Of a stretch of DNA of 64,000 nucleotides, positions 1-64,000 are shown piece after piece. The stretch lies in assembly GCF_014196925.1 (NCBI RefSeq), contig NZ_JACIEN010000002.1, positions 248,001 through 312,000 of the forward strand, read 5' to 3'. This DNA is from Chelatococcus caeni (GTDB lineage Bacteria > Pseudomonadota > Alphaproteobacteria > Rhizobiales > Beijerinckiaceae). Below the pieces are notes generated by a model that saw only the letters and a program-made list of their open reading frames with translations, made no database searches and was not told where the DNA came from. Each line of letters starts with the position of its first letter. Position 1 is the stretch's first letter. The translations under genes and the position numbers were made by a program.

Positions 1-237
1 CTGGACGATGGTGCCGTCCCACTCGCCCTTGTTGAAGGGCACCACGTTGCCGCCCTGGGCAAGCGTACGCTCCAGCACCACGTGCGGGTCGATGCGCACC
101 AGCTCGCCCTCGTGGTTGGCGTAGCGGTCGCAGGCGCCCGTCATGCCCGGCTTGATGTAGCACATCACCGGGCAGGCATCGCAGCGGATCTTGTCGTCCT
201 TGGCCGCGCCCGGCGCGGCCGCCTGTTCGTTCTGCAT
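1..237 (-). CDS. 6-hydroxynicotinate reductase-like iron-sulfur protein, N-terminal part
   Basis: This gene runs off the left edge, so only the first 79 residues are visible. They hold a cysteine cluster C19-x2-C22-x3-C26-x9-C36, followed by a segment reading DRYANHEGELVRIDPHVVLE. From memory this matches proteins of Rhizobiales annotated as 6-hydroxynicotinate reductase, which reduce the ring in anaerobic-type nicotinate catabolism. The ATG lies one base after the stop of the molybdenum hydroxylase gene, so the two are surely co-transcribed. The cysteines probably bind a 4Fe-4S cluster. The family name is recognition of a short N-terminus, and the enzymatic activity of many such annotated proteins has not been proven. 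Confidence is good for the gene and moderate for the function. Confidence 0.6.
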   Translation of the reverse strand, partial: MQNEQAAAPGAAKDDKIRCDACPVMCYIKPGMTGACDRYANHEGELVRIDPHVVLERTLAQGGNVVPFNKGEWDGTIVQ

Positions 238-238
238 G

Positions 239-3028
239 TCAGCCTCGTGCGCCTCTGGCGGCGAGAAGGGCGGCGCGCACCCGGTCGGGCGTCGCCGGCA
301 CGCGGCGGATGCGCACGCCGGTGGCGTCGTGGATGGCGTTGAGGATGGCCGGAGCGGTCGGGATCAGCGCCTGTTCGCCGATGCCCTTGGCGCCGAAGGG
401 GCCGACGGGCGAGGCATCCTCGACGAGGATCGACTCGACCGGCGGCATGTCCCCCGCCGAGGGGATGAGATAGTCGTGCAGGTTCTCGCCCTTGCCGGGG
501 AAGAACTCCTCCATCAGCGCAAGGCCGAGGCCTTGCGCGGCGCCGCCCTCGATCTGTCCCTCGACGAGGGTCGGGTTGATGGCGCGGCCGACGTCGTGCG
601 CCGCGGTGATCTTGAGGGCCTTCACCGTGCCGAGCGCGGTGTCGACCTCGACCTCCACCATATGGGCGCCGAAGCCGTAGACGGCGTAGGGGATGCCCTG
701 GCCGTCGGCATCGAGCGGGCTCGTCGGCGGGTCGAAGGTGGCTTCGCCGGTCAGCAGGTAGCCGTGCTCGTCGGCCGGCAGATCGGCCAGGGCGATGGCG
801 CGCTCGTGGCCGCCGTCGCGTACCGTGACCGCATCGTCGGCGAAGCTGACCGTCGCGCCCTCGCCGGCATTGGCGAGGCGCAGGATGGCGGCGCGCAGCT
901 CGCGGCCCGCGAGTTCGGCCGCCTTGCCAGTAACGAAGGTCTGGCGCGAGGCGGAGGTCTTGCCGCAGTCGGGCGTCAGGTCCGTGTCGGCCGAGACGAG
1001 ATCGAAGCGGGCAATCGGCGCGCCGAGCGCGTCGGCGCAGATCTGGGTGATGACGGTGTTGGAGCCCTGGCCGATGTCGACCGCGCCCTGGTGCAGCGCA
1101 ATGCGCCCGTCGCGCTTCAGGCCGACGCGGATGGTGGAGGGATTGGGCAGCGAGGTGTTGCCGCAGCCGTACCACATGCCGGCGACGCCGACGCCGCGGC
1201 GCAGCCGGCCGTCGCCCTTGCCGTCGCTCGTCGCATTGAAGGCGGCCGCCTCGGCCAGAGCGCGCTGCCAGTGCGGCACAAGGGCTTCGAAACAGGCGCG
1301 GATGCCGACACCTTCGCCGAGCACCTGGCCGGTCACGGTCGGCTGGTCGGCGCGTAGCGCGTTGCGCAGGCGGAATTCCAGCCGGTCCATGCCGATCTTG
1401 TCGGCGAGCTCGTCGTAGAGCTGCTCCTGCGCGATGCCCGCCTGCGGCACGCCGAAGCCGCGGAAGGCGCCGGCGGGCACGAGGTGGGTGTGCACGGCGC
1501 GCGTCAGCGCCCGGTAATGCGGCACATAATAGGGGCCGGAGGCGTGGACCGGCACGCGATTCGCCACGGTCGGGCCCCAGGAGGAATAGGCGCCGGTGTT
1601 GAAGTCGCCGAGAAAATCGAGGCCGACGAGCCTGCCGTCCTGCGTCGCGCCCGCCCGCGCCCTGATGCGCGCCGGGTGGCGCTTCGTCGTCGTCATGATC
1701 GACTCGGGGCGCGTGTAGGTCATGCGCACCGGCCGGTCGAGGTGCCAGGCGGCGATGGCGATGAAGGGCTGCACCGAGAGGTCGAGCTTGGAACCGAAGC
1801 CGCCGCCGACGGCGGTCGGGATGATGCGCACGGCCTCGGGCGCGATGCTGAGCACCTTGGCGACGTCGTCGCGGTCCATGTAGGGCGCCTGGGTGCAGGC
1901 CTGCACCTCGATGCGCTCGCCGACGCGGCGGGCAAAGCCGGCCTCCGGCTCGATATAGGCGTGCTCGACGAAGCCGGTCTCGAATTCGCCGTCGACGACC
2001 ACGTCGGCCTTCTCGAGCGCGGCCTCGACATCGCCCCTGACGACGCGGCCGCCGACGAGGATGTTGCCCACGCGGCCCGTGTGCACGAGCGGCGCATCGT
2101 CCGCGAGCGCCGCATCGATCGTCGTATTGGCCGGCAGCTCCTGCCAGGTGACGGGGAAATCGGACAGGTCGAGCGCCGCCATGGCCGCGGCCTCGCCGAC
2201 GATGGCCGCCACCGCCTCGCCGCGGAAGCGCGCCTCCGTCTCGGCGAAGACCGGCTGGTCGGCGAAGGGCGGGATGACGCCGTAGCAGTTCTCGCCCGGC
2301 ACGTCCTTCGCCGTGAAGACGCGCACGATGCCGGGGTGGCGGGCGAGGAAGGCGTCGATGTCGCCGAAGGAAAAGGCGGCGCGGTGGTAAGGGCTGCGCA
2401 CGGCCCTGAGGACGAGGGCATCGGCCGGGGCCTCGTCGGCGCCGAAGATGTCGGTGCCGCGCACCTTCTTCAGCCCGTCGAGGCGGCGGATGCGGGCGCC
2501 GACGGCCGCGCCGCCCTCCGGCAGCACCTCGGCCCGCGCCTCGGCCGCCACGTCGAGGATGGCGGCGACGATCTTGCGATAGCCGGTGCAGCGGCAGAGC
2601 ACGCCGCCGATGGCGTCGAGCACCTCGGCCTCGCTCGGCCGCTCGTTGCCGGCAAGGAGCGCGACGGCGGCGACCAGCATGCCCGGCGTGCAGATGCCGC
2701 ACTGGGCGGCGCCGTGGCGCAGGAAGGCCTCCTCGAGGCGCCCGGCGACGGGGTGGCCGGCCGGCAGGCCTTCGACAGTGGTGACGCTGCAGCCCTCGAC
2801 CTGCCCGGCGGCGACGAGACAGGAGCAGACGGCCTCGCCGTCGACGAGCACGGAGCAGGCGCCGCAGTCGCCTGCGTCGCAGCCGACCTTGGTGCCCGTG
2901 AGGCCGAGGTCGTCGCGCAGCACCTTGGAGAGGCGCGCGGCGGGCGAGGCGGCGACCTCGACCGTCCGGCCGTTCACGGTGAGGGCGACGCCGGCGTGGC
3001 TCTCGGTTGCGGCAACCCGGTCGAGCAT
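239..3028 (-). CDS. Xanthine dehydrogenase-family molybdenum hydroxylase, fused 2Fe-2S and molybdopterin subunits
   Basis: The 929-residue product joins a CoxS-like iron-sulfur domain (about residues 10-165) to a CoxL-like molybdopterin domain (about 175-929). The plant-type 2Fe-2S ligands C50, C55, C58 and C70 are visible, and the second cluster is in the CGICTPG and LCRCTGY segments. In the Mo domain GGGFGSK, AFRGFG and the C-terminal GIGEQAL loop with the catalytic Glu are present. Such enzymes hydroxylate N-heterocycles or aldehydes and pass electrons to FAD. The ATG at 3028 follows the stop of the FAD-subunit gene by one base; a longer reading frame upstream lies inside that gene and was not used. 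The adjoining reductase suggests a nicotinate-like substrate, but purines or other heterocycles remain possible. Confidence 0.88.
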   Translation of the reverse strand: MLDRVAATESHAGVALTVNGRTVEVAASPAARLSKVLRDDLGLTGTKVGCDAGDCGACSVLVDGEAVCSCLVAAGQVEGCSVTTVEGLPAGHPVAGRLEEAFLRHGAAQCGICTPGMLVAAVALLAGNERPSEAEVLDAIGGVLCRCTGYRKIVAAILDVAAEARAEVLPEGGAAVGARIRRLDGLKKVRGTDIFGADEAPADALVLRAVRSPYHRAAFSFGDIDAFLARHPGIVRVFTAKDVPGENCYGVIPPFADQPVFAETEARFRGEAVAAIVGEAAAMAALDLSDFPVTWQELPANTTIDAALADDAPLVHTGRVGNILVGGRVVRGDVEAALEKADVVVDGEFETGFVEHAYIEPEAGFARRVGERIEVQACTQAPYMDRDDVAKVLSIAPEAVRIIPTAVGGGFGSKLDLSVQPFIAIAAWHLDRPVRMTYTRPESIMTTTKRHPARIRARAGATQDGRLVGLDFLGDFNTGAYSSWGPTVANRVPVHASGPYYVPHYRALTRAVHTHLVPAGAFRGFGVPQAGIAQEQLYDELADKIGMDRLEFRLRNALRADQPTVTGQVLGEGVGIRACFEALVPHWQRALAEAAAFNATSDGKGDGRLRRGVGVAGMWYGCGNTSLPNPSTIRVGLKRDGRIALHQGAVDIGQGSNTVITQICADALGAPIARFDLVSADTDLTPDCGKTSASRQTFVTGKAAELAGRELRAAILRLANAGEGATVSFADDAVTVRDGGHERAIALADLPADEHGYLLTGEATFDPPTSPLDADGQGIPYAVYGFGAHMVEVEVDTALGTVKALKITAAHDVGRAINPTLVEGQIEGGAAQGLGLALMEEFFPGKGENLHDYLIPSAGDMPPVESILVEDASPVGPFGAKGIGEQALIPTAPAILNAIHDATGVRIRRVPATPDRVRAALLAARGARG

Positions 3029-3029
3029 G

Positions 3030-3881
3030 TCAGGCGGCCTCCTTGGCAGCATCGCGCACGCAGGCTTCGAGCGCGCGGGCGACGAGCGTCTCAGCCGCAT
3101 CCGCGCGGTAGGCACCGGTGGCGCGCACGTCGTCGATGGGGGAAAGGGGGGCAAGATGCGCGGCCTCGACGGCCGTGCCGATACCGGCCGCGGCCGGCTT
3201 GCCGATGAGCGCCGCCTCCAGCGCCGGCAGGCGCTGGGCCACGGCCGAGCACGAGCCCACGGCGACGCGCGCCGCGTCGATGCGGCCCGTCTCGTCGGTG
3301 CGCAGCATGGCCGCGACCATGACGATGGAGATGACGAGATAGCGCCGCGCGCCGAGCTTGAGGAAGACGGAGCGGGCGTCCGTCATGGCGTGGGGCACGA
3401 GCACGGCCGTGACGATCTCGTCCTCGCGCCGCTCCGTGCGGCGATAGCCCGAGATGAAGGCGGCGAGCGGCAGGCGGCGGATGCCGGCGCGGGAGGCGAG
3501 CTCGACCTCGGCATCGAGCGCGATCAGCGGCGGCACGCCGTCGGCGGCGGGCGAGGCATTGCAGAGATTGCCGGCGACGGTGCCACGGTTCTGGATCTGG
3601 ATCGAGCCGACCTCGCGCGCAGCGGCCTTCAGGGCGTCGAAGCCGCGCGGCAAGTCTGCCCTCGCGACCTCGGTCCAGGTGGTCGCGGCGCCGATGCGCA
3701 CATGGTCCGGCCCCATGCCGATGCCGCGCAGCTCCGGCAGCGCCGAGATGTCGAGGAAGGGGCGCGCCTGCGGCCGGTCGCCGAGGGCCGGAAAGACGTC
3801 CGTGCCGCCGGCCAGGACTTGCGCGCCCGTTGTCGCGAGCGCGTCGAGCGCTTCGTCGAGGGTCCGCGGACGGAGGTACAT
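3030..3881 (-). CDS. FAD-binding (CoxM-like) subunit of the molybdenum hydroxylase
   Basis: A 283-residue protein of the CoxM/XdhB type that carries electrons from the iron-sulfur clusters through FAD to the final acceptor. LAGGTD near residue 37 and RGTVAGNLCNASPAAD near residue 110 are the two FAD pyrophosphate-binding loops of this family. The ATG at 3881 was chosen because GGGAGG stands five bases upstream; an in-frame extension to 3926 has no ribosome site. It is the first gene of an operon continuing into the fused catalytic subunit and the reductase-like gene. The promoter must lie in 3882-4137, where an AT-rich palindrome is found. Confidence 0.88.
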   Translation of the reverse strand: MYLRPRTLDEALDALATTGAQVLAGGTDVFPALGDRPQARPFLDISALPELRGIGMGPDHVRIGAATTWTEVARADLPRGFDALKAAAREVGSIQIQNRGTVAGNLCNASPAADGVPPLIALDAEVELASRAGIRRLPLAAFISGYRRTERREDEIVTAVLVPHAMTDARSVFLKLGARRYLVISIVMVAAMLRTDETGRIDAARVAVGSCSAVAQRLPALEAALIGKPAAAGIGTAVEAAHLAPLSPIDDVRATGAYRADAAETLVARALEACVRDAAKEAA

Positions 3882-3943
3882 CGATGCCTCCCGAAACTGA
3901 TGTTCACCCTCTGACGGCATCAGCAATGCCGATCAGTTTTTTG

Positions 3944-3955
3944 TTGGTATACAAA
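3944..3955. promoter_or_regulatory. Candidate GntR (FadR-type) operator
   Basis: The sequence TTGGTATACAAA is centred on the palindrome GTATAC and lies 63-74 bases upstream of the first gene of the molybdenum hydroxylase operon, in an AT-rich island of otherwise GC-rich DNA. Regulators of the FadR branch of the GntR family often bind sites of the form T-x-GTATAC-x-A. No GntR gene is visible in the window; it could lie beyond the left edge with the rest of the operon. The rest of the 256-base gap 3882-4137 shows nothing else recognisable. Confidence 0.45.
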
Positions 3956-4137
3956 TAATCTGCAACTGGATGAGCGGCACTGTCAAGCGGCACCTGACCC
4001 GCTTTTTGGAGCAATGGGGGGCTCGTGGCATGGCAACTGCCCAAAAGCGCGGCAGGCGCCGCCTGGGGCGCCCCGCACGTCGCTGTGCCTGATGAAGAAA
4101 GGATGCCCGATCGCGGCGCCAAGGTCTATGCGGAGGG

Positions 4138-5385
4138 CTATTTCGGCCCCGCTTCGCCCGACGCTTGCTCCACGCCGAGCCATCGCTGGATGCCCCGGGC
4201 GGCGGCCACCCCGGTCGCGAAGGCGGCCTGCAGCAGGTAGCCGCCGGTCGGCGCCTCCCAGTCCAGCATCTCGCCGGCGGCGAAGACGCCGGGCAGGGCC
4301 TGCAGCATGAGGTTGTCGTCGAGTGCCTCGCGGCGGATGCCGCCGGCGCTGGAGATGGCGCGGGCGATCGGCCGCGGCGCGGTGAGGGTGAGCGGCAGGG
4401 CCTTCGCCGCCTTCGCCAGCGCCGCGGGCTCGGCCGGCAACTCGCCCAGCACCTCCCTGAGGAGATTGACGGAGACGGGCATCAGGCCGCCCGCCTTACG
4501 CAGGAAGGAGGCGGTGGATTGCTTGCCGCGCGGCCGCGCGAGGCGGGCGGCAAGATGCGACGGGCTGAGATCGGGCCTGAGGTCGAGCGTCACCGTCTGC
4601 GGGCCGTGCGCGGCGATGGCCTCGCGCAACCGCCCCGACAGGGCATAGATGGCGCCGCCCTCCAGCCCCTCGCGCGTGATGACCGCCTCGCCCATGACGC
4701 TCATGCCGTCGAAGCCGATGGCGATGCGCTTCAGCGGCGTGCCGGCGAAGCGCTCGGCGAAATGGTGCGACCACGCATGCTCGAAGCCGCAGTTGGCCGG
4801 CGCGAGCGGGGTGAGCGCGACGCCGCGTGCGGCAAGAATCTCCGTCCACGTCCCGTCGGAGCCGAGGCGCGGCCAGCTCGCGCCGCCGAGCGCCAGCAAT
4901 GTGGCGTCGGGCGCGAGGTGAAGCGCATCGCCGTCCTCCCTCTCGAGGAGGAGGCGTCCGTCCCCGTCCCAGCCCTGCCAGCGGTGGCGCGTCGCCAGGG
5001 CCACGCCGAGCCCGTCGAGGCGGCGCAGCCAGGCGCGCAGGAGCGGCGAGGCCTTGAAGCTCTCCGGGAAGACGCGCCCGCTCGAGCCGACGAAGGTCTT
5101 TTCGCCGAGCCCCTCGCACCAGGCGCGCAGCGCGGCCGGCGGAAAGGCCTCGATCATCGGGGTGAGCCACGGCTCGGCGGCGCCGTAGCGGGCGAGGAAG
5201 GCCTCGCGCCCTTCCCCGTGCGTCAGGTTGAGGCCGCCGCGCCCGGCCATGAGGAGCTTGCGCGCCGGCGAGGGCATGCGTTCGTAGACGGTGACGGCAA
5301 GGCCGGCCCGCGCCAGCTCTTCCGCCGCCATCAGCCCGGCCGGGCCGGCTCCGATGACGGCCACCGTTTTCCTGTTGTCCGTCAT
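4138..5385 (-). CDS. NAD(P)/FAD-dependent oxidoreductase of the HI0933 / TIGR03862 flavoprotein family
   Basis: A 415-residue flavoprotein. The N-terminus VAVIGAGPAGLMAAEELARAG (about 8-28) is a Rossmann dinucleotide-binding fold, followed by MAGRGGLNLTHGE (about 47-59), a signature of the HI0933 group. Near the C-terminus FAAGEMLDWEAPTGGYLLQAAFATG is the second FAD contact typical of this family. Its substrate is unknown; members occur singly in many Proteobacteria. The start at 5385 lies six bases after the stop of the Lrp-family gene, with AGGA in the gap, so both are likely one transcript. Nothing links it to the hydroxylase operon downstream except orientation. Confidence 0.85.
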   Translation of the reverse strand: MTDNRKTVAVIGAGPAGLMAAEELARAGLAVTVYERMPSPARKLLMAGRGGLNLTHGEGREAFLARYGAAEPWLTPMIEAFPPAALRAWCEGLGEKTFVGSSGRVFPESFKASPLLRAWLRRLDGLGVALATRHRWQGWDGDGRLLLEREDGDALHLAPDATLLALGGASWPRLGSDGTWTEILAARGVALTPLAPANCGFEHAWSHHFAERFAGTPLKRIAIGFDGMSVMGEAVITREGLEGGAIYALSGRLREAIAAHGPQTVTLDLRPDLSPSHLAARLARPRGKQSTASFLRKAGGLMPVSVNLLREVLGELPAEPAALAKAAKALPLTLTAPRPIARAISSAGGIRREALDDNLMLQALPGVFAAGEMLDWEAPTGGYLLQAAFATGVAAARGIQRWLGVEQASGEAGPK

Positions 5386-5391
5386 GAGGTC

Positions 5392-5817
5392 CTACCGGCT
5401 GATGCGTGTGGACAGGATGATCGAGGACATGGTGCGCTCCACGCCCTCCAGCGCCCCGATGCGGTCGATGAGCTGGTCGAGCTCCGCGATCGAGGGCGCC
5501 GCGACGACGGCGATCATGTCATAGCTGCCGCTGATGGAGTGGAGGGTGCGCACCTCCACGATGCCGGCGAGCGCCTCCTCGACCTTGCGGGCGAACTTGG
5601 GCAGCGCCGTGATGAGCACATGCGCGCGCACGAGGCCGCGCTCGTAGTCGTCCGCCAGGCGCACCGTATAGCCCGCAACGATGCCGCGCCGCTCCAGCCG
5701 CTCGATGCGGCTCTGCACCGTGGTGCGCGACAGCCTGAGGCGCCGCGCGAGGTCGGCCGTCGGCGTGCGGGCATTCTCGCGCAGGAGGGCGATGAGCTGG
5801 CGGTCGGTATCGTCCAT
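5392..5817 (-). CDS. Lrp/AsnC-family transcriptional regulator
   Basis: A 141-residue regulator. Residues 1-60 form the winged helix-turn-helix (MDDTDRQLIALLRENAR ... LRLSRTTVQSRIERLERRG) and residues 65-141 the RAM ligand-binding domain (VRTLHSISGSYDMIAVVA). Length is typical of the family. The ATG at 5817 starts exactly at the conserved N-terminal MDxxDRQL segment; an in-frame extension upstream has no family similarity. It is transcribed away from the saccharopine-dehydrogenase-family gene at 5943, a layout in which Lrp proteins usually control the divergent amino-acid catabolic gene and themselves. The effector is probably an amino acid, possibly lysine. Confidence 0.93.
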   Translation of the reverse strand: MDDTDRQLIALLRENARTPTADLARRLRLSRTTVQSRIERLERRGIVAGYTVRLADDYERGLVRAHVLITALPKFARKVEEALAGIVEVRTLHSISGSYDMIAVVAAPSIAELDQLIDRIGALEGVERTMSSIILSTRISR

Positions 5818-5858
5818 CGGCGTTTCGCAGGAAGGAATCGTCGTTTTCACTAAGCGAT

Positions 5859-5876
5859 CTTCGCGTTTCGGCGAAG
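5859..5876. promoter_or_regulatory. Inverted repeat between the divergent lrp-like and dehydrogenase genes
   Basis: CTTCGC and GCGAAG form perfect six-base arms around the spacer GTTTCG, in the 125-base gap shared by the two divergent genes. It could be part of an Lrp-family operator. The sequence alone does not prove this, and such GC-rich repeats can occur by chance. Confidence 0.3.
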
Positions 5877-5942
5877 CGGAATCTTCAATTCGACGGCCAA
5901 GGTGCGATCCTGATGGCAATTGCCAAACGGGGAACCACAGCC

Positions 5943-7058
5943 ATGCGTGACCGCAAGTCCATTCTCGTCGTCGGAGCCGGCAAGATCGGCGCCACCATCG
6001 CCGACCTGCTGACGGGCTCCGGCGATTATGACGTGACGGTCGTCGACCGTGATCAGGCCCAGCTCGACGCGCTCGACGCTGCCCTGCCCGTCGCCAGGGT
6101 CCGGCTCGACATCGCCGGGGACGGGGCGCTCGACCGGCTGCTCGCGAAGACGTTCGCCGTGCTCAGCGCCGCGCCCTATCACCTGACGACGCGCATCGCC
6201 GAGGCGGCGGCGCGCGCCGGCGTGCACTATCTCGACCTCACGGAGGATGTCGCCAGCACGCGGCGCGTCAGGGAGCTGGCAGCGGATGCGAAGAGCGCGT
6301 TCATTCCCCAATGCGGGCTGGCGCCGGGCTTCATCTCCATCGTCGCCCACGACCTCGCCCGCCGCTTCGACACGCTCGACAGCGTGCGCATGCGTGTCGG
6401 CGCGCTACCGCAATATCCGTCCAACGCCCTCAACTACAACCTCACCTGGAGCACGGACGGCGTCATCAACGAATATTGCGAGCCGTGCGAGGCCATCGTC
6501 GAGGGCGAACTCGTCGAGGTGCCGGCGCTGGAGGAACGCGAGGAATTCTCGCTCGACGGCGTCACCTACGAGGCCTTCAACACCTCGGGCGGGCTCGGCA
6601 CCCTGTGCGAGACGCTGAAGGGCAAGGTGCGCACGCTCAACTACCGCACCATCCGCTATCCCGGCCACTGCGCCATCATGAAGGCGCTCTTGAACGACCT
6701 CGGCCTGCGCCACCGGCGCGAGCTGTTCAAGGACATCCTCGAAAGCGCGCTGCCGACGACCCTGCAGGACGTCGTCGTCGTCTTCGTCACCGTGAGCGGG
6801 CGCCGGGGCGGCCGCCTGGTGCAGGAGACCTACGCCAACAAGATCTACAGCGCGCGCGTCAACGGCATCACCCGCAGCGCCATCCAGATCACCACGGCCT
6901 CGGGCATCTGCGCGGTGCTCGACATGCTGGCGACGGGCGAGCTGCCGCGGCGCGGCTTTGTGCGGCAGGAGGACATCGCGCTCGACACCTTCCTCGCCAA
7001 CCGCTTCGGCCGCGCCTACGGGCAGCCGGCGCCGCAGCCCTACAGCGCCGCGGCGTAA
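5943..7058 (+). CDS. Saccharopine dehydrogenase-family oxidoreductase (lysine 6-dehydrogenase-like)
   Basis: A 371-residue protein with an N-terminal NAD(P) Rossmann fold (SILVVGAGKIGATIADLL, about 6-23) and the conserved catabolic-domain segments YLDLTED, FIPQCGLAPGFISIVAHDLA and LNYRTIRYPGH seen in saccharopine and lysine dehydrogenases. Length is near that of lysine 6-dehydrogenases, which oxidise the epsilon-amino group of lysine. The ATG at 5943 has GGGGA upstream; another in-frame ATG at 5913 is possible. A divergent Lrp gene and an LhgO-like gene downstream would fit an amino-acid, perhaps lysine, degradation role, but no aldehyde dehydrogenase for the next step is nearby. Substrate is therefore inference. 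Confidence 0.78.
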   Translation: MRDRKSILVVGAGKIGATIADLLTGSGDYDVTVVDRDQAQLDALDAALPVARVRLDIAGDGALDRLLAKTFAVLSAAPYHLTTRIAEAAARAGVHYLDLTEDVASTRRVRELAADAKSAFIPQCGLAPGFISIVAHDLARRFDTLDSVRMRVGALPQYPSNALNYNLTWSTDGVINEYCEPCEAIVEGELVEVPALEEREEFSLDGVTYEAFNTSGGLGTLCETLKGKVRTLNYRTIRYPGHCAIMKALLNDLGLRHRRELFKDILESALPTTLQDVVVVFVTVSGRRGGRLVQETYANKIYSARVNGITRSAIQITTASGICAVLDMLATGELPRRGFVRQEDIALDTFLANRFGRAYGQPAPQPYSAAA

Positions 7059-7083
7059 GCATCGTCCGAGCCGTGGCGTCACT

Positions 7084-7109
7084 CCCTCTCCCCGTTCACG
7101 GGGAGAGGG
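7084..7109. terminator. Hairpin repeat between convergent genes
   Basis: CCCTCTCCCC and GGGGAGAGGG form perfect ten-base arms around the loop GTTCAC, between the stops of the dehydrogenase gene and the convergent SDR gene. No T-run follows, so it may act as a factor-assisted bidirectional terminator. It resembles the dispersed CCCTCCCC-type hairpins of rhizobial genomes, which also appear at 33.2-33.4 kb. Confidence 0.5.
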
Positions 7110-7164
7110 TTCAGACGGCAGCCGCCAGCCACGCACGTTGCCGGTGTTCTCTTGACGCTCCGCC

Positions 7165-7950
7165 TCAGATGCCGCGGGTCGCGCCGCCGTCGATGCGGAG
7201 CTTGGCGCCGGTGACGTAGGAGGCCTTTTCGCTCGTAAGGAAGGCGACCACGTCGGCGAATTCCTGCGGCGTGCCGTAGCGGCCGGCCGGGATCGTCGCC
7301 TTCGAGGCCTCGGCCACCTCCTCCGGCGTCTTGCCCTGGCGCTGCGCATTGGCCGCGTCGAGCTCCTCCACCCGCTCGGTCTCGATGCGCCCGGGCAGCA
7401 CCACGTTCACCGTCACGCCCTGGCCCGCCACCTCGCTCGCCAGCGTCTTCGACCAGCCCACCACCGCCGAGCGGATGCCGTTCGACAGGGCAAGGCGCGG
7501 GATCGGCTGCTCGACGCCCGAGGAGGCGATGGTAACGATGCGGCCCCACTTCTTCGCCAGCATGCCGGGCAGGAGGCGCTGGGTGAGGTGGAAGAGGTTG
7601 GCCGCCATCGCCTCGAACTGCACCAGCCAGTCGGCGCGCTTGGCCTCGCGCGCATCTGCCGGCGGCGGCCCGCCGGAATTGTTGACGAGGATGTCGACGC
7701 CGCCCTCCGCGATCAGCCGCTCGACGAGCGCCTCGACGCTGGCGAGGTCGGCGAGGTCGAGCCGCGCGGCGGTGACGCGCCCGCCGACCTCGGCCGGCAG
7801 GGCGTCGGCCCAGGCCCTGATCTTCTCCTCGCTGCGCGCGGCCGCGACGACGCTCGCGCCTTCTTCCGCCAGCGTGCGGGCAATCGCCGCGCCGAGGCCG
7901 CGGCTCGCCCCCAGAACCAGCGCCCGCTTGCCCTTCAGTCCAAGATCCAT
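7165..7950 (-). CDS. SDR-family oxidoreductase lacking the usual Tyr-x3-Lys pair
   Basis: A 261-residue short-chain dehydrogenase-like protein. The cofactor loop GASRGLG (residues 14-20) and NNSGG (90-94) are present, as is the Ser pair at 143-144, and the C-terminus ends in the usual IDGGATRGI. Where the catalytic Tyr and Lys should be, the sequence reads LALSNGIRSAV, placing Ser156 and Arg160 there. Similar SN-x2-R variants exist in a branch of SDR proteins annotated as 3-oxoacyl-ACP reductase-like. The ATG at 7950 has GAGGAG eight bases upstream and is preferred over the in-frame ATG six bases earlier, which overlaps that site too closely. Substrate is unknown. Confidence 0.85.
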   Translation of the reverse strand: MDLGLKGKRALVLGASRGLGAAIARTLAEEGASVVAAARSEEKIRAWADALPAEVGGRVTAARLDLADLASVEALVERLIAEGGVDILVNNSGGPPPADAREAKRADWLVQFEAMAANLFHLTQRLLPGMLAKKWGRIVTIASSGVEQPIPRLALSNGIRSAVVGWSKTLASEVAGQGVTVNVVLPGRIETERVEELDAANAQRQGKTPEEVAEASKATIPAGRYGTPQEFADVVAFLTSEKASYVTGAKLRIDGGATRGI

Positions 7951-8124
7951 CGCCATATCTCCTCGTGGCCGGTGCGGCCGCATGTCGGCGCCGTTGTGCC
8001 AGCCGGGTGCGGCGCATGGCAAGCCCGGGCCGGCGGCCCGTGCGAGAAGCGCCTTTCGCGGCGCGCCGGCCGCCGCTAGATACGCGCCGAAGGGCGGCGA
8101 TCGGGCAGGGAGATTCGGCCGGCG

Positions 8125-9255
8125 ATGAGCGAAGCGGATGATTTTGTCGACGCGATCGTCGTCGGCGCGGGGGTGGTCGGGCTGGCCGTCGCACGGGCGC
8201 TCGCGCTCGCCGGCCGCTCGGTGGTGGTGCTGGAGGGCGAGGGCGCCATCGGCACCGGCACGTCCGCGCGCAACAGCGAGGTCATCCACGCCGGGCTCTA
8301 TTATCCGGAGGGCAGCCTGAAGGCGCGCCTCTGTGTCGAGGGGCGGCGCGCGCTCTATGCCTATTGCGCCGCGCGCGGCGTGCCGCACCGCCGTTGCGGC
8401 AAGCTGCTGGTGACGGCGAGCGAGGACGAGATCGCCGCCGTCGCGGCGATCGCCGAGCGCGGCCGCGTCAACGGCGCCGAAGACCTCGCGATGATCTCCG
8501 GCGCCGAGGCGCGGCGCATGGAGCCGGAACTGGCAGCGGTCGCGGCGCTGTGGTCGCCGCAAACCGGCATCATCGACAGCCACGCCTATATGCTGGCGCT
8601 GCAGGGCGATGCGGAGAACGCCGGCGCCGTCCTCGCCTTCAACACGCCCTTCGTCGCGGCCGAACCCGCAGCACAAGGGTTTCTCGTCAGGACCGGCGGG
8701 GCGGAGCCCATGCGCCTTGCCTGCCGCGAGCTCGTCAATGCCGCCGGCCTCGGCGCATCGGACGTGGCAGACCGAATCGCGGGGCTGCCGTCAGATGCGG
8801 TGCCGCGCACGCGCTTCTGCAAGGGCAGCTATTTCATCCTCGCCGGGCGGGCGCCCTTCTCCCGGCTCATCTATCCGGCGCCCAGCGCCCATGGCCTCGG
8901 CGTGCACCTGACGCTCGACCTCGGCGGGCAGGCGCGCTTCGGGCCGGACACGGAGTGGGTCGAGGACATCCGCTACGAGGTCGACGGCGCGCGCCGTGCG
9001 GCCTTCGCCGCGGCGATCCGCCGCTACTGGCCCGGCCTCGACGAGGAGGCCCTGTCGCCCGGCTACAGCGGCATCCGCCCCAAGATCGTGAGGGAGGGAG
9101 AGCCGGCGGCCGATTTCCGCATCGACGGGCCGCAAACCCATGGAATGGCCGGCCTCGTCAATCTCTTCGGCATCGAGAGCCCGGGCCTCACCGCCTCGCT
9201 CGCCATCGCCGAGGAGGTTCTGGCGCGCCTCGAGGGAGGACGGCCGCCCGCCTGA
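8125..9255 (+). CDS. FAD-dependent oxidoreductase, L-2-hydroxyglutarate oxidase (LhgO)-like
   Basis: A 376-residue DAO-fold flavoenzyme. [18 protein letters not shown] (about 10-27) binds the FAD dinucleotide, and the block [20 protein letters not shown] is characteristic of LhgO and its relatives, which oxidise L-2-hydroxyglutarate to 2-oxoglutarate. The C-terminal GYSGIRPK and [20 protein letters not shown] blocks complete the family pattern. L-2-hydroxyglutarate is an intermediate of one lysine degradation route, which would fit the dehydrogenase two genes away, but the genes are not in one operon. It could act on another 2-hydroxyacid. It probably ends as a single-gene unit, with pncB starting about 100 bases downstream. 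Confidence 0.75.
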
Positions 9256-9357
9256 CGCGGCGCCGGCATGCGCTGGCCGTTCTTGCGTCCGATATATGGC
9301 AAAGCCTAGTTTCGGCACGGGAGAACGCCGAACGGGACGGGCCGACGGAGCCGGGGC

Positions 9358-10650
9358 ATGACGGACATCGCCACACGTGTCTACAATCACAAGTGGAAGA
9401 TCGACCCGATCGTCCGCTCCCTGCTCGACACGGACTTCTACAAGCTGCTGATGGCGCAGACGATCTTCCGGCGCCAGCGCGACACGCGCGTCACCTTCTC
9501 GATCCTCAACCGCTCGAAGGACATCCGCCTCGCCGACCTCGTCGAGGAAAGCGCCCTGCGCGAGCAGCTCGACCATGCCCGCAGCCTGAGGCTGACCCGC
9601 GGGGAATCGACCTGGCTGCGCGGCAACATGTTCTACGGCAAGCGCCAGATGTTCGCGCCCGAGTTCATCGAGTGGCTGGAGGGCTTCCAGCTGCCGGCCT
9701 ACGACCTTCGGGTGCGCGACGGCCAGTACGAGCTCGAGTTCGACGGGCCGTGGCTGGAGACGACCTTCTGGGAGATCCCGGCGCTCGCCATCCTCAACGA
9801 ATTGCGCTCGCGCGCCGTGCTCGCCGCCATGGGCAAGTTCGAGCTGCAGGTGCTCTATGCCCGGGCCATGACGCGGGTGTGGGAGAAGGTGCAGCGGCTC
9901 AAGGCCCTGCCCGGCCTGCAGATCGCGGATTTCGGCACGCGCCGTCGCCATGGCTTCCTGTGGCAGGACTGGTGCGTGCAGGCGATGATCGAGGGCCTGG
10001 GCGATGCCTTCACCGGCACCTCGAACTGCCTCATCGCCATGCGCCGCGAGGTCGAGGCCGTCGGCACCAATGCGCACGAACTGCCGATGGTCTATGCGGC
10101 GCTCGCCGACAGCGACGCCGAGCTCGCCGCCGCGCCCTACCAGGTGCTGCGCGACTGGCAGGAGGACTACGAGGGCAACCTGCTCATCATCCTGCCCGAC
10201 ACCTACGGCACCACGCATTTCCTGGCCGCCGCGCCGAGCTGGGTGTCGAGCTGGACGGGCATCCGCGTCGATTCCAAGGATCCGATCGAGGGCGGCGAGG
10301 AGGCGATCCGCTGGTGGCGCGAGCGCGGCGAGGACCCGCGCAAGAAGCTCGCCATCTTCTCGGACGCCCTCGACGTCACCGCCATCGAGCGCATCCACTA
10401 CCATTTCGCCGGGCGCATGCGCTTCGGCTTCGGCTGGGGCACGCTGCTCACCAACGACTTCCGCGGCTTCGCGCCGGACGGGGCGCTCGACCCCATCTCG
10501 ATCGTCTGCAAGGTGGTGTCGGCCAACGGCCGCCCTGCCGTGAAGCTGTCGGACAATCCCGCCAAGGCCATGGGCCCGGCGGCCGAGGTCGAGCGCTACA
10601 AGCGCGTCTTCGAGCTCGAGGAGCGCGCCGAGCGGCCGGTGCTCGTGTAA
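9358..10650 (+). CDS. pncB: Nicotinate phosphoribosyltransferase
   Basis: The 430-residue protein converts nicotinate and PRPP to nicotinate mononucleotide in the Preiss-Handler NAD salvage pathway. [16 protein letters not shown] (about 21-36) is the N-terminal family signature. The [10 protein letters not shown] segment contains His240, matching the histidine that is phosphorylated in the E. coli and Salmonella enzymes. FSDALD and [10 protein letters not shown] near the C-terminus are the phosphoribosyl-binding blocks. Length is normal for the proteobacterial type. Together with pncA at 12.4 kb it completes the nicotinamide-to-NaMN salvage steps, and its substrate may be shared with the catabolic operon at the left edge. 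It converges on prfC with nine bases between stops. Confidence 0.95.
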
Positions 10651-10659
10651 GGGGCGGCC

Positions 10660-12258
10660 TCAGGCCGCCTTCTTCTGGTAGTCCTTCACGTCCGAGAAGC
10701 GGATGGCCGGCCAGCGCTCCTCGTCGTAGCGCAGCGAGAAGGGGCTCGAGGCCATGAACACCGGCGCCCCGTCGAGGTCGGCGGCCATGGCGGAATTGTT
10801 CGCCGTGGCGAACTTGTCGAGCTCGGCCTTGTCGTCGGCGCTCACCCAGCGGCAGACGGAGAAGCGCGTCGTCTCGTAGGCGGCGTCGAGGCCGTATTCC
10901 GTCTTCAGCCGTTCGATCAGCACGTCGAGCTGCAGCGCGCCGACGACGCCGACGATGGCGCCCGAGCCGTCGTTGGGGATGAAGAGCTGCACGACGCCTT
11001 CCTCGGCGAGCTGCTCGAGCGCCTCCCGCAGCTTCTTGGCCTTCATCGCGTCCTTGATGGAGATGCGGCGCAGGATCTCGGGGGCGAAGCTCGGCACGCC
11101 GCGGAAGACGATGTCCTCGCCCTCGGTGAGCGTGTCGCCGATGCGCAGCGTGCCGTGGTTGGGGATGCCGACAACGTCGCCGGCATAGGCCTCGTCCGCC
11201 ACCGTGCGGTCCTGCGCGAAGAAGAACTGCGGCGCGTTGAGGCTGATGGCCTTGCCGGTGCGCACGAGCTTCGCCTTCATGCCGCGCGCCAGCCGCCCCG
11301 AGCACACGCGCATGAAGGCGATGCGGTCGCGGTGGTTGGGATCCATGTTGGCCTGGATCTTGAAGACGAAGCCGGTCATCTTCGGCTCGTCCGCCTCGAC
11401 CGTGCGCTTGTCCGCCTCCTGCCCGCGCGGGGAGGGGGCATAGGCCGCCATGGCGTCGATGAGGTCGCGGATGCCGAAGTTGCGCAAGGCGCTGCCGAAG
11501 AAGACGGGCGTCAGGTGCCCCTCGCGGAAGGCGGCGAGGTCGAAGGGCTTCAGCGCCTCCTCGGCGAGCATCGCCTCCTCCTGCCAGGCGCCGGCCTCGT
11601 GCGCCGGCAACAGCGCCGCGAGGGCCGCGTCGTCGGCGCCGCTCACCTTCATGGTCTCGTCGTCGGCGATGCGCCGCACCGTCTTCGTGCCGAAGGTATA
11701 GGTGCCGGCGAAGCTCTTGCCGGCGCCGATCGGCCAGTTGATCGGGGCCGTGTCGAGCGCCAGCGTCTTCTCGATCTCGTCGAGCAGGTCGAAGGGGTCG
11801 CGGCTCTCGCGGTCGAGCTTGTTGATGAAGGTGACGATGGGGATGTCGCGCAGCCGGCAGACCTCGAAGAGCTTGCGCGTGCGCGCCTCGATGCCCTTGG
11901 CCGCGTCGATGACCATGACGGCGGCATCGACCGCGGTCAGCGTGCGGTAGGTATCCTCCGAGAAGTCCTCGTGGCCGGGCGTGTCGAGCAGGTTGAAGAC
12001 GCAGCCGCCGTATTCGAATGTCATCACCGAGGTGACGACCGAGATGCCGCGCTCACGCTCGATGCCCATCCAGTCCGAGCGCGTCTGCACGCGGTTGCGC
12101 TTGGCCTTGACCTCGCCGGCGAGCTGGATGGCGCCGCCGAAGAGCAGCAGCTTCTCGGTGAGCGTCGTCTTGCCCGCATCCGGGTGGGAGATGATGGCGA
12201 AGGTGCGCCGCCGCGCGATGGGGTCGGCGGGCCCGCCGTTGACGAGGGGGCTTTGCAT
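10660..12258 (-). CDS. prfC: Peptide chain release factor 3
   Basis: A 532-residue translational GTPase that recycles release factors RF1 and RF2 from the ribosome. The G1 loop is SHPDAGKT (residues 24-31). DTPGHEDF (G3) and NKLDRE (G4) follow in the GTPase domain, and the C-terminal third matches RF3 domain III (FRGVPSFAPEILRRI ... LQLDVLIERLKTEY). Full-length for the family. It starts at the ATG at 12258 in the gap it shares with the divergent pncA, so both promoters lie in 12259-12432. It stands between two NAD salvage genes but has no functional connection to them that can be seen. Confidence 0.97.
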   Translation of the reverse strand: MQSPLVNGGPADPIARRRTFAIISHPDAGKTTLTEKLLLFGGAIQLAGEVKAKRNRVQTRSDWMGIERERGISVVTSVMTFEYGGCVFNLLDTPGHEDFSEDTYRTLTAVDAAVMVIDAAKGIEARTRKLFEVCRLRDIPIVTFINKLDRESRDPFDLLDEIEKTLALDTAPINWPIGAGKSFAGTYTFGTKTVRRIADDETMKVSGADDAALAALLPAHEAGAWQEEAMLAEEALKPFDLAAFREGHLTPVFFGSALRNFGIRDLIDAMAAYAPSPRGQEADKRTVEADEPKMTGFVFKIQANMDPNHRDRIAFMRVCSGRLARGMKAKLVRTGKAISLNAPQFFFAQDRTVADEAYAGDVVGIPNHGTLRIGDTLTEGEDIVFRGVPSFAPEILRRISIKDAMKAKKLREALEQLAEEGVVQLFIPNDGSGAIVGVVGALQLDVLIERLKTEYGLDAAYETTRFSVCRWVSADDKAELDKFATANNSAMAADLDGAPVFMASSPFSLRYDEERWPAIRFSDVKDYQKKAA

Positions 12259-12432
12259 GGGGCGTCAAAAAATCTTGCGGCGGCGGACCGGCAGGGAGGA
12301 AGGGCCTCGCCGGCTCCGGCAGCGCCTGGAACCACGGTTGGCGCGTTCTTTCCAGCCATTGGCGGCCGTGTCAATGGCAGGCATTGACGGAGCGTCCGGC
12401 GCGCCGGATCCTGCGGCCGTGAACGGGAGCCG

Positions 12433-13071
12433 ATGATGGCAGGGATCCGGATCGACGAAGCGGACGTCCTCCTCGTCGTCGACGTGCAGAACGACTTCTG
12501 CCCCGGCGGGGCGCTGGCGGTCGAGGGCGGGGACGCCATCGTGCCGGTGGTCAACGCGCTGGCGCGGCGCTTCGCCCACGTCATCCTGACGCAGGACTGG
12601 CACAAGCCGGGCCACCTGTCCTTCGCCTCGGCCCATCCCGGCCGCAGGCCCTTCGAGACCGTCGAGATGTCCTACGGGCCGCAGGTGCTGTGGCCGGACC
12701 ATTGCGTCGAGGACACGCCGGGCGCCGAGTTCCACCCGGACCTCGACGTGCCCCATGCCGAGCTCATCCTGCGCAAGGGCTTCGACTCGGCGATCGATTC
12801 CTACTCGGCCTTCTACGAGAACGATCGCGTGACGCCGACGGGGCTCGGCGGCTATCTCAAGGAGCGGGGCCTGAGGCGCGTCTTCCTCGCCGGCCTCGCG
12901 CTCGACTTCTGCGTGCGCTACTCGGCCGAGGATGCGCACGGCCACGGCTTCGCGGTCACGGTCATCGAGGACGCCTGCCGCGCCATCGACCTCGACGGGT
13001 CGCTGGCCGCGACCGAGGCGGGGTTCGCGGCGCTCGGCATCGCCCAGGTGGATGCGGCCGATATCGGCTGA
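12433..13071 (+). CDS. pncA: Nicotinamidase
   Basis: A 212-residue isochorismatase-fold hydrolase that deamidates nicotinamide to nicotinate, feeding PncB. The catalytic triad is visible: Asp17 in DVQNDFC, Lys115 in LRKGFD and Cys160 in LDFCV. The metal-binding DWHKPGH block follows the first strand. Length is typical. Two ATG codons stand in tandem at the start with GGGAG just upstream. It is divergent from prfC and appears to be a single-gene unit, followed by a palindromic repeat element. Confidence 0.95.
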   Translation: MMAGIRIDEADVLLVVDVQNDFCPGGALAVEGGDAIVPVVNALARRFAHVILTQDWHKPGHLSFASAHPGRRPFETVEMSYGPQVLWPDHCVEDTPGAEFHPDLDVPHAELILRKGFDSAIDSYSAFYENDRVTPTGLGGYLKERGLRRVFLAGLALDFCVRYSAEDAHGHGFAVTVIEDACRAIDLDGSLAATEAGFAALGIAQVDAADIG

Positions 13072-13086
13072 GCGGAATGGCCTCCC

Positions 13087-13177
13087 CGTCATGCCTGCGC
13101 TTGTCGCGGGCATCCACGGTCCAGCACGGGCATCAGGTTCAAAGGCGTGGATGGCCGGGACGAGCCCGGCCATGACG
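13087..13177. repeat. Intergenic imperfect palindromic element, about 91 bases
   Basis: The left arm at 13087-13118 (CGTCATGCCTGCGCTTGTCG..) is nearly the reverse complement of the right arm at 13146-13177 (CGTGGATGGCCGGG..). The arms are separated by 27 bases. This is the classic intergenic palindrome of many Rhizobiales, in which a CGTCATGxCCGxGC arm pairs with GCCCGGCCATGACG. It lies between pncA and polA, which converge, and would fold into a long hairpin on either strand. No second copy of this type was seen in the window. Confidence 0.75.
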
Positions 13178-13281
13178 AACGGGGGCGGTCCTTTCGACCC
13201 GCTTCTGCCCTCTTCAGCTGAACCGCCGCATGGCCTGCGGGGCATGGCGGCGCTCAGCTGGAAGCGTCCGCAGCGCGTCGC

Positions 13282-16200
13282 TCAATGCGCCTCTTCCCAG
13301 TTGCCCGCGGCCCTCGCCTCGACCTCGAGCGGCACGGCGAGAGCCACGGCGGGGTTGGGTGCCTCGCGCATCACATGGGTGATGACCGGCAGCGTCCTGT
13401 CCACCTCGTTCTCCGGCACCTCGAAGACCAGCTCGTCGTGCACCTGCAGCAGCATGCGCGCGCCGAGGCCGGCCTTTTCCAGCGCCTCGTCCATGCGCAC
13501 CATGGCGCGGCGGATGATATCGGCGGCGGTGCCCTGGATCGGGGCGTTGATCGCCTGGCGCTCGACGAAGGCGCGCTCGGAGGGGTTGGACGACTTGATC
13601 TGCGGATAATGGCAGATGCGGCCGAACAGCGTCGTCACATAGCCGTTCTCGCGGCAGAAGCGCTTGGTCTCGTCCATGTAGTCGCGGATGCCGGGGAAGC
13701 GCTCGAAATATTTCCTGATGTAGGCCGAGGCCTCCTCGCGCGGGATGCCGAGCTGGTTGGCGAGGCCGAAGGCCGAGATGCCGTAGATGATGCCGAAGTT
13801 GATGGCCTTGGCGCGCCGGCGCACCAGGGGGTCCATGCCCTTCACCGGCACGCCGAACATCTCGGAGGCGGTCATGGCGTGGATGTCGATGCCGTCGGCG
13901 AAGGCCTGCCGCAGCTGCGGGATGTCGGCGATATGGGCGAGGACGCGCAGCTCGATCTGGCTGTAGTCGGCCGAGACGAGCTTGGTGCCCGGCGCGGCGA
14001 CGAAGGCCGTGCGAATCTTGCGCCCCTCTTCCGTGCGCACCGGGATGTTCTGGATGTTCGGCTCCGACGACGACAGGCGCCCGGTCGTGGTCGCGGCGAG
14101 CGAGAAGCACGTGTGCACGCGATGCGTCTCGGGATTGACGTAGCCGGGCAGCGCATCGGTGTAGGTGGATTTCAGCTTGGCGAGCTGGCGCCAGTCGAGG
14201 ATCTTCGACGGCAGCGGGTGGCCCTCGGCGGCGAGGTCTTCCAGTACGCCGGCGCCGGTCGCCCACTGGCCGGTCTTCGTCTTCTTGGCACCGGGCAGGC
14301 CCATCTTGCCGAAGAGGATGTCGCCCAATTGCTTAGGGCTGCCGATGGTGAAGCGCTCGCCGGCGATGGCGTAGATCTCCTCCTCGAGGCCAGCGAGCTT
14401 CTGGGCGAAATCGCCGGACAGGCGCGAGAGGATGGCGCGGTCGATGGCGATGCCGCGGCTCTCCATGCGCGCCAGCGTCGCCACCATCGGCCGCTCCAGC
14501 GTCTCGTAGACGCTCGTACGGCCCTCCGCGACGAGGCGTGGCTTCAGCGCGAGCCACAGGCGCAAGGTGACGTCCGCATCCTCGGCGGCATAGGCGGTCG
14601 CCTTGTCGATCGCCACCTTGTCGAAGGTGACCTGCGCCTTGCCGGAGCCGGCGACCTCCGAGAAGGCGATGGGCTTATGGCCCAGATGCTTCTCCGACAG
14701 GGCGTCCATGCCGTGCAAGCTGCGGCCGGCATCGAGCACGTAGGAGATCAGCATCGTGTCGTCGTAGGACGCCAGCGTGATGCCGTGGCGGGCGAAGATG
14801 AGCCAGTCGTATTTCAGGTTCTGGCCGATCTTGAGGACCGAGGGGTCCTCGAGGAGCGGCTTCAGCCGCGCCACCGCCTCGCGCAGAGGGATCTGGCCGG
14901 CGGCAAGGCCGTTGCCGAAGAGGTCGTCGCCGTCACGGTGCTGCAGGGGCACGTAGCAGGCCTTGCCGGGTGCCGTGGCGAGCGAGAAGCCGACGAGCTC
15001 GGCCTGCATGGCGTCGACCGAGTTCGTCTCCGTGTCGACGGCCACGTGGCCGCGCTCGCGGGCCTCGGCGATCCATTCCTCGAGGCGGGCGAGGCTCGTC
15101 ACCGTCTCGTAGGTGCTGCGGTCGACCGGGGCCGCCGCCTCGGCCGCGCGGCTCGCGACGAGCGCCGCCGGGACGAGAAGCTCGTCGCCCGGCCCCGTCG
15201 GTGTGGCCGACGCAGCGGTTGACGCAGGCGCCGCGACCGTCTCGCCGGGGCTCCAGCCGAGGCCGGCTCCCGGGGTGGCGAGGCGGGCGTCCGGCTCGAC
15301 GGCGGCGATGTCGACCTCGTAGAGCTCGCCGACGCGCTTGGTGATGGTGGTGAACTCCATCGCCTTCAGGAAGGCGACGAGGCTCTGCGGCTCCGGCGGC
15401 ACGAGCGCGAGGTCGGTGAGCGGCGTCTCGACGGTGACGTCGTCGACGAGCGAGACGAGCCGGCGGGAGATGAGGATCTGCTCGACGATGTCCGGGTTCG
15501 TCAGCGTCTCGCGCCGCTTGGGCTGCTTGATCTCGCCGGCGCGGGCGATGAGCGTGTCGAGATCGCCGTATTCGCCGATGAGCTGCGCGGCCGTCTTGAT
15601 GCCGATGCCGGGGGCGCCGGGCACGTTGTCGGTCGAATCGCCGGCGAGCGACTGCACGTCGACCACCTTCTGCGGCTCGACGCCGAAATATTCCAGCACC
15701 TCGTCGCGGCCGATGCGCCGCTCGGGCCGGAAGCTGCCCTTCGACTGGGTGCCGGAGGCCGGGTCGTACATGGCGACGCCGGGCCGGATGAGCTGCATCA
15801 GGTCCTTGTCGGCGGAGATGATGAGCACGTCGGCGCCGGCCTCCGTCGCCTCGCGCGCATAGGTGGCGATGAGATCGTCCGCCTCGTAGCGGTCCTGCTC
15901 GACCGGCTTGAGGCCGAAGGCGCGCACGGCCTCGCGCATCAGCGGGAACTGCGGGATGAGATCTTCCGGGGGCTCCTGCCGGTTCGCCTTGTAGGCCGGA
16001 TAGATCTCCTTGCGGAAGGACTGCTCCGACTTGTCGAAGATGATGGCGAGGTGGGTCGGGGTGATGCCGACCGCGCCCTCGCGGATGAACTGGAACAGCT
16101 TGGTGCAGAACAGGCGCACGGCGCCGGTGGGCAGGCCGTCCGAGCGGTAGTTGTATTTCCGGTCCTGGTTCATGGACTGGAAATAGGCGCGGAAGACGAA

Positions 16201-16290
16201 GGACGAGCCGTCGACGAGGAAGACGTGGTCCCCCGGCTTCAGCGCACGGGCGGCGTGGACGGCAACGGCGGGGGCGGCTTGCTCGGACAT
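13282..16290 (-). CDS. polA: DNA polymerase I
   Basis: A 1002-residue replication and repair polymerase. Residues about 20-320 form the 5'-3' flap nuclease (FLVDGSSFVFRAYF, LIISADKDLMQLI). An Ala/Pro-rich linker follows near 335-375. Residues about 385-580 are the 3'-5' exonuclease, with the intact acidic motif VAVDTETN, so proofreading is probably retained. Residues about 600-1002 are the polymerase with DYSQIELRVLAH (motif A), RRAKAINFGIIYG (motif B) and LLQVHDELVFEV (motif C). The start at 16290 gives a normal N-terminus. It heads a minus-strand block but ends against the convergent pncA and a repeat element. Confidence 0.98.
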   Translation of the reverse strand: MSEQAAPAVAVHAARALKPGDHVFLVDGSSFVFRAYFQSMNQDRKYNYRSDGLPTGAVRLFCTKLFQFIREGAVGITPTHLAIIFDKSEQSFRKEIYPAYKANRQEPPEDLIPQFPLMREAVRAFGLKPVEQDRYEADDLIATYAREATEAGADVLIISADKDLMQLIRPGVAMYDPASGTQSKGSFRPERRIGRDEVLEYFGVEPQKVVDVQSLAGDSTDNVPGAPGIGIKTAAQLIGEYGDLDTLIARAGEIKQPKRRETLTNPDIVEQILISRRLVSLVDDVTVETPLTDLALVPPEPQSLVAFLKAMEFTTITKRVGELYEVDIAAVEPDARLATPGAGLGWSPGETVAAPASTAASATPTGPGDELLVPAALVASRAAEAAAPVDRSTYETVTSLARLEEWIAEARERGHVAVDTETNSVDAMQAELVGFSLATAPGKACYVPLQHRDGDDLFGNGLAAGQIPLREAVARLKPLLEDPSVLKIGQNLKYDWLIFARHGITLASYDDTMLISYVLDAGRSLHGMDALSEKHLGHKPIAFSEVAGSGKAQVTFDKVAIDKATAYAAEDADVTLRLWLALKPRLVAEGRTSVYETLERPMVATLARMESRGIAIDRAILSRLSGDFAQKLAGLEEEIYAIAGERFTIGSPKQLGDILFGKMGLPGAKKTKTGQWATGAGVLEDLAAEGHPLPSKILDWRQLAKLKSTYTDALPGYVNPETHRVHTCFSLAATTTGRLSSSEPNIQNIPVRTEEGRKIRTAFVAAPGTKLVSADYSQIELRVLAHIADIPQLRQAFADGIDIHAMTASEMFGVPVKGMDPLVRRRAKAINFGIIYGISAFGLANQLGIPREEASAYIRKYFERFPGIRDYMDETKRFCRENGYVTTLFGRICHYPQIKSSNPSERAFVERQAINAPIQGTAADIIRRAMVRMDEALEKAGLGARMLLQVHDELVFEVPENEVDRTLPVITHVMREAPNPAVALAVPLEVEARAAGNWEEAH

Positions 16291-16401
16291 GGCTCTCGGA
16301 CGGGTGCTTCTCGGGAATCGCCGGTAAGGTCGGGGCGGGACTATGCCACGCCTCGCCCGCGTTCGCGATCCGTTTCGCTCGCCGTCCGGGGAAAACGGCC
16401 G

Positions 16402-17457
16402 TCAGCCGGCCGGTGCGAGACGCGCCGGGGCGGCGATGTGGCAGGCCCGCGGCCGCACGAAGAGCACGTCGAGCACCGTGCCGCGGATCAGCCGCTCGAA
16501 GACGAGCGGCGCGACGACGCCCGCCGCCGTCACGAGGGCGGCGCCCCAGCCGACGCCGATGACGTCGACGAGGCCGGTCTTGACGAGGAGGACGCGCATC
16601 GCCGCCATCGGCAGGAAGAAGGCGAGATAGACGACGATGGAGCGCTCGCCGCAATAGGTCAGCGGGCCGGCAAGGCCGCGCGCCACGAGCAGCGCGGCAA
16701 CGGCCGTGATGGCGACGGCGCCGGCAAGGCCGAGCGCGAGGCTCACCCCCGGCAGGGTGGCGATCGTCTCGTGGCCGCTCACCCCGCTCGGCGTGAAGGC
16801 GGCGAAGCCGTTGCCGAGGGCCCAGAGGCCGAGCCCAAGGAGCGCCGGCAGCGCATTGCGGCCCGCCCAGGCGGCAATGGCGAAGACGCGTGGGGCGAAG
16901 ACGTAGCCGGCGGCGAAATAGACGAAATAGGCGGCGAAGGCGTCGATCGCGAGCCAGCCGCTCTCGATGTGGGCGATCTGCAGGGCGGCGGCGCCGGCGA
17001 GGAGCGCCACCGGCGGCAGCCGGCGCAGCAGCTTCACCGCGACCGAGTAGACGGCGAGCATGTAGATGAACCACAGGGTGCCGAAGGGCTCGATGAAGCC
17101 GAGCGCGAAGAGGCGGACGAGCTCGGCCGGATCGCCGCCGGCGAGGCCCCAGCCCTTCATGGCGAACTGGATGACGTACCAGACAAGGTAGAAATAGAGG
17201 AAATGCACGATGCGCCGGTCGGCGAAGATGCGCCAGTCGCGCGTGACGGCCCGGCCGAGGAAGAGGCCGGAGACGAGGAAGAAGTCGGGCATGCGGAAGG
17301 GCTTGGCGAAGGCGACGACCTCATGCATCCAGCCCTCGCGGCCCACCGCCTCGCCGAGGCCGAGCGTCGCATGCATCATGACGACGAGGATGATGCAGAT
17401 GCCCTTGGCGGTATCGACCCAGGCGATGCGCTCGCCGGTCGGCAATGGCGACGTCAT
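16402..17457 (-). CDS. Membrane acyltransferase family 3 protein
   Basis: A 351-residue integral membrane protein with about ten hydrophobic helices. The N-terminal RIAWVDTAKGICIILVVMMHAT is the hallmark of acyltransferase-3 proteins, which move acetyl or other acyl groups onto surface sugars such as O-antigen or glucans. RMPDFFLVSGLFLG and LWFIYMLAVYS are further family blocks. The ATG at 17457 has GGGAG about nine bases upstream; the longer upstream reading frame lacks both site and similarity. No sugar-transferase gene is adjacent, so the acceptor is unknown. Tail residues are basic and cytoplasmic. Confidence 0.88.
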   Translation of the reverse strand: MTSPLPTGERIAWVDTAKGICIILVVMMHATLGLGEAVGREGWMHEVVAFAKPFRMPDFFLVSGLFLGRAVTRDWRIFADRRIVHFLYFYLVWYVIQFAMKGWGLAGGDPAELVRLFALGFIEPFGTLWFIYMLAVYSVAVKLLRRLPPVALLAGAAALQIAHIESGWLAIDAFAAYFVYFAAGYVFAPRVFAIAAWAGRNALPALLGLGLWALGNGFAAFTPSGVSGHETIATLPGVSLALGLAGAVAITAVAALLVARGLAGPLTYCGERSIVVYLAFFLPMAAMRVLLVKTGLVDVIGVGWGAALVTAAGVVAPLVFERLIRGTVLDVLFVRPRACHIAAPARLAPAG

Positions 17458-17579
17458 GCTGGCTGCTCCCGTTATGGCACGCCCTGTCCCGCAATGCGAC
17501 GCCGGCCGGGCCTGAGGCCGGCGTGCGCTCTCTTTCGGGCTTTGTCCAGCAAGCCTCGTGCCGGATGGCGGCAGGGATC

Positions 17580-18083
17580 TCAGATGATGCCGCGCGCGCC
17601 TTCGGGATCGAAGGCGGCGTGGAGGCGCGAGGCGGCGGCGCGGGCAAAGCGCAGCGTCACCTCCTTGCGGCGAGCGCCGGGCAGGGGATGGAGCGGCGCC
17701 TCGCGCAGCACGGCGGCGCCGTACTGGTCGGCGACGATGAGCCCTGTCGCCTCCGGCAGCACCTCCTGCGGGAAGTCGTCGGTGACGGCGAAGAAGAGGC
17801 GGTCGCAATAGGCCCGGTAGTCCTGCCACTTGCCGTCGGTGCGGAAGTCGGCGAGGCACGACTTGACCTCGACGACGGTGATGCGCCCGTCGGGGGCGAG
17901 CGCCACCACGTCGGCCCGCCGACCGGAGGCAAGGGTAAGCTCCGTCACCGTCACCTGGCCGAGGCCGGCGAAGAGCCGCCGCACCCCGCGCTGGACGGCG
18001 AGCGCGACCGGCGACTGGCGTCCGTCCTCCGGCAGCACCAGCACGCCGTCCAACCGGGAGGCCAAGTCACCCATCAAAGCCAT
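17580..18083 (-). CDS. mmcB: MmcB-family DNA repair protein
   Basis: A 167-residue protein resembling MmcB (formerly DUF1052), an alphaproteobacterial DNA-damage protein described in Caulobacter. The core GRRADVVALAPDGRITVVEVKSCLADFRTD (about 54-83) has the Asp and Glu-x-Lys pattern of the PD-(D/E)xK nuclease fold. WQDYRAYCDRLFFAV follows. Either the ATG at 18083 or the one nine bases later could be the start. It lies 70 bases downstream of the Yip1-family gene in the same orientation. No LexA-type site was recognised upstream. Confidence 0.85.
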   Translation of the reverse strand: MALMGDLASRLDGVLVLPEDGRQSPVALAVQRGVRRLFAGLGQVTVTELTLASGRRADVVALAPDGRITVVEVKSCLADFRTDGKWQDYRAYCDRLFFAVTDDFPQEVLPEATGLIVADQYGAAVLREAPLHPLPGARRKEVTLRFARAAASRLHAAFDPEGARGII

Positions 18084-18152
18084 CCATCGATATCATCCAC
18101 CCGTCACTTCGCCGTCCTTCGCCGGCGCTCCTGCCTTCGCACAGCTTTGGTC

Positions 18153-18731
18153 TCACATCATGGCGGGCATGGGCATCAAGGAGGCGATCACGAGCGACAG
18201 GATGAAGCTCATGACGAGCGCGATGATCACGACCACGGCAGTGAACAGGCCGGCCTTGCTCTCCGCCACCCCCATGAGCCGCGGCGCCCCGACATAGAGC
18301 AGATAGATGCCGTAGAGCCCGAGGATGGCGAGGAAGCCGAGCACCGGCACGAGGAGGAAGACGCCGGTCAGCCAGGCCGGCGTGTAGGAATAGGCCGCCA
18401 GCTTGAAGGCGGGGAGCATGCCCTTGCGGCCGCCGAAGCGCGGGGCCAGCGCATCGATGACGAGCGCCACGAGATAGACGATGAGGAGTCCGAGCCCGAA
18501 CTGCAGGGCCGCCATCACGAGGCCGCTGAAGAAGGGCATGCGCATGCGGCCCTCGCCCATGCTGAAGCCCAGTACCGACATGCCGATGAAGCCGCAGACG
18601 GCCGGGATGAGCGCGAGCGGAACGACGTAGTTGCGGTAGATATCGCCGACCGTGCCCCCCTCGGCCGCGATCACGGGCCATTCGGTCCGCGGCGTGACGA
18701 TGATGTTCCTTGCCCTGTCGACCAGCCCCAT
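18153..18731 (-). CDS. Yip1-family integral membrane protein
   Basis: A 192-residue protein with five predicted membrane segments (about residues 36-55, 70-93, 115-135, 137-150 and 162-185). The N-terminus MGLVDRARNIIVTPRTEWPVIAAE is the recognisable Yip1-domain opening of bacterial members. Function is unknown. The ATG at 18731 is the natural start; the open frame upstream overlaps the neighbouring GMC gene in another phase. It stands about 100 bases after the GMC oxidoreductase stop and upstream of mmcB, all on one strand, so joint transcription is possible but not shown. Confidence 0.82.
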   Translation of the reverse strand: MGLVDRARNIIVTPRTEWPVIAAEGGTVGDIYRNYVVPLALIPAVCGFIGMSVLGFSMGEGRMRMPFFSGLVMAALQFGLGLLIVYLVALVIDALAPRFGGRKGMLPAFKLAAYSYTPAWLTGVFLLVPVLGFLAILGLYGIYLLYVGAPRLMGVAESKAGLFTAVVVIIALVMSFILSLVIASLMPMPAMM

Positions 18732-18832
18732 GTGCCATCTCCCCTGGCGGAGGCCGCGGCATCCGGCCGCGGCGAAACGACGCAACATATGCCGGAAACG
18801 CCCGGGCGGAAACCGGCCGGGGTCGCGCCCGG

Positions 18833-20461
18833 TCAGGCGACGCGCGCATCCTCGGCCATCATGGCGGCCGCCTTGTCGGCGATCATCATGGTGGGCGAGT
18901 TGGTGTTGCCGGAGGTGATGGTCGGCATCACCGAGGCATCGGCGATGCGCAGGCCGGCAATGCCGCGCACCCGGAGCCGCGCGTCGACCACGGCGAGCGG
19001 ATCGTCGTCGCGGCCCATGCGCGCCGTGCCGACAGGATGGAAGATGGTGGTGCCGAGATCGCCCGCCGCGCCGGCGAGCTCCTCGTCGCTCGCCAGATGC
19101 GCCCCCGGCTTGAATTCCTCGGGCGAGAAGCGCGCGAGCGGCGGGGCGGCGGCGAGCCGGCGCGTGAGGCGGATGGCGTCGACCGCGACGCGCCGGTCCT
19201 CCTCGGTGGAGAGGTAGTTCGGCGCGATCGCCGGCGGCACGCGCGCCTCCGGGCTCTTCGCATGGACCGAGCCGCGGCTCGTCGGGCGCAGGTTGCAGAC
19301 GCTCGCGGTGAAGGCGGGGAAGGGGTGCAGCCGGTCGCCGAACTTGTCGAGCGACAGCGGCTGGATGTGGAACTGCAGGTTCGGCGTCTCGTACTCCGGC
19401 GAGGAGCGGGTGAAGATGCCGAGCTGCGAGGGGGCCATGGTCAGCGGCCCGCGCCGGAAGAGGGCATATTCGAGCGCCATGGCGGCGCGTCTGGCGAGCC
19501 GCGCATAGTCCTCGTTGAGGGTGCGCACGCCCGAGACCTTGAAGATGGGGCGGAGCTGCAGATGGTCCTGCAGGTTCTCGCCGACGCCCGGCAGGTCGCG
19601 CACGGGGTCGATGCCGAGCCCGGCGAGCCGGGCCGCATCGCCGATACCGCTCACCTCGAGCAGCTGCGGCGTGCCGACGGCGCCGGCGGCGAGCACCACC
19701 TCGCCGCGGGCGCGCATGGTGAAGCGCTCGCCGCCGCGCGAGAAGACGACGCCGGTGGCGCGGCCGTCCTCGACGAGGATGCGCTCCACGTGCACTCCCG
19801 TCTCCAGACGAAGGTTCCGACGGCCGAGGACCGGCTTCAGGAAGCCGCGCGCCGCGCTCCAGCGGCGGCCGTTCTTCTGGTTCACCTGAAAGTACGAGGA
19901 GCCGAAATTGTCGCCCGTATTGAAATCCGCGACCTTGGGGATGCCGAGGCTCTCGGCGGCGTCCTGCACGGCGTCGAGCAGGTCCCAGCGCATGCGCGGA
20001 TAGTCGACGCACCATTCCCCGCCGCTGCGGTGCAGCGCATTGGGCGGGGCGACGTGGTTCTCCATCGACAGGAAATGGGGCAGGACGTCGTCCCAGCCCC
20101 AGCCGGCAAGGCCCATCTGCCGCCAGCGCTCGTAGTCCGCTGCCTGGCCGCGCATGTAGATCATGGCGTTGATGGCGGAGCAGCCGCCGATGACCTTGCC
20201 GCGCGGATAGGCGAGCTCGCGGCCGTTGAGGCCGGCCACGGCCTCCGTGCGAAACATCCAGTCGGCGCGCGGATTGCCGATGGCGAAGAGATAGCCGACG
20301 GGGATGTGGAACCATACCCAGTTGTCGCGGCCGCCGGCCTCCAGGAGGAGGACGGACCGCTTCGGGTCCGCCGACAGGCGGTTGGCGAGCACGCAGCCGG
20401 CCGAGCCGGCGCCGACGACGATGTAGTCGAAGGTTTCCCCCTCATCGCTCGCAGGTGCCAC
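18833..20461 (-). CDS. GMC-family FAD-dependent oxidoreductase (choline dehydrogenase-like)
   Basis: A 542-residue glucose-methanol-choline oxidoreductase. DYIVVGAGSAGCVLANRLS (about 12-30) is the ADP-binding fold, RGKVIGGCSAINAMIYMRG is GMC signature 1, and FHPVGTARMG near residue 480 carries the catalytic His. The start is the GTG at 20461, with GGGGAGG six bases upstream; the nearby ATG is out of frame. Such proteins oxidise alcohols to aldehydes, and many are only loosely like BetA. No betaine aldehyde dehydrogenase or BetI regulator is nearby, so choline is not a supported substrate. The 223-base gap to the divergent gene at 20685 holds both promoters and a TTTCGCGAAA palindrome at 20613-20622. 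Confidence 0.9.
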   Translation of the reverse strand: MAPASDEGETFDYIVVGAGSAGCVLANRLSADPKRSVLLLEAGGRDNWVWFHIPVGYLFAIGNPRADWMFRTEAVAGLNGRELAYPRGKVIGGCSAINAMIYMRGQAADYERWRQMGLAGWGWDDVLPHFLSMENHVAPPNALHRSGGEWCVDYPRMRWDLLDAVQDAAESLGIPKVADFNTGDNFGSSYFQVNQKNGRRWSAARGFLKPVLGRRNLRLETGVHVERILVEDGRATGVVFSRGGERFTMRARGEVVLAAGAVGTPQLLEVSGIGDAARLAGLGIDPVRDLPGVGENLQDHLQLRPIFKVSGVRTLNEDYARLARRAAMALEYALFRRGPLTMAPSQLGIFTRSSPEYETPNLQFHIQPLSLDKFGDRLHPFPAFTASVCNLRPTSRGSVHAKSPEARVPPAIAPNYLSTEEDRRVAVDAIRLTRRLAAAPPLARFSPEEFKPGAHLASDEELAGAAGDLGTTIFHPVGTARMGRDDDPLAVVDARLRVRGIAGLRIADASVMPTITSGNTNSPTMMIADKAAAMMAEDARVA

Positions 20462-20684
20462 GCCATCCTCCCCAAGCCTTGCCGTTTCTTGATGTGCAGA
20501 AGGACACGGCGCGGCGGCTCATGGCAAGTCATGCTGCGGTGATGCTTTGGCCAGACCGCATGTCGGCTCGCCGCACCGCGCCCGGCCATCTTCCTGCAAA
20601 AGCTGTTCAAACTTTCGCGAAACGTCAGTAGGGTCGTCGCCACGGGTTGCCGCACCGCGGCCCGCCACAGGCCGCCGGAGAACC

Positions 20685-23234
20685 ATGGAACGCGATCCCC
20701 TACGACTTGCCTGGCGCAGCAATCGCGGCCTCAATCTGGTGATCGCCCTCGTCGGCCTCCTCCTGGCGGTCGCCGTCCTTCTTTTCCTCGGCGTGCTGGC
20801 GACCCTGATCGACGACGTCCTCATCGGCGGGCGTTTCGCCGATATCGACGCGCAGGCGCCGTTTCTGCGCCTCGCCTTCGGGCTGCCCGCGGTCTTCGGC
20901 GGCGGTGAGGTCGTCGTGTCCGAGGGCATTCTCCTCGGCCGCGATGCCTATATGGCGGCGGCCATCGCAACGCTCATTGCCCTCATCCTCCTGCAGGTGG
21001 GGCTCAGGGCGCTGGTCTCCCTTCTTGCTGCGACGGCAGCGAGCCGCGCCACGAACGGGCTCAGGAAGGATATCTTCGGCCGCATCGTCACGGCCCGGCC
21101 CTCGGCGCGGGACGAGGCGGAGGCGGCAGCCCGGCAGATCGGCGAAGGCGTCGGCCGGCTCGCGCCGGTGCTCCGGGAGGCGCTTGCCGTGCCGCTCAGC
21201 GTCGGCCCGGAAATCCTCGTCATCCTCGCCTTCGGCTTCGCGCAGCACCTGTCCATCGGGCTCCTCTTCCTCGGCGGGGCCATCGCTGCCGCCGTCCTGA
21301 TGCGGCCGCTCGACGAGGCAAGGGCTGCGCTCGGCCTCGTCGCGCGCGACGGCGACCGGGAATCGGGGCGCATGGCGCAGGAGGCGGCCCGCCGGTTGCC
21401 CGCCATCCGCATTCACGGCACGGGCGAGGCGGAGCTCGCCGGTTTCGGCGCCATGCTGGCGCGGCTGTCCGCCCGGCAGGTCGCGCAGGCGCGGCGCCAG
21501 ATCGGGCTGCAGGCGCTCGTCGCCATCGTCCGCTACGGCCTTCCGGCGCTGTTCATCGTCATCGCGGGCAATCTCGCGGCCGAGCGGGTGCTGTCCGCCG
21601 GGGGCTTCGTCGCCGCGCTCTTCGCCGCCTTCCTGATGCTGCGGCCGGTCGATGCGCTCACGCGCTGGATTGCCGGGCAGCGCGAGGGCCGGGCGGCCCT
21701 CGAGGAGTTGGCCCGGGCCGTCGGCAGCCTCAATGCGCGTGGCGAGCGGCGCCGGCGTGCGGCGCGCCTGCCGCAGCCCTCGCCGCAGCGTGTCGGCGTC
21801 GAGGGGCTCACGGCCTTCGACCCGCATTCCGGCCACAGGCTCGAGGGCGTCGACCTTACACTCGACCTGCCGGCGCATGTCGCCCTTGCCGGGCCGCCGG
21901 GCTCGGGGGCGGACGTGCTCGCGGCCGTCCTCGGCGGGGCGCTCGATCCTACGGAGGGGCGCGTCCTCTTCGATGGCGTCGACGTCGGCGAGATGTCCGA
22001 CGGCTACAGGGCGGCCGTCATCGCCTTTGCCGGGGCCGATCCCGTGATGCTCGACGGCAGCCTCAGGGACAACCTGACCTACGGCGTGCCGCCGGACCTG
22101 ACGCGGGACAAGGATGCGTGCGATGCCCGGCTCATCGCCGCGCTCAAGCTCGTCGGGGTCGATGCCGAGGTCTACAGTCTCGGGCTCAACGGGGCCGTCG
22201 GCGCCCATGCGGCGGCGCGCCTCGCCCCCTTCATCGCCGATGCCCGGCGGGCAGTGAGGGAGGAGCTCGCTTCCGACGGGACCGAGGATCTCGTCGATCC
22301 GTTTGCCGCCGAGCGCTACAACCGCCACGGCACCGTGGCCGAGAACATCCTCTTCGGCGTGCCCGTGGGTGACACGTTCGAGGAGCGGCGTCTCGCCCGC
22401 AACCCTTTCCTCAGGGCGGTGCTGGAGGCGGAGGATCTGACGCGGCCGCTGACCGAGATGGGCCTCGCCATCGCCACGCAGATGGTGGAGATGTTCGCCG
22501 GCATCCCGGACGACAATGCCCTCATCGAGCGCTTCTCCTTCTTCAGCGCCGAGGAGCGCGGCCGCTACGAGGGACTGATCGCGCGCCGCGCCCAGCGCCG
22601 GCGCAGCGAGCAGGCCGAGGACCGTGATCTCCTGATCGCGCTCGCCCTGCGCTATGTGGAGACGCGGCACCGCCTCGGCCTGCTCGACGAGGCGCTGGAG
22701 GCGCGCCTCGTCGCCGCCCGGCGCACCTTCGCCCGTCTGCTGCCGCCGGGCCTTGCGCCGGCCATCGAGTTCTGGGAGGCGGAGCGGCTGTGCAGCGCCG
22801 CCTCGCTCAGCGACAACCTGCTCTTCGGCCGCGTGGCCTACGACATCGCCGGGGCGGAGGAGCGGGTGCATGCCGCCGTGCGGCGCGTGCTCGCCTCGCT
22901 CGACCTCGACGCCGAGGTGCTGCGGCTCGGGCTCTCCGCCCGCGTCGGCCCGCGCAAGGGGCTCGTCTCGCCGGTGCCGGACCGGCTGGTCGATCTCATC
23001 CGCTGCCTGGCGCGCGAGCCGCAGGTGCTCGTGGTCAGCCACATCTTCGACGGCATGACGCGAAGCGACGCCGAGGCGCTGATCGGGCGCCTGCGCCAGG
23101 GGCTCGAGAACCGCAGCCTCGTCGCCGTGCTGCCGCCGGGCCTGCCCGAGGATTGCCTCGACAGGACTGTCCATTTCTCGCGCGCCGGGCTGGCGCTGCC
23201 CCGGGCGGAGGCGGAAATGGCGGATGGATCGTGA
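20685..23234 (+). CDS. ABC-exporter-like membrane protein with degenerate nucleotide-binding motifs
   Basis: An 849-residue protein. Residues 15-360 look like a six-helix ABC exporter membrane domain. The rest resembles nucleotide-binding domain, but every catalytic motif is changed. The Walker A position reads GPPGSGAD (403-410), with Ala409 and Asp410 replacing Lys and Ser/Thr. The Q-loop Gln is missing in FAGADPV. The signature position reads LVSPVP, and the Walker B region PQVLVVSHIFD (779-789) has Ser785-His786 for Asp-Glu. The segment following a Q-loop recurs three times: SLRDNLTYG (459), TVAENILFG (550) and SLSDNLLFG (707). The ATG at 20685 has CCGGAG upstream. It is probably not an ATP-driven pump. 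A scaffold or sensor role is inference. Confidence 0.8.
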   Translation: MERDPLRLAWRSNRGLNLVIALVGLLLAVAVLLFLGVLATLIDDVLIGGRFADIDAQAPFLRLAFGLPAVFGGGEVVVSEGILLGRDAYMAAAIATLIALILLQVGLRALVSLLAATAASRATNGLRKDIFGRIVTARPSARDEAEAAARQIGEGVGRLAPVLREALAVPLSVGPEILVILAFGFAQHLSIGLLFLGGAIAAAVLMRPLDEARAALGLVARDGDRESGRMAQEAARRLPAIRIHGTGEAELAGFGAMLARLSARQVAQARRQIGLQALVAIVRYGLPALFIVIAGNLAAERVLSAGGFVAALFAAFLMLRPVDALTRWIAGQREGRAALEELARAVGSLNARGERRRRAARLPQPSPQRVGVEGLTAFDPHSGHRLEGVDLTLDLPAHVALAGPPGSGADVLAAVLGGALDPTEGRVLFDGVDVGEMSDGYRAAVIAFAGADPVMLDGSLRDNLTYGVPPDLTRDKDACDARLIAALKLVGVDAEVYSLGLNGAVGAHAAARLAPFIADARRAVREELASDGTEDLVDPFAAERYNRHGTVAENILFGVPVGDTFEERRLARNPFLRAVLEAEDLTRPLTEMGLAIATQMVEMFAGIPDDNALIERFSFFSAEERGRYEGLIARRAQRRRSEQAEDRDLLIALALRYVETRHRLGLLDEALEARLVAARRTFARLLPPGLAPAIEFWEAERLCSAASLSDNLLFGRVAYDIAGAEERVHAAVRRVLASLDLDAEVLRLGLSARVGPRKGLVSPVPDRLVDLIRCLAREPQVLVVSHIFDGMTRSDAEALIGRLRQGLENRSLVAVLPPGLPEDCLDRTVHFSRAGLALPRAEAEMADGS

Positions 23235-23256
23235 CCCTCCGAATCGTGACCTTCAT

Positions 23257-23270
23257 GTGCGCTAGCGCAC
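23257..23270. promoter_or_regulatory. Perfect 14-base palindrome between the pseudo-ABC and hydrolase genes
   Basis: GTGCGCTAGCGCAC is a perfect palindrome in the 70-base gap between two co-oriented genes. A short T-rich stretch follows at 23282-23288. It may be a weak terminator of the upstream gene or an operator for the downstream one; the sequence does not decide. Confidence 0.35.
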
Positions 23271-23304
23271 GTCGTTTGCGGTTTTTCTAAGGTAGAAATG
23301 GCAG

Positions 23305-24177
23305 ATGGCTATGGACAACAAACCGACCGAGAGTGATCTCAGCGTCCGCTTCTGGGGCGTCCGGGGCTCGCATCCCGTGTCGGGGCCGGACGTGTGCACG
23401 TTCGGCGGTCACACGGCCTGCGTCGAGGTGCGCTGCGGCGAGCGGCTGTTCGTCATCGACGCCGGCACGGGCATCACCCGCCTCGGACAGACGCTCGGCG
23501 CCGATGCGCCGGCGCATATCGACCTGCTCCTGAGCCACCTCCATCTCGACCACGTCATCGGCCTGCCCTTCTTCCGGCCGGCTCTGATGAAGGGCACGAC
23601 GCTGAGGCTGCACTGCGGCAATCTCGACGGCGAGAGCGCCGAGGCGGCGCTCGACCGGCTGTTCGCGCCGCCGCTCTTTCCGGTGACGCTCGCCCAGCTG
23701 CCGGCGACCATCGAGCACGTCGGCTTCCATGCCGGCGAGACGCTGACCTTCGACGACGGGCTCAAGGTCCGCACCTGTCCGCTGCAGCACCCGTCCGGTG
23801 CCACCGCTTACCGCTTCGATCACGGCGGGCGCTCCGTCTGCTACGTCAGCGACATCGAGCATGACGAGCTCGGCCCCTGGCCGCACGAGGAGCTGCTCGC
23901 CTTCGTGCGCGACGCCGACCTCGTCATCTACGACGCCATGTACACGGAAGCCGAATATTGCCGCTGCCGCGGCTGGGGCCATTCGACCTGCGATGCGGGC
24001 GTCGCGCTCTGCCGGGCGGCGGGCGTCGGCCGGCTCGCGGCCTTCCACGTCCATCCCTGGCACACCGATGCCGATCTCGCCGACATGGAGCGGCGCCTCG
24101 CCGCCATGCTGCCCGGCTCCTTCGTGGCGCGCGAGGGGCAGGAGGTCCACCTCGCTGCCGCGCGTGTCGCCGCCTGA
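23305..24177 (+). CDS. MBL-fold metallo-hydrolase
   Basis: A 290-residue metallo-beta-lactamase-fold enzyme. VRFWGVRGSHPVSGP (about 13-27) is the opening seen in RNase Z and PhnP-like phosphodiesterases. The metal site S-HLHLDH at residues 77-83 is intact, as are later ligands in LQHPSG, YVSDIEHDE and AFHVHPWHTD. The substrate is not evident; cyclic nucleotides or phosphodiesters are plausible for this subgroup. It follows the pseudo-ABC gene by 70 bases and probably shares its function, because both stand alone between unrelated operons. Two in-frame ATG codons open the gene; the first was used. Confidence 0.88.
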   Translation: MAMDNKPTESDLSVRFWGVRGSHPVSGPDVCTFGGHTACVEVRCGERLFVIDAGTGITRLGQTLGADAPAHIDLLLSHLHLDHVIGLPFFRPALMKGTTLRLHCGNLDGESAEAALDRLFAPPLFPVTLAQLPATIEHVGFHAGETLTFDDGLKVRTCPLQHPSGATAYRFDHGGRSVCYVSDIEHDELGPWPHEELLAFVRDADLVIYDAMYTEAEYCRCRGWGHSTCDAGVALCRAAGVGRLAAFHVHPWHTDADLADMERRLAAMLPGSFVAREGQEVHLAAARVAA

Positions 24178-24273
24178 GCCGGATCGTCCGCCCGCCCTTG
24201 CGGCCGCGCCTCCATCGGCTATTGTCGCGCCGCCCGCCGGGGAGCGGGATCGGTTCGTGATCCGGAGCGCGAC

Positions 24274-25305
24274 GTGACGGCGCTGTTCGCCACCACCTGC
24301 CTCGGCGCCGCCCTCCTGGCGGGGCTCGCCATCATCCTTCTGCGCCCGCTGCTGCAGCGCTATGCGCTGGCGCGGCCCAACGCGCGCTCGAGCCACCGCA
24401 TCCCGACGCCGCAGGGCGGGGGAATCGCCGTGCTCGGGGCCGCGCTCGCGGCCGGTGCCGCGGCCCTCGCGATCGGTCTGCCGCCGCTCGGTGCCGGTGC
24501 CGGTGCCGCGCTCCTCGCCGTCGCGCTCGCGGCCGTCGTGCTCGCGGGGCTCGGCGCCTTCGACGACATCCGCCCGCTGCCGGTGCTGCCGCGTCTCGGC
24601 GCGCAGTTCGCCGCCGTCGGGCTGGTGGTCGTCGCAGCTACCAACGTGGTGCGTATCGGGCCGGACTGGCTGCCCCTCGGCTTCGAGCAGGCCCTGCTGG
24701 TGCTCGCCGGGGTCTGGTTCGTCAATCTCGTCAACTTCATGGACGGGCTCGACCTGATGACGGTGGCGGAATTCGCGCCGCTGTGCGCCGCGCTCGCCAC
24801 CTTCGCCCTGTCGGGCTTCCTGCCGCCGGCGGAGGGCGTGCTTGCGGCCGCCCTGCTCGGCGGCCTCCTCGGCTTTGCCCCGTTCAACCGGCCGGTGGCC
24901 CGGCTCTTCCTCGGCGATGTCGGCTCGCTGCCCATCGGCCTCATCGCCGGCTATCTGCTGCTCGTGCTCGCCGCCCATGGCGGGCTCGCCGCCGCCGTCC
25001 TCCTGCCGCTCTACTACCTGGCGGACGCCACGCTGACGCTCTTCAGGCGACTCGCGCGCGGCGAGCGCGTGTGGCAGGCGCACCGCAGCCACTTCTACCA
25101 GCGCGCCACCGACAACGGCTATTCGGTGCCGGCCGTCGTCGGGCAGGTGCTGGCCCTCAATCTCTTCCTCGCATTGCTGGCGGCGGTTTCGCTGGGCGTC
25201 ACCTCTCCGGCGCTTCAGGCGGCCCTCGTCGCTCTCGGGGCGGCGGGCGTCGGCTTCGTGCTGCTGCGCTTCTCGCGCCCGCGCGCGGGCATGGCCCCGG
25301 CATGA
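24274..25305 (+). CDS. Polyprenyl-phosphate sugar-1-phosphate transferase (WecA/WbpL family)
   Basis: A 343-residue integral membrane enzyme of the MraY/WecA family, with about ten helices, that loads an N-acetylhexosamine phosphate onto undecaprenyl phosphate to begin O-antigen or exopolysaccharide synthesis. Visible motifs are SSHRIPTPQGGG (about 39-50), the acidic pair in FDDIRPLP, NLVNFMDGLD and LFLGDVGSLPIG, plus AHRSHFYQRATDNG near the C-terminus. The start is GTG at 24274 with GGAG seven bases upstream. Its stop overlaps the next ATG in ATGA. With the SDR and CapD-like genes that follow, the likely donor is UDP-N-acetylquinovosamine, as in the WbpL and WreU enzymes; this is inference from context. 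Confidence 0.88.
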   Translation: MTALFATTCLGAALLAGLAIILLRPLLQRYALARPNARSSHRIPTPQGGGIAVLGAALAAGAAALAIGLPPLGAGAGAALLAVALAAVVLAGLGAFDDIRPLPVLPRLGAQFAAVGLVVVAATNVVRIGPDWLPLGFEQALLVLAGVWFVNLVNFMDGLDLMTVAEFAPLCAALATFALSGFLPPAEGVLAAALLGGLLGFAPFNRPVARLFLGDVGSLPIGLIAGYLLLVLAAHGGLAAAVLLPLYYLADATLTLFRRLARGERVWQAHRSHFYQRATDNGYSVPAVVGQVLALNLFLALLAAVSLGVTSPALQAALVALGAAGVGFVLLRFSRPRAGMAPA

Positions 25306-26231
25306 CGGCGGGCGCAGGCGGCACCGTCCTCCTCACCGGAGCCTCGGGCTTCGTCGGCCGGCACGTGGCCGCGGCCCTGCGCGAGGCCGGCCATGCGGTC
25401 CGCGCCGCCGTGCGCGATGCGGGGCGCGCGCCGCCCGGCTGCGAGCCTTTCGTCATCGGCGATCTCGCCACACCGGTCGACTGGGCGCCGGCGCTCGCCG
25501 GCGTCGATGCGGTCGTGCACGGCGCCGGCATCGCCCATGTGGGGCCGGGCGTTCCGGAGGCGCGCTACCAGGGGGTCAATACCGATGCGACGCTGGCGCT
25601 CGCCGATGCCGCCGCCGGCCGCGTGCGCCGTTTCGTCTTCCTGTCCTCCGTCCGCGCCCAGAGCGGGGCGAGCGCGCCGGCGACCCTGCGCGACGACGAC
25701 GCGCCGGCCCCGGTCGATCCTTACGGCCGCTCCAAGCTCGCCGCCGAGCGCGGCCTTGCCGAGCGCGGCATCGACCATGTGGCGCTGCGGCCCGTGCTCG
25801 TCTACGGCCGGGGCGTCGCGGGCAACATGGGGGCGCTCGTCAGGCTGGCGCGCCTGCCGCTGCCGCTGCCCTTCGCCGGGCTCGGCGCCCGGCGCTCGCT
25901 CCTGGCCGTCGAGAACCTCGCCGGTGCCATCGTCCATGTGCTGGCGCAGCCCGGCCCGCTGTCGGGATCCATGCTGGTGGCGGATGCGGCGCCCGTCTCG
26001 CTGCCGGAGATCATCACGGCGCTCAGGGCCGGGATGGGGCGGCGCCCGGGCCTCGTCGACATCGACGAGCGGTGGATCGCGGCTTTGCTGCGGCTCGCCG
26101 GCCGGCAGGGCATGCTGGAGCGGCTGGCCGGCTCGCTCGTCGTCGAGCCGGGCCGCCTCATGGCGCTCGGCTGGCGACCTGCTCTGACGACGCCGGAAGG
26201 CCTGCGGCGGCTGGGGGCTGCCGGCGGCTGA
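25302..26231 (+). CDS. NAD-dependent epimerase/4-reductase of the SDR family (WbpV/WreQ-like)
   Basis: A 309-residue extended SDR. The cofactor loop GASGFVG occupies residues 13-19, FLSSVRAQSG supplies the Ser, and Tyr141 with Lys145 in YGRSK is the catalytic pair. LRPVLVYGRGVAGNM and the C-terminal GWRPALTTPEGLR are typical of nucleotide-sugar SDRs. It is translationally coupled to the transferase gene (ATGA). Beside a UDP-sugar 4,6-dehydratase and a WbpL-like transferase, the most economical role is reduction of the 4-keto intermediate to UDP-QuiNAc. A simple 4-epimerase role cannot be excluded. Its last 74 bases overlap the convergent capD-like gene. Confidence 0.85.
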   Translation: MTAGAGGTVLLTGASGFVGRHVAAALREAGHAVRAAVRDAGRAPPGCEPFVIGDLATPVDWAPALAGVDAVVHGAGIAHVGPGVPEARYQGVNTDATLALADAAAGRVRRFVFLSSVRAQSGASAPATLRDDDAPAPVDPYGRSKLAAERGLAERGIDHVALRPVLVYGRGVAGNMGALVRLARLPLPLPFAGLGARRSLLAVENLAGAIVHVLAQPGPLSGSMLVADAAPVSLPEIITALRAGMGRRPGLVDIDERWIAALLRLAGRQGMLERLAGSLVVEPGRLMALGWRPALTTPEGLRRLGAAGG

Positions 26232-28188
26232 ACTCGGGGATGGCCTCCGCCATCACCGCCTCGGCACGCGCCCGGTCGTAGGCGTGCGCCGCCTCCTCGA
26301 GCCGCGCCAGCCAGCCGGCGATGCGCGCCTTGTCGGCGAAGACCGGCTCGGCCGCCATGACGCCGTCGATGCCCGTCTCCGTCATCGGTTCCTCGCGGGC
26401 GAAGAGGATCTCGTGCAGGCGCTCGCCGGGGCGCACGCCGGTGACGGCGATGTCGATGTCGACGCCGGGCTCGAAGCCGGCGAGGCGGATCATGCGCTGG
26501 GCGAGATCGTAGATGCGCACCGGCTGGCCCATCTTGAGGACATAGACGGCGGCGCGGCGGCCGGCGCCGGTGGCCGTGCGGCCCTCGGCATCGGCATGGG
26601 AGGCGGCGGTGAGGACGAGGTCGGCCGCCTCGCGCACGGTCATGAAGTAGCGGACCATGTCCGGATGGGTGACCGTGACGGGGCCGCCGCGGGCGATCTG
26701 GGCCTTGAACTTCGGCACGACCGAGCCGACCGAGCCGAGGACGTTGCCGAAGCGCACGGCGATGAGGCGCGTGCCGCTGCCGCCGTTCGCGGCCGTCTCG
26801 GCATCGAGGGCCTGGGCGTACATCTCGGCGAGGCGCTTCGTCGTGCCGAGCATGGAGACCGGCTCGATGGCCTTGTCGGTCGAGATCATGACGAGGGCGC
26901 GCACGCCGGCCGCGACGGCGGCATCGGCCACGTTCACCGAGCCGAAGACGTTGGTCTTGATGCCCTCGCTCCAGTCCTGCTCCAGATAGGGCACGTGCTT
27001 CAAGGCCGCGGCGTGGAAGACGACGTCGGGCGCGAACTGGCGGAAGAGATGCTCGATGCGCTCGCGGTCGCGCACGTCGGCGATGCCGCCCTCGATCCGC
27101 GTCGGCGCGTCGAGCACGGCGAGCTGCTCGGTCACCGCGTGCAGCGCCGGCTCCGAGCTCTCCAGCACATAGAGCGCATCGGCGCCGAAGGCGGCGACGC
27201 GGGCGCAGATCTCGCTGCCGATGGAGCCGCCGCCGCCGGTCACCAGCACGCGCTTGCCGCGGATGAAGCGAGCGAGGCGCGCCTTGTCGATCTCCACCGT
27301 CGGGCGCAGCAGCAGGTCCTCGATGTCGACAGGGGCGAGGGTGAGGTCGCGCAGGCCTTCCTCGTCGAGGCCCTGCAGCCGCGACAGCGGCAGGCCGAGG
27401 CGCCGCGCGCGGGCGAGCAGGGCGTCGGCCTCGGGCGCGTTGATGGCGCTCGGCGTCATGACGAGGCGGCGCACGTTGACGCCGCGCTCGGCAAGATCGG
27501 CGATGACCTGCTCGAGATCGGCGAAGGTGCCGAGCACCGGTACGCCGCGGATGGCCTGGTCGAGGTCCGACTCGCGCGGCGACAGGATGCCCTTGGCCGA
27601 GATCTTCGAAAAGGCGCCGCTCTCGATGGCGCGCAGCGCGACCTCCACCTCGGCACTGCGCCCGAGGACGAGGGAGGCGGTGGCCTCATGCCGCTCGATG
27701 CTGTGGCGCGACTGGGCATATTTCAGATAGCGCCAGGCGAGCCGCGGCCCGCCGAGCAGGAACATCTGCAGCACCCAGTAGAGCGCGATGGTGATCTTGC
27801 CGAAGAAGAAGTAGCCGTAGAAACCGGAGGAGGCGAGGATGTAGTCGCCGACGAGGAGGGTCATCGCCAGAAGCGTGACCGCCTTGAAGATGTTCGACAG
27901 GTCGGGCAGCGAGGCGAAGCGCCAGCGCGAGCGGTAGAGGCCGAAATACCAGTAGGTGACGGCGGCGAGCGGCACGAAGACGAGGAGGACGTGCGGCAGC
28001 AGCGCCAGGCGCTCGCCGAGCTGCGGGTCCTCGAAGCGCACGACAAAGGCGAGCAGGACCGCAAGGACGGTCGCGCCGAGGTCGTGGGCGATGATCAGCG
28101 TTTTCTTCGCCAGGAGCTGTGCCAAGAATCTGGAGCCGTTCTTAGTGGATGTCTGCGGGGGTATCAGCCTGACGGGACGGTTTGTCAA
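26158..28188 (-). CDS. Membrane-anchored nucleotide-sugar 4,6-dehydratase (CapD/WbpM family)
   Basis: A 676-residue protein. Four hydrophobic segments lie in residues 30-130, then a CoA-binding-like domain (about 165-290), then the SDR catalytic domain starting at VTGGGGSIGSE (Gly318 onward). STDKAIEPVSMLGTTKRLAE is the catalytic region of the large WbpM/CapD type, where Met replaces the usual Tyr and the Lys is kept. It converts UDP-GlcNAc to a 4-keto-6-deoxy sugar at the inner membrane. The start appears to be TTG at 28188, with GAGG close upstream. Its end overlaps the convergent SDR gene by 74 bases, and both frames look genuine to their last residues. Confidence 0.9.
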   Translation of the reverse strand: MTNRPVRLIPPQTSTKNGSRFLAQLLAKKTLIIAHDLGATVLAVLLAFVVRFEDPQLGERLALLPHVLLVFVPLAAVTYWYFGLYRSRWRFASLPDLSNIFKAVTLLAMTLLVGDYILASSGFYGYFFFGKITIALYWVLQMFLLGGPRLAWRYLKYAQSRHSIERHEATASLVLGRSAEVEVALRAIESGAFSKISAKGILSPRESDLDQAIRGVPVLGTFADLEQVIADLAERGVNVRRLVMTPSAINAPEADALLARARRLGLPLSRLQGLDEEGLRDLTLAPVDIEDLLLRPTVEIDKARLARFIRGKRVLVTGGGGSIGSEICARVAAFGADALYVLESSEPALHAVTEQLAVLDAPTRIEGGIADVRDRERIEHLFRQFAPDVVFHAAALKHVPYLEQDWSEGIKTNVFGSVNVADAAVAAGVRALVMISTDKAIEPVSMLGTTKRLAEMYAQALDAETAANGGSGTRLIAVRFGNVLGSVGSVVPKFKAQIARGGPVTVTHPDMVRYFMTVREAADLVLTAASHADAEGRTATGAGRRAAVYVLKMGQPVRIYDLAQRMIRLAGFEPGVDIDIAVTGVRPGERLHEILFAREEPMTETGIDGVMAAEPVFADKARIAGWLARLEEAAHAYDRARAEAVMAEAIPEFSRRQPPAAAGLPASSEQVASRAP

Positions 28189-28218
28189 CGCGCCTCGCCG
28201 GCCGGAGCCGTGGCCGGC

Positions 28219-28857
28219 TCACGATGCCCGGGCCGTCTCGCCGGCACGGCGGGGTGCCCCCTGCCGCCCCGCGCCGAGGGCCGCAAGGATGAAGTCGATC
28301 TGCTCGTCGAGGGTCGGCTGCGGGATGTCACGGCACATCACGAGCACGCTCGGATGGCAGAAGCGTGTCATCGCCGCGCGCACGCAGGGGCCGGCCACCT
28401 CCGGATCCACATCCGAGAATTCGCCCTCGGCGATGCCCTCGCGCACCACATTGGCGATGATCGTGTCGAGGTCGCGGATGTGGTTATGGATGACGCTCCA
28501 GCTCTCGGCGATGGCGACGGCCACCATCTCCTGGATCTTGGCGTCGGCATCGGCGAATTCCGCCATCATGACGTGCATCTCGGTCAGGAGGCGGCGCATG
28601 CGCTCGCGCGCCGTGCCGGGCTCCTTCGCGACGGCCTCGATCCGGTTGCGCTTGCGGCCCGTCATGCGCTCGGCCACCGCCTCGTTGATGTCCTTCTTGG
28701 AGGCGAAGAAGCGGTAGACGTTGGCCGGGCTCATGGAGAGCGTCCTGGCGATGTCGGCAACGGTCGTCTTCTGGAAGCCGATGTCGCGGAAGAGCTGTTC
28801 TGCCGCGGCGATGATGCGCTCGCGGGTGGTGTCCGGGCTTGGGCTGCCGTCCGTCAT
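28219..28857 (-). CDS. TetR-family transcriptional regulator
   Basis: A 212-residue repressor-type protein. Residues 12-58 are the TetR DNA-binding domain (TRERIIAAAEQLFRDIGFQKTTVADIARTLSMSPANVYRFFASKKDINEA), with the helix-turn-helix near 33-52. The remaining two thirds is the variable helical ligand domain. It stands 91 bases downstream of the ABC ATPase gene on the same strand and 30 bases upstream of the capD-like gene start. It could control either neighbour or a distant gene. Many close relatives regulate efflux, but no pump is adjacent. The ligand is unknown. Confidence 0.92.
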   Translation of the reverse strand: MTDGSPSPDTTRERIIAAAEQLFRDIGFQKTTVADIARTLSMSPANVYRFFASKKDINEAVAERMTGRKRNRIEAVAKEPGTARERMRRLLTEMHVMMAEFADADAKIQEMVAVAIAESWSVIHNHIRDLDTIIANVVREGIAEGEFSDVDPEVAGPCVRAAMTRFCHPSVLVMCRDIPQPTLDEQIDFILAALGAGRQGAPRRAGETARAS

Positions 28858-28948
28858 GGCAGATGATCGACTTCTCTCGAACCAGAAGGCCCGTCCCGCC
28901 TGTCGGGCCGGGCATGTCGATTAGAGGTATGACGTTCCTCGTCATCCG

Positions 28949-29755
28949 TCAAACGGATGGCGGAAGGGGCCCGGGCTCGGGCGCGAGCGGGCGCCAGGGC
29001 AGGACGAGCAGCCCGTCGGGCCGCTCCTCGCGCAGGGAGGCGACCCCGAAGACCTCGGCCAGCATGGCCGGGGTCAGTACCTCGTGCGGCGTGCCGGCGG
29101 CGACGAGACGCCCCTCGGCGAGGATCGCGACCCGGTCCGCGTAGCGCGCGGCGAGGGCGAGGTCGTGCATGACGACAGCGACGGCGCGGCCCTTCCGCGC
29201 CTCGGCGGCGAGCACGCCCATCACCGCGAGCTGGTGGCGCGGATCGAGCGCGGCGACCGGCTCGTCGCAGATGAGAACCGGCGCCTCGACGGCGAGCGCC
29301 CGGGCGAGCAGGACGCGCGCCCGCTCGCCGCCCGACAAGGTGGTAACGGCCCGCCCGGCGAAGGCCTCGCTGTCGGTGGCGCGCATGGCGTGGGCGACGG
29401 CGGGGTCGATCCGGCCCGTCCCTGGCCCGCCGCCATGCGGCACGCGTCCCAAGGCGACGACGTCGGCGGCCGGCAACGGCCAGGCGACGGTGCCGCCCTG
29501 CGGCAGATAGGCGACGGTGCGGGCCCGCTCGCGGGCCGAGAGCGCCGAGAGCGGCCGCTCGCCGAAGAGCACCGTGCCCGCCTCCGGCCTGACGAGGCCT
29601 GCCATCACCCGCACCAGCGTGGTCTTGCCGGCGCCGTTCGGGCCGATGATGGCGGTGAGGCTGCCGGGAGAGAGCGTCATGTCGACGTCGGCGAGCACCT
29701 GCCGGCCGCCGAGGCGCGCGGCGACGGCGCGGGCGGTGAGGGCGGCGCCCATCAT
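28949..29755 (-). CDS. btuD: Cobalamin ABC importer, ATP-binding subunit
   Basis: A 268-residue ATPase of the FecE/BtuD type. Walker A is GPNGAGKT (38-45), the signature is TLSGGERARV, Walker B is VLICDEP and the switch His is in VVMHDLALAARY. It powers the FecCD-type permease encoded upstream, with which it overlaps by four bases (ATGA). Sequence alone would not separate cobalamin from heme or siderophore import. The assignment rests on a cobalamin riboswitch at the head of the btuB-btuC-btuD operon and on the cobalamin biosynthesis genes beyond it. Nothing unusual is seen in the protein. Confidence 0.85.
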   Translation of the reverse strand: MMGAALTARAVAARLGGRQVLADVDMTLSPGSLTAIIGPNGAGKTTLVRVMAGLVRPEAGTVLFGERPLSALSARERARTVAYLPQGGTVAWPLPAADVVALGRVPHGGGPGTGRIDPAVAHAMRATDSEAFAGRAVTTLSGGERARVLLARALAVEAPVLICDEPVAALDPRHQLAVMGVLAAEARKGRAVAVVMHDLALAARYADRVAILAEGRLVAAGTPHEVLTPAMLAEVFGVASLREERPDGLLVLPWRPLAPEPGPLPPSV

Positions 29756-30795
29756 GCCGGCGCCCCTGTCAGCTCCGCCCGGCGGCGCACGATGATGTAG
29801 AGGAAGAAGGGCACGCCGACGATGGCGGTGAGCACACCGAGCTTGACCTCGGTGGCGGAGGGGATGACGCGCACGGCGCAGTCGGCCGCCGTCAGCAGCA
29901 CCGCCCCGGCGAGCGCCGCCGGCACGAGCGTGCGGCGCGGGTCGTGGCCGACGAGCGGGCGCACGATGTGCGGGGCGACGAGGCCGACGAAGCCGATGGT
30001 GCCGGCGACCGCGACGCTCGCGCCGACGCCGACGGCCACCCCGGTGACGACCGCAAGGCGCAGCAGGCGCACGTCGATGCCGAGGCTGCGGGCCGCCTCC
30101 TCGCCGAGCGCCAGCGTGCGCAGCGCCCCGCCTTGCGAGAGGAGGAGCGCGGCCCCGAGAAGCGCGAAGGGTGCCACGAGCGCGACGTGGCGCATGGTCC
30201 GGTCCTCCAGCGAGCCCATGAGCCAGAAGACGATCTCGGTGACGGCGAAGGCGTTGGGCGACAGGCTGATGGCGAGCGAGGTCGCCGCCCCGGCGAGGCT
30301 CGAGATGGCAAGCCCCGCAAGGACGAGGACGACGAGGCTCGCGCTTTCGCCGGCGATGAGGATGACGACGAGCACCGACAGGAAGGATGTGGCGATGGCG
30401 GCGAGCGGCAGGGCGGGCGAATAGACCTCCGCATAGCCGAAATAGATGACGACGACGGCCCCGAGCGCCGCCGCCTGCGGCGCCCCGAAGACGGAGGGGG
30501 CCGCGAGCGGGTTGCGCAGCAGGCCCTGCAGGGCGGCGCCCGCAAGGCCGAGCGTCGCGCCGATGATGACGGCGAGCAGGGTGCGCGGGAGGCGGATGTC
30601 GCGCACGACGACGCCCGCCCCGCCGCCGTCACCAAAGAGGCCCTCGATCACCAAGGCCGGCGTGAGCCGCGCCGGGCCGAGCATGAGGGACAGGACGCAA
30701 AGGACGAGGAGGACGACAAGGAGCGCCGCCGCCAGCCAGCGGCCGGGGCGGCGGGTCGCGCCTTCCTCGATCTCCTTGCCCCGCATCCCGTCCAT
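29752..30795 (-). CDS. btuC: Cobalamin ABC importer, permease subunit (FecCD family)
   Basis: A 347-residue inner-membrane permease with about ten helices. RLPRTLLAVIIGATLGLAGAALQGLLRNPLAAPSVFG (about 66-102) is the N-terminal FecCD signature, and GFVGLVAPHIVRPLVGHDPR near residue 265 is the loop that contacts the ATPase. It works as a dimer with BtuD and receives ligand from a periplasmic BtuF. The gene begins two codons after the btuB stop and its end overlaps btuD, so the three form one transcript. The first ATG at 30795 was used; another follows nine bases later. Confidence 0.87.
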   Translation of the reverse strand: MDGMRGKEIEEGATRRPGRWLAAALLVVLLVLCVLSLMLGPARLTPALVIEGLFGDGGGAGVVVRDIRLPRTLLAVIIGATLGLAGAALQGLLRNPLAAPSVFGAPQAAALGAVVVIYFGYAEVYSPALPLAAIATSFLSVLVVILIAGESASLVVLVLAGLAISSLAGAATSLAISLSPNAFAVTEIVFWLMGSLEDRTMRHVALVAPFALLGAALLLSQGGALRTLALGEEAARSLGIDVRLLRLAVVTGVAVGVGASVAVAGTIGFVGLVAPHIVRPLVGHDPRRTLVPAALAGAVLLTAADCAVRVIPSATEVKLGVLTAIVGVPFFLYIIVRRRAELTGAPA

Positions 30796-30799
30796 CGCC

Positions 30800-32776
30800 T
30801 CACCAGGTGGCCTTGAGGCCGGCGTAGAGCGAGCGCCCCGCCGTGCCGTAGTTCTTCACCTCCTCATAACGCGCATCGGTGAGGTTTTCACCGCGCAGGA
30901 AGAGCGAAACGCGCTCCGACACCTCATAGGAGGCGAAGAGGTCGAGCCGGGCATAGGGCGCGAGCCTGTCCTTCTCGTGCGGCGCGGAATAGCGCGCATC
31001 GACGAGGACGAGCGCCGGCGCGATGACGAGGCCCGGCGCCGGCGTCAAAGTGAGGCCGATGCGCGCCGTGTTCTCCGGCCGGCGGGCGAGCTTGAGGTCG
31101 GTGGTGAGGTCGACGGCGACAAGGTTGGTATAGGCGATGTCGAGCCTCAGCATCTCGGGGATGAGCTCGGCCTTGGCCGACAATTCGAAGCCGCTCGTCT
31201 CGGCCCGCGCCACGTTGACGTAGCAGCCGAAGGTCTGGTCCGGCCGGCAGGACGGATCGCTCTGGAAGTTGATGAGATCGCGGAAGCGGTTGAGGAAGAG
31301 GGTGCCGGAGAGGGTGAGCCGGCCGTCGAACAGCTTCTGGTCGATGCCGGCGTCGACGCCGAAGGAGCGCTCCGGGCCGAGCGCCGGATTGCCGTAGAGC
31401 GGATCGAGGCGCTGGTAGAGCGTCGGCGCCTTGGCGCCCGTCCCGGCACTCGCGCGCAGCACCGTGTCGCTCTCGGCGATGTCGTAGGCGAGGGTGGCGC
31501 GCCAGGTGGCGAAGCGGTCCGCCCCCTCGATGTCGTCGATGCGCCCGCCGAGCGACAGGTTCAGGCGTTCGGCAAGGGTGATCTGGTGCAGGGCGAAGAG
31601 GGAGCGGGTGGTCTGGGCGGCATCGTCGAGCGTCGTGCGCGGGCCGGGCACCGGCAGCACGGCCTCGCTCGTGCTCGTCAGCTTCTCGCGCTCCACCTGG
31701 CCGCCGAAGGTGAGGAGGCCGAAGGCATCAAGCGAGAGGTCGCCCTGATAGGAGACGCCGACGCGCCCGCCGACGTAGCCGTCCTTCGACCAGTCCGTCA
31801 CCGGCGCTGCCGTGCTGCCGTAATAGCTGATGGAGCGATAGTCGCGCTCGGTGCGGTTGGCATAGACGAGGAAGGTGTTCTTCAGCCGCCGGTCGAAGGC
31901 GTGGACGGTGGCCCGGGCATGGATCTGCCCGAGGCGCTGGACGCTCGACGACGGGGTGTCGGGAAAGGCGCCGAAGGCCGCGTCATATTGCGTGGCATTG
32001 ACATAGGCCGAGCCGCCGACGTCGAAGGCGACATCCTCGCTCGGCGAGAACCCGAAGCGCGCGGAGAGGCCGAAGCGGCGTGTGCCGTCGCTCTCCAGCG
32101 GCCACGGGTGCTGGGCGCGGAGGCGGCCGATGCGGTAGCCCCAGCGCGAGAAGCCGGCGGTGTCGTAGCCGTTGAGCGAGACGGCATAGTTGAAGCGCGC
32201 ATCGCCGCCGGACACGGCGGCCTGCACGCCCCTGCTGCCGTAGCTGCCGCCCTCGGCGGCGACCGCTGCGCGCGGCTCGCCGTGGCCCTTGCGGGTGATG
32301 ATGTTGACGACGCCGCCCATCGCGTCCGAGCCGTAGAGGGCCGATTGGGGGCCGCGCAGCACCTCGATGCGCTCGATGCCGGTCGGCACCAGCAGCGAGA
32401 AGTCGAACTGGCCGTTGCCGGTGGACGGGTCGTTGACGCGCACGCCGTCGATCAGCACCAGGGTCTGGCCCGGCTCGCCGCCGCGCAGGCGCACGGAGGT
32501 GGTGGCGCCGGTGCCGCCGCTCTCGGTGAGGTCGAGGCCGGGCACGCGGCGCAGGGCGTCGTTGAGCGTGCGGGCGCCGGAGCGGGCGATCTCCTCGGCG
32601 GTAATGACGGTGACGGCGCTGCCGCTGCGGGCGATGGCCTGCGGGCCGCGCGTCGCCGTGACGACGATCTCGCGCAGGGTGATCTCGTCGCCGGCGGCGC
32701 CGGTGGCGGCAAGGGTGAGGGAAGACAAAAGGAACATACCGCCGGAGAGCGTCCGACGGCCGGCGGAACCGGCCAT
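30800..32776 (-). CDS. btuB: TonB-dependent cobalamin outer-membrane receptor
   Basis: A 658-residue outer-membrane receptor. Residues 1-29 are a signal peptide ending AATGAAG, and the TonB box is near DEITLREIVVTA. A plug domain follows (VITAEEIARSGARTLNDALRRVPGLD ... VRLRGGEPGQTLVLIDGVRVND), then a beta barrel ending in a C-terminal Trp (YAGLKATW), as barrel assembly prefers. The length and plug pattern match BtuB. The ATG at 32776 has GGAGG five bases upstream; the in-frame ATG four codons earlier is an alternative. A cobalamin riboswitch ends about 50 bases upstream, so synthesis should fall when B12 is plentiful. First gene of btuB-btuC-btuD. Confidence 0.92.
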   Translation of the reverse strand: MAGSAGRRTLSGGMFLLSSLTLAATGAAGDEITLREIVVTATRGPQAIARSGSAVTVITAEEIARSGARTLNDALRRVPGLDLTESGGTGATTSVRLRGGEPGQTLVLIDGVRVNDPSTGNGQFDFSLLVPTGIERIEVLRGPQSALYGSDAMGGVVNIITRKGHGEPRAAVAAEGGSYGSRGVQAAVSGGDARFNYAVSLNGYDTAGFSRWGYRIGRLRAQHPWPLESDGTRRFGLSARFGFSPSEDVAFDVGGSAYVNATQYDAAFGAFPDTPSSSVQRLGQIHARATVHAFDRRLKNTFLVYANRTERDYRSISYYGSTAAPVTDWSKDGYVGGRVGVSYQGDLSLDAFGLLTFGGQVEREKLTSTSEAVLPVPGPRTTLDDAAQTTRSLFALHQITLAERLNLSLGGRIDDIEGADRFATWRATLAYDIAESDTVLRASAGTGAKAPTLYQRLDPLYGNPALGPERSFGVDAGIDQKLFDGRLTLSGTLFLNRFRDLINFQSDPSCRPDQTFGCYVNVARAETSGFELSAKAELIPEMLRLDIAYTNLVAVDLTTDLKLARRPENTARIGLTLTPAPGLVIAPALVLVDARYSAPHEKDRLAPYARLDLFASYEVSERVSLFLRGENLTDARYEEVKNYGTAGRSLYAGLKATW

Positions 32777-32825
32777 GAAAACCTCCATTCCGCCCCTCCG
32801 GCGGATGTCAGGGTTGCCTCGCGCG

Positions 32826-32990
32826 CTGGCCGGTCTCCTGGCTTGCGGGTCCCTGCTGCGATTCGGCCTTCCCGGTGCCCGATGGCCCCAGTGGCTTCGT
32901 CGAATCGCCGCTCGCCGCTCACAGTTGCGGGGGCAGCCACGGTCTTGCACCGTGTTCCCGTTTCACCCCGCTGCGGCGGGGCACCAACGC
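32826..32990 (-). promoter_or_regulatory. Cobalamin riboswitch upstream of btuB
   Basis: Read on the minus strand, this stretch contains the ordered conserved blocks of a cobalamin (AdoCbl) riboswitch. They are GGTGCCCCGC..GGGGTGAAACGGGAA near the 5' end, GGTGCAAGACCG, GCCCCCGCAACTGT, GCCACTGGG, CGGGAAGGC and the B12 box AAGCCAGGAGACC near 32826-32845. The order and spacing match the known element. It controls btuB-btuC-btuD, probably by blocking translation, since no T-run terminator follows. In the 345-base gap 32777-33121 the remaining part, about 33000-33121, should hold the promoters of both divergent operons. Confidence 0.93.
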
Positions 32991-33121
32991 AGGGCCTCTT
33001 TACGCAGACCGCGGCTCGGCCGCAAGCATGCGGAACGGATGCACCGCCTGTGCATTTGCGCCGGCGCAAGGAGCGCCGTAAGGCTGCGGCCGAGATTGCG
33101 CCCGAAAGGGCGGGCAAGGAC

Positions 33122-34228
33122 ATGAGGGATATGAGGACGGCTGTCGCGTTCGCGATCGTGCTTGCAACGGGGCTCGGCCTTGCGCCGGCTGCCGGCAGCA
33201 GCGAGCCGGAGCGCCTCTCTCCTCCCTCCCCCCACGCAGTGGTGGGGAGGGCCGGGGTGGGGGGCGGTTCCGCCGGCGGGCGTTCGACGATTGCAGGTGG
33301 CGTGTCCGTCGGCCCGGAAGGCTTCCGGCCTGCACCCGCCGGCCCCCCACCCCTAACCCCTCCCCGCCGCAAGCGGGGGGAGGGGGATATGGTGCGCCTC
33401 GCCGCGGCCGGCCGATCGGAAACCGCGCCGTCCGTTGCCCGCTACGCCGAAGCGCCTCCGGCGCGGGTCGTTTCGCTCAACCTGTGCGCCGACCAGCTCC
33501 TGCTGGCGCTGGCCGATCGCGGACAGATCGCCTCCCTCAGTCCCCTGTCGCGCGATGCGGATTATTCCTTCCTCGCGGGCCGGGTGGGCGACCTTCCGGT
33601 CAATGGCGGCACGGGCGAGGAGATCCTGGTCGGCGAGGCGGGTCTCGTGCTCAGCGGCCGCTATGGCACGCGCGTCAAGCGCGAGCTTTTGGAGCGCCAC
33701 GGCGTGCCGCTGATGGTGCTCGACCCCTGGCGCGACATCGCCGGGGGGCGCGAGCAGCTGACGGCCGTCGCGGCCCGGCTGGGCCATCCGGAGCGCGGCG
33801 CGGCGCTTGCCGCCGAGATCGAGGCGGCGCTCGCGCGCACCAAAGGCCTCGCCCGGCGCCCGGCCACCGTCCTCGTCCTCTACCGGCGCGGCTACGTGCC
33901 GGGGGAGCGCTCGCTCGTCGCCGAGCTTCTAAGCCACATGGGCCTTCAGCCGATGCAGGCCCGCCTCGGCCTGCCGCAGGGCGGCCTCGTGCGCCTCGAG
34001 CAACTCGTCATGGGCCCGCCGGACTTCGTAGTGATGGACGAGGCCGATGCTCGCGCCATCGACAACGGCACGGCCTTCCTCGTCCACCCGGCGCTCGCCG
34101 GCGTGCTGCCGCCCGAGCGGCGCCTGTTCCTCCCGGACCGGCTCACCATCTGCGGTGGGCCCTCGACGCCGGCGGCCATCGATGCACTCGCCGCCGAGGT
34201 GCGCGCCAAGGTGAACCGGGAGCGTTGA
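33122..34228 (+). CDS. btuF: Periplasmic cobalamin-binding protein, with an in-frame palindromic element insertion
   Basis: A 368-residue ABC substrate-binding protein, longer than the usual 260-300. Residues 1-25 are a signal peptide. The binding fold begins at RVVSLNLCADQLLLALAD (Arg115 onward) and runs through DWRDI-like and LTICGGPSTPAAIDAL blocks of BtuF relatives. Between them, residues about 34-90 are a Pro/Gly/Arg-rich segment encoded by GC-rich inverted repeats that normally lie between genes. A second in-frame ATG at 33389 has AGGGGG just upstream, but starting there would lose the signal peptide. The gene is divergent from btuB and not under its riboswitch. B12 specificity is inferred from location. 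Confidence 0.8.
   Translation: MRDMRTAVAFAIVLATGLGLAPAAGSSEPERLSPPSPHAVVGRAGVGGGSAGGRSTIAGGVSVGPEGFRPAPAGPPPLTPPRRKRGEGDMVRLAAAGRSETAPSVARYAEAPPARVVSLNLCADQLLLALADRGQIASLSPLSRDADYSFLAGRVGDLPVNGGTGEEILVGEAGLVLSGRYGTRVKRELLERHGVPLMVLDPWRDIAGGREQLTAVAARLGHPERGAALAAEIEAALARTKGLARRPATVLVLYRRGYVPGERSLVAELLSHMGLQPMQARLGLPQGGLVRLEQLVMGPPDFVVMDEADARAIDNGTAFLVHPALAGVLPPERRLFLPDRLTICGGPSTPAAIDALAAEVRAKVNRER
33224..33385. repeat. Composite palindromic repeat embedded in btuF
   Basis: The left hairpin at 33224-33251 pairs CCCTCCCC with GGGGAGGG. The right hairpin at 33357-33385 pairs CCCCTCCCC with GGGGAGGGG. Between them, GGGGTGGGGGGC at 33254-33265 is the exact reverse complement of GCCCCCCACCCC at 33342-33353, closing a larger cruciform. 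This combination, including the CCCCCCACCCCTAACCCC segment, is the style of a dispersed intergenic element of rhizobial genomes. Here it lies wholly within a coding frame and contains no stop in that frame. Confidence 0.8.
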
Positions 34229-34263
34229 AGCATGATGACTTTAAGATCGGCGCACGCGTTGAT

Positions 34264-34583
34264 CCTCCCCCGTACGGGGGAGGTGGCGCCGCGAAGTCGG
34301 GCTCGCCCGACTTCGGTTTCCAAATGTCGAAGTCGGGCAAGCCCGAGTTCGATGGCGGTGACGGAGGGGGCACGCGAGTGACATCAGGAGCGCCGTACCC
34401 GGTCTTGACCCCACCCGTCTCGCGCCTCCGAACTCGGGCTTGCCCGAGTTCGGCACCTAAAAAGCCGAAGTCGGATAAATCCGACTTCGGACGGCGCGAT
34501 CCACCCTCCCACGGACCTCGGGCTTGCCCGAGGTCCGCACTTATATGCGCAAGTCGGGAACACCCGACTTGCGAAAGGGAGGG
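34264..34583. repeat. Nested array of palindromes between btuF and cobQ
   Basis: The 386-base gap 34229-34614 holds no gene but seven palindromes. A perfect 20-base one is at 34264-34283. Six related ones follow at 34292-34315, 34327-34352, 34428-34453, 34465-34490, 34512-34537 and 34548-34573. The six share a core close to CTCGGGC-TT-GCCCGAG with 11-12-base arms and loops of two to four bases. Five have perfect arms although the arm sequences differ, so changes are compensated on both sides; the second has one mismatch. CCCTCCC at 34504-34510 and GGGAGGG at 34577-34583 enclose the last two. The array probably also terminates the two convergent operons. Confidence 0.88.
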
Positions 34584-34614
34584 ATCAAGCCAAGTCTTCC
34601 GCGTCGACTTAAAC

Positions 34615-36105
34615 TCATAAATCTCTAGCCTGGCCCCCGCCTCGCTCCTTCGCGATGGCGAGGAGCGCGTCGACGTCCATGTGCCGGCCGACGTGGGCGG
34701 CGAGCCTGTCGAGCGCTTCCTCGATGCTGCGCTCGTAGGCGAGGCTGGCGCGGAAGGTGCCGCCGCTCGCCTGGGCGAGGAAGGCCCGGCGGAAGTCGTC
34801 GGCGGCGAACATGCCGTGCAGATAGGTGCCCATGACGAGCCCGTCCGGCGACATGGCCCCCTCGCGCTCGCCGGCGACGCGGAAGGGCGCGCGCACGCAA
34901 TCGGGCCCCTCGCTGCGGCCGAGGTGGATCTCGTAGGCGGTGACGGCATAGCCCGTCCCGGCATGGACGGCCTCGACCGGCTGCACCGCCTTGTCGCCTG
35001 TCAGGATCGTGTCGATGTCGAGGAGGCCGAGCCCCGGCACGATGCCGGCCGCGCCCTCGATGCCCTCGGGATCGGCGATGGTGCGGCCGAGCATCTGGTA
35101 GCCGCCGCACAGGCCGACGACGGGCCGGCCACGGCGCACGTGGGCGAGGATGTCGATGTCCCAGCCCTCGTCCCTGAGATGGGCGAGGTCGGCGATGGTC
35201 GCCTTCGAGCCCGGCAGGACGATGAGGTCGGCATCGGACGGGATCGGCCGGCCGGGCGGCACGAGGACGAGGGAGACGCCCTCCTCCAGCCTGAGCGGGT
35301 CGAGATCGTCGAAATTGGCGATGCGTGGCAGGACGGGGGCGGCGACGATGAAGGTGTCGCCCGGCTTGCGGCCGGTGCCGGTGAGGTCGAGCGCATCTTC
35401 CGCGGGCAGCCGGCTCGCCTCCGGAAGCCAGGGCAGCAGGCCGAGCGGCTGCCAGCCGGTGCGCTCGGCGATCGCCGTCATGCCCGCGGCGAAGAGGGCG
35501 GGATCGCCGCGGAACTTGTTGACGAGGAAGCCGCGCACCATGGCCCGGTCGGCCTCGTCGAGCACGGCATGGGTGCCGACGAGGCTGGCGATGACGCCGC
35601 CGCGGTCGATGTCGCCGACGAGCACCACCGGCACGCCGGCCTCGGTGGCGAAGCCCATGTTGGCGATGTCGCCGGCGCGCAGGTTGATCTCGGCCGGGCT
35701 GCCGGCGCCCTCGACAATGACGAGGTCGGCCCCCTCGCAGACCTTGGCGAAGCTGCCGAGCACGAAGGGCATCAGCGCCTTGCGCCGGCCGGTGAAGTCG
35801 CGCGCGTCGAGATGGCCGTGACGCCGGCCCTGCACGATGAGCTGGGCGCCGCGGTCGCTCTCGGGCTTCAGCAGCACCGGGTTCATGTGCACGGTGGGCT
35901 CGGCGCGGGCGGCGCGCGCCTGCAGCGCCTGGGCACGGCCGATCTCGCCGCCGGCCACCGCCGCGGCGTTGTTCGACATGTTCTGCGCCTTGAAGGGGCG
36001 CACGGTGAGCCCGCGGCGGGCGAAGAGGCGGCACAGGCCCGCGACGATCAGCGACTTGCCGACGTTGGAGCCGGTGCCCTGGAGCATCACCGCGGGCGTT
36101 GCCAT
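34615..36105 (-). CDS. cobQ: Cobyric acid synthase
   Basis: A 496-residue glutamine-dependent amidotransferase that amidates four carboxyl groups of adenosylcobyrinic acid a,c-diamide. The N-terminal ATP-binding domain starts [25 protein letters not shown] (about 8-32) and contains KAQNMSNNA. The glutaminase domain has the nucleophile Cys333 in [12 protein letters not shown] and the catalytic His in YLHGMF. Full length for the family. The ATG at 36105 shares one base with the cobO stop. It is the last gene of cobU-cobO-cobQ and converges on btuF across the palindrome array. Confidence 0.97.
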
Positions 36106-36719
36106 CAGAATTCGATGCCTTCCTGTGCCTTCACCCCGGCGGCGAAGTGGTGCTTGACGAGCCCCGCCTCCGTGACGAGATCGGCGGCGGCGACCATCTC
36201 GGGCTTGGCGTTGCGACCGGTCACGACCACGTGCAGGTCCGGCCGCCGCGCCGCGAGCGTCGCCACCACCGCGTCGAGCGGCAGGTAATCATAGCGCAGG
36301 GCGATGTTGAGTTCGTCGAGAATGACGAGGCGGATGTCGTCCCGCGCCATCAGCTCCTTCGCCTTGTCCCACGCGCGCGATGCGGCGGCGATGTCGCGCG
36401 CCTTGTCCTGCGTCTCCCAGGTGAAGCCCTCGCCCATGGCGTGCCATTCGACGAGGTCGGAAAAGCGCTCCATGGCGCGGCGCTCGCCCGTCTCCCAGTT
36501 GCCCTTGATGAACTGGACGACGCCCACCTTCCAGCCGTGGCCGAGGGCGCGCAGCATGAGGCCGAAGGCGGCGGTCGACTTGCCCTTGCCGGGGCCGGTG
36601 TTGACGATGAGGAGGCCCTTCTCGCGCGTCTTCTCCGCCACCTCCGCATCCTGCACGGCCTTGCGCTTCACCATCTTCTCGCGATGGCGGGCGGCTTCCT
36701 CGGGGGAGATGGCGGTCAT
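36105..36719 (-). CDS. cobO: Cob(I)yrinic acid a,c-diamide adenosyltransferase
   Basis: A 204-residue CobO/CobA-type adenosyltransferase that attaches the 5'-deoxyadenosyl group to cobalt from ATP. The P-loop [14 protein letters not shown] (residues 40-53), [30 protein letters not shown] and VVVTGRNA are the family blocks in their normal order. The ATG at 36719 overlaps the cobU stop in ATGA, and its own stop overlaps the cobQ start, so the three genes are translationally coupled. It acts just before CobQ in the aerobic B12 pathway. Confidence 0.96.
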
Positions 36720-37249
36720 CGGTCGCGTCCCTTCACGGTGAGCGGCAGGCCGGCGACCACGAGGGTGACCTGGTCGACGACGGCGGCAAGGCGCTGGTTG
36801 AGGAGGCCGGCATGGTCGCGGAAGCGGCGGGCGAGCGCATTGTCCGGCACGATGCCGAAGCCGACCTCGTTGGCGACGAGGACGAGCGGCCGGCGCCGGC
36901 GGGCCACCGCCTCCGTCAGCTGCCGGCAGGCGGCCTCCACATCCTCGCCCGCGAGCATGACATTGGTGAGCCAGAGCGTCAGGCAGTCGACGAGGACGGG
37001 CGCGCCCTCCGGCGCCGCCGCGATGGCCGCGGCGAGCGCGCGGGGCGCCTCCACCGTCCGCCATCCGGGGCCCCGGTCGTGCCGGTGGCGGGCGATGCGC
37101 TCCGCCATCTCGGCGTCGTGCGCCTCGGCGGTGGCGATATAGATCCACGGTCCCGGCATCGCCCTGACCAGCGCCTCGGCATGGCGGCTCTTGCCCGAGC
37201 GGGCGCCGCCGAGGACGAGATGGGCGATGGGGAGGGCCGTGTCCTGCAT
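36716..37249 (-). CDS. cobU: Adenosylcobinamide kinase / adenosylcobinamide-phosphate guanylyltransferase
   Basis: A 177-residue bifunctional enzyme (CobU, called CobP in the aerobic pathway) that phosphorylates adenosylcobinamide and then adds GMP. The P-loop GGARSGKS is at residues 14-21. ARHRHDRGPGWRTVEAP contains the His that carries GMP, and DCLTLWLTN and LVANEVGFGIVPDN follow. The ATG at 37249 lies just before the conserved N-terminus; a longer open frame upstream has no family similarity. First gene of the cob operon. Its 132-base upstream gap shows no convincing cobalamin riboswitch, unlike btuB. Confidence 0.95.
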   Translation of the reverse strand: MQDTALPIAHLVLGGARSGKSRHAEALVRAMPGPWIYIATAEAHDAEMAERIARHRHDRGPGWRTVEAPRALAAAIAAAPEGAPVLVDCLTLWLTNVMLAGEDVEAACRQLTEAVARRRRPLVLVANEVGFGIVPDNALARRFRDHAGLLNQRLAAVVDQVTLVVAGLPLTVKGRDR

Positions 37250-37381
37250 GGCTCCGGCATGCCACGGCGGCACGGCGGCGGCAAGCGCGCGTTCCAAGGC
37301 TCCTGCCAGTCCGGTCGCTCGAAAAGAGCGCATCTGGAGACGGAGCATTGCGCAGCCGGTGCCCGCTCCGGCGCAACGGCG

Positions 37382-37830
37382 TCAGACGATGGGTGCCGTC
37401 CAGGGATTGACGAAGCGCACGCCCGTGTTGCGGAACTCGGCCTCGTTACGGGTGAGGATCGTCACGTCGCGGCTTGCCGCCGTGCCGGCCAGCATCGCAT
37501 CGGGCAGATGGTCGTCCAGGGCCTCGCCGCGCCGCCGCTTCTCTTCCATGATGCGCGCCGTGGAGGCAGCATCCTGGAAGGTCCAGTCGAGCACCCGATC
37601 CTCGAAGAGGTCCGAGACCAGCAAGAGGAACTGCTGCCGCAGCGTATCCGGCGGCGTCCGGGCGGCAGGAGCCCTATGCCGTTGAGTATTTCCCAGGCTG
37701 TGATCGAGGCGAGTCCCAGGCCTTGACCGGCAATGGAATCAAGGAAATCGGCGACCTTGCCGTCGGGGGCGGGCCGCATCATCTCGGAAAGAACGTTGGC
37801 GTCGAGCAGGTAGCCGACCCCCGCCGTCAT
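37382..37830 (-). pseudogene. Frameshifted PIN-domain (VapC/FitB-type) toxin remnant
   Basis: The first part, from the ATG at 37830, reads MTAGVGYLLDANVLSEMMRP, with the first PIN-domain Asp, and continues to ITAWEILNGIGLLPPGRR. The second part, LRQQFLLLVSDLFEDRVLDW ... DHLPDAMLAGTAASRDVTILTRNEAEF, is in another frame and carries the later acidic residues. Between about 37645 and 37670 the frame changes by a net loss of one base or gain of two. Joined, the pieces would make a normal toxin of about 148 residues. The start overlaps the expected stop of the antitoxin remnant, as in living modules. Since the antitoxin is also damaged, the locus is taken as dead. Confidence 0.82.
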
Positions 37831-38086
37831 TCGTCGCCGCCCGCTTCGAAACGGACGGGCGAATAGCCGAACCTGCCGCGCGCGGCGGCAGCTCAACCCC
37901 GTGCAGGGCGCCGAAGTAGTGCCTGAACGCCTCCGAGGGCTTTGTCTGTGCAGATGCCTTGGTCCGCTTCTCGCGAATCAACCGGCGCACGAACTCCTCC
38001 ATGGAGATGCCCAGCCGGCCGGCCTCGTGCTAGAGCCAGGATTTGTCGCCGGGATCGATGTCCCGGACCGTGATCGTGGTCTTCAT
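37827..38086 (-). pseudogene. FitA-like ribbon-helix-helix antitoxin remnant
   Basis: From the ATG at 38086 the frame reads MKTTITVRDIDPGDKSWL and then meets TAG at 38032-38030. Beyond the stop it continues in the same frame as HEAGRLGISMEEFVRRLIREKR, the second helix region of a FitA-type antitoxin. A later frame change near 37880 is needed to reach the expected ending GRFGYSPVRFEAGGDE, whose TGA overlaps the toxin ATG. One nonsense codon plus one frameshift argue for decay. A shortened protein from the ATG at 38002 is possible but would lack the DNA-binding strand. Confidence 0.8.
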
Positions 38087-38159
38087 GGACGCCTCATGTG
38101 CTCCGGCGGAAGACAGGCTCATTCTAATGCTAGCGAAAGACGCTAGTAATCATGAGGGC

Positions 38160-38189
38160 CAAGAAAAAAGGGCCCGGCGGGCCCTTCTT
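38160..38189 (-). terminator. Rho-independent terminator of trxA
   Basis: On the minus strand AAGGGCCC, a three-base loop and GGGCCCTT form a strong hairpin followed at once by TTTTTT. It begins about 20 bases after the trxA stop and is the clearest intrinsic terminator in the window. Confidence 0.9.
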
Positions 38190-38210
38190 CCGGCGTCGAT
38201 GCGGCGTCCG

Positions 38211-38531
38211 TCAGACGGCGGTCGAGATCCACTTCGACAGTTCGCTCTTCGGCAGGGCGCCAACCTTCTGGCCGGCGAGCTTGCCGTCCTTGAACATCAT
38301 GAGGGTCGGGATCGAGCGGATGCCGAACTGGGCGGCCGTGTTCGGGTTCTCGTCGACGTTGAGCTTGACGACCTTGACCTTGCCGGCCATCTCGGTGGCG
38401 ATTTCCTCGAGCGCGGGCGCAATCATGCGGCAGGGTCCGCACCATTCGGCCCAGAAATCGACGACGACGGGCTCTGCGGACTTCAGGACATCGGCCTCGA
38501 AGCTCGCATCTGTCACCTTCGCAGTCGCCAT
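38211..38531 (-). CDS. trxA: Thioredoxin
   Basis: A 106-residue cytoplasmic thioredoxin. The redox site WCGPC has its cysteines at 31 and 34, preceded by DFWAE, and the cis-Pro loop is [13 protein letters not shown]. Length and sequence match TrxA. The ATG at 38531 has AAGGA upstream; longer in-frame starts have no similarity. It follows addA by 136 bases on the same strand, the usual neighbourhood in Rhizobiales, but probably has its own promoter there. A strong terminator follows it. Confidence 0.97.
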
Positions 38532-38667
38532 GATGAGTTCCTTTCCATATGCGCGGCGCAGTCTGCGCAGCAAGTCGATCCGAACGTAGGAAGGCCCCCC
38601 GTTCCGGTCAAGGTAACTTGTGTGCGTGCCCACACGTTGACGCTAGATCTGGTGGCACCCTGGCCGT

Positions 38668-41600
38668 TCACAACACCGGGATCCGGTCGAGCGCGGCGGC
38701 GAGCGCCTCGCCGGGAACCTCCAGCACACGCGGCCCGGCGGTGTAGACGAGAAGGGCCCTGAGGCTGCGTCCGGGGAAGATGTCCGCAAGCAGCGCCCCA
38801 TAGACGGCGAGCTGAGCGACATGCGCCTCGGGCACCGCGGCGAGATCCGCCGGCGGGCGGGCGCTCGTCTTGAAATCGGCGAAGACGACGGCCTCGTCGC
38901 TCACCACGAGCCGGTCGATCTGCCCCGAGACGGCGCGCCTCGTGCTGCCGACGGCGATCTCGCCGGCGACGGCGACCTCGGCACGCGCGTCAGGGCCGAA
39001 GAGGGGCGCGAGGGCCGGCTCGTCGAGAAGGGCGAGGGCCTGGGCGACGACGCCGGCCCGCTTCGCCTCGTCGAGGCGCCCGGCCCGCACGGCGACGAAT
39101 CGCTCGGCGGCCGTCGGGCGCGCCGCGGCGGGCAGGCCGGGCAGATGCTCGACGAGCTGGTGCACGAGCGTGCCGGCAAGGCGCGCGTCGGCCGCGAAGG
39201 GCCCGTCGCCCGGACGGTGCGGCCTGTCGGCAGCGGCAAGCGCGCTCGAGGGGCTGAGCGGCGGCGGCGCCTCCGGCTCCGCGGGCGCCGGCCGATCGAG
39301 CCAATCGGGCATGGCGATGCCGGCGCCATCCTCGGCGGGGGGCGGCGCGGCTGCGGCAGCGCCGAGGGGGCCGCTTTGCCAGCGCTGGACCCTCAGGCCG
39401 TCTACCTCGACCTCTTCCAGCCGGCCCTCCAGGCCGCGGCGGATCATGCCGGTCCAGCACATGGCGGGCAGCTCGGGCCAGTTGCCGTCCTTGCCGCGCT
39501 TGCCGTTGCTGTAGGAGGCGACGACGAGCCGGTCTTTCGCCCGGGTCATGGCGACATAGAGGAGGCGGTTGTGCTCCTCGGCCTCGCGGGTGCGCACTGC
39601 CTCCCTGAGCCGCGCGACGGCGGGGGCGTCCTCGTCGCGCTTCGGCGACCACACCGGCACCGTCGCCGGGCCGGTGTGGCCGGAGCGCTGCAGGGGCAGC
39701 GCGAAGAGCTTGGGATCATGGCGGCCGTTGGGCTGGCTGCAGTCGTCGGCGAGGATGACGAAGGGCGCCTCCAGCCCCTTGGCGCCGTGCACCGTCATGA
39801 CGCGGACCTCGTCGCGCCCGGCATCGAGGTCGCGCTTGATCTCGCGCTTCACCTCGCGGCCGTCGCTCTCGAAGGAGAGGAGGAAGGCTTTCAGCGAGGG
39901 TGCGTGGCGGTGCTCGAAATCGAGCGCCATGGCGAGAAAGGCGTCGATGGCGTCGCCAGCCTCCTGGCCGAGCCGAGCGACGAGCTGCTCGCGGCCGCCT
40001 TCCGGGCCGATCAGCCCGGCATAGAAGGCGAAGGGACCGCGGCGTGCGGCGGCATTGCGCCAGCGCCCGAGCGCCTCCCCCGCCCGCGCGGCGGCCGCAT
40101 CGCCGGCCGTCCCGGCCCGCGCGAGGGCATCGGCGAGGCTCTCGCTGTCCTCCCGCCTTGCGGCGATGCGCATGAGGTCGTCGTCGGTGAGGCCGACGAG
40201 GGGGCTCTTGAGGGCGGCGGCCAGCGTCAGGTCGTCGTCGGGCAGGAGCGCGGCGCGGCCGGCGGCGACGAGGTCGCGCACGGCGATATGCTGGCCGACG
40301 TCGAGACGGTCGGCGCCGGCGACCGGCACGCCGCGCCGCTTCAGGGCCCGGATCACGGCTTCGAAAAAGGCGCCGCGGCTGCGCACGAGGATGAGGATGT
40401 CGCCCGGCGCGAAGCGCTGGCCGGTGTCGTCGCCGTGCGTCGTCAGGCGCTCGACGGTGCGGGCGATGCGCTCGGCCACGCGGATGGCGGGCGCACTATC
40501 GGCGAGCTCGTCGAGCGGCAGCACCCAGGCTTCCGGCTCCTCGCGGTCGGCTGGCCGCTCCGTCTCCCACACCTCGACGAGGCCCGGGGCATCGGGGCGC
40601 GCGCTCTCGTGCGCGGTGCCGACCGCGACATCGGCGAAGCTGAGCCCGCGGTAATGCGTCTCGACGGCGAAGACCGCATCGACGGCGCTCAGCACCGCCG
40701 GCGCGGAGCGGAAGGAGACGGTGAGCTCCACCGGCTCGAACAGGAGGTCCGCCTGCCGCGCCCGCGTCTGGAAATAGCGGCCGGAGCCCTCGAATTCCTG
40801 CGGGGCGGCGCCCTGGAAGCCGTAGATCGACTGCTTGGGATCGCCCACGGCAAAGAGCGTACGCGTCTTCGCGACGGCGCCGTCGCCGGCGAAGAGCTCC
40901 TCCGTCAGCCGCTTCAGGATGGCCCATTGCGTCGGGCTCGTGTCCTGCGCCTCGTCGACGAGGAGGTGGTCGATGCCGGCATCGAGCTTGTAGAGCACCC
41001 AGGCCGCATCGGCGCGCTCGAGCAGGGTCAGCGTGCGCTCGACGAGATCGTCGAAATCGAGCGCCCCGCGTGCCCGCTTCACCGCCTCGATGCGCGCGAG
41101 GACCGCCTGCGCGAGGGTGAGCAGGGCCTGCGTCCGCTCCAGCGTGCGGGCGCCCTTCATCCGCTCGTCGAGGGCGGCAAGGCGATCGCGCTCGGCGAAG
41201 AGACGCTCGGCGAGATCGGGCGGGACGCTCCCTGTCGCCACGCTGCGGTTGGCCGCGGGCGTGCCCTTCTGGGTGAAGAACAGCGAGCGGTAATGCGCCA
41301 GCCGCTCCCACGGATCGTCCGCCTGCGCCGCCTGCGACAGCGCTTCGGCATTCGTCTGGTCGGTCTTCTTGCCGCCGCGCAACACCTCGGCGATGGCCGG
41401 CCATTCGGCCGGGGCGATGCCGTCCTCGCACATGGCGCGGGCGATGGTCTGCGGCGTCTCGCCCTCGTCCAGGCCGAGCGCAGCGGCAAGGCCCGCCATC
41501 GCGTCGGCGAAGGCGGCGGGCTCGCGCGCGTAGGCGAGAAGCGCCGCGCGGTGGCGCAGCGCCTCGCGGATCGTCTCGGCGATGGCCGTGTCCGAATGGT

Positions 41601-42177
41601 TCTCGGCGAGCAGCGTCAGGGCGTCGCGCAGGGCGGGGTCGCGGCCGAGGGCGGCCCGGGCCATGACCGTGGATAGCGCCTCGGCGAGCAGCACGGCGCT
41701 CTCGTTGTCGTCGAGCACCGTGAAGCGCGCCGGCACGTTCGCCTCGAAGGGGAACATGTGCAGCAGGCGCTCGCAGAAGGCGTGAATGGTCTCGATCTTG
41801 AGGCCGCCGGGCGTCTCGACGGCATGGGCGAAGAGCCGGCGCGCGCGGGCGAGGCGGGCGCGGTCCGGCCGCCGTCCCTCGAGCTTCTCGAGCGCGGCGG
41901 CGAGCGCCTCGTCGTCGAGACGCACCCACTTGCCGAGCTCGGCGAAGATGCGGTTCTCCATGTTCGCCGCCGCCGCCTTGGTGAAGGTGAGGCAGAGGAT
42001 GCGCGAGGGCTCCGTGCCGGCGAGCAGGAGCCGCATGACGCGGTCGGCGAGCACCTTGGTCTTGCCCGAGCCGGCATTGGCCGACACCCAGGCCGAGGCG
42101 TCCGGCCGGGCGGCGCGCTGCTGGTCGAGGATCGTCTTCGTCGGGACCTTGAGCCCGCCGGGCGCCGGGCCGCTCAT
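38668..42177 (-). CDS. addA: Double-strand break repair helicase-nuclease AddA
   Basis: A 1169-residue UvrD-like helicase with a C-terminal nuclease, the motor subunit of AddAB, which resects DNA ends for RecA. Walker A is SANAGSGKTKVLADRV (about 31-46). LTFTKAAAANM, HLLVDEAQDTSPTQW, FAVGDPKQSIYGFQGA and TVHGAKGLEAPFVI are helicase motifs Ia, II, III and V. The nuclease motif is VVFADFKTSARPP near residue 1095. The ATG at 42177 overlaps the addB stop in ATGA, so the subunits are coupled. Replaces RecBCD in this lineage. Confidence 0.97.
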   Translation of the reverse strand: MSGPAPGGLKVPTKTILDQQRAARPDASAWVSANAGSGKTKVLADRVMRLLLAGTEPSRILCLTFTKAAAANMENRIFAELGKWVRLDDEALAAALEKLEGRRPDRARLARARRLFAHAVETPGGLKIETIHAFCERLLHMFPFEANVPARFTVLDDNESAVLLAEALSTVMARAALGRDPALRDALTLLAENHSDTAIAETIREALRHRAALLAYAREPAAFADAMAGLAAALGLDEGETPQTIARAMCEDGIAPAEWPAIAEVLRGGKKTDQTNAEALSQAAQADDPWERLAHYRSLFFTQKGTPAANRSVATGSVPPDLAERLFAERDRLAALDERMKGARTLERTQALLTLAQAVLARIEAVKRARGALDFDDLVERTLTLLERADAAWVLYKLDAGIDHLLVDEAQDTSPTQWAILKRLTEELFAGDGAVAKTRTLFAVGDPKQSIYGFQGAAPQEFEGSGRYFQTRARQADLLFEPVELTVSFRSAPAVLSAVDAVFAVETHYRGLSFADVAVGTAHESARPDAPGLVEVWETERPADREEPEAWVLPLDELADSAPAIRVAERIARTVERLTTHGDDTGQRFAPGDILILVRSRGAFFEAVIRALKRRGVPVAGADRLDVGQHIAVRDLVAAGRAALLPDDDLTLAAALKSPLVGLTDDDLMRIAARREDSESLADALARAGTAGDAAAARAGEALGRWRNAAARRGPFAFYAGLIGPEGGREQLVARLGQEAGDAIDAFLAMALDFEHRHAPSLKAFLLSFESDGREVKREIKRDLDAGRDEVRVMTVHGAKGLEAPFVILADDCSQPNGRHDPKLFALPLQRSGHTGPATVPVWSPKRDEDAPAVARLREAVRTREAEEHNRLLYVAMTRAKDRLVVASYSNGKRGKDGNWPELPAMCWTGMIRRGLEGRLEEVEVDGLRVQRWQSGPLGAAAAAPPPAEDGAGIAMPDWLDRPAPAEPEAPPPLSPSSALAAADRPHRPGDGPFAADARLAGTLVHQLVEHLPGLPAAARPTAAERFVAVRAGRLDEAKRAGVVAQALALLDEPALAPLFGPDARAEVAVAGEIAVGSTRRAVSGQIDRLVVSDEAVVFADFKTSARPPADLAAVPEAHVAQLAVYGALLADIFPGRSLRALLVYTAGPRVLEVPGEALAAALDRIPVL

Positions 42178-45100
42178 GCCTCGCCTCCGAGTTCGCCAAG
42201 ATCGGCCTCGTCGCCGGCGAGCGACCATTCGCGCACGCGGGCGAGATGGTCATAGGCGCCGAAGCGGCCGGCGAATTGCGGGAAGGGCCGCGACGCGAAG
42301 CCGATCTCGCCGGCGACATAGCGCGACAGGAGGCTCGTCAGCTTTCTCTCGTGCTCGACGACGACCTCGGCAACGGAGCGCGTCTCGTCGCGCGGCGGCT
42401 TCACCGGGCAGGCGACCAGCGGCTCGCGGGCGCCGCCGGCATGCATGTAAAGAAGCTCGCAGAGATCGGGCGGCACATGCGCGACCTCGCGAAAGCCGCT
42501 TGCGGCGAGGATGGCGGCCTCGAGGGTGAGCTGCGGCGAAAAGCCGGCGAAGACCTGCTTGGGGCTCGGCGGCCGGCCGGTCTTGAAATCGACGATCACC
42601 GCCCGGCCGTCGCGCAGGCGCTCGATGCGGTCGGCGCGTGCCGTGATGCGGAAGGGGCTGCCGTCGGCCAGCGCCAGCGCGAGGGCGCCCGCCACCTCGG
42701 CCTGAACGACGTCGATGTCCGCGCGCCGCGCCGTCTCCCAGGCGACGAAGGCCTCGGCGAGGCGCAGGAAGCGGGGCCACCACAGCGCGGCGACGTCCGG
42801 ATAGGCGGCGATGGGGGCGAAGGCCTGTCGGCCGAGGGCGACCAGCTCCTCGCGCGCATCGGCCGGCAGCGTCACGGGATGGCGGGCGGTGAAGGCGCCG
42901 AGCGCCTCGTGCACGATGGTGCCGCGGTCGGCGGCGCCCGGCGGCACGGCGATGGGGTCGAGCGGATCGAGCTTCAGCACGTGGCGGGCGAAGATGGCAT
43001 AGGGGTCGCGCACCAGCGTCTCGACCTCGGTGACGCTGAGGCGGCGCGGGATCAGCTCCGGGTCGGGCTTCGGCCGCGGCCGCTCGATGGGCCTGAGCGC
43101 CGGCAGGCGCGTCAGCGCCCCGGCATAGCGGCGCAGGCGCTCGCCCCGTCGCCTGAGCTCCGCCCACAGCCCGTCGCCCGCCAGCGCCTGCATGCGCTGC
43201 AGGAAACGTGACGGGACGGTCGGCGCATCGCCGCGCTTCAGGGCCCGGGTCAGCACCACGTCGCGCGTGCCGAGCGCCTGCACGAAATCATGCGCCGTCT
43301 GGCCGATGCGCCGCTCGGGCGGGGCGAGGCCGAGCGTCGTGCGCATCGGCCGGTTGAGGAAGGCATCGGTGCGTGCCGTCGGCGGCCACACCTCCTCGTC
43401 GAGCCCGCCGAGGACGAGGCGATCGGCCTCGACGAGGCGTGCCTCGAGCAGGCCGAGGATCTTGACGCGCCGGTGGCCGGACATCGGCCGGCGCACCACC
43501 GCGTCGGCCATCAGGGTGGCGAAGAAGGCCGGATAATCGGCGAAACGGCCGGTGAGGCCGTCGACCTTCGCGCTCGTCGCCGCGTCGAAGACCTCGGCCA
43601 GGGCCTCTCCCGCCTCGCCCGCGACGAGGGGGGGCGGTTCGCCGGCGCCGGGACGCGCCACCGCATCGAGCGCGGCGCGATGGGCGCCGACGAGGGCGAC
43701 GAGGTCGAGCCCATCGCCGTCCTCGGCGCGAAAGCCGGAGAAGGCTTCGCTAAGGCGCGTGAGGAGCGTCTCGGCGAGGTCCCAGTCCGTGTCGGTCAAG
43801 CGGCGCAGCGGACGCGGCGCGCGGTGGTCGCGTGCTTCCGCCCGCCGCTCGGCGAGCACGGCGGCGATGCCGGCAAGGCCCGGCGGCGGCGCGGGGCCGC
43901 GCAGCACGCCGATCTCGAGCGCGCGGGCGGCGCGCTCCATCGTCGCCCGCGGCCAGCCGAAGCGGGCGAGGGGATGGGCGACGAGACTCGCGAGGATCGC
44001 GGGCTCATGGTCGGCGGCAGCCGCATCGGCGACGAGGCAGGCGAGCGTGCCGTGGGGACTGCGCCGCAGCGGCAGGCCGGCCGAATCCTCGGCGGCGATG
44101 TCCCAGCGGGCGAGCTCGGCGGCCACGCGCTCGGCGAGCGCCCGGTCCGGCGTCACGAGGGCCGCCGTCGCTGCCGGATCCTCCAGCGCCTCGCGCAGGG
44201 CAATGGCCGCGCACAGCGCCTCCTCCCGCTCGTCCGCCGCCTCGACGAGGGAGAGGCCGTCGAAGGCGGCGTGGAGATCGGCCTCGGGCGGGCGGTGGGC
44301 GGGCTCGGCCCACAGGTCCGTGGTCTCCGCCGGCCGCATGGCCTCGGAGAGGAAGCGCGAGCGGGCGGCAAGGCGGGGCGGGGGCGCGCCGAGGACGGCG
44401 ACGTCGGCGCGCGGGATGCCGATGGTGGCGAGGAGGCGGGCGAGCATCGCCTGCGGGTGGTTGTGCACCGTCAGGTCGGCGCCCGCGCCGATGAGCGCGA
44501 AGGTGTCGTCGTCGAGCCCGGTGTCGAGCCCCGGCAGCACCACGGCGCCCTTGGGCAGGCGTGCGATGGCGGCGATGAGCCGGGCCGTGGCGGGGATGGA
44601 GCCGGTCGAGCCGGCGACGATCACCGGCCGTTGCGGCGGCGCCGCCGCGAGGCCCGCGGCCCGGGCATCGACGAGGGCCGAGCGGCGCCGGGCCGGGTCG
44701 CTCGCCTGCCGCTCGGCGAGGATGGCCGGCCACATCTCGGCGGCGATCTTCACGAAGTCGAGCGTGATGCCATAGTAGCGCGAGTAACGCTCCTCGACGA
44801 GGCCGGCGAGCGCCGTCCAAGGGATGTCCTCGGTCGCGAGCCCGTCCATGAGGGCGGCGAGATCGTCGGCGAGGGCAAGGGCGTCGGCCGGCGATGCGGG
44901 CACGAGCAGGGGCTCGTGCGCCTCGGCCGGCAGGATGGCGCCGTCGAGGGCGCGGGCCCATTGCAGCACGAGGCGGGTGAGGATGAGGCGCCGCTCGATC
45001 GGCGCCAGCGCCGGCGGCAGATGCACGGCGGCATCGCCGAAGGCCCGCTCCGCCTCGCCGGCGAGGGCGAGCTCCGCGGCGTCGAGGTCGCCGAGCGGCT

Positions 45101-45335
45101 GGATGTCGGGCAGGAGCACGCTGCGCTGCGGCAGCCGCTCGGCGAGGGTGGCGGCGAGCGCGCGGGCGGCGCGCCGGGTCGGCAGGTAGATGGTGGCCGA
45201 GGCGAGCGCGAGGGGATCGTCGGCGTCCGGGAAACCGGGCACGATGCGGCCGGCGAGCAGCGCATCGGCGAAGGTTGCGAGGAAGGGCGCCCCCGGGGGG
45301 ATGGTGAAGACCCGTGCCGGCGCCTGCCTTGCCAT
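42174..45335 (-). CDS. addB: Double-strand break repair protein AddB
   Basis: The 1053-residue partner of AddA, of the alphaproteobacterial type. The N-terminal part (VFTIPPGAPFLATFADALL ... ATIYLPTRRAARALAATL) is a degenerate helicase-like fold, and the C-terminal third has the RecB-type nuclease motif VIVDFKTGRPPSPKQVFAGFSPQLTLEAAI near residue 920. SVTEVETLVRDPYAIFARHVLKLDPLD is the typical nuclease-domain lead-in. The ATG at 45335 follows the murU-like stop by two bases. The order murU-addB-addA is common in Rhizobiales. Confidence 0.95.
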   Translation of the reverse strand: MARQAPARVFTIPPGAPFLATFADALLAGRIVPGFPDADDPLALASATIYLPTRRAARALAATLAERLPQRSVLLPDIQPLGDLDAAELALAGEAERAFGDAAVHLPPALAPIERRLILTRLVLQWARALDGAILPAEAHEPLLVPASPADALALADDLAALMDGLATEDIPWTALAGLVEERYSRYYGITLDFVKIAAEMWPAILAERQASDPARRRSALVDARAAGLAAAPPQRPVIVAGSTGSIPATARLIAAIARLPKGAVVLPGLDTGLDDDTFALIGAGADLTVHNHPQAMLARLLATIGIPRADVAVLGAPPPRLAARSRFLSEAMRPAETTDLWAEPAHRPPEADLHAAFDGLSLVEAADEREEALCAAIALREALEDPAATAALVTPDRALAERVAAELARWDIAAEDSAGLPLRRSPHGTLACLVADAAAADHEPAILASLVAHPLARFGWPRATMERAARALEIGVLRGPAPPPGLAGIAAVLAERRAEARDHRAPRPLRRLTDTDWDLAETLLTRLSEAFSGFRAEDGDGLDLVALVGAHRAALDAVARPGAGEPPPLVAGEAGEALAEVFDAATSAKVDGLTGRFADYPAFFATLMADAVVRRPMSGHRRVKILGLLEARLVEADRLVLGGLDEEVWPPTARTDAFLNRPMRTTLGLAPPERRIGQTAHDFVQALGTRDVVLTRALKRGDAPTVPSRFLQRMQALAGDGLWAELRRRGERLRRYAGALTRLPALRPIERPRPKPDPELIPRRLSVTEVETLVRDPYAIFARHVLKLDPLDPIAVPPGAADRGTIVHEALGAFTARHPVTLPADAREELVALGRQAFAPIAAYPDVAALWWPRFLRLAEAFVAWETARRADIDVVQAEVAGALALALADGSPFRITARADRIERLRDGRAVIVDFKTGRPPSPKQVFAGFSPQLTLEAAILAASGFREVAHVPPDLCELLYMHAGGAREPLVACPVKPPRDETRSVAEVVVEHERKLTSLLSRYVAGEIGFASRPFPQFAGRFGAYDHLARVREWSLAGDEADLGELGGEA

Positions 45336-45337
45336 GG

Positions 45338-46096
45338 TCAGTCCGTCGTGGCGAAGCGGGCCTCGGCCGCGCGCAGGGCTTCGGGCGTGCCGACATGCAG
45401 CCACTGGCCCTCGATGCGCGCGCCGTGGAGCCGGCCCCGCTCCGCCACCTCGTCGAAGATGCGGTTGAGCGAGAAGGGGCCCTCCGGCGCGTCGGCGAAG
45501 AGCTGGGGCTTGACGATGGCGACGCCCGCATAGGCAAACGGCACGACCTCGCGTTCCGGCCGGCGCGTCAGGCGCCCGGAGGCATCCATGGAGAAGTCGC
45601 CACGCCCGTCATAGCCGAGGCTCGTCGCGGTCGGGGCCATCAGCAGCAGGATGTCCATCCGCTCTGCGTCCCATTCGTCGGCGAGGAGGTCGAGGTTCGG
45701 CAGCGGGCCCTCGAGCCACAAGGTGTCGCTGTTGACGAGGAAGAACGGCTCCTCGCCGAGGAGCGGCAGCGCCTTGCGGATGCCGCCGCCGGTGTCGAGG
45801 AGCTTCTGCCGTTCGTCGGAGATGTGCACCTTCGGCCCGCCCTTGCGCCGGCGGGCGTGCTGCTCGACGAGGTCGGCGAGATAATGGACGTTGACGACGA
45901 CATCCTCGACGCCGGCGGCCGCGAGCCTGTCGAGCGCCCGGTCGAGCAGGGAGCGCCCCGCCACGCGCACGAGTGGCTTCGGCGTCGTGGCGGTGATCGG
46001 GCGCATGCGCTTGCCGAGGCCGGCGGCGAGAATCATGGCGCGGCGGGGCATGGTGCGGCGAGGCATGGCGGCGGGGCGGCTCATCGTGTTCGGCAT
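45338..46096 (-). CDS. murU: Nucleotidyltransferase, probable N-acetylmuramate-1-phosphate uridylyltransferase (MurU-like)
   Basis: A 252-residue sugar-1-phosphate nucleotidyltransferase. ILAAGLGKRMRPITATTPKPLV (about 22-43) is the nucleotide and metal-binding signature, and FFLVNSDTLW contains the metal-binding Asp. In peptidoglycan recycling, AmgK makes MurNAc-1-phosphate and MurU converts it to UDP-MurNAc, bypassing de novo MurA and MurB steps. The neighbouring AmgK-like domain supports this role. Several ATG codons lie near the start; the first, nine bases after the previous stop, was used, and the true start may be up to 20 codons later. Confidence 0.82.
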   Translation of the reverse strand: MPNTMSRPAAMPRRTMPRRAMILAAGLGKRMRPITATTPKPLVRVAGRSLLDRALDRLAAAGVEDVVVNVHYLADLVEQHARRRKGGPKVHISDERQKLLDTGGGIRKALPLLGEEPFFLVNSDTLWLEGPLPNLDLLADEWDAERMDILLLMAPTATSLGYDGRGDFSMDASGRLTRRPEREVVPFAYAGVAIVKPQLFADAPEGPFSLNRIFDEVAERGRLHGARIEGQWLHVGTPEALRAAEARFATTD

Positions 46097-46105
46097 CGCG
46101 AAAGC

Positions 46106-47707
46106 TCAGGTGTCGGCGACGAGCGCCGGCAGGTGCGTCTCATACCAGAGCCGCAGCTCGGACAACACCGGATGGGCGAGGTTGCGCACCAGATAGGTCC
46201 TGAGCCGCGGCAGGTGGTTGAGATAGATGCTCTTGCCGTCGCGCTTGGCAAGGCGCGCGAAGGTGCCGAACAGCTTGGTGCCACGCTGGGCGGCGAGGAC
46301 GGCATAGGCGGCGGCGAAGCTTCCGACGTCGAAGTCGGGGTCCTGCCCCTGGCGGGCCCGGGCGTAGGCGCCGAGCAGGGACAATTCGAGCTCGGCCGGC
46401 ACGGTAACACGCGCATCTTGCAGCAAGGCCGCGAGGTCGTAGGCCGGATGGCCGAGGACGGCGTCCTGGAAGTCGAGGACGCCGAGCCGGGCGAGCCCCC
46501 GGCGCTCCGGCAGCCAGATGAGGTTCGGCGAGTGGAAGTCGCGCAGCGTCCAGGTCGCCGGGCCGGTCACGACATCCGCCAGCAGGCGCGTCCACAGGGT
46601 GTTGAACTGGGCCCGGGCGACGGCGGACAGGGCCTTGCCGCCGATGTGCGGGGCATACCAGTCGATGATGAGCTCGACCTCGGTCAGCAGCGCCTCGAGA
46701 TCATAGGGCGGGATGACGTGGTCGATGCCGTCGGCCACGGGCAGGACATCCGGCAGGGTCGTGCCGTGGAGTTTGGCGAGCAGCAGCGCCGCCTCGCGGT
46801 AGCGCTCGGGGATGGGGGCGCCGTCCGCGATGACCGGCTCGCTGCCGAGGTCTTCGAGCAGCAGGAGGCCGGTGTCGAGGTCGGCGGCATAGATGTCCGG
46901 CGCGCTGAAGCCGAGCGCCCTGAGGCCCTTGTCGACGGCGACGAAAGGATGGACCGTGAGCGCGAGCTTCGCCGCGATCGGATAGGGCTTGGTACCGCGC
47001 AGCACGGGGCCCGGCGGCCGGGGCGGCGAGATCATCAGCACGGCGGTTGCGCCGTCGGGCCGGGTGAGGCGCTCGTATTCGCGATAGGAGGCATCGCCCT
47101 GGATGTGCTGGCGCTCGGCGTCGCCCCAGCCGGCGGCGTCGAGCAAGGTGCGGATGGCGCGCAGGCGGAAGAGCCGCGGCGCGAATCGGCCGTGTCCGGT
47201 CATGACGACCCGGCGGCGCCCGGGATGCTCGTGCGGCAGGAGGTGGAAGGCGATGTCCAGCCGGTCCGGCGACAGGGCCTCCTCGGCCTTCTGCGGCCAT
47301 TCGACGAGGACGAGCGCGCCTTCGCAGGCCTCCTCCCAGCCTAGGTCGATGAGCTCGTCCGCGCCGCCGAGCCGGTAGAAATCGGCATGCACCACCGGCG
47401 GGCGCGCGGTGTCGTAGAGCTGCATCAGGGTGAAGGTCGGGCTCGGCACCTCGAGGCCGGCATCGCCCGCGAGGGTGCGGATGAGGCTGCGGGCGAAAGT
47501 GGTCTTGCCGGCGCCGAGATCCCCCGACAACGTGACGAGATCGCCCGCCTTCAGCTCCTCGCACAAGACCTCGGCAAGGCGCAGCGTCGCCGCCTCGTTC
47601 GGCAGGTCGAGCTGCCAGGTGGCCGTCGCCGCCTCGCCGCCGCCGCGCGTGCCGTAAGCCGCAGCCTGCCCGGCCGGGAAGGGAGAACTCACCATCGCCT
47701 CGTCCAC
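46106..47707 (-). CDS. tsaE: TsaE ATPase fused to an AmgK-like sugar kinase
   Basis: A 533-residue fusion. Residues about 30-165 are TsaE, the ATPase of the tRNA t6A37 threonylcarbamoyl complex, with Walker A GDLGAGKT at 62-69, PSPTFTLMQ and HADFYRLGG. Residues about 175-533 are an aminoglycoside-phosphotransferase-fold kinase of the AmgK type, with LRDFHSPNLIWL (catalytic Asp, Asn) and GVLDFQDAVLGHPAYDL (metal Asp). The kinase phosphorylates N-acetylmuramate for cell-wall recycling together with MurU. Such fusions are known in Rhizobiales. It lies 15 bases after the divL-like gene and ten before murU, in one operon. Confidence 0.93.
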   Translation of the reverse strand: MDEAMVSSPFPAGQAAAYGTRGGGEAATATWQLDLPNEAATLRLAEVLCEELKAGDLVTLSGDLGAGKTTFARSLIRTLAGDAGLEVPSPTFTLMQLYDTARPPVVHADFYRLGGADELIDLGWEEACEGALVLVEWPQKAEEALSPDRLDIAFHLLPHEHPGRRRVVMTGHGRFAPRLFRLRAIRTLLDAAGWGDAERQHIQGDASYREYERLTRPDGATAVLMISPPRPPGPVLRGTKPYPIAAKLALTVHPFVAVDKGLRALGFSAPDIYAADLDTGLLLLEDLGSEPVIADGAPIPERYREAALLLAKLHGTTLPDVLPVADGIDHVIPPYDLEALLTEVELIIDWYAPHIGGKALSAVARAQFNTLWTRLLADVVTGPATWTLRDFHSPNLIWLPERRGLARLGVLDFQDAVLGHPAYDLAALLQDARVTVPAELELSLLGAYARARQGQDPDFDVGSFAAAYAVLAAQRGTKLFGTFARLAKRDGKSIYLNHLPRLRTYLVRNLAHPVLSELRLWYETHLPALVADT

Positions 47708-47722
47708 TCGAAAGCCAACTCG

Positions 47723-50215
47723 TTACTCCGCTGCAGCGCGGCTCGGCACGCGGGGAAAGCGGCAGGTCACCGTGGTGCCGCGGCCGGGTGCCGAATCGAG
47801 CGCCACCGTGCCGCCGTGCAGCTCGACGAAGGAGCGCACGATGGACAGGCCGAGCCCGACGCCGCGGTGACCGGAGCCGAGGGTGTGGCTCTCGAAGCGG
47901 TCGAAGACGCGGGCCCGGACCTCCGGCGCGATGCCCCGCCCGGCGTCGCTGACCGTGAACACGACCTCCTCGCCCTCGCGACGCGCCGTGACGGTGACGG
48001 TCTGGCCGGGATCGGAGAAGCCGATGGCGTTCGACATCAGGTTGAACAGCACCTGGCGCACGCGCTTGGCGTCGGCGACGAAGCGGCCGATGTCGGCCGG
48101 AACGTCGATGACGACCCTGATGTCGTGCTCCGCCAGCCGATCCTGCAGGCCGGCGAGCGCGGCGTCGATCGTCTCGCGGATGTCGATTTCCTCGCAGGCG
48201 AGCGCGATGGCGCCGTTGTCGATGGTGGCGAGGTCGAGGATGTCGTTGATGATGGCGAGCAGCGCCGCCGAGGACTTGGTGATGTGCGAGGCGTATTCGC
48301 GCTGCTTGTCGTTCAGCGGGCCGACCGTCTCGGCATCGAGCAGCTGCACGAAGCCGATGATGTTGGTCAGCGGCGAGCGCAGCTCGTAGGAGACGTGGTG
48401 GACGAAGTCCTCGCGCAGGCGCGAGGCCTGTTCGAGCGCCTGGTTCTTCTCCTTCAGCGCCCGCTCCACCTCCACGCTCGCCGTCACGTCGGTGAAGGTG
48501 AGGAGGGTCGAGCCGTCCGGCAGCGGCGCGGTGACGCAATCGATGACGGTGCCGTCGTGCCGGTCCATGCGCGCGGCGAAGCCGGTGCGCGTGTCGTGCA
48601 CACCGGCGACGGCGCCGCGGATGACGTCCCAGGCCTCCTGCTGCGGGGCCATGAGGCCGCACAGGCGGATCACCTCGTCGATGTGCGGCAGTTCGGCCAG
48701 CACGTCCTCCGAGAGCTGCCACAGGTGGCCGAAGGCCGGGTTGCAGAGCTTGAGATGGCCGTTCGAGCCGAAGACCGCGACGCCCTCGCGCAGGGAGTTC
48801 AGGGTCTCGCCCTGGGCGCTGAGCAGGGCGTTGAAGCGCGATTCGAGGTTGAAGCGCTCGCTGACGTCGTCGAACAGATAGGTGACGCCGCCCTTGGGAT
48901 TGGGATTGGCGAGGACGCGCAGGGTGCGACCGTCCGGCAGGTACCACCAGTGCTCCTGCGGCTCGACCGAGCGGTGCGCGGCGAGGACGTCGGCCTTCCA
49001 GGCGCGGTAGTCGGCCTGTTCGGGGAGCCGGCGGCGGGCGCGCAATTCGTCGAGCACCTCGCCGTCCGTCGGGCCGGCTTCGAGGAACGCGGCGTCGAGC
49101 TGCCACAGCTCGCGGTAGGCGGCGTTGCAGAAAGCGAGGCGCTGGCCGGCGTCGAAGATGGCGACGGCGGTCGGCAGCTGGTCGAGCGTGCGCACATGCG
49201 CCGCCATCTGCCGCTCGAGGTCGGAGCGGACGGCTTCGAGCTCGGACACGTCGATGGCGACGCCGGCGGTGCCGTCGCCGCTCGGCGTCTCGGTCACGTC
49301 CAGCACCTTTCGCGCCCCGGCGACGACCGCGGTGACGCGGTCGCGATAGGTCGCGCCCGCCGTGCGCTGGCGGTCCATGGCCTTGCGCGTCGGCGCATCG
49401 AGCAGCTCGAGCCCGCGGCTCACCGCCTCGGCGGCATCGCCCGCCTCGACGGCCTTGGCATAGGCGCGGTTGGCCCAGGTGAGCCGGCCCTCGGCGTCCC
49501 GGCGCCAGGCGGGCTCGGGCAGGCCGTCGAGCACGCCGGCGAGCGCGCGGCTCTCCGCCTGCGCCTCGGCGAGGGCGTCGCGGTGGCGCAGCAGGTCGAG
49601 CCGGTCGCCGGTGACCTCGCGCAGGCGCAGCACGGCACGGCCGCCGATGGCGCGGCCCTCGGCCTCGTAATAGGCGCCGCTGGTGGCCCTCAGATTCATC
49701 TGGAAGCGCTCGCCGCGCTCCTTCAGGCGTTCCAGCGCCCGTTCCAGCGCCTGCGCCCCCGCCGCGGGCAGCCAGGAGCCGAAGGCCAGCACCCGCCGGC
49801 CCGAGACGCCTTCGCCGAAGATGCCGACGTCGCCCTCGATCTGCGGCTCGGCATCGCGCCCGTGCCAGCTCACGAGCAGCTGCGGCTCGGTGGCGACGAG
49901 CAGGGCGACGCGGTCGGCGCGGGCACGCAGCTCCTCGTTCTCGCCGGCGAGCAGCGCCTCCTGCCGCGCCCAGCGGCGGCGCTCCCTGAGGTGCACGAGG
50001 GCGGTGGTGGTGGCGAAGGCGATGAGGCCGAGCACGAGGGCAAGGCCGGCGAAATCCTGCGGTGCGGCCCGGCTGATGAGCGGCGCGAGTCCCTGAGCCG
50101 CGGCGGGTGCGGGAAGGCCGGCGAGGCTGACGGCGAGGGCCGTGGACGAGAGCGCGGGGATCGCACGGGAGGAACGCATCCCCCGCCGTTCGCCAGCCCT
50201 CGTTGCTCCCTGCAT
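47723..50215 (-). CDS. divL: DivL-like PAS-domain sensor kinase with Tyr at the phospho-acceptor site
   Basis: An 830-residue membrane-anchored protein. Residues about 15-75 hold two hydrophobic segments, about 195-590 hold repeated PAS domains (ALAGVLDGLPEPAWRRDAEGRL; QLPTAVAIFDAGQRLAF; SLREGVAVFGSNGHL), then DHp and ATPase domains. The H-box reads DFVHHVSYELRSPLTNI, with Tyr610 where His should be. The ATPase boxes LFNLMSNAIGFSD, VSDAGRGIAPE and GVGLGLSIVRSF are intact. Caulobacter DivL shows the same His-to-Tyr change and steers CckA through phosphorylated DivK, so a cell-cycle role at the pole is likely. The start at 50215 has GAGGA nine bases upstream. Confidence 0.83.
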   Translation of the reverse strand: MQGATRAGERRGMRSSRAIPALSSTALAVSLAGLPAPAAAQGLAPLISRAAPQDFAGLALVLGLIAFATTTALVHLRERRRWARQEALLAGENEELRARADRVALLVATEPQLLVSWHGRDAEPQIEGDVGIFGEGVSGRRVLAFGSWLPAAGAQALERALERLKERGERFQMNLRATSGAYYEAEGRAIGGRAVLRLREVTGDRLDLLRHRDALAEAQAESRALAGVLDGLPEPAWRRDAEGRLTWANRAYAKAVEAGDAAEAVSRGLELLDAPTRKAMDRQRTAGATYRDRVTAVVAGARKVLDVTETPSGDGTAGVAIDVSELEAVRSDLERQMAAHVRTLDQLPTAVAIFDAGQRLAFCNAAYRELWQLDAAFLEAGPTDGEVLDELRARRRLPEQADYRAWKADVLAAHRSVEPQEHWWYLPDGRTLRVLANPNPKGGVTYLFDDVSERFNLESRFNALLSAQGETLNSLREGVAVFGSNGHLKLCNPAFGHLWQLSEDVLAELPHIDEVIRLCGLMAPQQEAWDVIRGAVAGVHDTRTGFAARMDRHDGTVIDCVTAPLPDGSTLLTFTDVTASVEVERALKEKNQALEQASRLREDFVHHVSYELRSPLTNIIGFVQLLDAETVGPLNDKQREYASHITKSSAALLAIINDILDLATIDNGAIALACEEIDIRETIDAALAGLQDRLAEHDIRVVIDVPADIGRFVADAKRVRQVLFNLMSNAIGFSDPGQTVTVTARREGEEVVFTVSDAGRGIAPEVRARVFDRFESHTLGSGHRGVGLGLSIVRSFVELHGGTVALDSAPGRGTTVTCRFPRVPSRAAAE

Positions 50216-50322
50216 CGTCCGATCCTCGCTTCCGCCGCCGCGCGCACGCGCTCGCCCAGGCCGCGAATCGAGCCACTGTAGCGTTTCAACGACTTCTGCA
50301 GGAAGTGGTTAACAAAAGGCAA

Positions 50323-50349
50323 ATCGCCCGGTGGAGGCCACCGGGCGAT
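50323..50349 (-). terminator. Hairpin terminator of ahcY
   Basis: ATCGCCCGGTGG and CCACCGGGCGAT form perfect 12-base arms around a three-base loop. It begins about 30 bases after the ahcY stop, and a modest T-rich tail (TTGCCTTTTG) follows on the minus strand. Confidence 0.8.
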
Positions 50350-50378
50350 CGATGTGGATGCGTGTGGAGAACGCCGCC

Positions 50379-51779
50379 TCAGTAGCGGTAGTGCTCGGGC
50401 TTGAACGGGCCCTGCGGCGTCACGCCGATATAGGCCGCCTGCTCCTGCGAGAGCTTCGACAGCTTCACGCCGATCTTGGCGAGGTGCAGCATCGCGACCT
50501 TCTCGTCGAGGTGCTTGGGCAGCGTGTAGACCGTCTTCTCGTACTCGCCCTGCTTGGTGAAGAGTTCGATCTGCGCCAGCGTCTGGTTGGTGAAGGAGGC
50601 GCTCATCACGAAGGAGGGGTGGCCCGTGGCGTTGCCGAGGTTCACGAGGCGGCCCTCCGACAGGAGGATGATGCGCTTGCCGTCGGGGAACTCGATCTCG
50701 TCGACCTGCGGCTTGACGTTGTGCCACTTGAAGTTCTTGAGGCCGGCGACCTGGATCTCGTTGTCGAAGTGGCCGATGTTGCAGACGATGGCGCGGTCCT
50801 TCATGGCGCGCATGTGGTCGACGGTGATGACGTCCTTGTTGCCGGTGGCCGTCACGAAGATGTCGGCGCGCGGGGCGGCGTCCTCCATCGTCGTCACCTC
50901 GTAGCCCTCCATCGCCGCCTGCAGGGCGCAGATGGGGTCGACCTCCGACACCATGACGCGGCAGCCGGCGTTGCGCAGCGAGGCGGCCGAGCCCTTGCCC
51001 ACGTCGCCGAAGCCGGCGACCATGGCGACCTTGCCGGCCATCATCACGTCCGTGCCGCGGCGGATGCCGTCGACGAGCGACTCGCGGCAGCCATAGAGGT
51101 TGTCGAACTTCGACTTCGTCACGGAGTCGTTGACGTTGATGGCCGGGAAGAGGAGCTTGCCCTCCTTGGCCAGCATGTAGAGGCGGTGCACGCCCGTCGT
51201 CGTCTCCTCGGACACGCCCTTGATGGAGCGGGCGACCTCGCCGAACCAACCCTTCGGCTTCTCGGCGAGCATGCGCTTGATGAGGGCGAAGAAGATCTCC
51301 TCCTCCTCGGAGCCGGGCTTGTCGAGGAAGGCGGTGTCGCCCGCCTCGGCGCGCACGCCGGCATGGACGAACATGGTGGCGTCGCCGCCGTCGTCGAGGA
51401 TCATGTTGGGCACGCCGCCGCCGTGCCAGTCAAACAGCCTGGCGGTGTAGTCCCAGTAGTCCTTCAGCGTCTCGCCCTTGACGGCGAAGACGGGGATGCC
51501 GGCGGCGGCGATCGCCGCGGCGGCATGGTCCTGCGTCGAATAGATGTTGCACGACACCCAGCGGATGTCGGCGCCGAGCGCCTTCAGCGTCTCGATCAGC
51601 ACGGCGGTCTGGATGGTCATGTGCAGGGAGCCGGCGATGCGGGCGCCCTTGAGCGGCTGGCTCGGGCCGAACTCCTCGCGCACGGCCATGAGGCCGGGCA
51701 TCTCGCTTTCGGCGATGGCGATCTCCTTGCGGCCCCACTCGGCCAGCGAAATGTCCTTGACGATGTAGTCCTGGGTCAT
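50379..51779 (-). CDS. ahcY: S-adenosylhomocysteine hydrolase
   Basis: A 466-residue NAD-dependent enzyme that splits S-adenosylhomocysteine to adenosine and homocysteine, closing the methyl cycle. [40 protein letters not shown] (about 26-65) is the substrate-binding start, [19 protein letters not shown] the NAD Rossmann loop, and FKPEHYRY the conserved C-terminus that enters the partner subunit. Full length with the bacterial insertion. It is flanked by a terminator downstream and by an AT-rich palindrome about 80 bases upstream that may be its operator. Confidence 0.98.
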
Positions 51780-51860
51780 GGCGCGACGATCCGTGATTGC
51801 GATACGGCGTTAGGTTCGGCGCGACCTATAGCAGCCGCGCCGCCCGCAGGCAATAAAGAC

Positions 51861-51876
51861 ATAAAGAAGTCTTTAT
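51861..51876. promoter_or_regulatory. AT-rich palindrome upstream of ahcY, SahR-like operator candidate
   Basis: ATAAAGA and TCTTTAT are perfect seven-base arms around AG, within a longer ACATAAAGA..TCTTTATATGT stretch 82-97 bases upstream of the ahcY start. It is among the most AT-rich stretches in the region. ArsR-family SahR regulators control ahcY and methionine-cycle genes in Proteobacteria through such palindromes; the match to a specific consensus is from memory. It overlaps the stop codon of the MFS gene. Confidence 0.5.
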
Positions 51877-53111
51877 ATGTTCGTCGCCCGCACGGCGGCC
51901 CGGCGCGTGCCCCACTTGACGAGGAAGGCCGCGGTGATGGTGCCGATCAGCGCCGCCGCCATGAAGGCGAAGGCAAGATGCGCCTGCCCTCCGTCGAGGA
52001 AAAGGCCGATCGCGACCGGGGCCAGCATCGCCCCGAGGTCGAGGCCGGAATAGACGAAGCCGAAGATCTTGCCGGTCGAGCCGGCCGGCGTCGCCGAGCG
52101 CACCAGCATGTCGCGCGAGGGAATGGTGATGCCGGTGAGGAAGCCCGCCACGGCCACCGTCGCGAAGGCGGTGGCGAGCGCCAGCGGGATATAGCCGAGC
52201 GCGAGCGTGAGCACGCCGGCGCCGACGAGGCCGCCGCCGACGATGCGCTCGTGGTTGCTCGTCCGGTCGGCGAGGAAGCCGCCGATGAGCGAGCCGGTGG
52301 CGCTGGCGACGAGATAGACCGTCGTCGCGGTGGTGGCGAGGGCGAAGGTGATCGCCTGTACGTGCGGCATCAGGCTCGGCAGGAAGCTCTGCATGCCGGT
52401 CTGCGCGATCGACAGCAAAGTGAAATAGACGAAGCACAGCACGACCGGCGCGGCGAAGAGCAGTTGCGCCGTACTGGGGGAGCCCTGTGGCGGCCTTGCC
52501 GAGTCGGCGGCATGAGGCTCATGGGGTGCGACGCGCAGGAACAGGTGCTGCGTGGCGACATAGAGCGCGAAGACGATGCCGGCCGCGCCGGTGACGATGA
52601 GCGCCATGCGCCAGTCGAGGAGGTCGTTGAGGAGAAGCAGCGTCACCGGCGCCGCCGCCCAGCCGAGCGTGCCCGAGACCGTGTGGATGCTGTAGGCGCG
52701 GGCAAGGCGCGAGGGTGTCACGCGCGCCGTCATCACCGAGAAGTCGGCCGGATGGAAGACGCAGTTGCCGAGGCCGGCGACGATCGCGACGACGATCAGC
52801 ATCCAATAGGCAGGTGCGAGGCCGGCGAGGATCGTCGCAAGGCCGAAGAGCGCGATGCCCACGGGCAGGATGCGCTGCGGGCCGTAGCGGTCGACGAGGA
52901 AGCCGGCGGCCACCTGGCCGATGCCGGAGACGGCATAGAACACCGCCATCGCGACGCCGAGCTGCGTGTAGCTGACCCCGAGCCCGTCACGAATGAAGGG
53001 GAACAGCGGCGGCAGCACCAGCTGGAAGAAGTGGCTCGCAAAATGGGCCGCGCCGACGAGGCCGATGATGCGGACGTCGCGCTGCGGCAGGGCACTCGCC
53101 TGCTGCGTCAT
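51873..53111 (-). CDS. Major facilitator superfamily transporter
   Basis: A 412-residue inner-membrane transporter with twelve predicted helices in two halves and a cytoplasmic loop near residues 205-222. GFLVDRYGPQRILPVG (about 65-80) is the MFS motif between helices 2 and 3, and GGFLADRTSNHERIV is its echo in the second half. GNCVFHPADFSVMTARV resembles fosmidomycin-resistance (Fsr) type proteins. The ATG at 53111 has GGAGGAAAC directly upstream. The substrate is unknown. It is divergent from the response-regulator gene at 53320, and the 208-base gap holds both promoters. Confidence 0.9.
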   Translation of the reverse strand: MTQQASALPQRDVRIIGLVGAAHFASHFFQLVLPPLFPFIRDGLGVSYTQLGVAMAVFYAVSGIGQVAAGFLVDRYGPQRILPVGIALFGLATILAGLAPAYWMLIVVAIVAGLGNCVFHPADFSVMTARVTPSRLARAYSIHTVSGTLGWAAAPVTLLLLNDLLDWRMALIVTGAAGIVFALYVATQHLFLRVAPHEPHAADSARPPQGSPSTAQLLFAAPVVLCFVYFTLLSIAQTGMQSFLPSLMPHVQAITFALATTATTVYLVASATGSLIGGFLADRTSNHERIVGGGLVGAGVLTLALGYIPLALATAFATVAVAGFLTGITIPSRDMLVRSATPAGSTGKIFGFVYSGLDLGAMLAPVAIGLFLDGGQAHLAFAFMAAALIGTITAAFLVKWGTRRAAVRATNI

Positions 53112-53319
53112 GTTTCCTCCGCTTCCGTTGCGGCGCACCGTATCGGAAAGCCGTTTTTTTGTGCATTCAGCCAATAGGACGAACGGCCGCGAATGGCCAG
53201 TCCGCCCGTGCATTGCTGGGCTTCCCGGCGCGCGCGGCGGGTGGCCGGTCATGCTGGCGTAATGTTGTCCGGCCAAGGCGGGCCGGGCGGATCTTGGGGC
53301 GGATCTTTGGGGGCTGATC

Positions 53320-53991
53320 ATGCGTGTCCTCGTCATCGAAGACGATCCCGACCTCGGGGGGTGGCTGCGCACCGCCGTGATGCAGGCGCTCGGGCCGTGC
53401 GACCTCGTGACCTCGCTCGATGAGGCGCGGGCGGCGCTCGCCGTCGCCGCCTTCGATCTCGTCGTCATCGACCGGCAGCTGCCGGACGGCGAGGGCATGA
53501 GCCTCATCGCGGAGCTGCGGGCGCTCCGCCCGCAGCCGGGCACCATCCTCCTCACCGCCCTCGACGATCCCGAGGAGATCGCGAGCGCCCTCGACGGCGG
53601 CGCCGACGATTATGTCGGCAAGCCCTTCGAGCCGGCGGAGCTGATCGCGCGCATGCGGGCCGTCCTGCGGCGCCTGTCGGCGGCGCGCGACACCGTCATC
53701 CGCGTCGGCAACCTGCGCTTCGACAGCGTGCAGCGTTCGGTGCACCGGGACGACGTGCCCGTCGTCCTGCCGCGGCGCGAGCTCGCGCTGCTCGAGCTGC
53801 TGGCCCGCCGGGCCGGCCGCGTCGTCATGCGCGAGGCGCTGGAGGGGGCCGTCTATTGCTTCGACGACGACATCCAGTCGAACGCGCTCGATTCGCACGT
53901 CTCGCGGCTGCGCCGGCGGCTGCGCGAGGCCGATTGCGACGTCGTCATCCGGTCCGTGCGCGGCGTCGGCTACATGCTGAGCGCGCCGTGA
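53320..53991 (+). CDS. OmpR/PhoB-family response regulator
   Basis: A 223-residue two-component response regulator. The receiver domain (1-115) has the acidic pair Asp8-Asp9, phospho-acceptor Asp51 in VVIDRQLPD, and the switch Lys in DDYVGKPFEP. The C-terminal domain (130-223) is the winged helix of OmpR type (SHVSRLRRRLREADCDVVIRSVRGVGYML). It is encoded directly before its histidine kinase, with which it overlaps in GTGA. Layout resembles QseBC or PmrAB-type systems; the signal and targets are unknown. The next gene, an outer-membrane barrel protein, could be a target. Confidence 0.95.
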   Translation: MRVLVIEDDPDLGGWLRTAVMQALGPCDLVTSLDEARAALAVAAFDLVVIDRQLPDGEGMSLIAELRALRPQPGTILLTALDDPEEIASALDGGADDYVGKPFEPAELIARMRAVLRRLSAARDTVIRVGNLRFDSVQRSVHRDDVPVVLPRRELALLELLARRAGRVVMREALEGAVYCFDDDIQSNALDSHVSRLRRRLREADCDVVIRSVRGVGYMLSAP

Positions 53992-55334
53992 GGCTGCCCC
54001 GCTCCATCACCTTCCGCGCGAGCGTGGCCGTGGCATGCCTCACGGCCGTCCTCCTCGTGGGCGTCACCGTCCTGCTCATCTCGGTGCTCGTCACCATCGG
54101 CGATCCCGACAAGTCGCCCGAAGGCTCGAAATATGCCGCGCGCATCCTGCGCGAGGCCGTCGACCGGGACGCGGACGGCCGCCTCGTCCTGAAGGCGAGC
54201 AAGGCGCTCGCCGCGCTGGAGGCGGACCGGCCGTTCTTCTGGTACGTGGTGCGCGCGGGCGACGAGACCGTCTCGGGCGGGCCGACGCAGCCGCCGGCCG
54301 GGGCCTGGCTGCAGGGCTGGGCCGGGCGGATCGAACACGCGGAATTCGAGTATGTCGTCGGCGAGAAGCGCCTGCTCGGCTATGCCTCGACCGAGGAGAC
54401 ACGCGCCGGCCCGGTGATGATCGAGCTCGGCGGCGTCACCTTCTCGCTGGCCGAGGAGCTGCTGTTCGGCTTCGGCCACAATACGCCGCTGATCGTCTCC
54501 TATGGCGTCTTCGTCCTCCTCGTCATGATCGCCGCCGTCTGGGCCATCCCGCGGCTGATCGCCCGGCCGGTCCGCGCCATGGCCGGCGCGGCCGAAGCCA
54601 TCGACGGGCTGCCGGCCGGCCGGCGCCTGCCGGCGGCGCAGGCCCCGGCGGAGCTCAGGCCGCTCGCCGGCGCCTTCAACCGCGCGCTCGAGCGGATCGA
54701 CGCCGCCGCGCAGGCGCAGCGCAACTTCCTGTCGAATGCCGCTCACGAGCTGCGCACGCCGCTGACCAGGATGCGCATGCGCCTCGAGCGCGTGCGGGAC
54801 GTCGGCCTGCGGGCCGAGCTCATCGCGGACGTGCAGCGCCTGTCGGGCATCGTGGCGACTTTGCTGCACCTGGCGCGCCTGTCGGGCCAGCCTCTGGCGC
54901 AGGCGCGCGTCGATCTCGTGGCGCTGGCGCGCATGGTGGTGGCCGAGCAGGCGCCGGCGGCGCTCGCCGCGGGCACGGAGCTGGCGCTCGAGGCGCCGCG
55001 GCCGGTCGTCGTCACCGGCAGCGAGATGGCGCTGAGGCTGGCGCTGACGAACCTCGTCGAGAATGCCGTCCGCCACGGCGGCGGGCTCGTCACGGTCGGC
55101 GTGGCCCCCGGTGAGATCGCCGTCACGGACCGCGGAGCGGGCGTGCCCGAGACCCTCAGGGCGGAGGTGATGAAGCCCTTCGCGAGGGCCGGGGCGGGCG
55201 CGGGCGCCGGGCTCGGCCTCGCCATCGTCGCGCAGGTCATGGCCCTGCACGGCGGCTCCGTCACCATCGGCGAGGCCGAAGAGGGCGGCGCACGCGTCGC
55301 GCTGCTTTTTCCGAAGGAAGCGCCCATTCCGTAA
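53988..55334 (+). CDS. Sensor histidine kinase, partner of the upstream response regulator
   Basis: A 448-residue kinase. Helices near residues 9-35 and 165-190 bracket a periplasmic sensor region of about 130 residues, followed by a HAMP linker (IPRLIARPVRAMAGAAEAID). The H-box NAAHELRTPLTRM has the phospho-acceptor His253. The ATPase domain has ALTNLVENAVRHGG (N box) and VTDRGAGVPE (G1), with GAGAGLGLAIV (G2). The start is GTG at 53988 inside the regulator stop codon. The 200 bases after it, up to the next gene, show no clear terminator. Confidence 0.93.
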   Translation: MRLPRSITFRASVAVACLTAVLLVGVTVLLISVLVTIGDPDKSPEGSKYAARILREAVDRDADGRLVLKASKALAALEADRPFFWYVVRAGDETVSGGPTQPPAGAWLQGWAGRIEHAEFEYVVGEKRLLGYASTEETRAGPVMIELGGVTFSLAEELLFGFGHNTPLIVSYGVFVLLVMIAAVWAIPRLIARPVRAMAGAAEAIDGLPAGRRLPAAQAPAELRPLAGAFNRALERIDAAAQAQRNFLSNAAHELRTPLTRMRMRLERVRDVGLRAELIADVQRLSGIVATLLHLARLSGQPLAQARVDLVALARMVVAEQAPAALAAGTELALEAPRPVVVTGSEMALRLALTNLVENAVRHGGGLVTVGVAPGEIAVTDRGAGVPETLRAEVMKPFARAGAGAGAGLGLAIVAQVMALHGGSVTIGEAEEGGARVALLFPKEAPIP

Positions 55335-55534
55335 TGGAGCGGCAATGCCCGCGGGCGAGAGAAGCGCCCGTCAGCGCCGTCCCGACGGTCTGACGCGCGC
55401 CGCGGCCGGCGCGGCATGCGGGGCCCCCATCCCCGCCGCCGCCCGCAACGCAATGGCCGGTCGCGGCGCGTCCTGGACGGGCGGCGCACCGGCAGGCCAT
55501 GGCCGCCGCATTCCTCCCACTGGAGCAACGTTTC

Positions 55535-56173
55535 ATGCATCTGCGTCTACTCGCCGTCCCGGTCCTCGTCCTCGCCGGCACTGCCGGGGCCCTTGCCGCG
55601 GACCCCGCCCCGCGCATCTACGACACGGCGCCGACTTACGCCGCGCCGCCCGCCTTCACCTGGCGCGGCGGCTACATCGGCGTCAACGGCGGCTACCGGC
55701 GGGCGAGCTTCGGCCGCGGCGCCAAGTCCGAAGGCGGCTTTACCGGCGGCGTGCACGCCGGCTATCTCACGCAGCTCGGCCTGTTCGCGCTCGGCGGCGA
55801 GCTCGAGGCGGCCTATCTCGGCGGCAAGAGCGGCTCGGGGCCGGCGCTCGGCGGGGCGCGCATCGACCAGAGCTGGATGCTCGCGGCCAAGCTCCGCGCG
55901 GGTGTCGCCGTCGGCCGGCTCCTCGTCTTCACCACCGCCGGCTATGCCCGTACCAACATCGACGTCAAGGACGGCCATACGCGCGATGGCTGGCGCGGCG
56001 GCTATCTCCTCGGCGGCGGCGTCGAATATGCGATGACCGATCGCCTGGCCCTGCGGGCGGAATACGACTTCGTGCGCTACGGCGGCCAGAAGATCGTGCT
56101 CGGCGACGGTGTCAGGGTGAAGGGCGACCTGACCAACCACCTCGTGCGGGCGGGCGTCAGCTACCGGTTCTGA
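55535..56173 (+). CDS. Small outer-membrane beta-barrel protein (Omp25/RopB-like)
   Basis: A 212-residue porin-family protein. A signal peptide ends at LAGTAGALAA near residue 23. The mature part has alternating strands typical of an eight-stranded barrel (FTWRGGYIGVNGGYRR; FTGGVHAGYLTQLGLFALGGELEAAYLG; LALRAEYDFVRYG) and ends VRAGVSYRF with the C-terminal Phe used for barrel insertion. Relatives are abundant surface proteins in Rhizobiales. The ATG at 55535 has GGAG about nine bases upstream. It lies after a two-component pair and converges on the DsbA-like gene. Confidence 0.9.
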   Translation: MHLRLLAVPVLVLAGTAGALAADPAPRIYDTAPTYAAPPAFTWRGGYIGVNGGYRRASFGRGAKSEGGFTGGVHAGYLTQLGLFALGGELEAAYLGGKSGSGPALGGARIDQSWMLAAKLRAGVAVGRLLVFTTAGYARTNIDVKDGHTRDGWRGGYLLGGGVEYAMTDRLALRAEYDFVRYGGQKIVLGDGVRVKGDLTNHLVRAGVSYRF

Positions 56174-56179
56174 CGCCGC

Positions 56180-56839
56180 TCAGCAGGTGACGGCGTCGCA
56201 GGCGCGCAGGTTGGCGATGACGGCGCGCTTGTCGGCGAGGGGCACGAAGCCGTGGAAGGCCTCCGTCATCACCGTGTAGGAGGGGGTGGCGTTGAAGCCG
56301 AGGTCGGAGCCGAGCGTCACGGCCTGGCCCATGGCGTTCGTCACCGCCTCCGAATCGGCCCGCTTCAGGAGCTCGTGCTTGTCGAGCGGGAAGGTGGCGG
56401 CGATGTCGAAGGTGCGCTGCGCATCGATGCGGCCCTTGAGGGCGAAGATGCGCTGGTGCAGCTCGAAATAATCCGCCGCCGGCCGCATCTCGGCAAAGGC
56501 GAGGGCGATGCGTGCCGCTTCGACCGATTGCTCGCTCAGGATCGGATAGTTGACGAGAACATAGGCGAGGTCCTGCTCGCTCTTGAGAAGGGCGGCCGCG
56601 TCCCGGCACGACTGCCTGCACCAGGGGCAGTTGTAGTCGAAGAACTCGACGATCGTGATGTCGGGCTGGGCGCTGCCCACCGCGATGCGGATGGGCAGGA
56701 GCGCGATCTCGTTGACGAGCTCGCTGGGCACGCGGTTGTGCGGCGCCGTGATGGCGGCGGCGAGCGCCTGCGCGGAACCGCCGGCGACGAGCGCGCCGGC
56801 GAGGCCCTGGATGATCGTGCGGCGTGAAGGCTGGAACAT
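56180..56839 (-). CDS. DsbA-family thioredoxin-fold protein, probably periplasmic
   Basis: A 219-residue thiol-disulfide protein. The N-terminus MFQPSRRTIIQGLAGALVAGGSAQALAA looks like an export signal, and the SRRTIIQG start allows Tat export. The redox motif in VEFFDYNCPWCRQSC is CPWC, and GFNATPSYTV supplies the cis-Pro region. An extra pair of cysteines ends the protein (LRACDAVTC). It resembles DsbA/DsbG-like proteins of Rhizobiales. The ATG at 56839 was chosen because an upstream extension would bury the signal. No DsbB partner is near. Confidence 0.87.
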   Translation of the reverse strand: MFQPSRRTIIQGLAGALVAGGSAQALAAAITAPHNRVPSELVNEIALLPIRIAVGSAQPDITIVEFFDYNCPWCRQSCRDAAALLKSEQDLAYVLVNYPILSEQSVEAARIALAFAEMRPAADYFELHQRIFALKGRIDAQRTFDIAATFPLDKHELLKRADSEAVTNAMGQAVTLGSDLGFNATPSYTVMTEAFHGFVPLADKRAVIANLRACDAVTC

Positions 56840-56910
56840 GGGCCTCTGGGTGCACCGGCCCGCGGGCCGCGTCAATCGCCGCGGTCTCACGAGCCGGTGA
56901 ACTCGTCCGT

Positions 56911-57756
56911 TCAGGCCGTCGCCGGGTCGGCGAGCCGCTCGCTCACGGCCTCGGCCTTCTCCTGGGCCTTGAGCACGTCCGGCCGCGGCATCGAGATGAT
57001 ATTATAGCCGGAATCGACGTAGTGGATCTCGCCGGTCACCCCGCTCGACAGGTCGGACAGGAGGTAGAGGGCGGAGCCGCCGACCTCCTCGATCGTCACC
57101 GTGCGGCGCAGGGGCGCATGGGCCTTCTGGTAGTTGAACATGAGGCGCGCGTCGGCGACGCCGGCGCCGGCCAGCGTGCGCACGGGCCCCGCCGAGATGG
57201 CGTTGACGCGGATGCCCTCGGCGCCGAAATCGGCGGCGAGATAGCGCACGCTCGCCTCGAGCGCGGCCTTGGCGACGCCCATGACGTTGTAGTTCGGCAT
57301 CACCCGCGTCGAGCCGCCATAGGTCAGCGTCAGCAGGGAGCCGCCGTTCGGCATCAGCGCCGCGGCGCGCTTGGCGATCTCCGTGAAGGAGAAGCAGGAG
57401 ATGACCATGGTGCGCGAGAAATTGGCGCGGCTCGTGTCGGCGTAGCGGCCCTTGAGCTCGTTCTTGTCCGAGAAGCCGATGGCGTGGACCACGAAATCGA
57501 GGCTGCCCCAGGCGTCCTTCAATTCGTCGCAGACGGCGTCGACGGTGGCGATGTCCTCCACGTCGCAGGGCATCACCAGCGTCGAATCGAGCGATTCGGC
57601 GAGCGGCGCCACGCGCTTCTTCAGCGCTTCGCCCTGGTAGGTGAAGGCGAGCTCGGCGCCGTGCTGGCGAAGTGTCTTGGCAATGCCCCAGGCAATCGAG
57701 TGATCGTTCGCGACGCCCATGATGAGGCCGCGCTTTCCGTGCATGAGCCCTGTCAA
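56911..57756 (-). CDS. fabI: Enoyl-[acyl-carrier-protein] reductase (NADH)
   Basis: A 281-residue FabI that catalyses the last reduction in each fatty acid elongation round. GKRGLIMGVANDHSIAWGIAK (about 7-27) binds NAD, and the catalytic residues are Tyr146, Tyr156 and Lys163 in YNVMGVAK. The start is taken as TTG at 57756, preceded by GGGAG; with it the catalytic residues have the same numbers as in E. coli FabI. An ATG four codons later is the alternative. It follows fabB by 27 bases as the last gene of fabA-fabB-fabI. This enzyme type is the target of triclosan. Confidence 0.96.
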   Translation of the reverse strand: MTGLMHGKRGLIMGVANDHSIAWGIAKTLRQHGAELAFTYQGEALKKRVAPLAESLDSTLVMPCDVEDIATVDAVCDELKDAWGSLDFVVHAIGFSDKNELKGRYADTSRANFSRTMVISCFSFTEIAKRAAALMPNGGSLLTLTYGGSTRVMPNYNVMGVAKAALEASVRYLAADFGAEGIRVNAISAGPVRTLAGAGVADARLMFNYQKAHAPLRRTVTIEEVGGSALYLLSDLSSGVTGEIHYVDSGYNIISMPRPDVLKAQEKAEAVSERLADPATA

Positions 57757-57783
57757 GGAGGCACTCCCGGATATGCCCGCCGC

Positions 57784-59001
57784 TTACGCGTCGAGCTGCT
57801 TCATGACGATGGTTGCGTTGGTGCCGCCGAAGCCGAAGGAATTGGACAGCACGCAGCCGAGCTTGGCGTTGTCGATGCGCTCGCGCACGATGGGCATGTC
57901 GGCGAAGATCGGATCGAGCTCCTCGATGTTGGCGCTCTCGCAGATGAAGCCGTTGTTCAGCATCAGCAGCGAGTAGATCGCCTCCTGCACGCCGGTGGCG
58001 CCGAGCGAGTGGCCGGTCAGCGACTTGGTCGCCGAGATCGGCGGGCACTTGTCGCCGAAGACCTCGCGGATGGCCTCGATCTCCTTCTCGTCGCCCACGG
58101 GCGTCGAGGTGGCGTGCGGGTTGATGTAGTCGACCGGCACCTTCACGCTCTCGAGGGCCATGCGCATGCAGCGCACGGCGCCCTCACCGGAGGGGGCGAC
58201 CATGTCGTAGCCGTCGGAGGTGGCGCCGTAGCCGACGATCTCGCCGTAGATCTTGGCGCCGCGCGCCTTGGCGTGCTCCAGCTCCTCGAGGACGAGGACG
58301 CCCGCGCCGCCGGCGATGACGAAGCCGTCGCGGTTCCTGTCATAGGCGCGCGAGGCCGTGCGCGGCTGCTCGTTGTACTTTGTCGACATGGCGCCCATGG
58401 CGTCGAAGAGCATGGACAGCGTCCAGTCCAGCTCCTCGCAGCCGCCGGCGAAGATCACGTCCTGCTTGCCGTATTGGATCGTCTCATAGGCATTGCCGAT
58501 GCAATGGTTGGACGTCGCGCAGGCCGAGGAGATGGAATAGTTGACGCCCTTGATCTTGAACCAGGTGGCGAGCGTCGCGGAGGCGGTGGAGGACATGGCC
58601 TTCGGCACGGCGAAGGGGCCGATGCGCTTCGGCCCCTTGCTGCGGGCGATGTCGGCGGCCTCGACGAGGGTGCGGGTGGAGGGGCCGCCCGAGCCCATGA
58701 TGATGCCGGTGCGCTCGTGGCTGACCTCGCCGGCCTCGAGCCCGGCGTCCTGGATCGCCTGCTCCATGGCGACGTGGTTCCACGCCGCCCCGGTGCCGAG
58801 GAAGCGCATGGCGCGCCGGTCGACGACCTCCTCCGGGTTCAGCGCGGGCGCGCCGTGGACCTGGCAGCGGAAACCGAGCTTGGCATAGTCCTCGGCGAAG
58901 ACGATGCCCGACCGCGCTTCGCGCAGGGAGGCGAGCACCTCCTGCGTGTTGTTGCCGATGGACGAGACGATGCCCATCCCGGTGACGACGACGCGCCTCA
59001 T
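57784..59001 (-). CDS. fabB: 3-oxoacyl-[acyl-carrier-protein] synthase I
   Basis: A 405-residue condensing enzyme required to elongate unsaturated acyl chains. The nucleophile is Cys161 in SSACATSNH, and the catalytic histidines are in [11 protein letters not shown] and [10 protein letters not shown]. The C-terminal [15 protein letters not shown] is the usual gatekeeping loop. Length matches FabB. It lies 89 bases downstream of fabA in the same orientation; the pair together direct unsaturated fatty acid synthesis. An additional promoter in that gap cannot be excluded. Confidence 0.97.
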
Positions 59002-59090
59002 GGCAGCCGTATCCTTTCCTCAGATCAACCAAACGGGCTCAGTGCCCTATGTGGGGGGCCCGAACGGGGCTGTCTACCATGCCGGTGCGA

Positions 59091-59612
59091 TCAGGCCGCG
59101 CTGCCTGCCTCGGCCTGGAACAGGCCGACCCTGAGATCCTTGGCCTCGTAGATGCGCTTGCCGTCGGCCTCCACCCAGCCGTCGGCGATGCCGAGCACGA
59201 GCTTGGAGCGGAAGACGCGCTTCAGGTCGACGCCGTAGACCACCTGCTTGACGGTCGGCAGCACCTGATCGACGAACTTGACCTCGCCGACGCCGAGCGC
59301 GCGGCCGCGCCCGGGGGAGCCGAGCCAGCCGAGGAAGAAGCCGACCATCTGCCATAGGGCGTCGAGGCCGAGGCAGCCCGGCATGACCGGATCGCCCTTG
59401 AAATGGCAGCCGAAGAACCAGAGGTCCGGGCGCACGTCGAGCTCGGCGCGCACCAGGCCCTTGCCGTGGGCGCCACCCTCCTCGGCGATCGCGGTGATCC
59501 GGTCGAACATGAGCATGGGGGGCAGCGGCAGTTGCGCGTTGCCGGCGCCGAACAACTCGCCGCGGCCGCAGGCGAGAAGTTCCTCGTAGCTGAAGTTCGA
59601 CTGCCGCTCCAT
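59091..59612 (-). CDS. fabA: 3-hydroxydecanoyl-[acyl-carrier-protein] dehydratase / isomerase
   Basis: A 173-residue hot-dog-fold enzyme that dehydrates 3-hydroxydecanoyl-ACP and isomerises the product to the cis-3 form, starting unsaturated fatty acid synthesis. The catalytic pair His70 in [14 protein letters not shown] and Asp84 in LGLDALWQ have the same numbers as in E. coli. First gene of fabA-fabB-fabI. It is divergent from irr across a 226-base gap, the order familiar from rhizobia, so the region 59613-59838 holds both promoters. Confidence 0.97.
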
Positions 59613-59796
59613 AATCCTCGGACGATCCCTTCATTCGATTGTCACGAACCGGGCGCTATGAGCCCGATGCACCGGGCTCTCCTAACATAGTGACCGCGTG
59701 GCCGAAAGCGGGGAACGGCGCTTTTGCGGCTGCGGAGCCGTGGCGGCGCCCTTCGCGTTGCCGCCGGCGGGTTGCGATCGCACGATCCAATCCATA

Positions 59797-59815
59797 TGAT
59801 AATGATAACAGATAG
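59797..59815. promoter_or_regulatory. Fur/Mur-box-like site upstream of irr
   Basis: TGATAATGATAACAGATAG approximates three direct GATAAT hexamers, the hexamer view of a Fur box, in a short AT-rich island 24 bases upstream of the irr ATG. In some rhizobia irr transcription is controlled by a Fur-type regulator or by Irr itself through ICE motifs. Which protein binds here cannot be read from the sequence. Confidence 0.5.
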
Positions 59816-59838
59816 CAATTTCCGGGCCATTGGCAGAC

Positions 59839-60357
59839 ATGAGCGAGCAAGTGCATTCCCGCCGGGAGACGGACCTTCCCGCACGCCTGCAGGAGGGCTC
59901 CAGGGCCCCGGCGCAGGCGCCTGCGACCGTCCAGGGCGAGCGTCGGGGGTGCCCCTTCCACGAATTGCGCGAGAAGCTGCGCCGGGTCGGCCTGAGGCCG
60001 ACGCGCCAGCGCGTCTCGCTCGGCTGGCTCCTCTTCGCCAAGGGTGACCGGCACGTCTCCGCCGAGATGCTTTACGAGGAGGCGACGCGGGCGCGCGTGC
60101 CCGTCTCCCTCGCCACCGTCTACAACACGCTGCACCAGTTCACGCAGGCCGGCCTCCTGCGCGAGCTCGCGGTGGACGGCTCCAAGACCTATTTCGACAC
60201 CAACCTCTCGGACCACCATCACTTCTTCGTCGAGGGCGAGGACAAGATGATGGACATTCCCGGCCCCTCCATCACGGTGGGGGACCTGCCGACGCCGCCG
60301 GAGGGCATGGAGATCGCCCGCGTCGACGTCGTGGTCCGTCTGCGGCGCAAGGACTGA
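59839..60357 (+). CDS. irr: Iron response regulator Irr (Fur family)
   Basis: A 172-residue Fur-superfamily regulator that responds to heme and controls iron and heme genes in Rhizobiales. The heme regulatory motif G37-C38-P-F-H41 precedes the DNA-binding domain (LREKLRRVGLRPTRQRVSLGWLLFAKGDRHVSAEMLYEEA). The three consecutive histidines in LSDHHHFFVEGE form the second heme or metal site typical of Irr. The ATG at 59839 was preferred over the in-frame TTG three codons upstream; the ribosome site is weak in both cases. It is divergent from fabA and preceded by a Fur-box-like site. Confidence 0.95.
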   Translation: MSEQVHSRRETDLPARLQEGSRAPAQAPATVQGERRGCPFHELREKLRRVGLRPTRQRVSLGWLLFAKGDRHVSAEMLYEEATRARVPVSLATVYNTLHQFTQAGLLRELAVDGSKTYFDTNLSDHHHFFVEGEDKMMDIPGPSITVGDLPTPPEGMEIARVDVVVRLRRKD

Positions 60358-60378
60358 GCGCCGCGCGCTCGCCCGACG

Positions 60379-61143
60379 ATGCACGCATTCGACGAGATCA
60401 TCGCCCGCACGGACGCCTTCGCCCTCTTCTTCGACATCGACGGCACGCTCGTCGACATCGCGCCCCGGCCGGACGACGTCGTCGTGTCGGATGAGCTGTG
60501 CCGCGACCTCGTGCGCGCGCGGCTGCGCTATGACGGGGCGCTGGCGCTGCTGAGCGGGCGCTCCCTCGCCTGGATCGAGACGCGCTTCGGCGATGCGGTC
60601 GCCGCCGTCGGCGCCCTGCACGGGCTCGAGCGGCGCAGCGCCGGCGGCGCGTGCCAGCATTTTCCAGCCCCGCCGGCGCTCGCTGCGGCGCGGCAAGCCA
60701 TCGTGACCGCCCTTGCCGCGAACCCGGGCATCCTCATCGAGGACAAGGGCCTGTCGATCGCCGTGCATTATCGTGCCGCTCCCGAGGCGGCCGAGGCCGT
60801 CAAGGTGCTCGCGGAGGAACTTGCGCACGAGAGCGGCGGCACGCTCGCCGCCCTGCCGGGCAAGTGCGTGATGGAGCTGCGCACGGTCGGTGCGCACAAG
60901 GGCTCGGCGCTCGACGCCTTCATGCTGGAGGAGCCGTTCCTCGGCCGGCGGCCCGTCTTCTTCGGCGACGACCGGACGGACGAGGACGCCTTCGCCGCGG
61001 CGCGGGCCCTCAACGGCATCGCCGTCGCGGTGGGCCGGGAACCTGAAGAGGTCGGCGCAGATTTGTATCTGGATGATCCGCCCGCCGTGCGCGCCTTTCT
61101 CGCAGACGCGGCCGCGGGCGGGAGGCAGGGGGGAAGGGCATGA
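60379..61143 (+). CDS. otsB: Trehalose-6-phosphate phosphatase
   Basis: A 254-residue HAD-family phosphatase that removes phosphate from trehalose 6-phosphate. The nucleophile motif is FFDIDGTLVDI, with Asp19 and Asp21. ALLSGR is motif II and VFFGDDRTDEDAF is the acidic motif IV. ELRTVGAHKGSALDAF is characteristic of OtsB. It begins 21 bases after irr and overlaps the GH15 gene in ATGA, so otsB, GH15 and otsA are coupled. The start of the group could be read through from irr. Confidence 0.95.
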   Translation: MHAFDEIIARTDAFALFFDIDGTLVDIAPRPDDVVVSDELCRDLVRARLRYDGALALLSGRSLAWIETRFGDAVAAVGALHGLERRSAGGACQHFPAPPALAAARQAIVTALAANPGILIEDKGLSIAVHYRAAPEAAEAVKVLAEELAHESGGTLAALPGKCVMELRTVGAHKGSALDAFMLEEPFLGRRPVFFGDDRTDEDAFAAARALNGIAVAVGREPEEVGADLYLDDPPAVRAFLADAAAGGRQGGRA

Positions 61144-62924
61144 CCGATCTCGATCTCGGCGTCGTCGGCAACAGCGCCATCGCTGCGCTGATCGACGGAC
61201 GAGGACGGATCGTGTGGTCCTGCTTTCCGAGGCTCGACGGCGATCCCGTCTTCCACAGCCTGCTCGGCGCGTCGGCCCAGGGCGACGAAGGCGTCTTCGA
61301 GATCGACCTGCAGGGCTTCAAGCGCAGCGAGCGGCGCTACTGGCCCAACACCGCCATCCTCGAGACCATCCTCGAATCCGAGGACGGCTCCAAGGTGCGC
61401 ATCGTCGACTTCGTTCCGCGCTTCAAGATGTACGGCCGGCTGTTCCGGCCGGGGATGCTCATGCGCTCGGTCGAGCCCCTCGTCGGCTCGCCCATGATCA
61501 GGGTCCGCATCAGGCCGTCCCATGATTACGGCCGCGAGCGCGCCGAGACGACGCGCGGCTCCAACACCATCCGCTACCACCTCGGCGAGCAGACGCTGCG
61601 CCTGACGACCGACGGCTCGCCGGGCCTCATCCGGGACGAGGTGCCCTTCATCCTCGAACGGCCGCTGACGCTGATCCTCGGTCCCGACGAGACCCTACCG
61701 GAGGCTCCGGCCACGTTGTTCGGCAAGTTCTGCGAGAACACGGAGGACTACTGGCGCGAGTGGGTGCGCTACCTCGCCATTCCCTTCGAGTGGCAGGACG
61801 TCGTCATCCGCGCCGCCATCACGCTCAAGCTCTGCGCCTACGAGGAGACGGGCGGCATCGTCGCGGCCCTCACGACCTCGGTGCCGGAATACGGCGCGAG
61901 CGGGCGCACGTGGGACTACCGCTACTGCTGGCTGCGCGATTCCTTCTTCACGGTGCGGGCCCTCAACCGGCTCGGGGCGACCCGCACCATGGAGGACTAC
62001 ATCAGCTACGTCTCCAACGTCGTCGCGCGCAACGGCGAGCGGGAGCTGCAGCCGCTGTTCGGCCTGCAGTTCGAGGCGCAGCTGCACGAGGAGATCGTGC
62101 CGGCGCTGCCGGGCTATCGCGGCTTCGGTCCGGTCCGGCGCGGCAACGACGCCTTCCGTCAGCGCCAGAACGACGGCTACGGCTCCGTCGTCCTCGCCAT
62201 CTCCCAGTGCTTCTTCGACGAGCGGCTGATCCGCAAGGGCGACGTGGCGCTGTTCGAGCGGCTCGAGGGCCTCGGCGAGCACGCCGCCCGGCTGTGGGCG
62301 GAGCCTGATGCGGGCCTGTGGGAATACCGCACGCTCGCCAATGTCCACACCCACTCCTCGGCCATGTGCTGGGCCGCCTGCGACCGGCTGGCGCGCATCG
62401 CCGGGCGGCTCGGCCTGCCCGACCGGGCCGTCTCCTGGCGCGAGAAGGCCGATCTCATCCGCGACGGCATCTTCGCCCGCGGGTGGAATGCGGAGCTCGG
62501 CACCTTCGTGAGCCGCTTCGGCGGCGACGACGTCGACGCCAGCCTCCTGCTGCTCGCCGACATCGGCCTCGTCGATGCCGAGGACCCGCGCTTCGTCTCC
62601 ACGGTCGATTTCATCGGACAGCGGCTGCGGCACGGGGCGCATCTCTTCCGCTATGCCGGGGAGGACGACTTCGGCGAGCCGGAGACGGCCTTCACCATCT
62701 GCACGCTCTGGTACATCGAGGCCCTCGCCAAGGTAGGCCGACGCGAGGAGGCGCGCGTCCTCTTCGAGGACGTGCTCGGGCGGCGCAACGGTCTCGGCCT
62801 CCTGTCCGAAGGCATCCACGTCGAAAGCGGCGAGCTGTGGGGCAATTTCCCGCAGACCTATTCGATGGTGGGCCTCATCCACGCGGCCCTCTCGCTGTCA
62901 GCATCCTGGGAGGACGCGTTTTGA
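61140..62924 (+). CDS. Glycoside hydrolase family 15 protein (trehalase or glucoamylase-like)
   Basis: A 594-residue cytoplasmic GH15 enzyme. MTDLDLGVVGNSAIAALIDGRGRIVWSCFPRLDGDPVF is the conserved N-terminal domain start, and GRTWDYRYCWLRDSFFTVRAL (near residue 258) plus ESGELWGNFPQTYSMVGLIHAA at the C-terminus are (alpha/alpha)6-barrel blocks with the candidate catalytic Glu residues. Members hydrolyse glucoamylase substrates or trehalose; the mycobacterial trehalase belongs here. Its position between otsB and otsA, overlapping both by four bases, points to trehalose. No signal peptide is seen, so it would act on internal sugar. Confidence 0.85.
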   Translation: MTDLDLGVVGNSAIAALIDGRGRIVWSCFPRLDGDPVFHSLLGASAQGDEGVFEIDLQGFKRSERRYWPNTAILETILESEDGSKVRIVDFVPRFKMYGRLFRPGMLMRSVEPLVGSPMIRVRIRPSHDYGRERAETTRGSNTIRYHLGEQTLRLTTDGSPGLIRDEVPFILERPLTLILGPDETLPEAPATLFGKFCENTEDYWREWVRYLAIPFEWQDVVIRAAITLKLCAYEETGGIVAALTTSVPEYGASGRTWDYRYCWLRDSFFTVRALNRLGATRTMEDYISYVSNVVARNGERELQPLFGLQFEAQLHEEIVPALPGYRGFGPVRRGNDAFRQRQNDGYGSVVLAISQCFFDERLIRKGDVALFERLEGLGEHAARLWAEPDAGLWEYRTLANVHTHSSAMCWAACDRLARIAGRLGLPDRAVSWREKADLIRDGIFARGWNAELGTFVSRFGGDDVDASLLLLADIGLVDAEDPRFVSTVDFIGQRLRHGAHLFRYAGEDDFGEPETAFTICTLWYIEALAKVGRREEARVLFEDVLGRRNGLGLLSEGIHVESGELWGNFPQTYSMVGLIHAALSLSASWEDAF

Positions 62925-64000
62925 GCAGGCTCATCGTCGTTTCAAACCGTGTCGCGGTGCCCTCGCGCAAGGGCGGGGCCACCGCCGGCGGCCTCGCGGT
63001 CGCCCTCAACGACGTTCTCGCCCACCGCGGCGGCCTGTGGTTCGGCTGGAGCGGGCGCATCGGCGAGCGCCAGCAGACGGCGAGCCTCGTTCCGCAGGGC
63101 AATGTCACCTATGCCGTCTGCGACCTGTCGCAGGACGACCACCAGGAATACTACAACGGCTTCGCCAACCGGGCGCTGTGGCCCCTGCTGCACTACCGGC
63201 TCGACCTGACCGAGTTCGCCCGCAAGGACCTGGCCGGCTACCGCAGCGTCAACAGCTATTTCGCGGACCTCCTCGTCGAGCATGTCGCGCCCGACGATCT
63301 CATCTGGATCCACGACTATCATCTCATCCCGCTCGCCGAGGCGCTGCGCGAGCGCGGCGTCAACAACCGCATCGGCTATTTCCAGCACATCCCCTGGCCC
63401 TCGCTCGACATCTTCCTCGCCCTGCCGAACCATGCCGAGATCGGCCGCGCGCTGACGGCCTGCGACCTCGTCGGTTTCCAGACGCGCAAGGACGCCGACA
63501 ACTTCGGCTCCTACCTCGTCGAGGAGGCGGGTGCCTTCGCCAGCGGCAAGCGCCTGTTCGCCGTCGGCGGGCGGGCGCTGCGCACCGGGGTCTATCCCGT
63601 CGGGATCGACCGCCTCGGCTTTGCCCGCACGGCGGCGCGCGCGGCCCGCTCGCGCTTCATCCAGGAGGTGGGCGAGAGCCTCGGCGGCCGCACGATGATG
63701 ATCGGCGTCGACCGGCTCGACTATTCCAAGGGCCTGACGCAGCGCCTCGACGCCTTCGAGCGCATGCTCCAGACGGCGCCGGACTGGCGCACCCACGTCA
63801 CCTTCCTGCAGATCACGCCCAAGAGCCGGGCCGACATTCCCGAATATGCGGCGATGCAGCGGGCGCTGGGCGAGGCGGCCGGGCGCATCAACGGCCAGTA
63901 CGGCGAGGTGAGCTGGACGCCGATCCGCTACATCAACCGCTCCTACAACCGCAACGAGCTCGCCGGGCTCTACCGGCTCGCCCGCGTCGGCGTCGTCACG
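62921..64000 (+). CDS. otsA: Trehalose-6-phosphate synthase, N-terminal part
   Basis: The gene runs off the right edge after 360 residues. It is a GT20 glycosyltransferase that joins UDP-glucose and glucose 6-phosphate. SRLIVVSNRVAVPSRKGGATAGGLAVAL is the OtsA start with the donor loop. WIHDYHLIPLAEALRERG, GYFQHIPWPS and GVDRLDYSKGLTQRLDAFE are conserved substrate-binding blocks. The start is TTG at 62921, inside the stop of the GH15 gene (TTGA); no ATG is near and the protein sequence begins exactly at the conserved residues. Confidence 0.95.
   Translation, partial: MSRLIVVSNRVAVPSRKGGATAGGLAVALNDVLAHRGGLWFGWSGRIGERQQTASLVPQGNVTYAVCDLSQDDHQEYYNGFANRALWPLLHYRLDLTEFARKDLAGYRSVNSYFADLLVEHVAPDDLIWIHDYHLIPLAEALRERGVNNRIGYFQHIPWPSLDIFLALPNHAEIGRALTACDLVGFQTRKDADNFGSYLVEEAGAFASGKRLFAVGGRALRTGVYPVGIDRLGFARTAARAARSRFIQEVGESLGGRTMMIGVDRLDYSKGLTQRLDAFERMLQTAPDWRTHVTFLQITPKSRADIPEYAAMQRALGEAAGRINGQYGEVSWTPIRYINRSYNRNELAGLYRLARVGVVT

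Follow-up and report, generated by a model that had tools for sequence, protein, structure and literature searches.

A dispersed palindromic repeat carried in frame by a btuF-like gene of Chelatococcus caeni, with related in-frame copies in other genes

The window analysed here, a 64,000-nucleotide stretch of the Chelatococcus caeni genome, contains a btuF-like open reading frame that runs without a stop from the ATG at 33131 up to the stop codon ending at 34228 (Table 1). In a profile search, Peripla_BP_2 (PF01497) matched residues 116–309 of the product (E 2e-11), and a Foldseek search with the domain of its AlphaFold2 model placed the heme-binding proteins RhuT/HmuT at the top, with the BtuF structures 5ysc and 1n2z at ranks 14 and 32. 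The protein thus has the fold and the family profile of BtuF and the class III binding proteins; among the NCBIfam models, no BtuF equivalog was reached. BtuF is nevertheless a fair name, because a cobalamin riboswitch (32811–33003, minus strand) adjoins the gene, which points to vitamin B12 as the ligand; the product is probably an exported, vitamin B12-binding protein. There is no close spare copy, since the genome yields no match at E <= 1e-20 besides the protein itself. As for the start codon, ATG 33131 is more likely than ATG 33122, because a 1-base indel separates the two in Chelatococcus sambhunathii and because the signal peptide that follows 33131 is matched by the Chelatococcus composti orthologue.

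Table 1. The btuF-like gene and the parts of its palindromic element, in positions of the window
Feature	Position	Strand	Basis
btuF-like gene, class III substrate-binding protein with palindromic insert	33131..34228	+	open frame, PF01497, AlphaFold2 fold
Start codon, signal peptide (by eye) and the few residues preceding the element	33131..33217	+	MRTAVAFAIVLATGLGLAPAAG... aligned with C. composti VRIILALAVLLASGLGIAPAF...
Palindromic element, in frame, ~57 codons	33218..33387	+	repeat family; absent in C. composti; equal length in C. sambhunathii
Left outer hairpin	33224..33251 (contig C2 281224-281251, minus 248000)	.	pattern match
Left inner arm	33254..33265	.	12/12 complementary to right inner arm
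Core, not common to most other copies	33266..33341	.	26 long copies aligned; 1/76 bases differs from C. sambhunathii
Right inner arm	33342..33353	.	perfect 12-base inverted repeat with 33254-33265
Right outer hairpin	33358..33384 (contig C2 281358-281384, minus 248000)	.	pattern match
Possible second start codon	33389..33391	+	sequence; one base past the element; kept in C. sambhunathii
Substrate-binding domain	33467..34225	+	dN/dS 0.13 against C. sambhunathii; pLDDT mostly >90

Between the signal peptide and the binding domain lies an element of ~170 bp, made of two CCCTCCCC/GGGGAGGG hairpins in inverted orientation that flank a copy-specific core. A sequence-only reading of this DNA had described an in-frame insert at this place, with a 12-base perfect inverted repeat and a Pro/Gly/Arg-rich linker of more than 50 residues. 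Indeed, the inverted repeat is present, the frame is open throughout and the element amounts to about 57 codons in frame, while the bounds given in that reading, 33224–33385, were approximately right, the other copies putting the ends slightly further out, at ~33218 and 33387. A codon model trained on the 64-kb window found no coding character in the element. The open frame is by itself nothing special and is a by-product of the element's G+C-rich make-up, because 90 of the 156 frames in 26 long copies are free of stop codons. Behind btuF, at 34230–34600, the window holds a cluster of other palindromes (of the AAGTCGGGC...GCCCGACTT type, and CCTCCCCCGTACGGGGGAGG), which by their look belong to other repeat families.

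The btuF stretch was suspected in the same reading to have the style of a dispersed repeat, and it does belong to a genome-wide family. With 33200–33400 as query, the 5.43-Mb C. caeni genome gave, with scoring of 40 of its 89 first-look candidates, at least 69 matches (E <= 1e-3), and the best other copy among the scored candidates is 79% identical (E 1.3e-32). The nearest named relatives are C. sambhunathii (locus L015; genome G003 is identical to it over a 1.5-kb region) and C. composti (L016; genome G002 is identical to it wherever the two were aligned), and G001 is a fourth Chelatococcus. At the same threshold, and with 40 candidates scored per genome, G003 gave at least 18 matches and G002 and G001 none. 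Exact hairpin patterns number 103 in C. caeni, 33 in G003, 4 in G002 and 1 in G001, and 0 in the reversed-pattern control. When aligned, 26 long copies share one layout, in which an outer hairpin and then an inner arm stand on each side of a mostly copy-specific core. The regions of the C. caeni genome that we examined hold 107 hairpins in 64 groups, 24 of which are single hairpins. With short palindromes, many scattered copies and inverted pairs, the family has the character of dispersed REP-like palindromic doublets. Its hairpin pattern occurs in 96 of the 149 genomes searched of the bacterial family, very unevenly and in up to 137 copies. In one copy (L059:1987-2232), tracts of C and of G extend over tens of bases, probably an assembly artefact at the repeat; contigs C4 and C5 also have copies close to their ends. 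The right flank of L044 (query 1718–1811) is another dispersed repeat, of the CATGGCCGGGCCTGTCCCGGCCATCCACGCC type, found at some twenty places in C. sambhunathii.

Comparison with the relatives identifies the btuF element as an insertion: the btuF genes of C. composti and G001 have empty sites, as the sequence-only reading had led one to expect, and C. sambhunathii carries the same insertion at equal length. The motif RVVSLN is preceded by 32 residues in C. composti and by 111 in C. caeni, a difference that includes ~22 extra residues around the element, shared by C. caeni and C. sambhunathii and absent in C. composti, for which the element does not account. Between C. caeni and C. sambhunathii the binding domain differs by 47 synonymous and 19 non-synonymous changes, and the resulting dN/dS of 0.13 indicates purifying selection. 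The element itself shows 2 synonymous and 3 non-synonymous changes and 0 indels, but its dN/dS says little, because synonymous divergence is low throughout the N-terminal part of the gene. Among the eight long copies common to both species, the arms have indels in 6/6 non-coding copies and in 0/2 coding ones (btuF and cobB). The length difference between the two species is a multiple of three at 4/4 coding sites versus 5/12 non-coding sites (one-sided p = 0.07), a count without L040, L045, L051, L057, L059, L061, L064 and L066, which have no clear long or single form in C. sambhunathii, and without L062, whose right border is unclear. A first impression from several shared copies, that the core is conserved better than its surroundings, did not hold in a joint count over 7 of the 8 copy pairs (L040 could not be anchored), in which 33 of 475 core sites differ, against 50/1021 and 92/1029 sites in the flanks.

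We consider it highly likely that the btuF element is a palindrome insertion that occurred in a common ancestor with C. sambhunathii, kept the frame and is translated as a tolerated linker. In this scenario, a dispersed repeat of ~170 bp, its core copy-specific and enclosed by REP-like hairpins in inverted orientation, would have landed after the signal peptide and ahead of the binding domain, with the frame kept by chance and no stop introduced. The insert would then be read as a Pro/Gly/Arg-rich disordered linker of ~57 residues and the exported protein would stay functional, while selection would purge frame-breaking changes and tolerate amino-acid changes in the linker. The repeat family, the empty sites, the open frame and the conservation of the remainder of the gene are shown directly; translation of the element, its disorder in the cell and its near-neutrality are what we infer. 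The AlphaFold2 model also predicts a disordered insert, with pLDDT <50 over residues 1–105 and mostly >90 in the domain from ~110 onwards; the low confidence across the N-terminal part arises partly from the alignment, in which the insert is present in no more than 2 of 18 sequences.

In the same scenario, this process would also have placed such palindromes in frame in other genes, mostly between domains. A scan for open frames through copies with coding flanks found long copies in frame, besides btuF, in cobN (L039), bioD (L047) and cobB (L060), the three proteins scoring above their NCBIfam cut-offs, and a wider scan of the 64 groups, in the C. caeni genome only, brought in two further genes with related palindromes, one for a glycosyltransferase (L071) and one for an ABC ATPase of two domains (L162). 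The insert of CobB sits between its CbiA and GATase_3 domains, and that of the ABC ATPase between the two ATPase domains. In total, 6 of the 64 hairpin groups in the regions examined are in-frame parts of real genes, counting btuF, and the copies that the sequence-only reading had thought worth searching for are thus both dispersed and in part coding. The wider scan flagged L072, L047, L071, L162 and L060 and missed btuF and cobN, which are supported by the open-frame and relative comparisons. L072 was rejected as a coding copy, a stop codon preceding the element in the coding frame so that it lies between two genes, as was a minus-strand frame over L039 from the first frame scan, a shadow of cobN. 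Empty sites were found for cobN and for cobB in both G002 and G001, and for bioD in G001; the bioD locus was not found in G002. In C. sambhunathii, cobB has the long form, and cobN and bioD each have a single in-frame hairpin encoding ~12 residues.

These genes also bear on whether translation of the btuF product begins at ATG 33389 instead, with the element serving as 5' untranslated sequence or dividing a dead signal-peptide frame from the gene. The sequence-only reading had the element create this ATG, from which a signal-less second product might arise; the ATG exists and its upstream purine run comes from the element, but the codon begins one base past it. GGAGG stands five bases upstream, a better spacing than at ATG 33131, C. 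sambhunathii has kept the codon, and REPs located at N-termini may in many cases be non-coding, as stated in the available part of Di Nocera 2013 (PMC3733652). We nevertheless think a start at 33389 very unlikely: it would leave a periplasmic binding protein without a signal, although the signal peptide read from 33131 is matched in C. composti and the frame crosses the element without an indel. Conservation of the signal peptide upstream of the element in three species likewise favours export of the protein started at 33131. Moreover, the inserts of cobN, cobB and bioD are flanked by conserved parts of one protein, and must be read if that protein is to be whole.

Three of the four long-family coding copies lie in B12 genes, and all four are read with identical orientation and, at the left inner arm, in identical phase. 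Around cobN and cobB, on contig C6 at 208000–226000, four hairpin groups fall within 18 kb against 0.2 expected (Poisson p 7e-5), in a stretch that was picked post hoc. The density of hairpin groups found there is ~20x the average. The C. composti cobN (L107:158-260) carries one in-frame hairpin pair, at a site that differs from that in C. caeni, in a genome with only 4 exact hairpins. We found cobN in 23 of 29 hairpin-rich genomes of the bacterial family, with hairpins within the frame in 6/23, all at sites unlike that of C. caeni; a single genus accounts for four of these six and two other genera for one apiece, and some of the loci hold part of the gene only. The control gene carB, of similar length, was found in 28/29 of these genomes and had hairpins in 0/28. 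Fisher's test gave p 0.006 by genome and 0.09 by genus (3/13 versus 0/15), so the B12 bias is suggestive only, because of the by-genus value and because carB, a conserved gene, may tolerate less. A gap in the carB matches was rejected as a palindrome, the 11 gapped genes that we read having Lys/Glu-rich inserted residues there and lacking hairpins. No hairpin occurs in any of the 23 btuF-like loci from other genomes (L013, L014, L017-L037), which argues against a btuF bias beyond the pair of C. caeni and C. sambhunathii. In four species of one genus (L173-L176), the CobN linker before ALI(L/I)(F/V)YRS contains serial REP-like peptides (PLPGGERS, LTPTLSPPGRGS, DPSPPGEG) and looks as though struck by several palindrome families. 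Our literature search found nothing on palindromes together with cobalamin or cobN, a weak negative since subscription journals were mostly outside its coverage, and a bias of in-frame palindromes towards B12 genes, suggestive as it is, is new as far as we know.

It is possible, and we propose it only tentatively, that several related hairpin-pair families have entered cobalamin genes, chiefly cobN, in recurrent and independent events in different genera of the bacterial family and have been kept in frame there, by a route without RAYT and without target duplication, B12 genes being a preferred ground for landing or survival. A further reading would be co-option, in which the linker would benefit BtuF as a tether or through its surface properties, or the palindromes would act on the mRNA of B12 genes. 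The predominance of B12 genes among the four long-family coding copies, the common orientation and phase, and the hairpins at other cobN sites in C. composti and three further genera are consistent with it, but those cobN sites vary between lineages, the single hairpins of the C. sambhunathii cobN and bioD imply that a long linker is dispensable there, and changes in the inserts are mostly non-synonymous (3/5 in btuF, 4/5 in cobB). We regard co-option as unlikely and favour the tolerated linker.

As to how the repeats move, a RAYT as the mover was not supported: the C. caeni genome has 0 matches to the RAYT/Y1 transposase profile PF01797 (control positive in 5/14), and in a search covering 148 of the 149 genomes of the bacterial family a Y1 transposase occurred in 2 of 31 genomes with >=20 hairpins versus 26 of 118 others (p = 0.07). 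Comparison of 26 copies with permuted flanks supported no target site duplication (p = 0.84), this set and that of the open-frame test having one copy swapped relative to the alignment set. A MITE with target duplication was likewise not supported, the 7-base GCGCCTC at btuF being within chance (1 copy with at least 7 bases; 1.6 expected). The sites of 25 C. caeni long copies (24 loci and btuF) are long in C. sambhunathii at 8, single at 10 (of which L038 is degenerate and L062 has an unclear right border) and neither or unclear at 7. These 10 sites, the single hairpins of C. composti at the L052 and L055 sites (2 of its 4 exact hairpins), and the lack of any long form where C. caeni has a single one among the 16 C. 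sambhunathii copies examined would fit single hairpins as the older state, with long elements arising when sequence enters the hairpin loop, in place of singles being remnants of long ones. We find this conceivable but somewhat doubtful: the cores are mostly unique to each copy, which leaves no donor copy in view, slippage would join the half-stems, as these are direct repeats, and single REPs of Pseudomonas are taken as remnants of pairs in the available part of PMC3116915. At L039/L085 and L055/L090, the loop of the C. sambhunathii single hairpin (CGCTTGCGG) is the reverse complement of the C. caeni right-hairpin loop, as if loops flip.

Several known systems resemble the Chelatococcus repeats in part. 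REPINs, as described in the accessible portion of PMC3116915, are inverted palindrome pairs with a spacer, singles also occurring, and the Chelatococcus element has the same layout and likewise occurs as singles; it differs in its genome's lack of PF01797 matches. REPs of the GTAG/CGTC type, their dimers and clusters lie within open reading frames of several genera, encoding 20–30 and up to 82 residues (Di Nocera 2013, PMC3733652). The Chelatococcus family stands outside these superfamilies, its arm consensus (by eye) having CTAG but no GTAG, CTAC, CGTC or GACG. Many of the intragenic REPs are, in the part of that article available, in genes of DNA synthesis and repair, as against B12 genes here. 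The Rickettsia palindromic elements (RPEs), of which the sequence-only reading had been reminded, are palindromic repeats of ~150 bp that occur outside genes as well as, in frame, within a wide range of unrelated proteins, nearly half of those of R. conorii being in frame, according to the available part of PMC10969869. The likeness holds for behaviour, namely in-frame insertion in otherwise conserved genes together with copies outside genes, and not as membership; unlike RPEs, the Chelatococcus family consists of GC-rich hairpin pairs with copy-specific cores and has six in-frame cases among the 64 groups examined. The Chelatococcus repeats are thus a further family of the known protein-coding palindromes, beside RPEs and intragenic REPs, untagged and without RAYT. 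They offer a free-living genus in which the empty site, the single hairpin and the full element can be seen inside the same genes of related species, and the repeated insertions into cobN are a natural experiment on why certain genes accept such inserts. How non-coding repeats turn into protein sequence, a question so far raised mainly by Rickettsia, thereby becomes testable.
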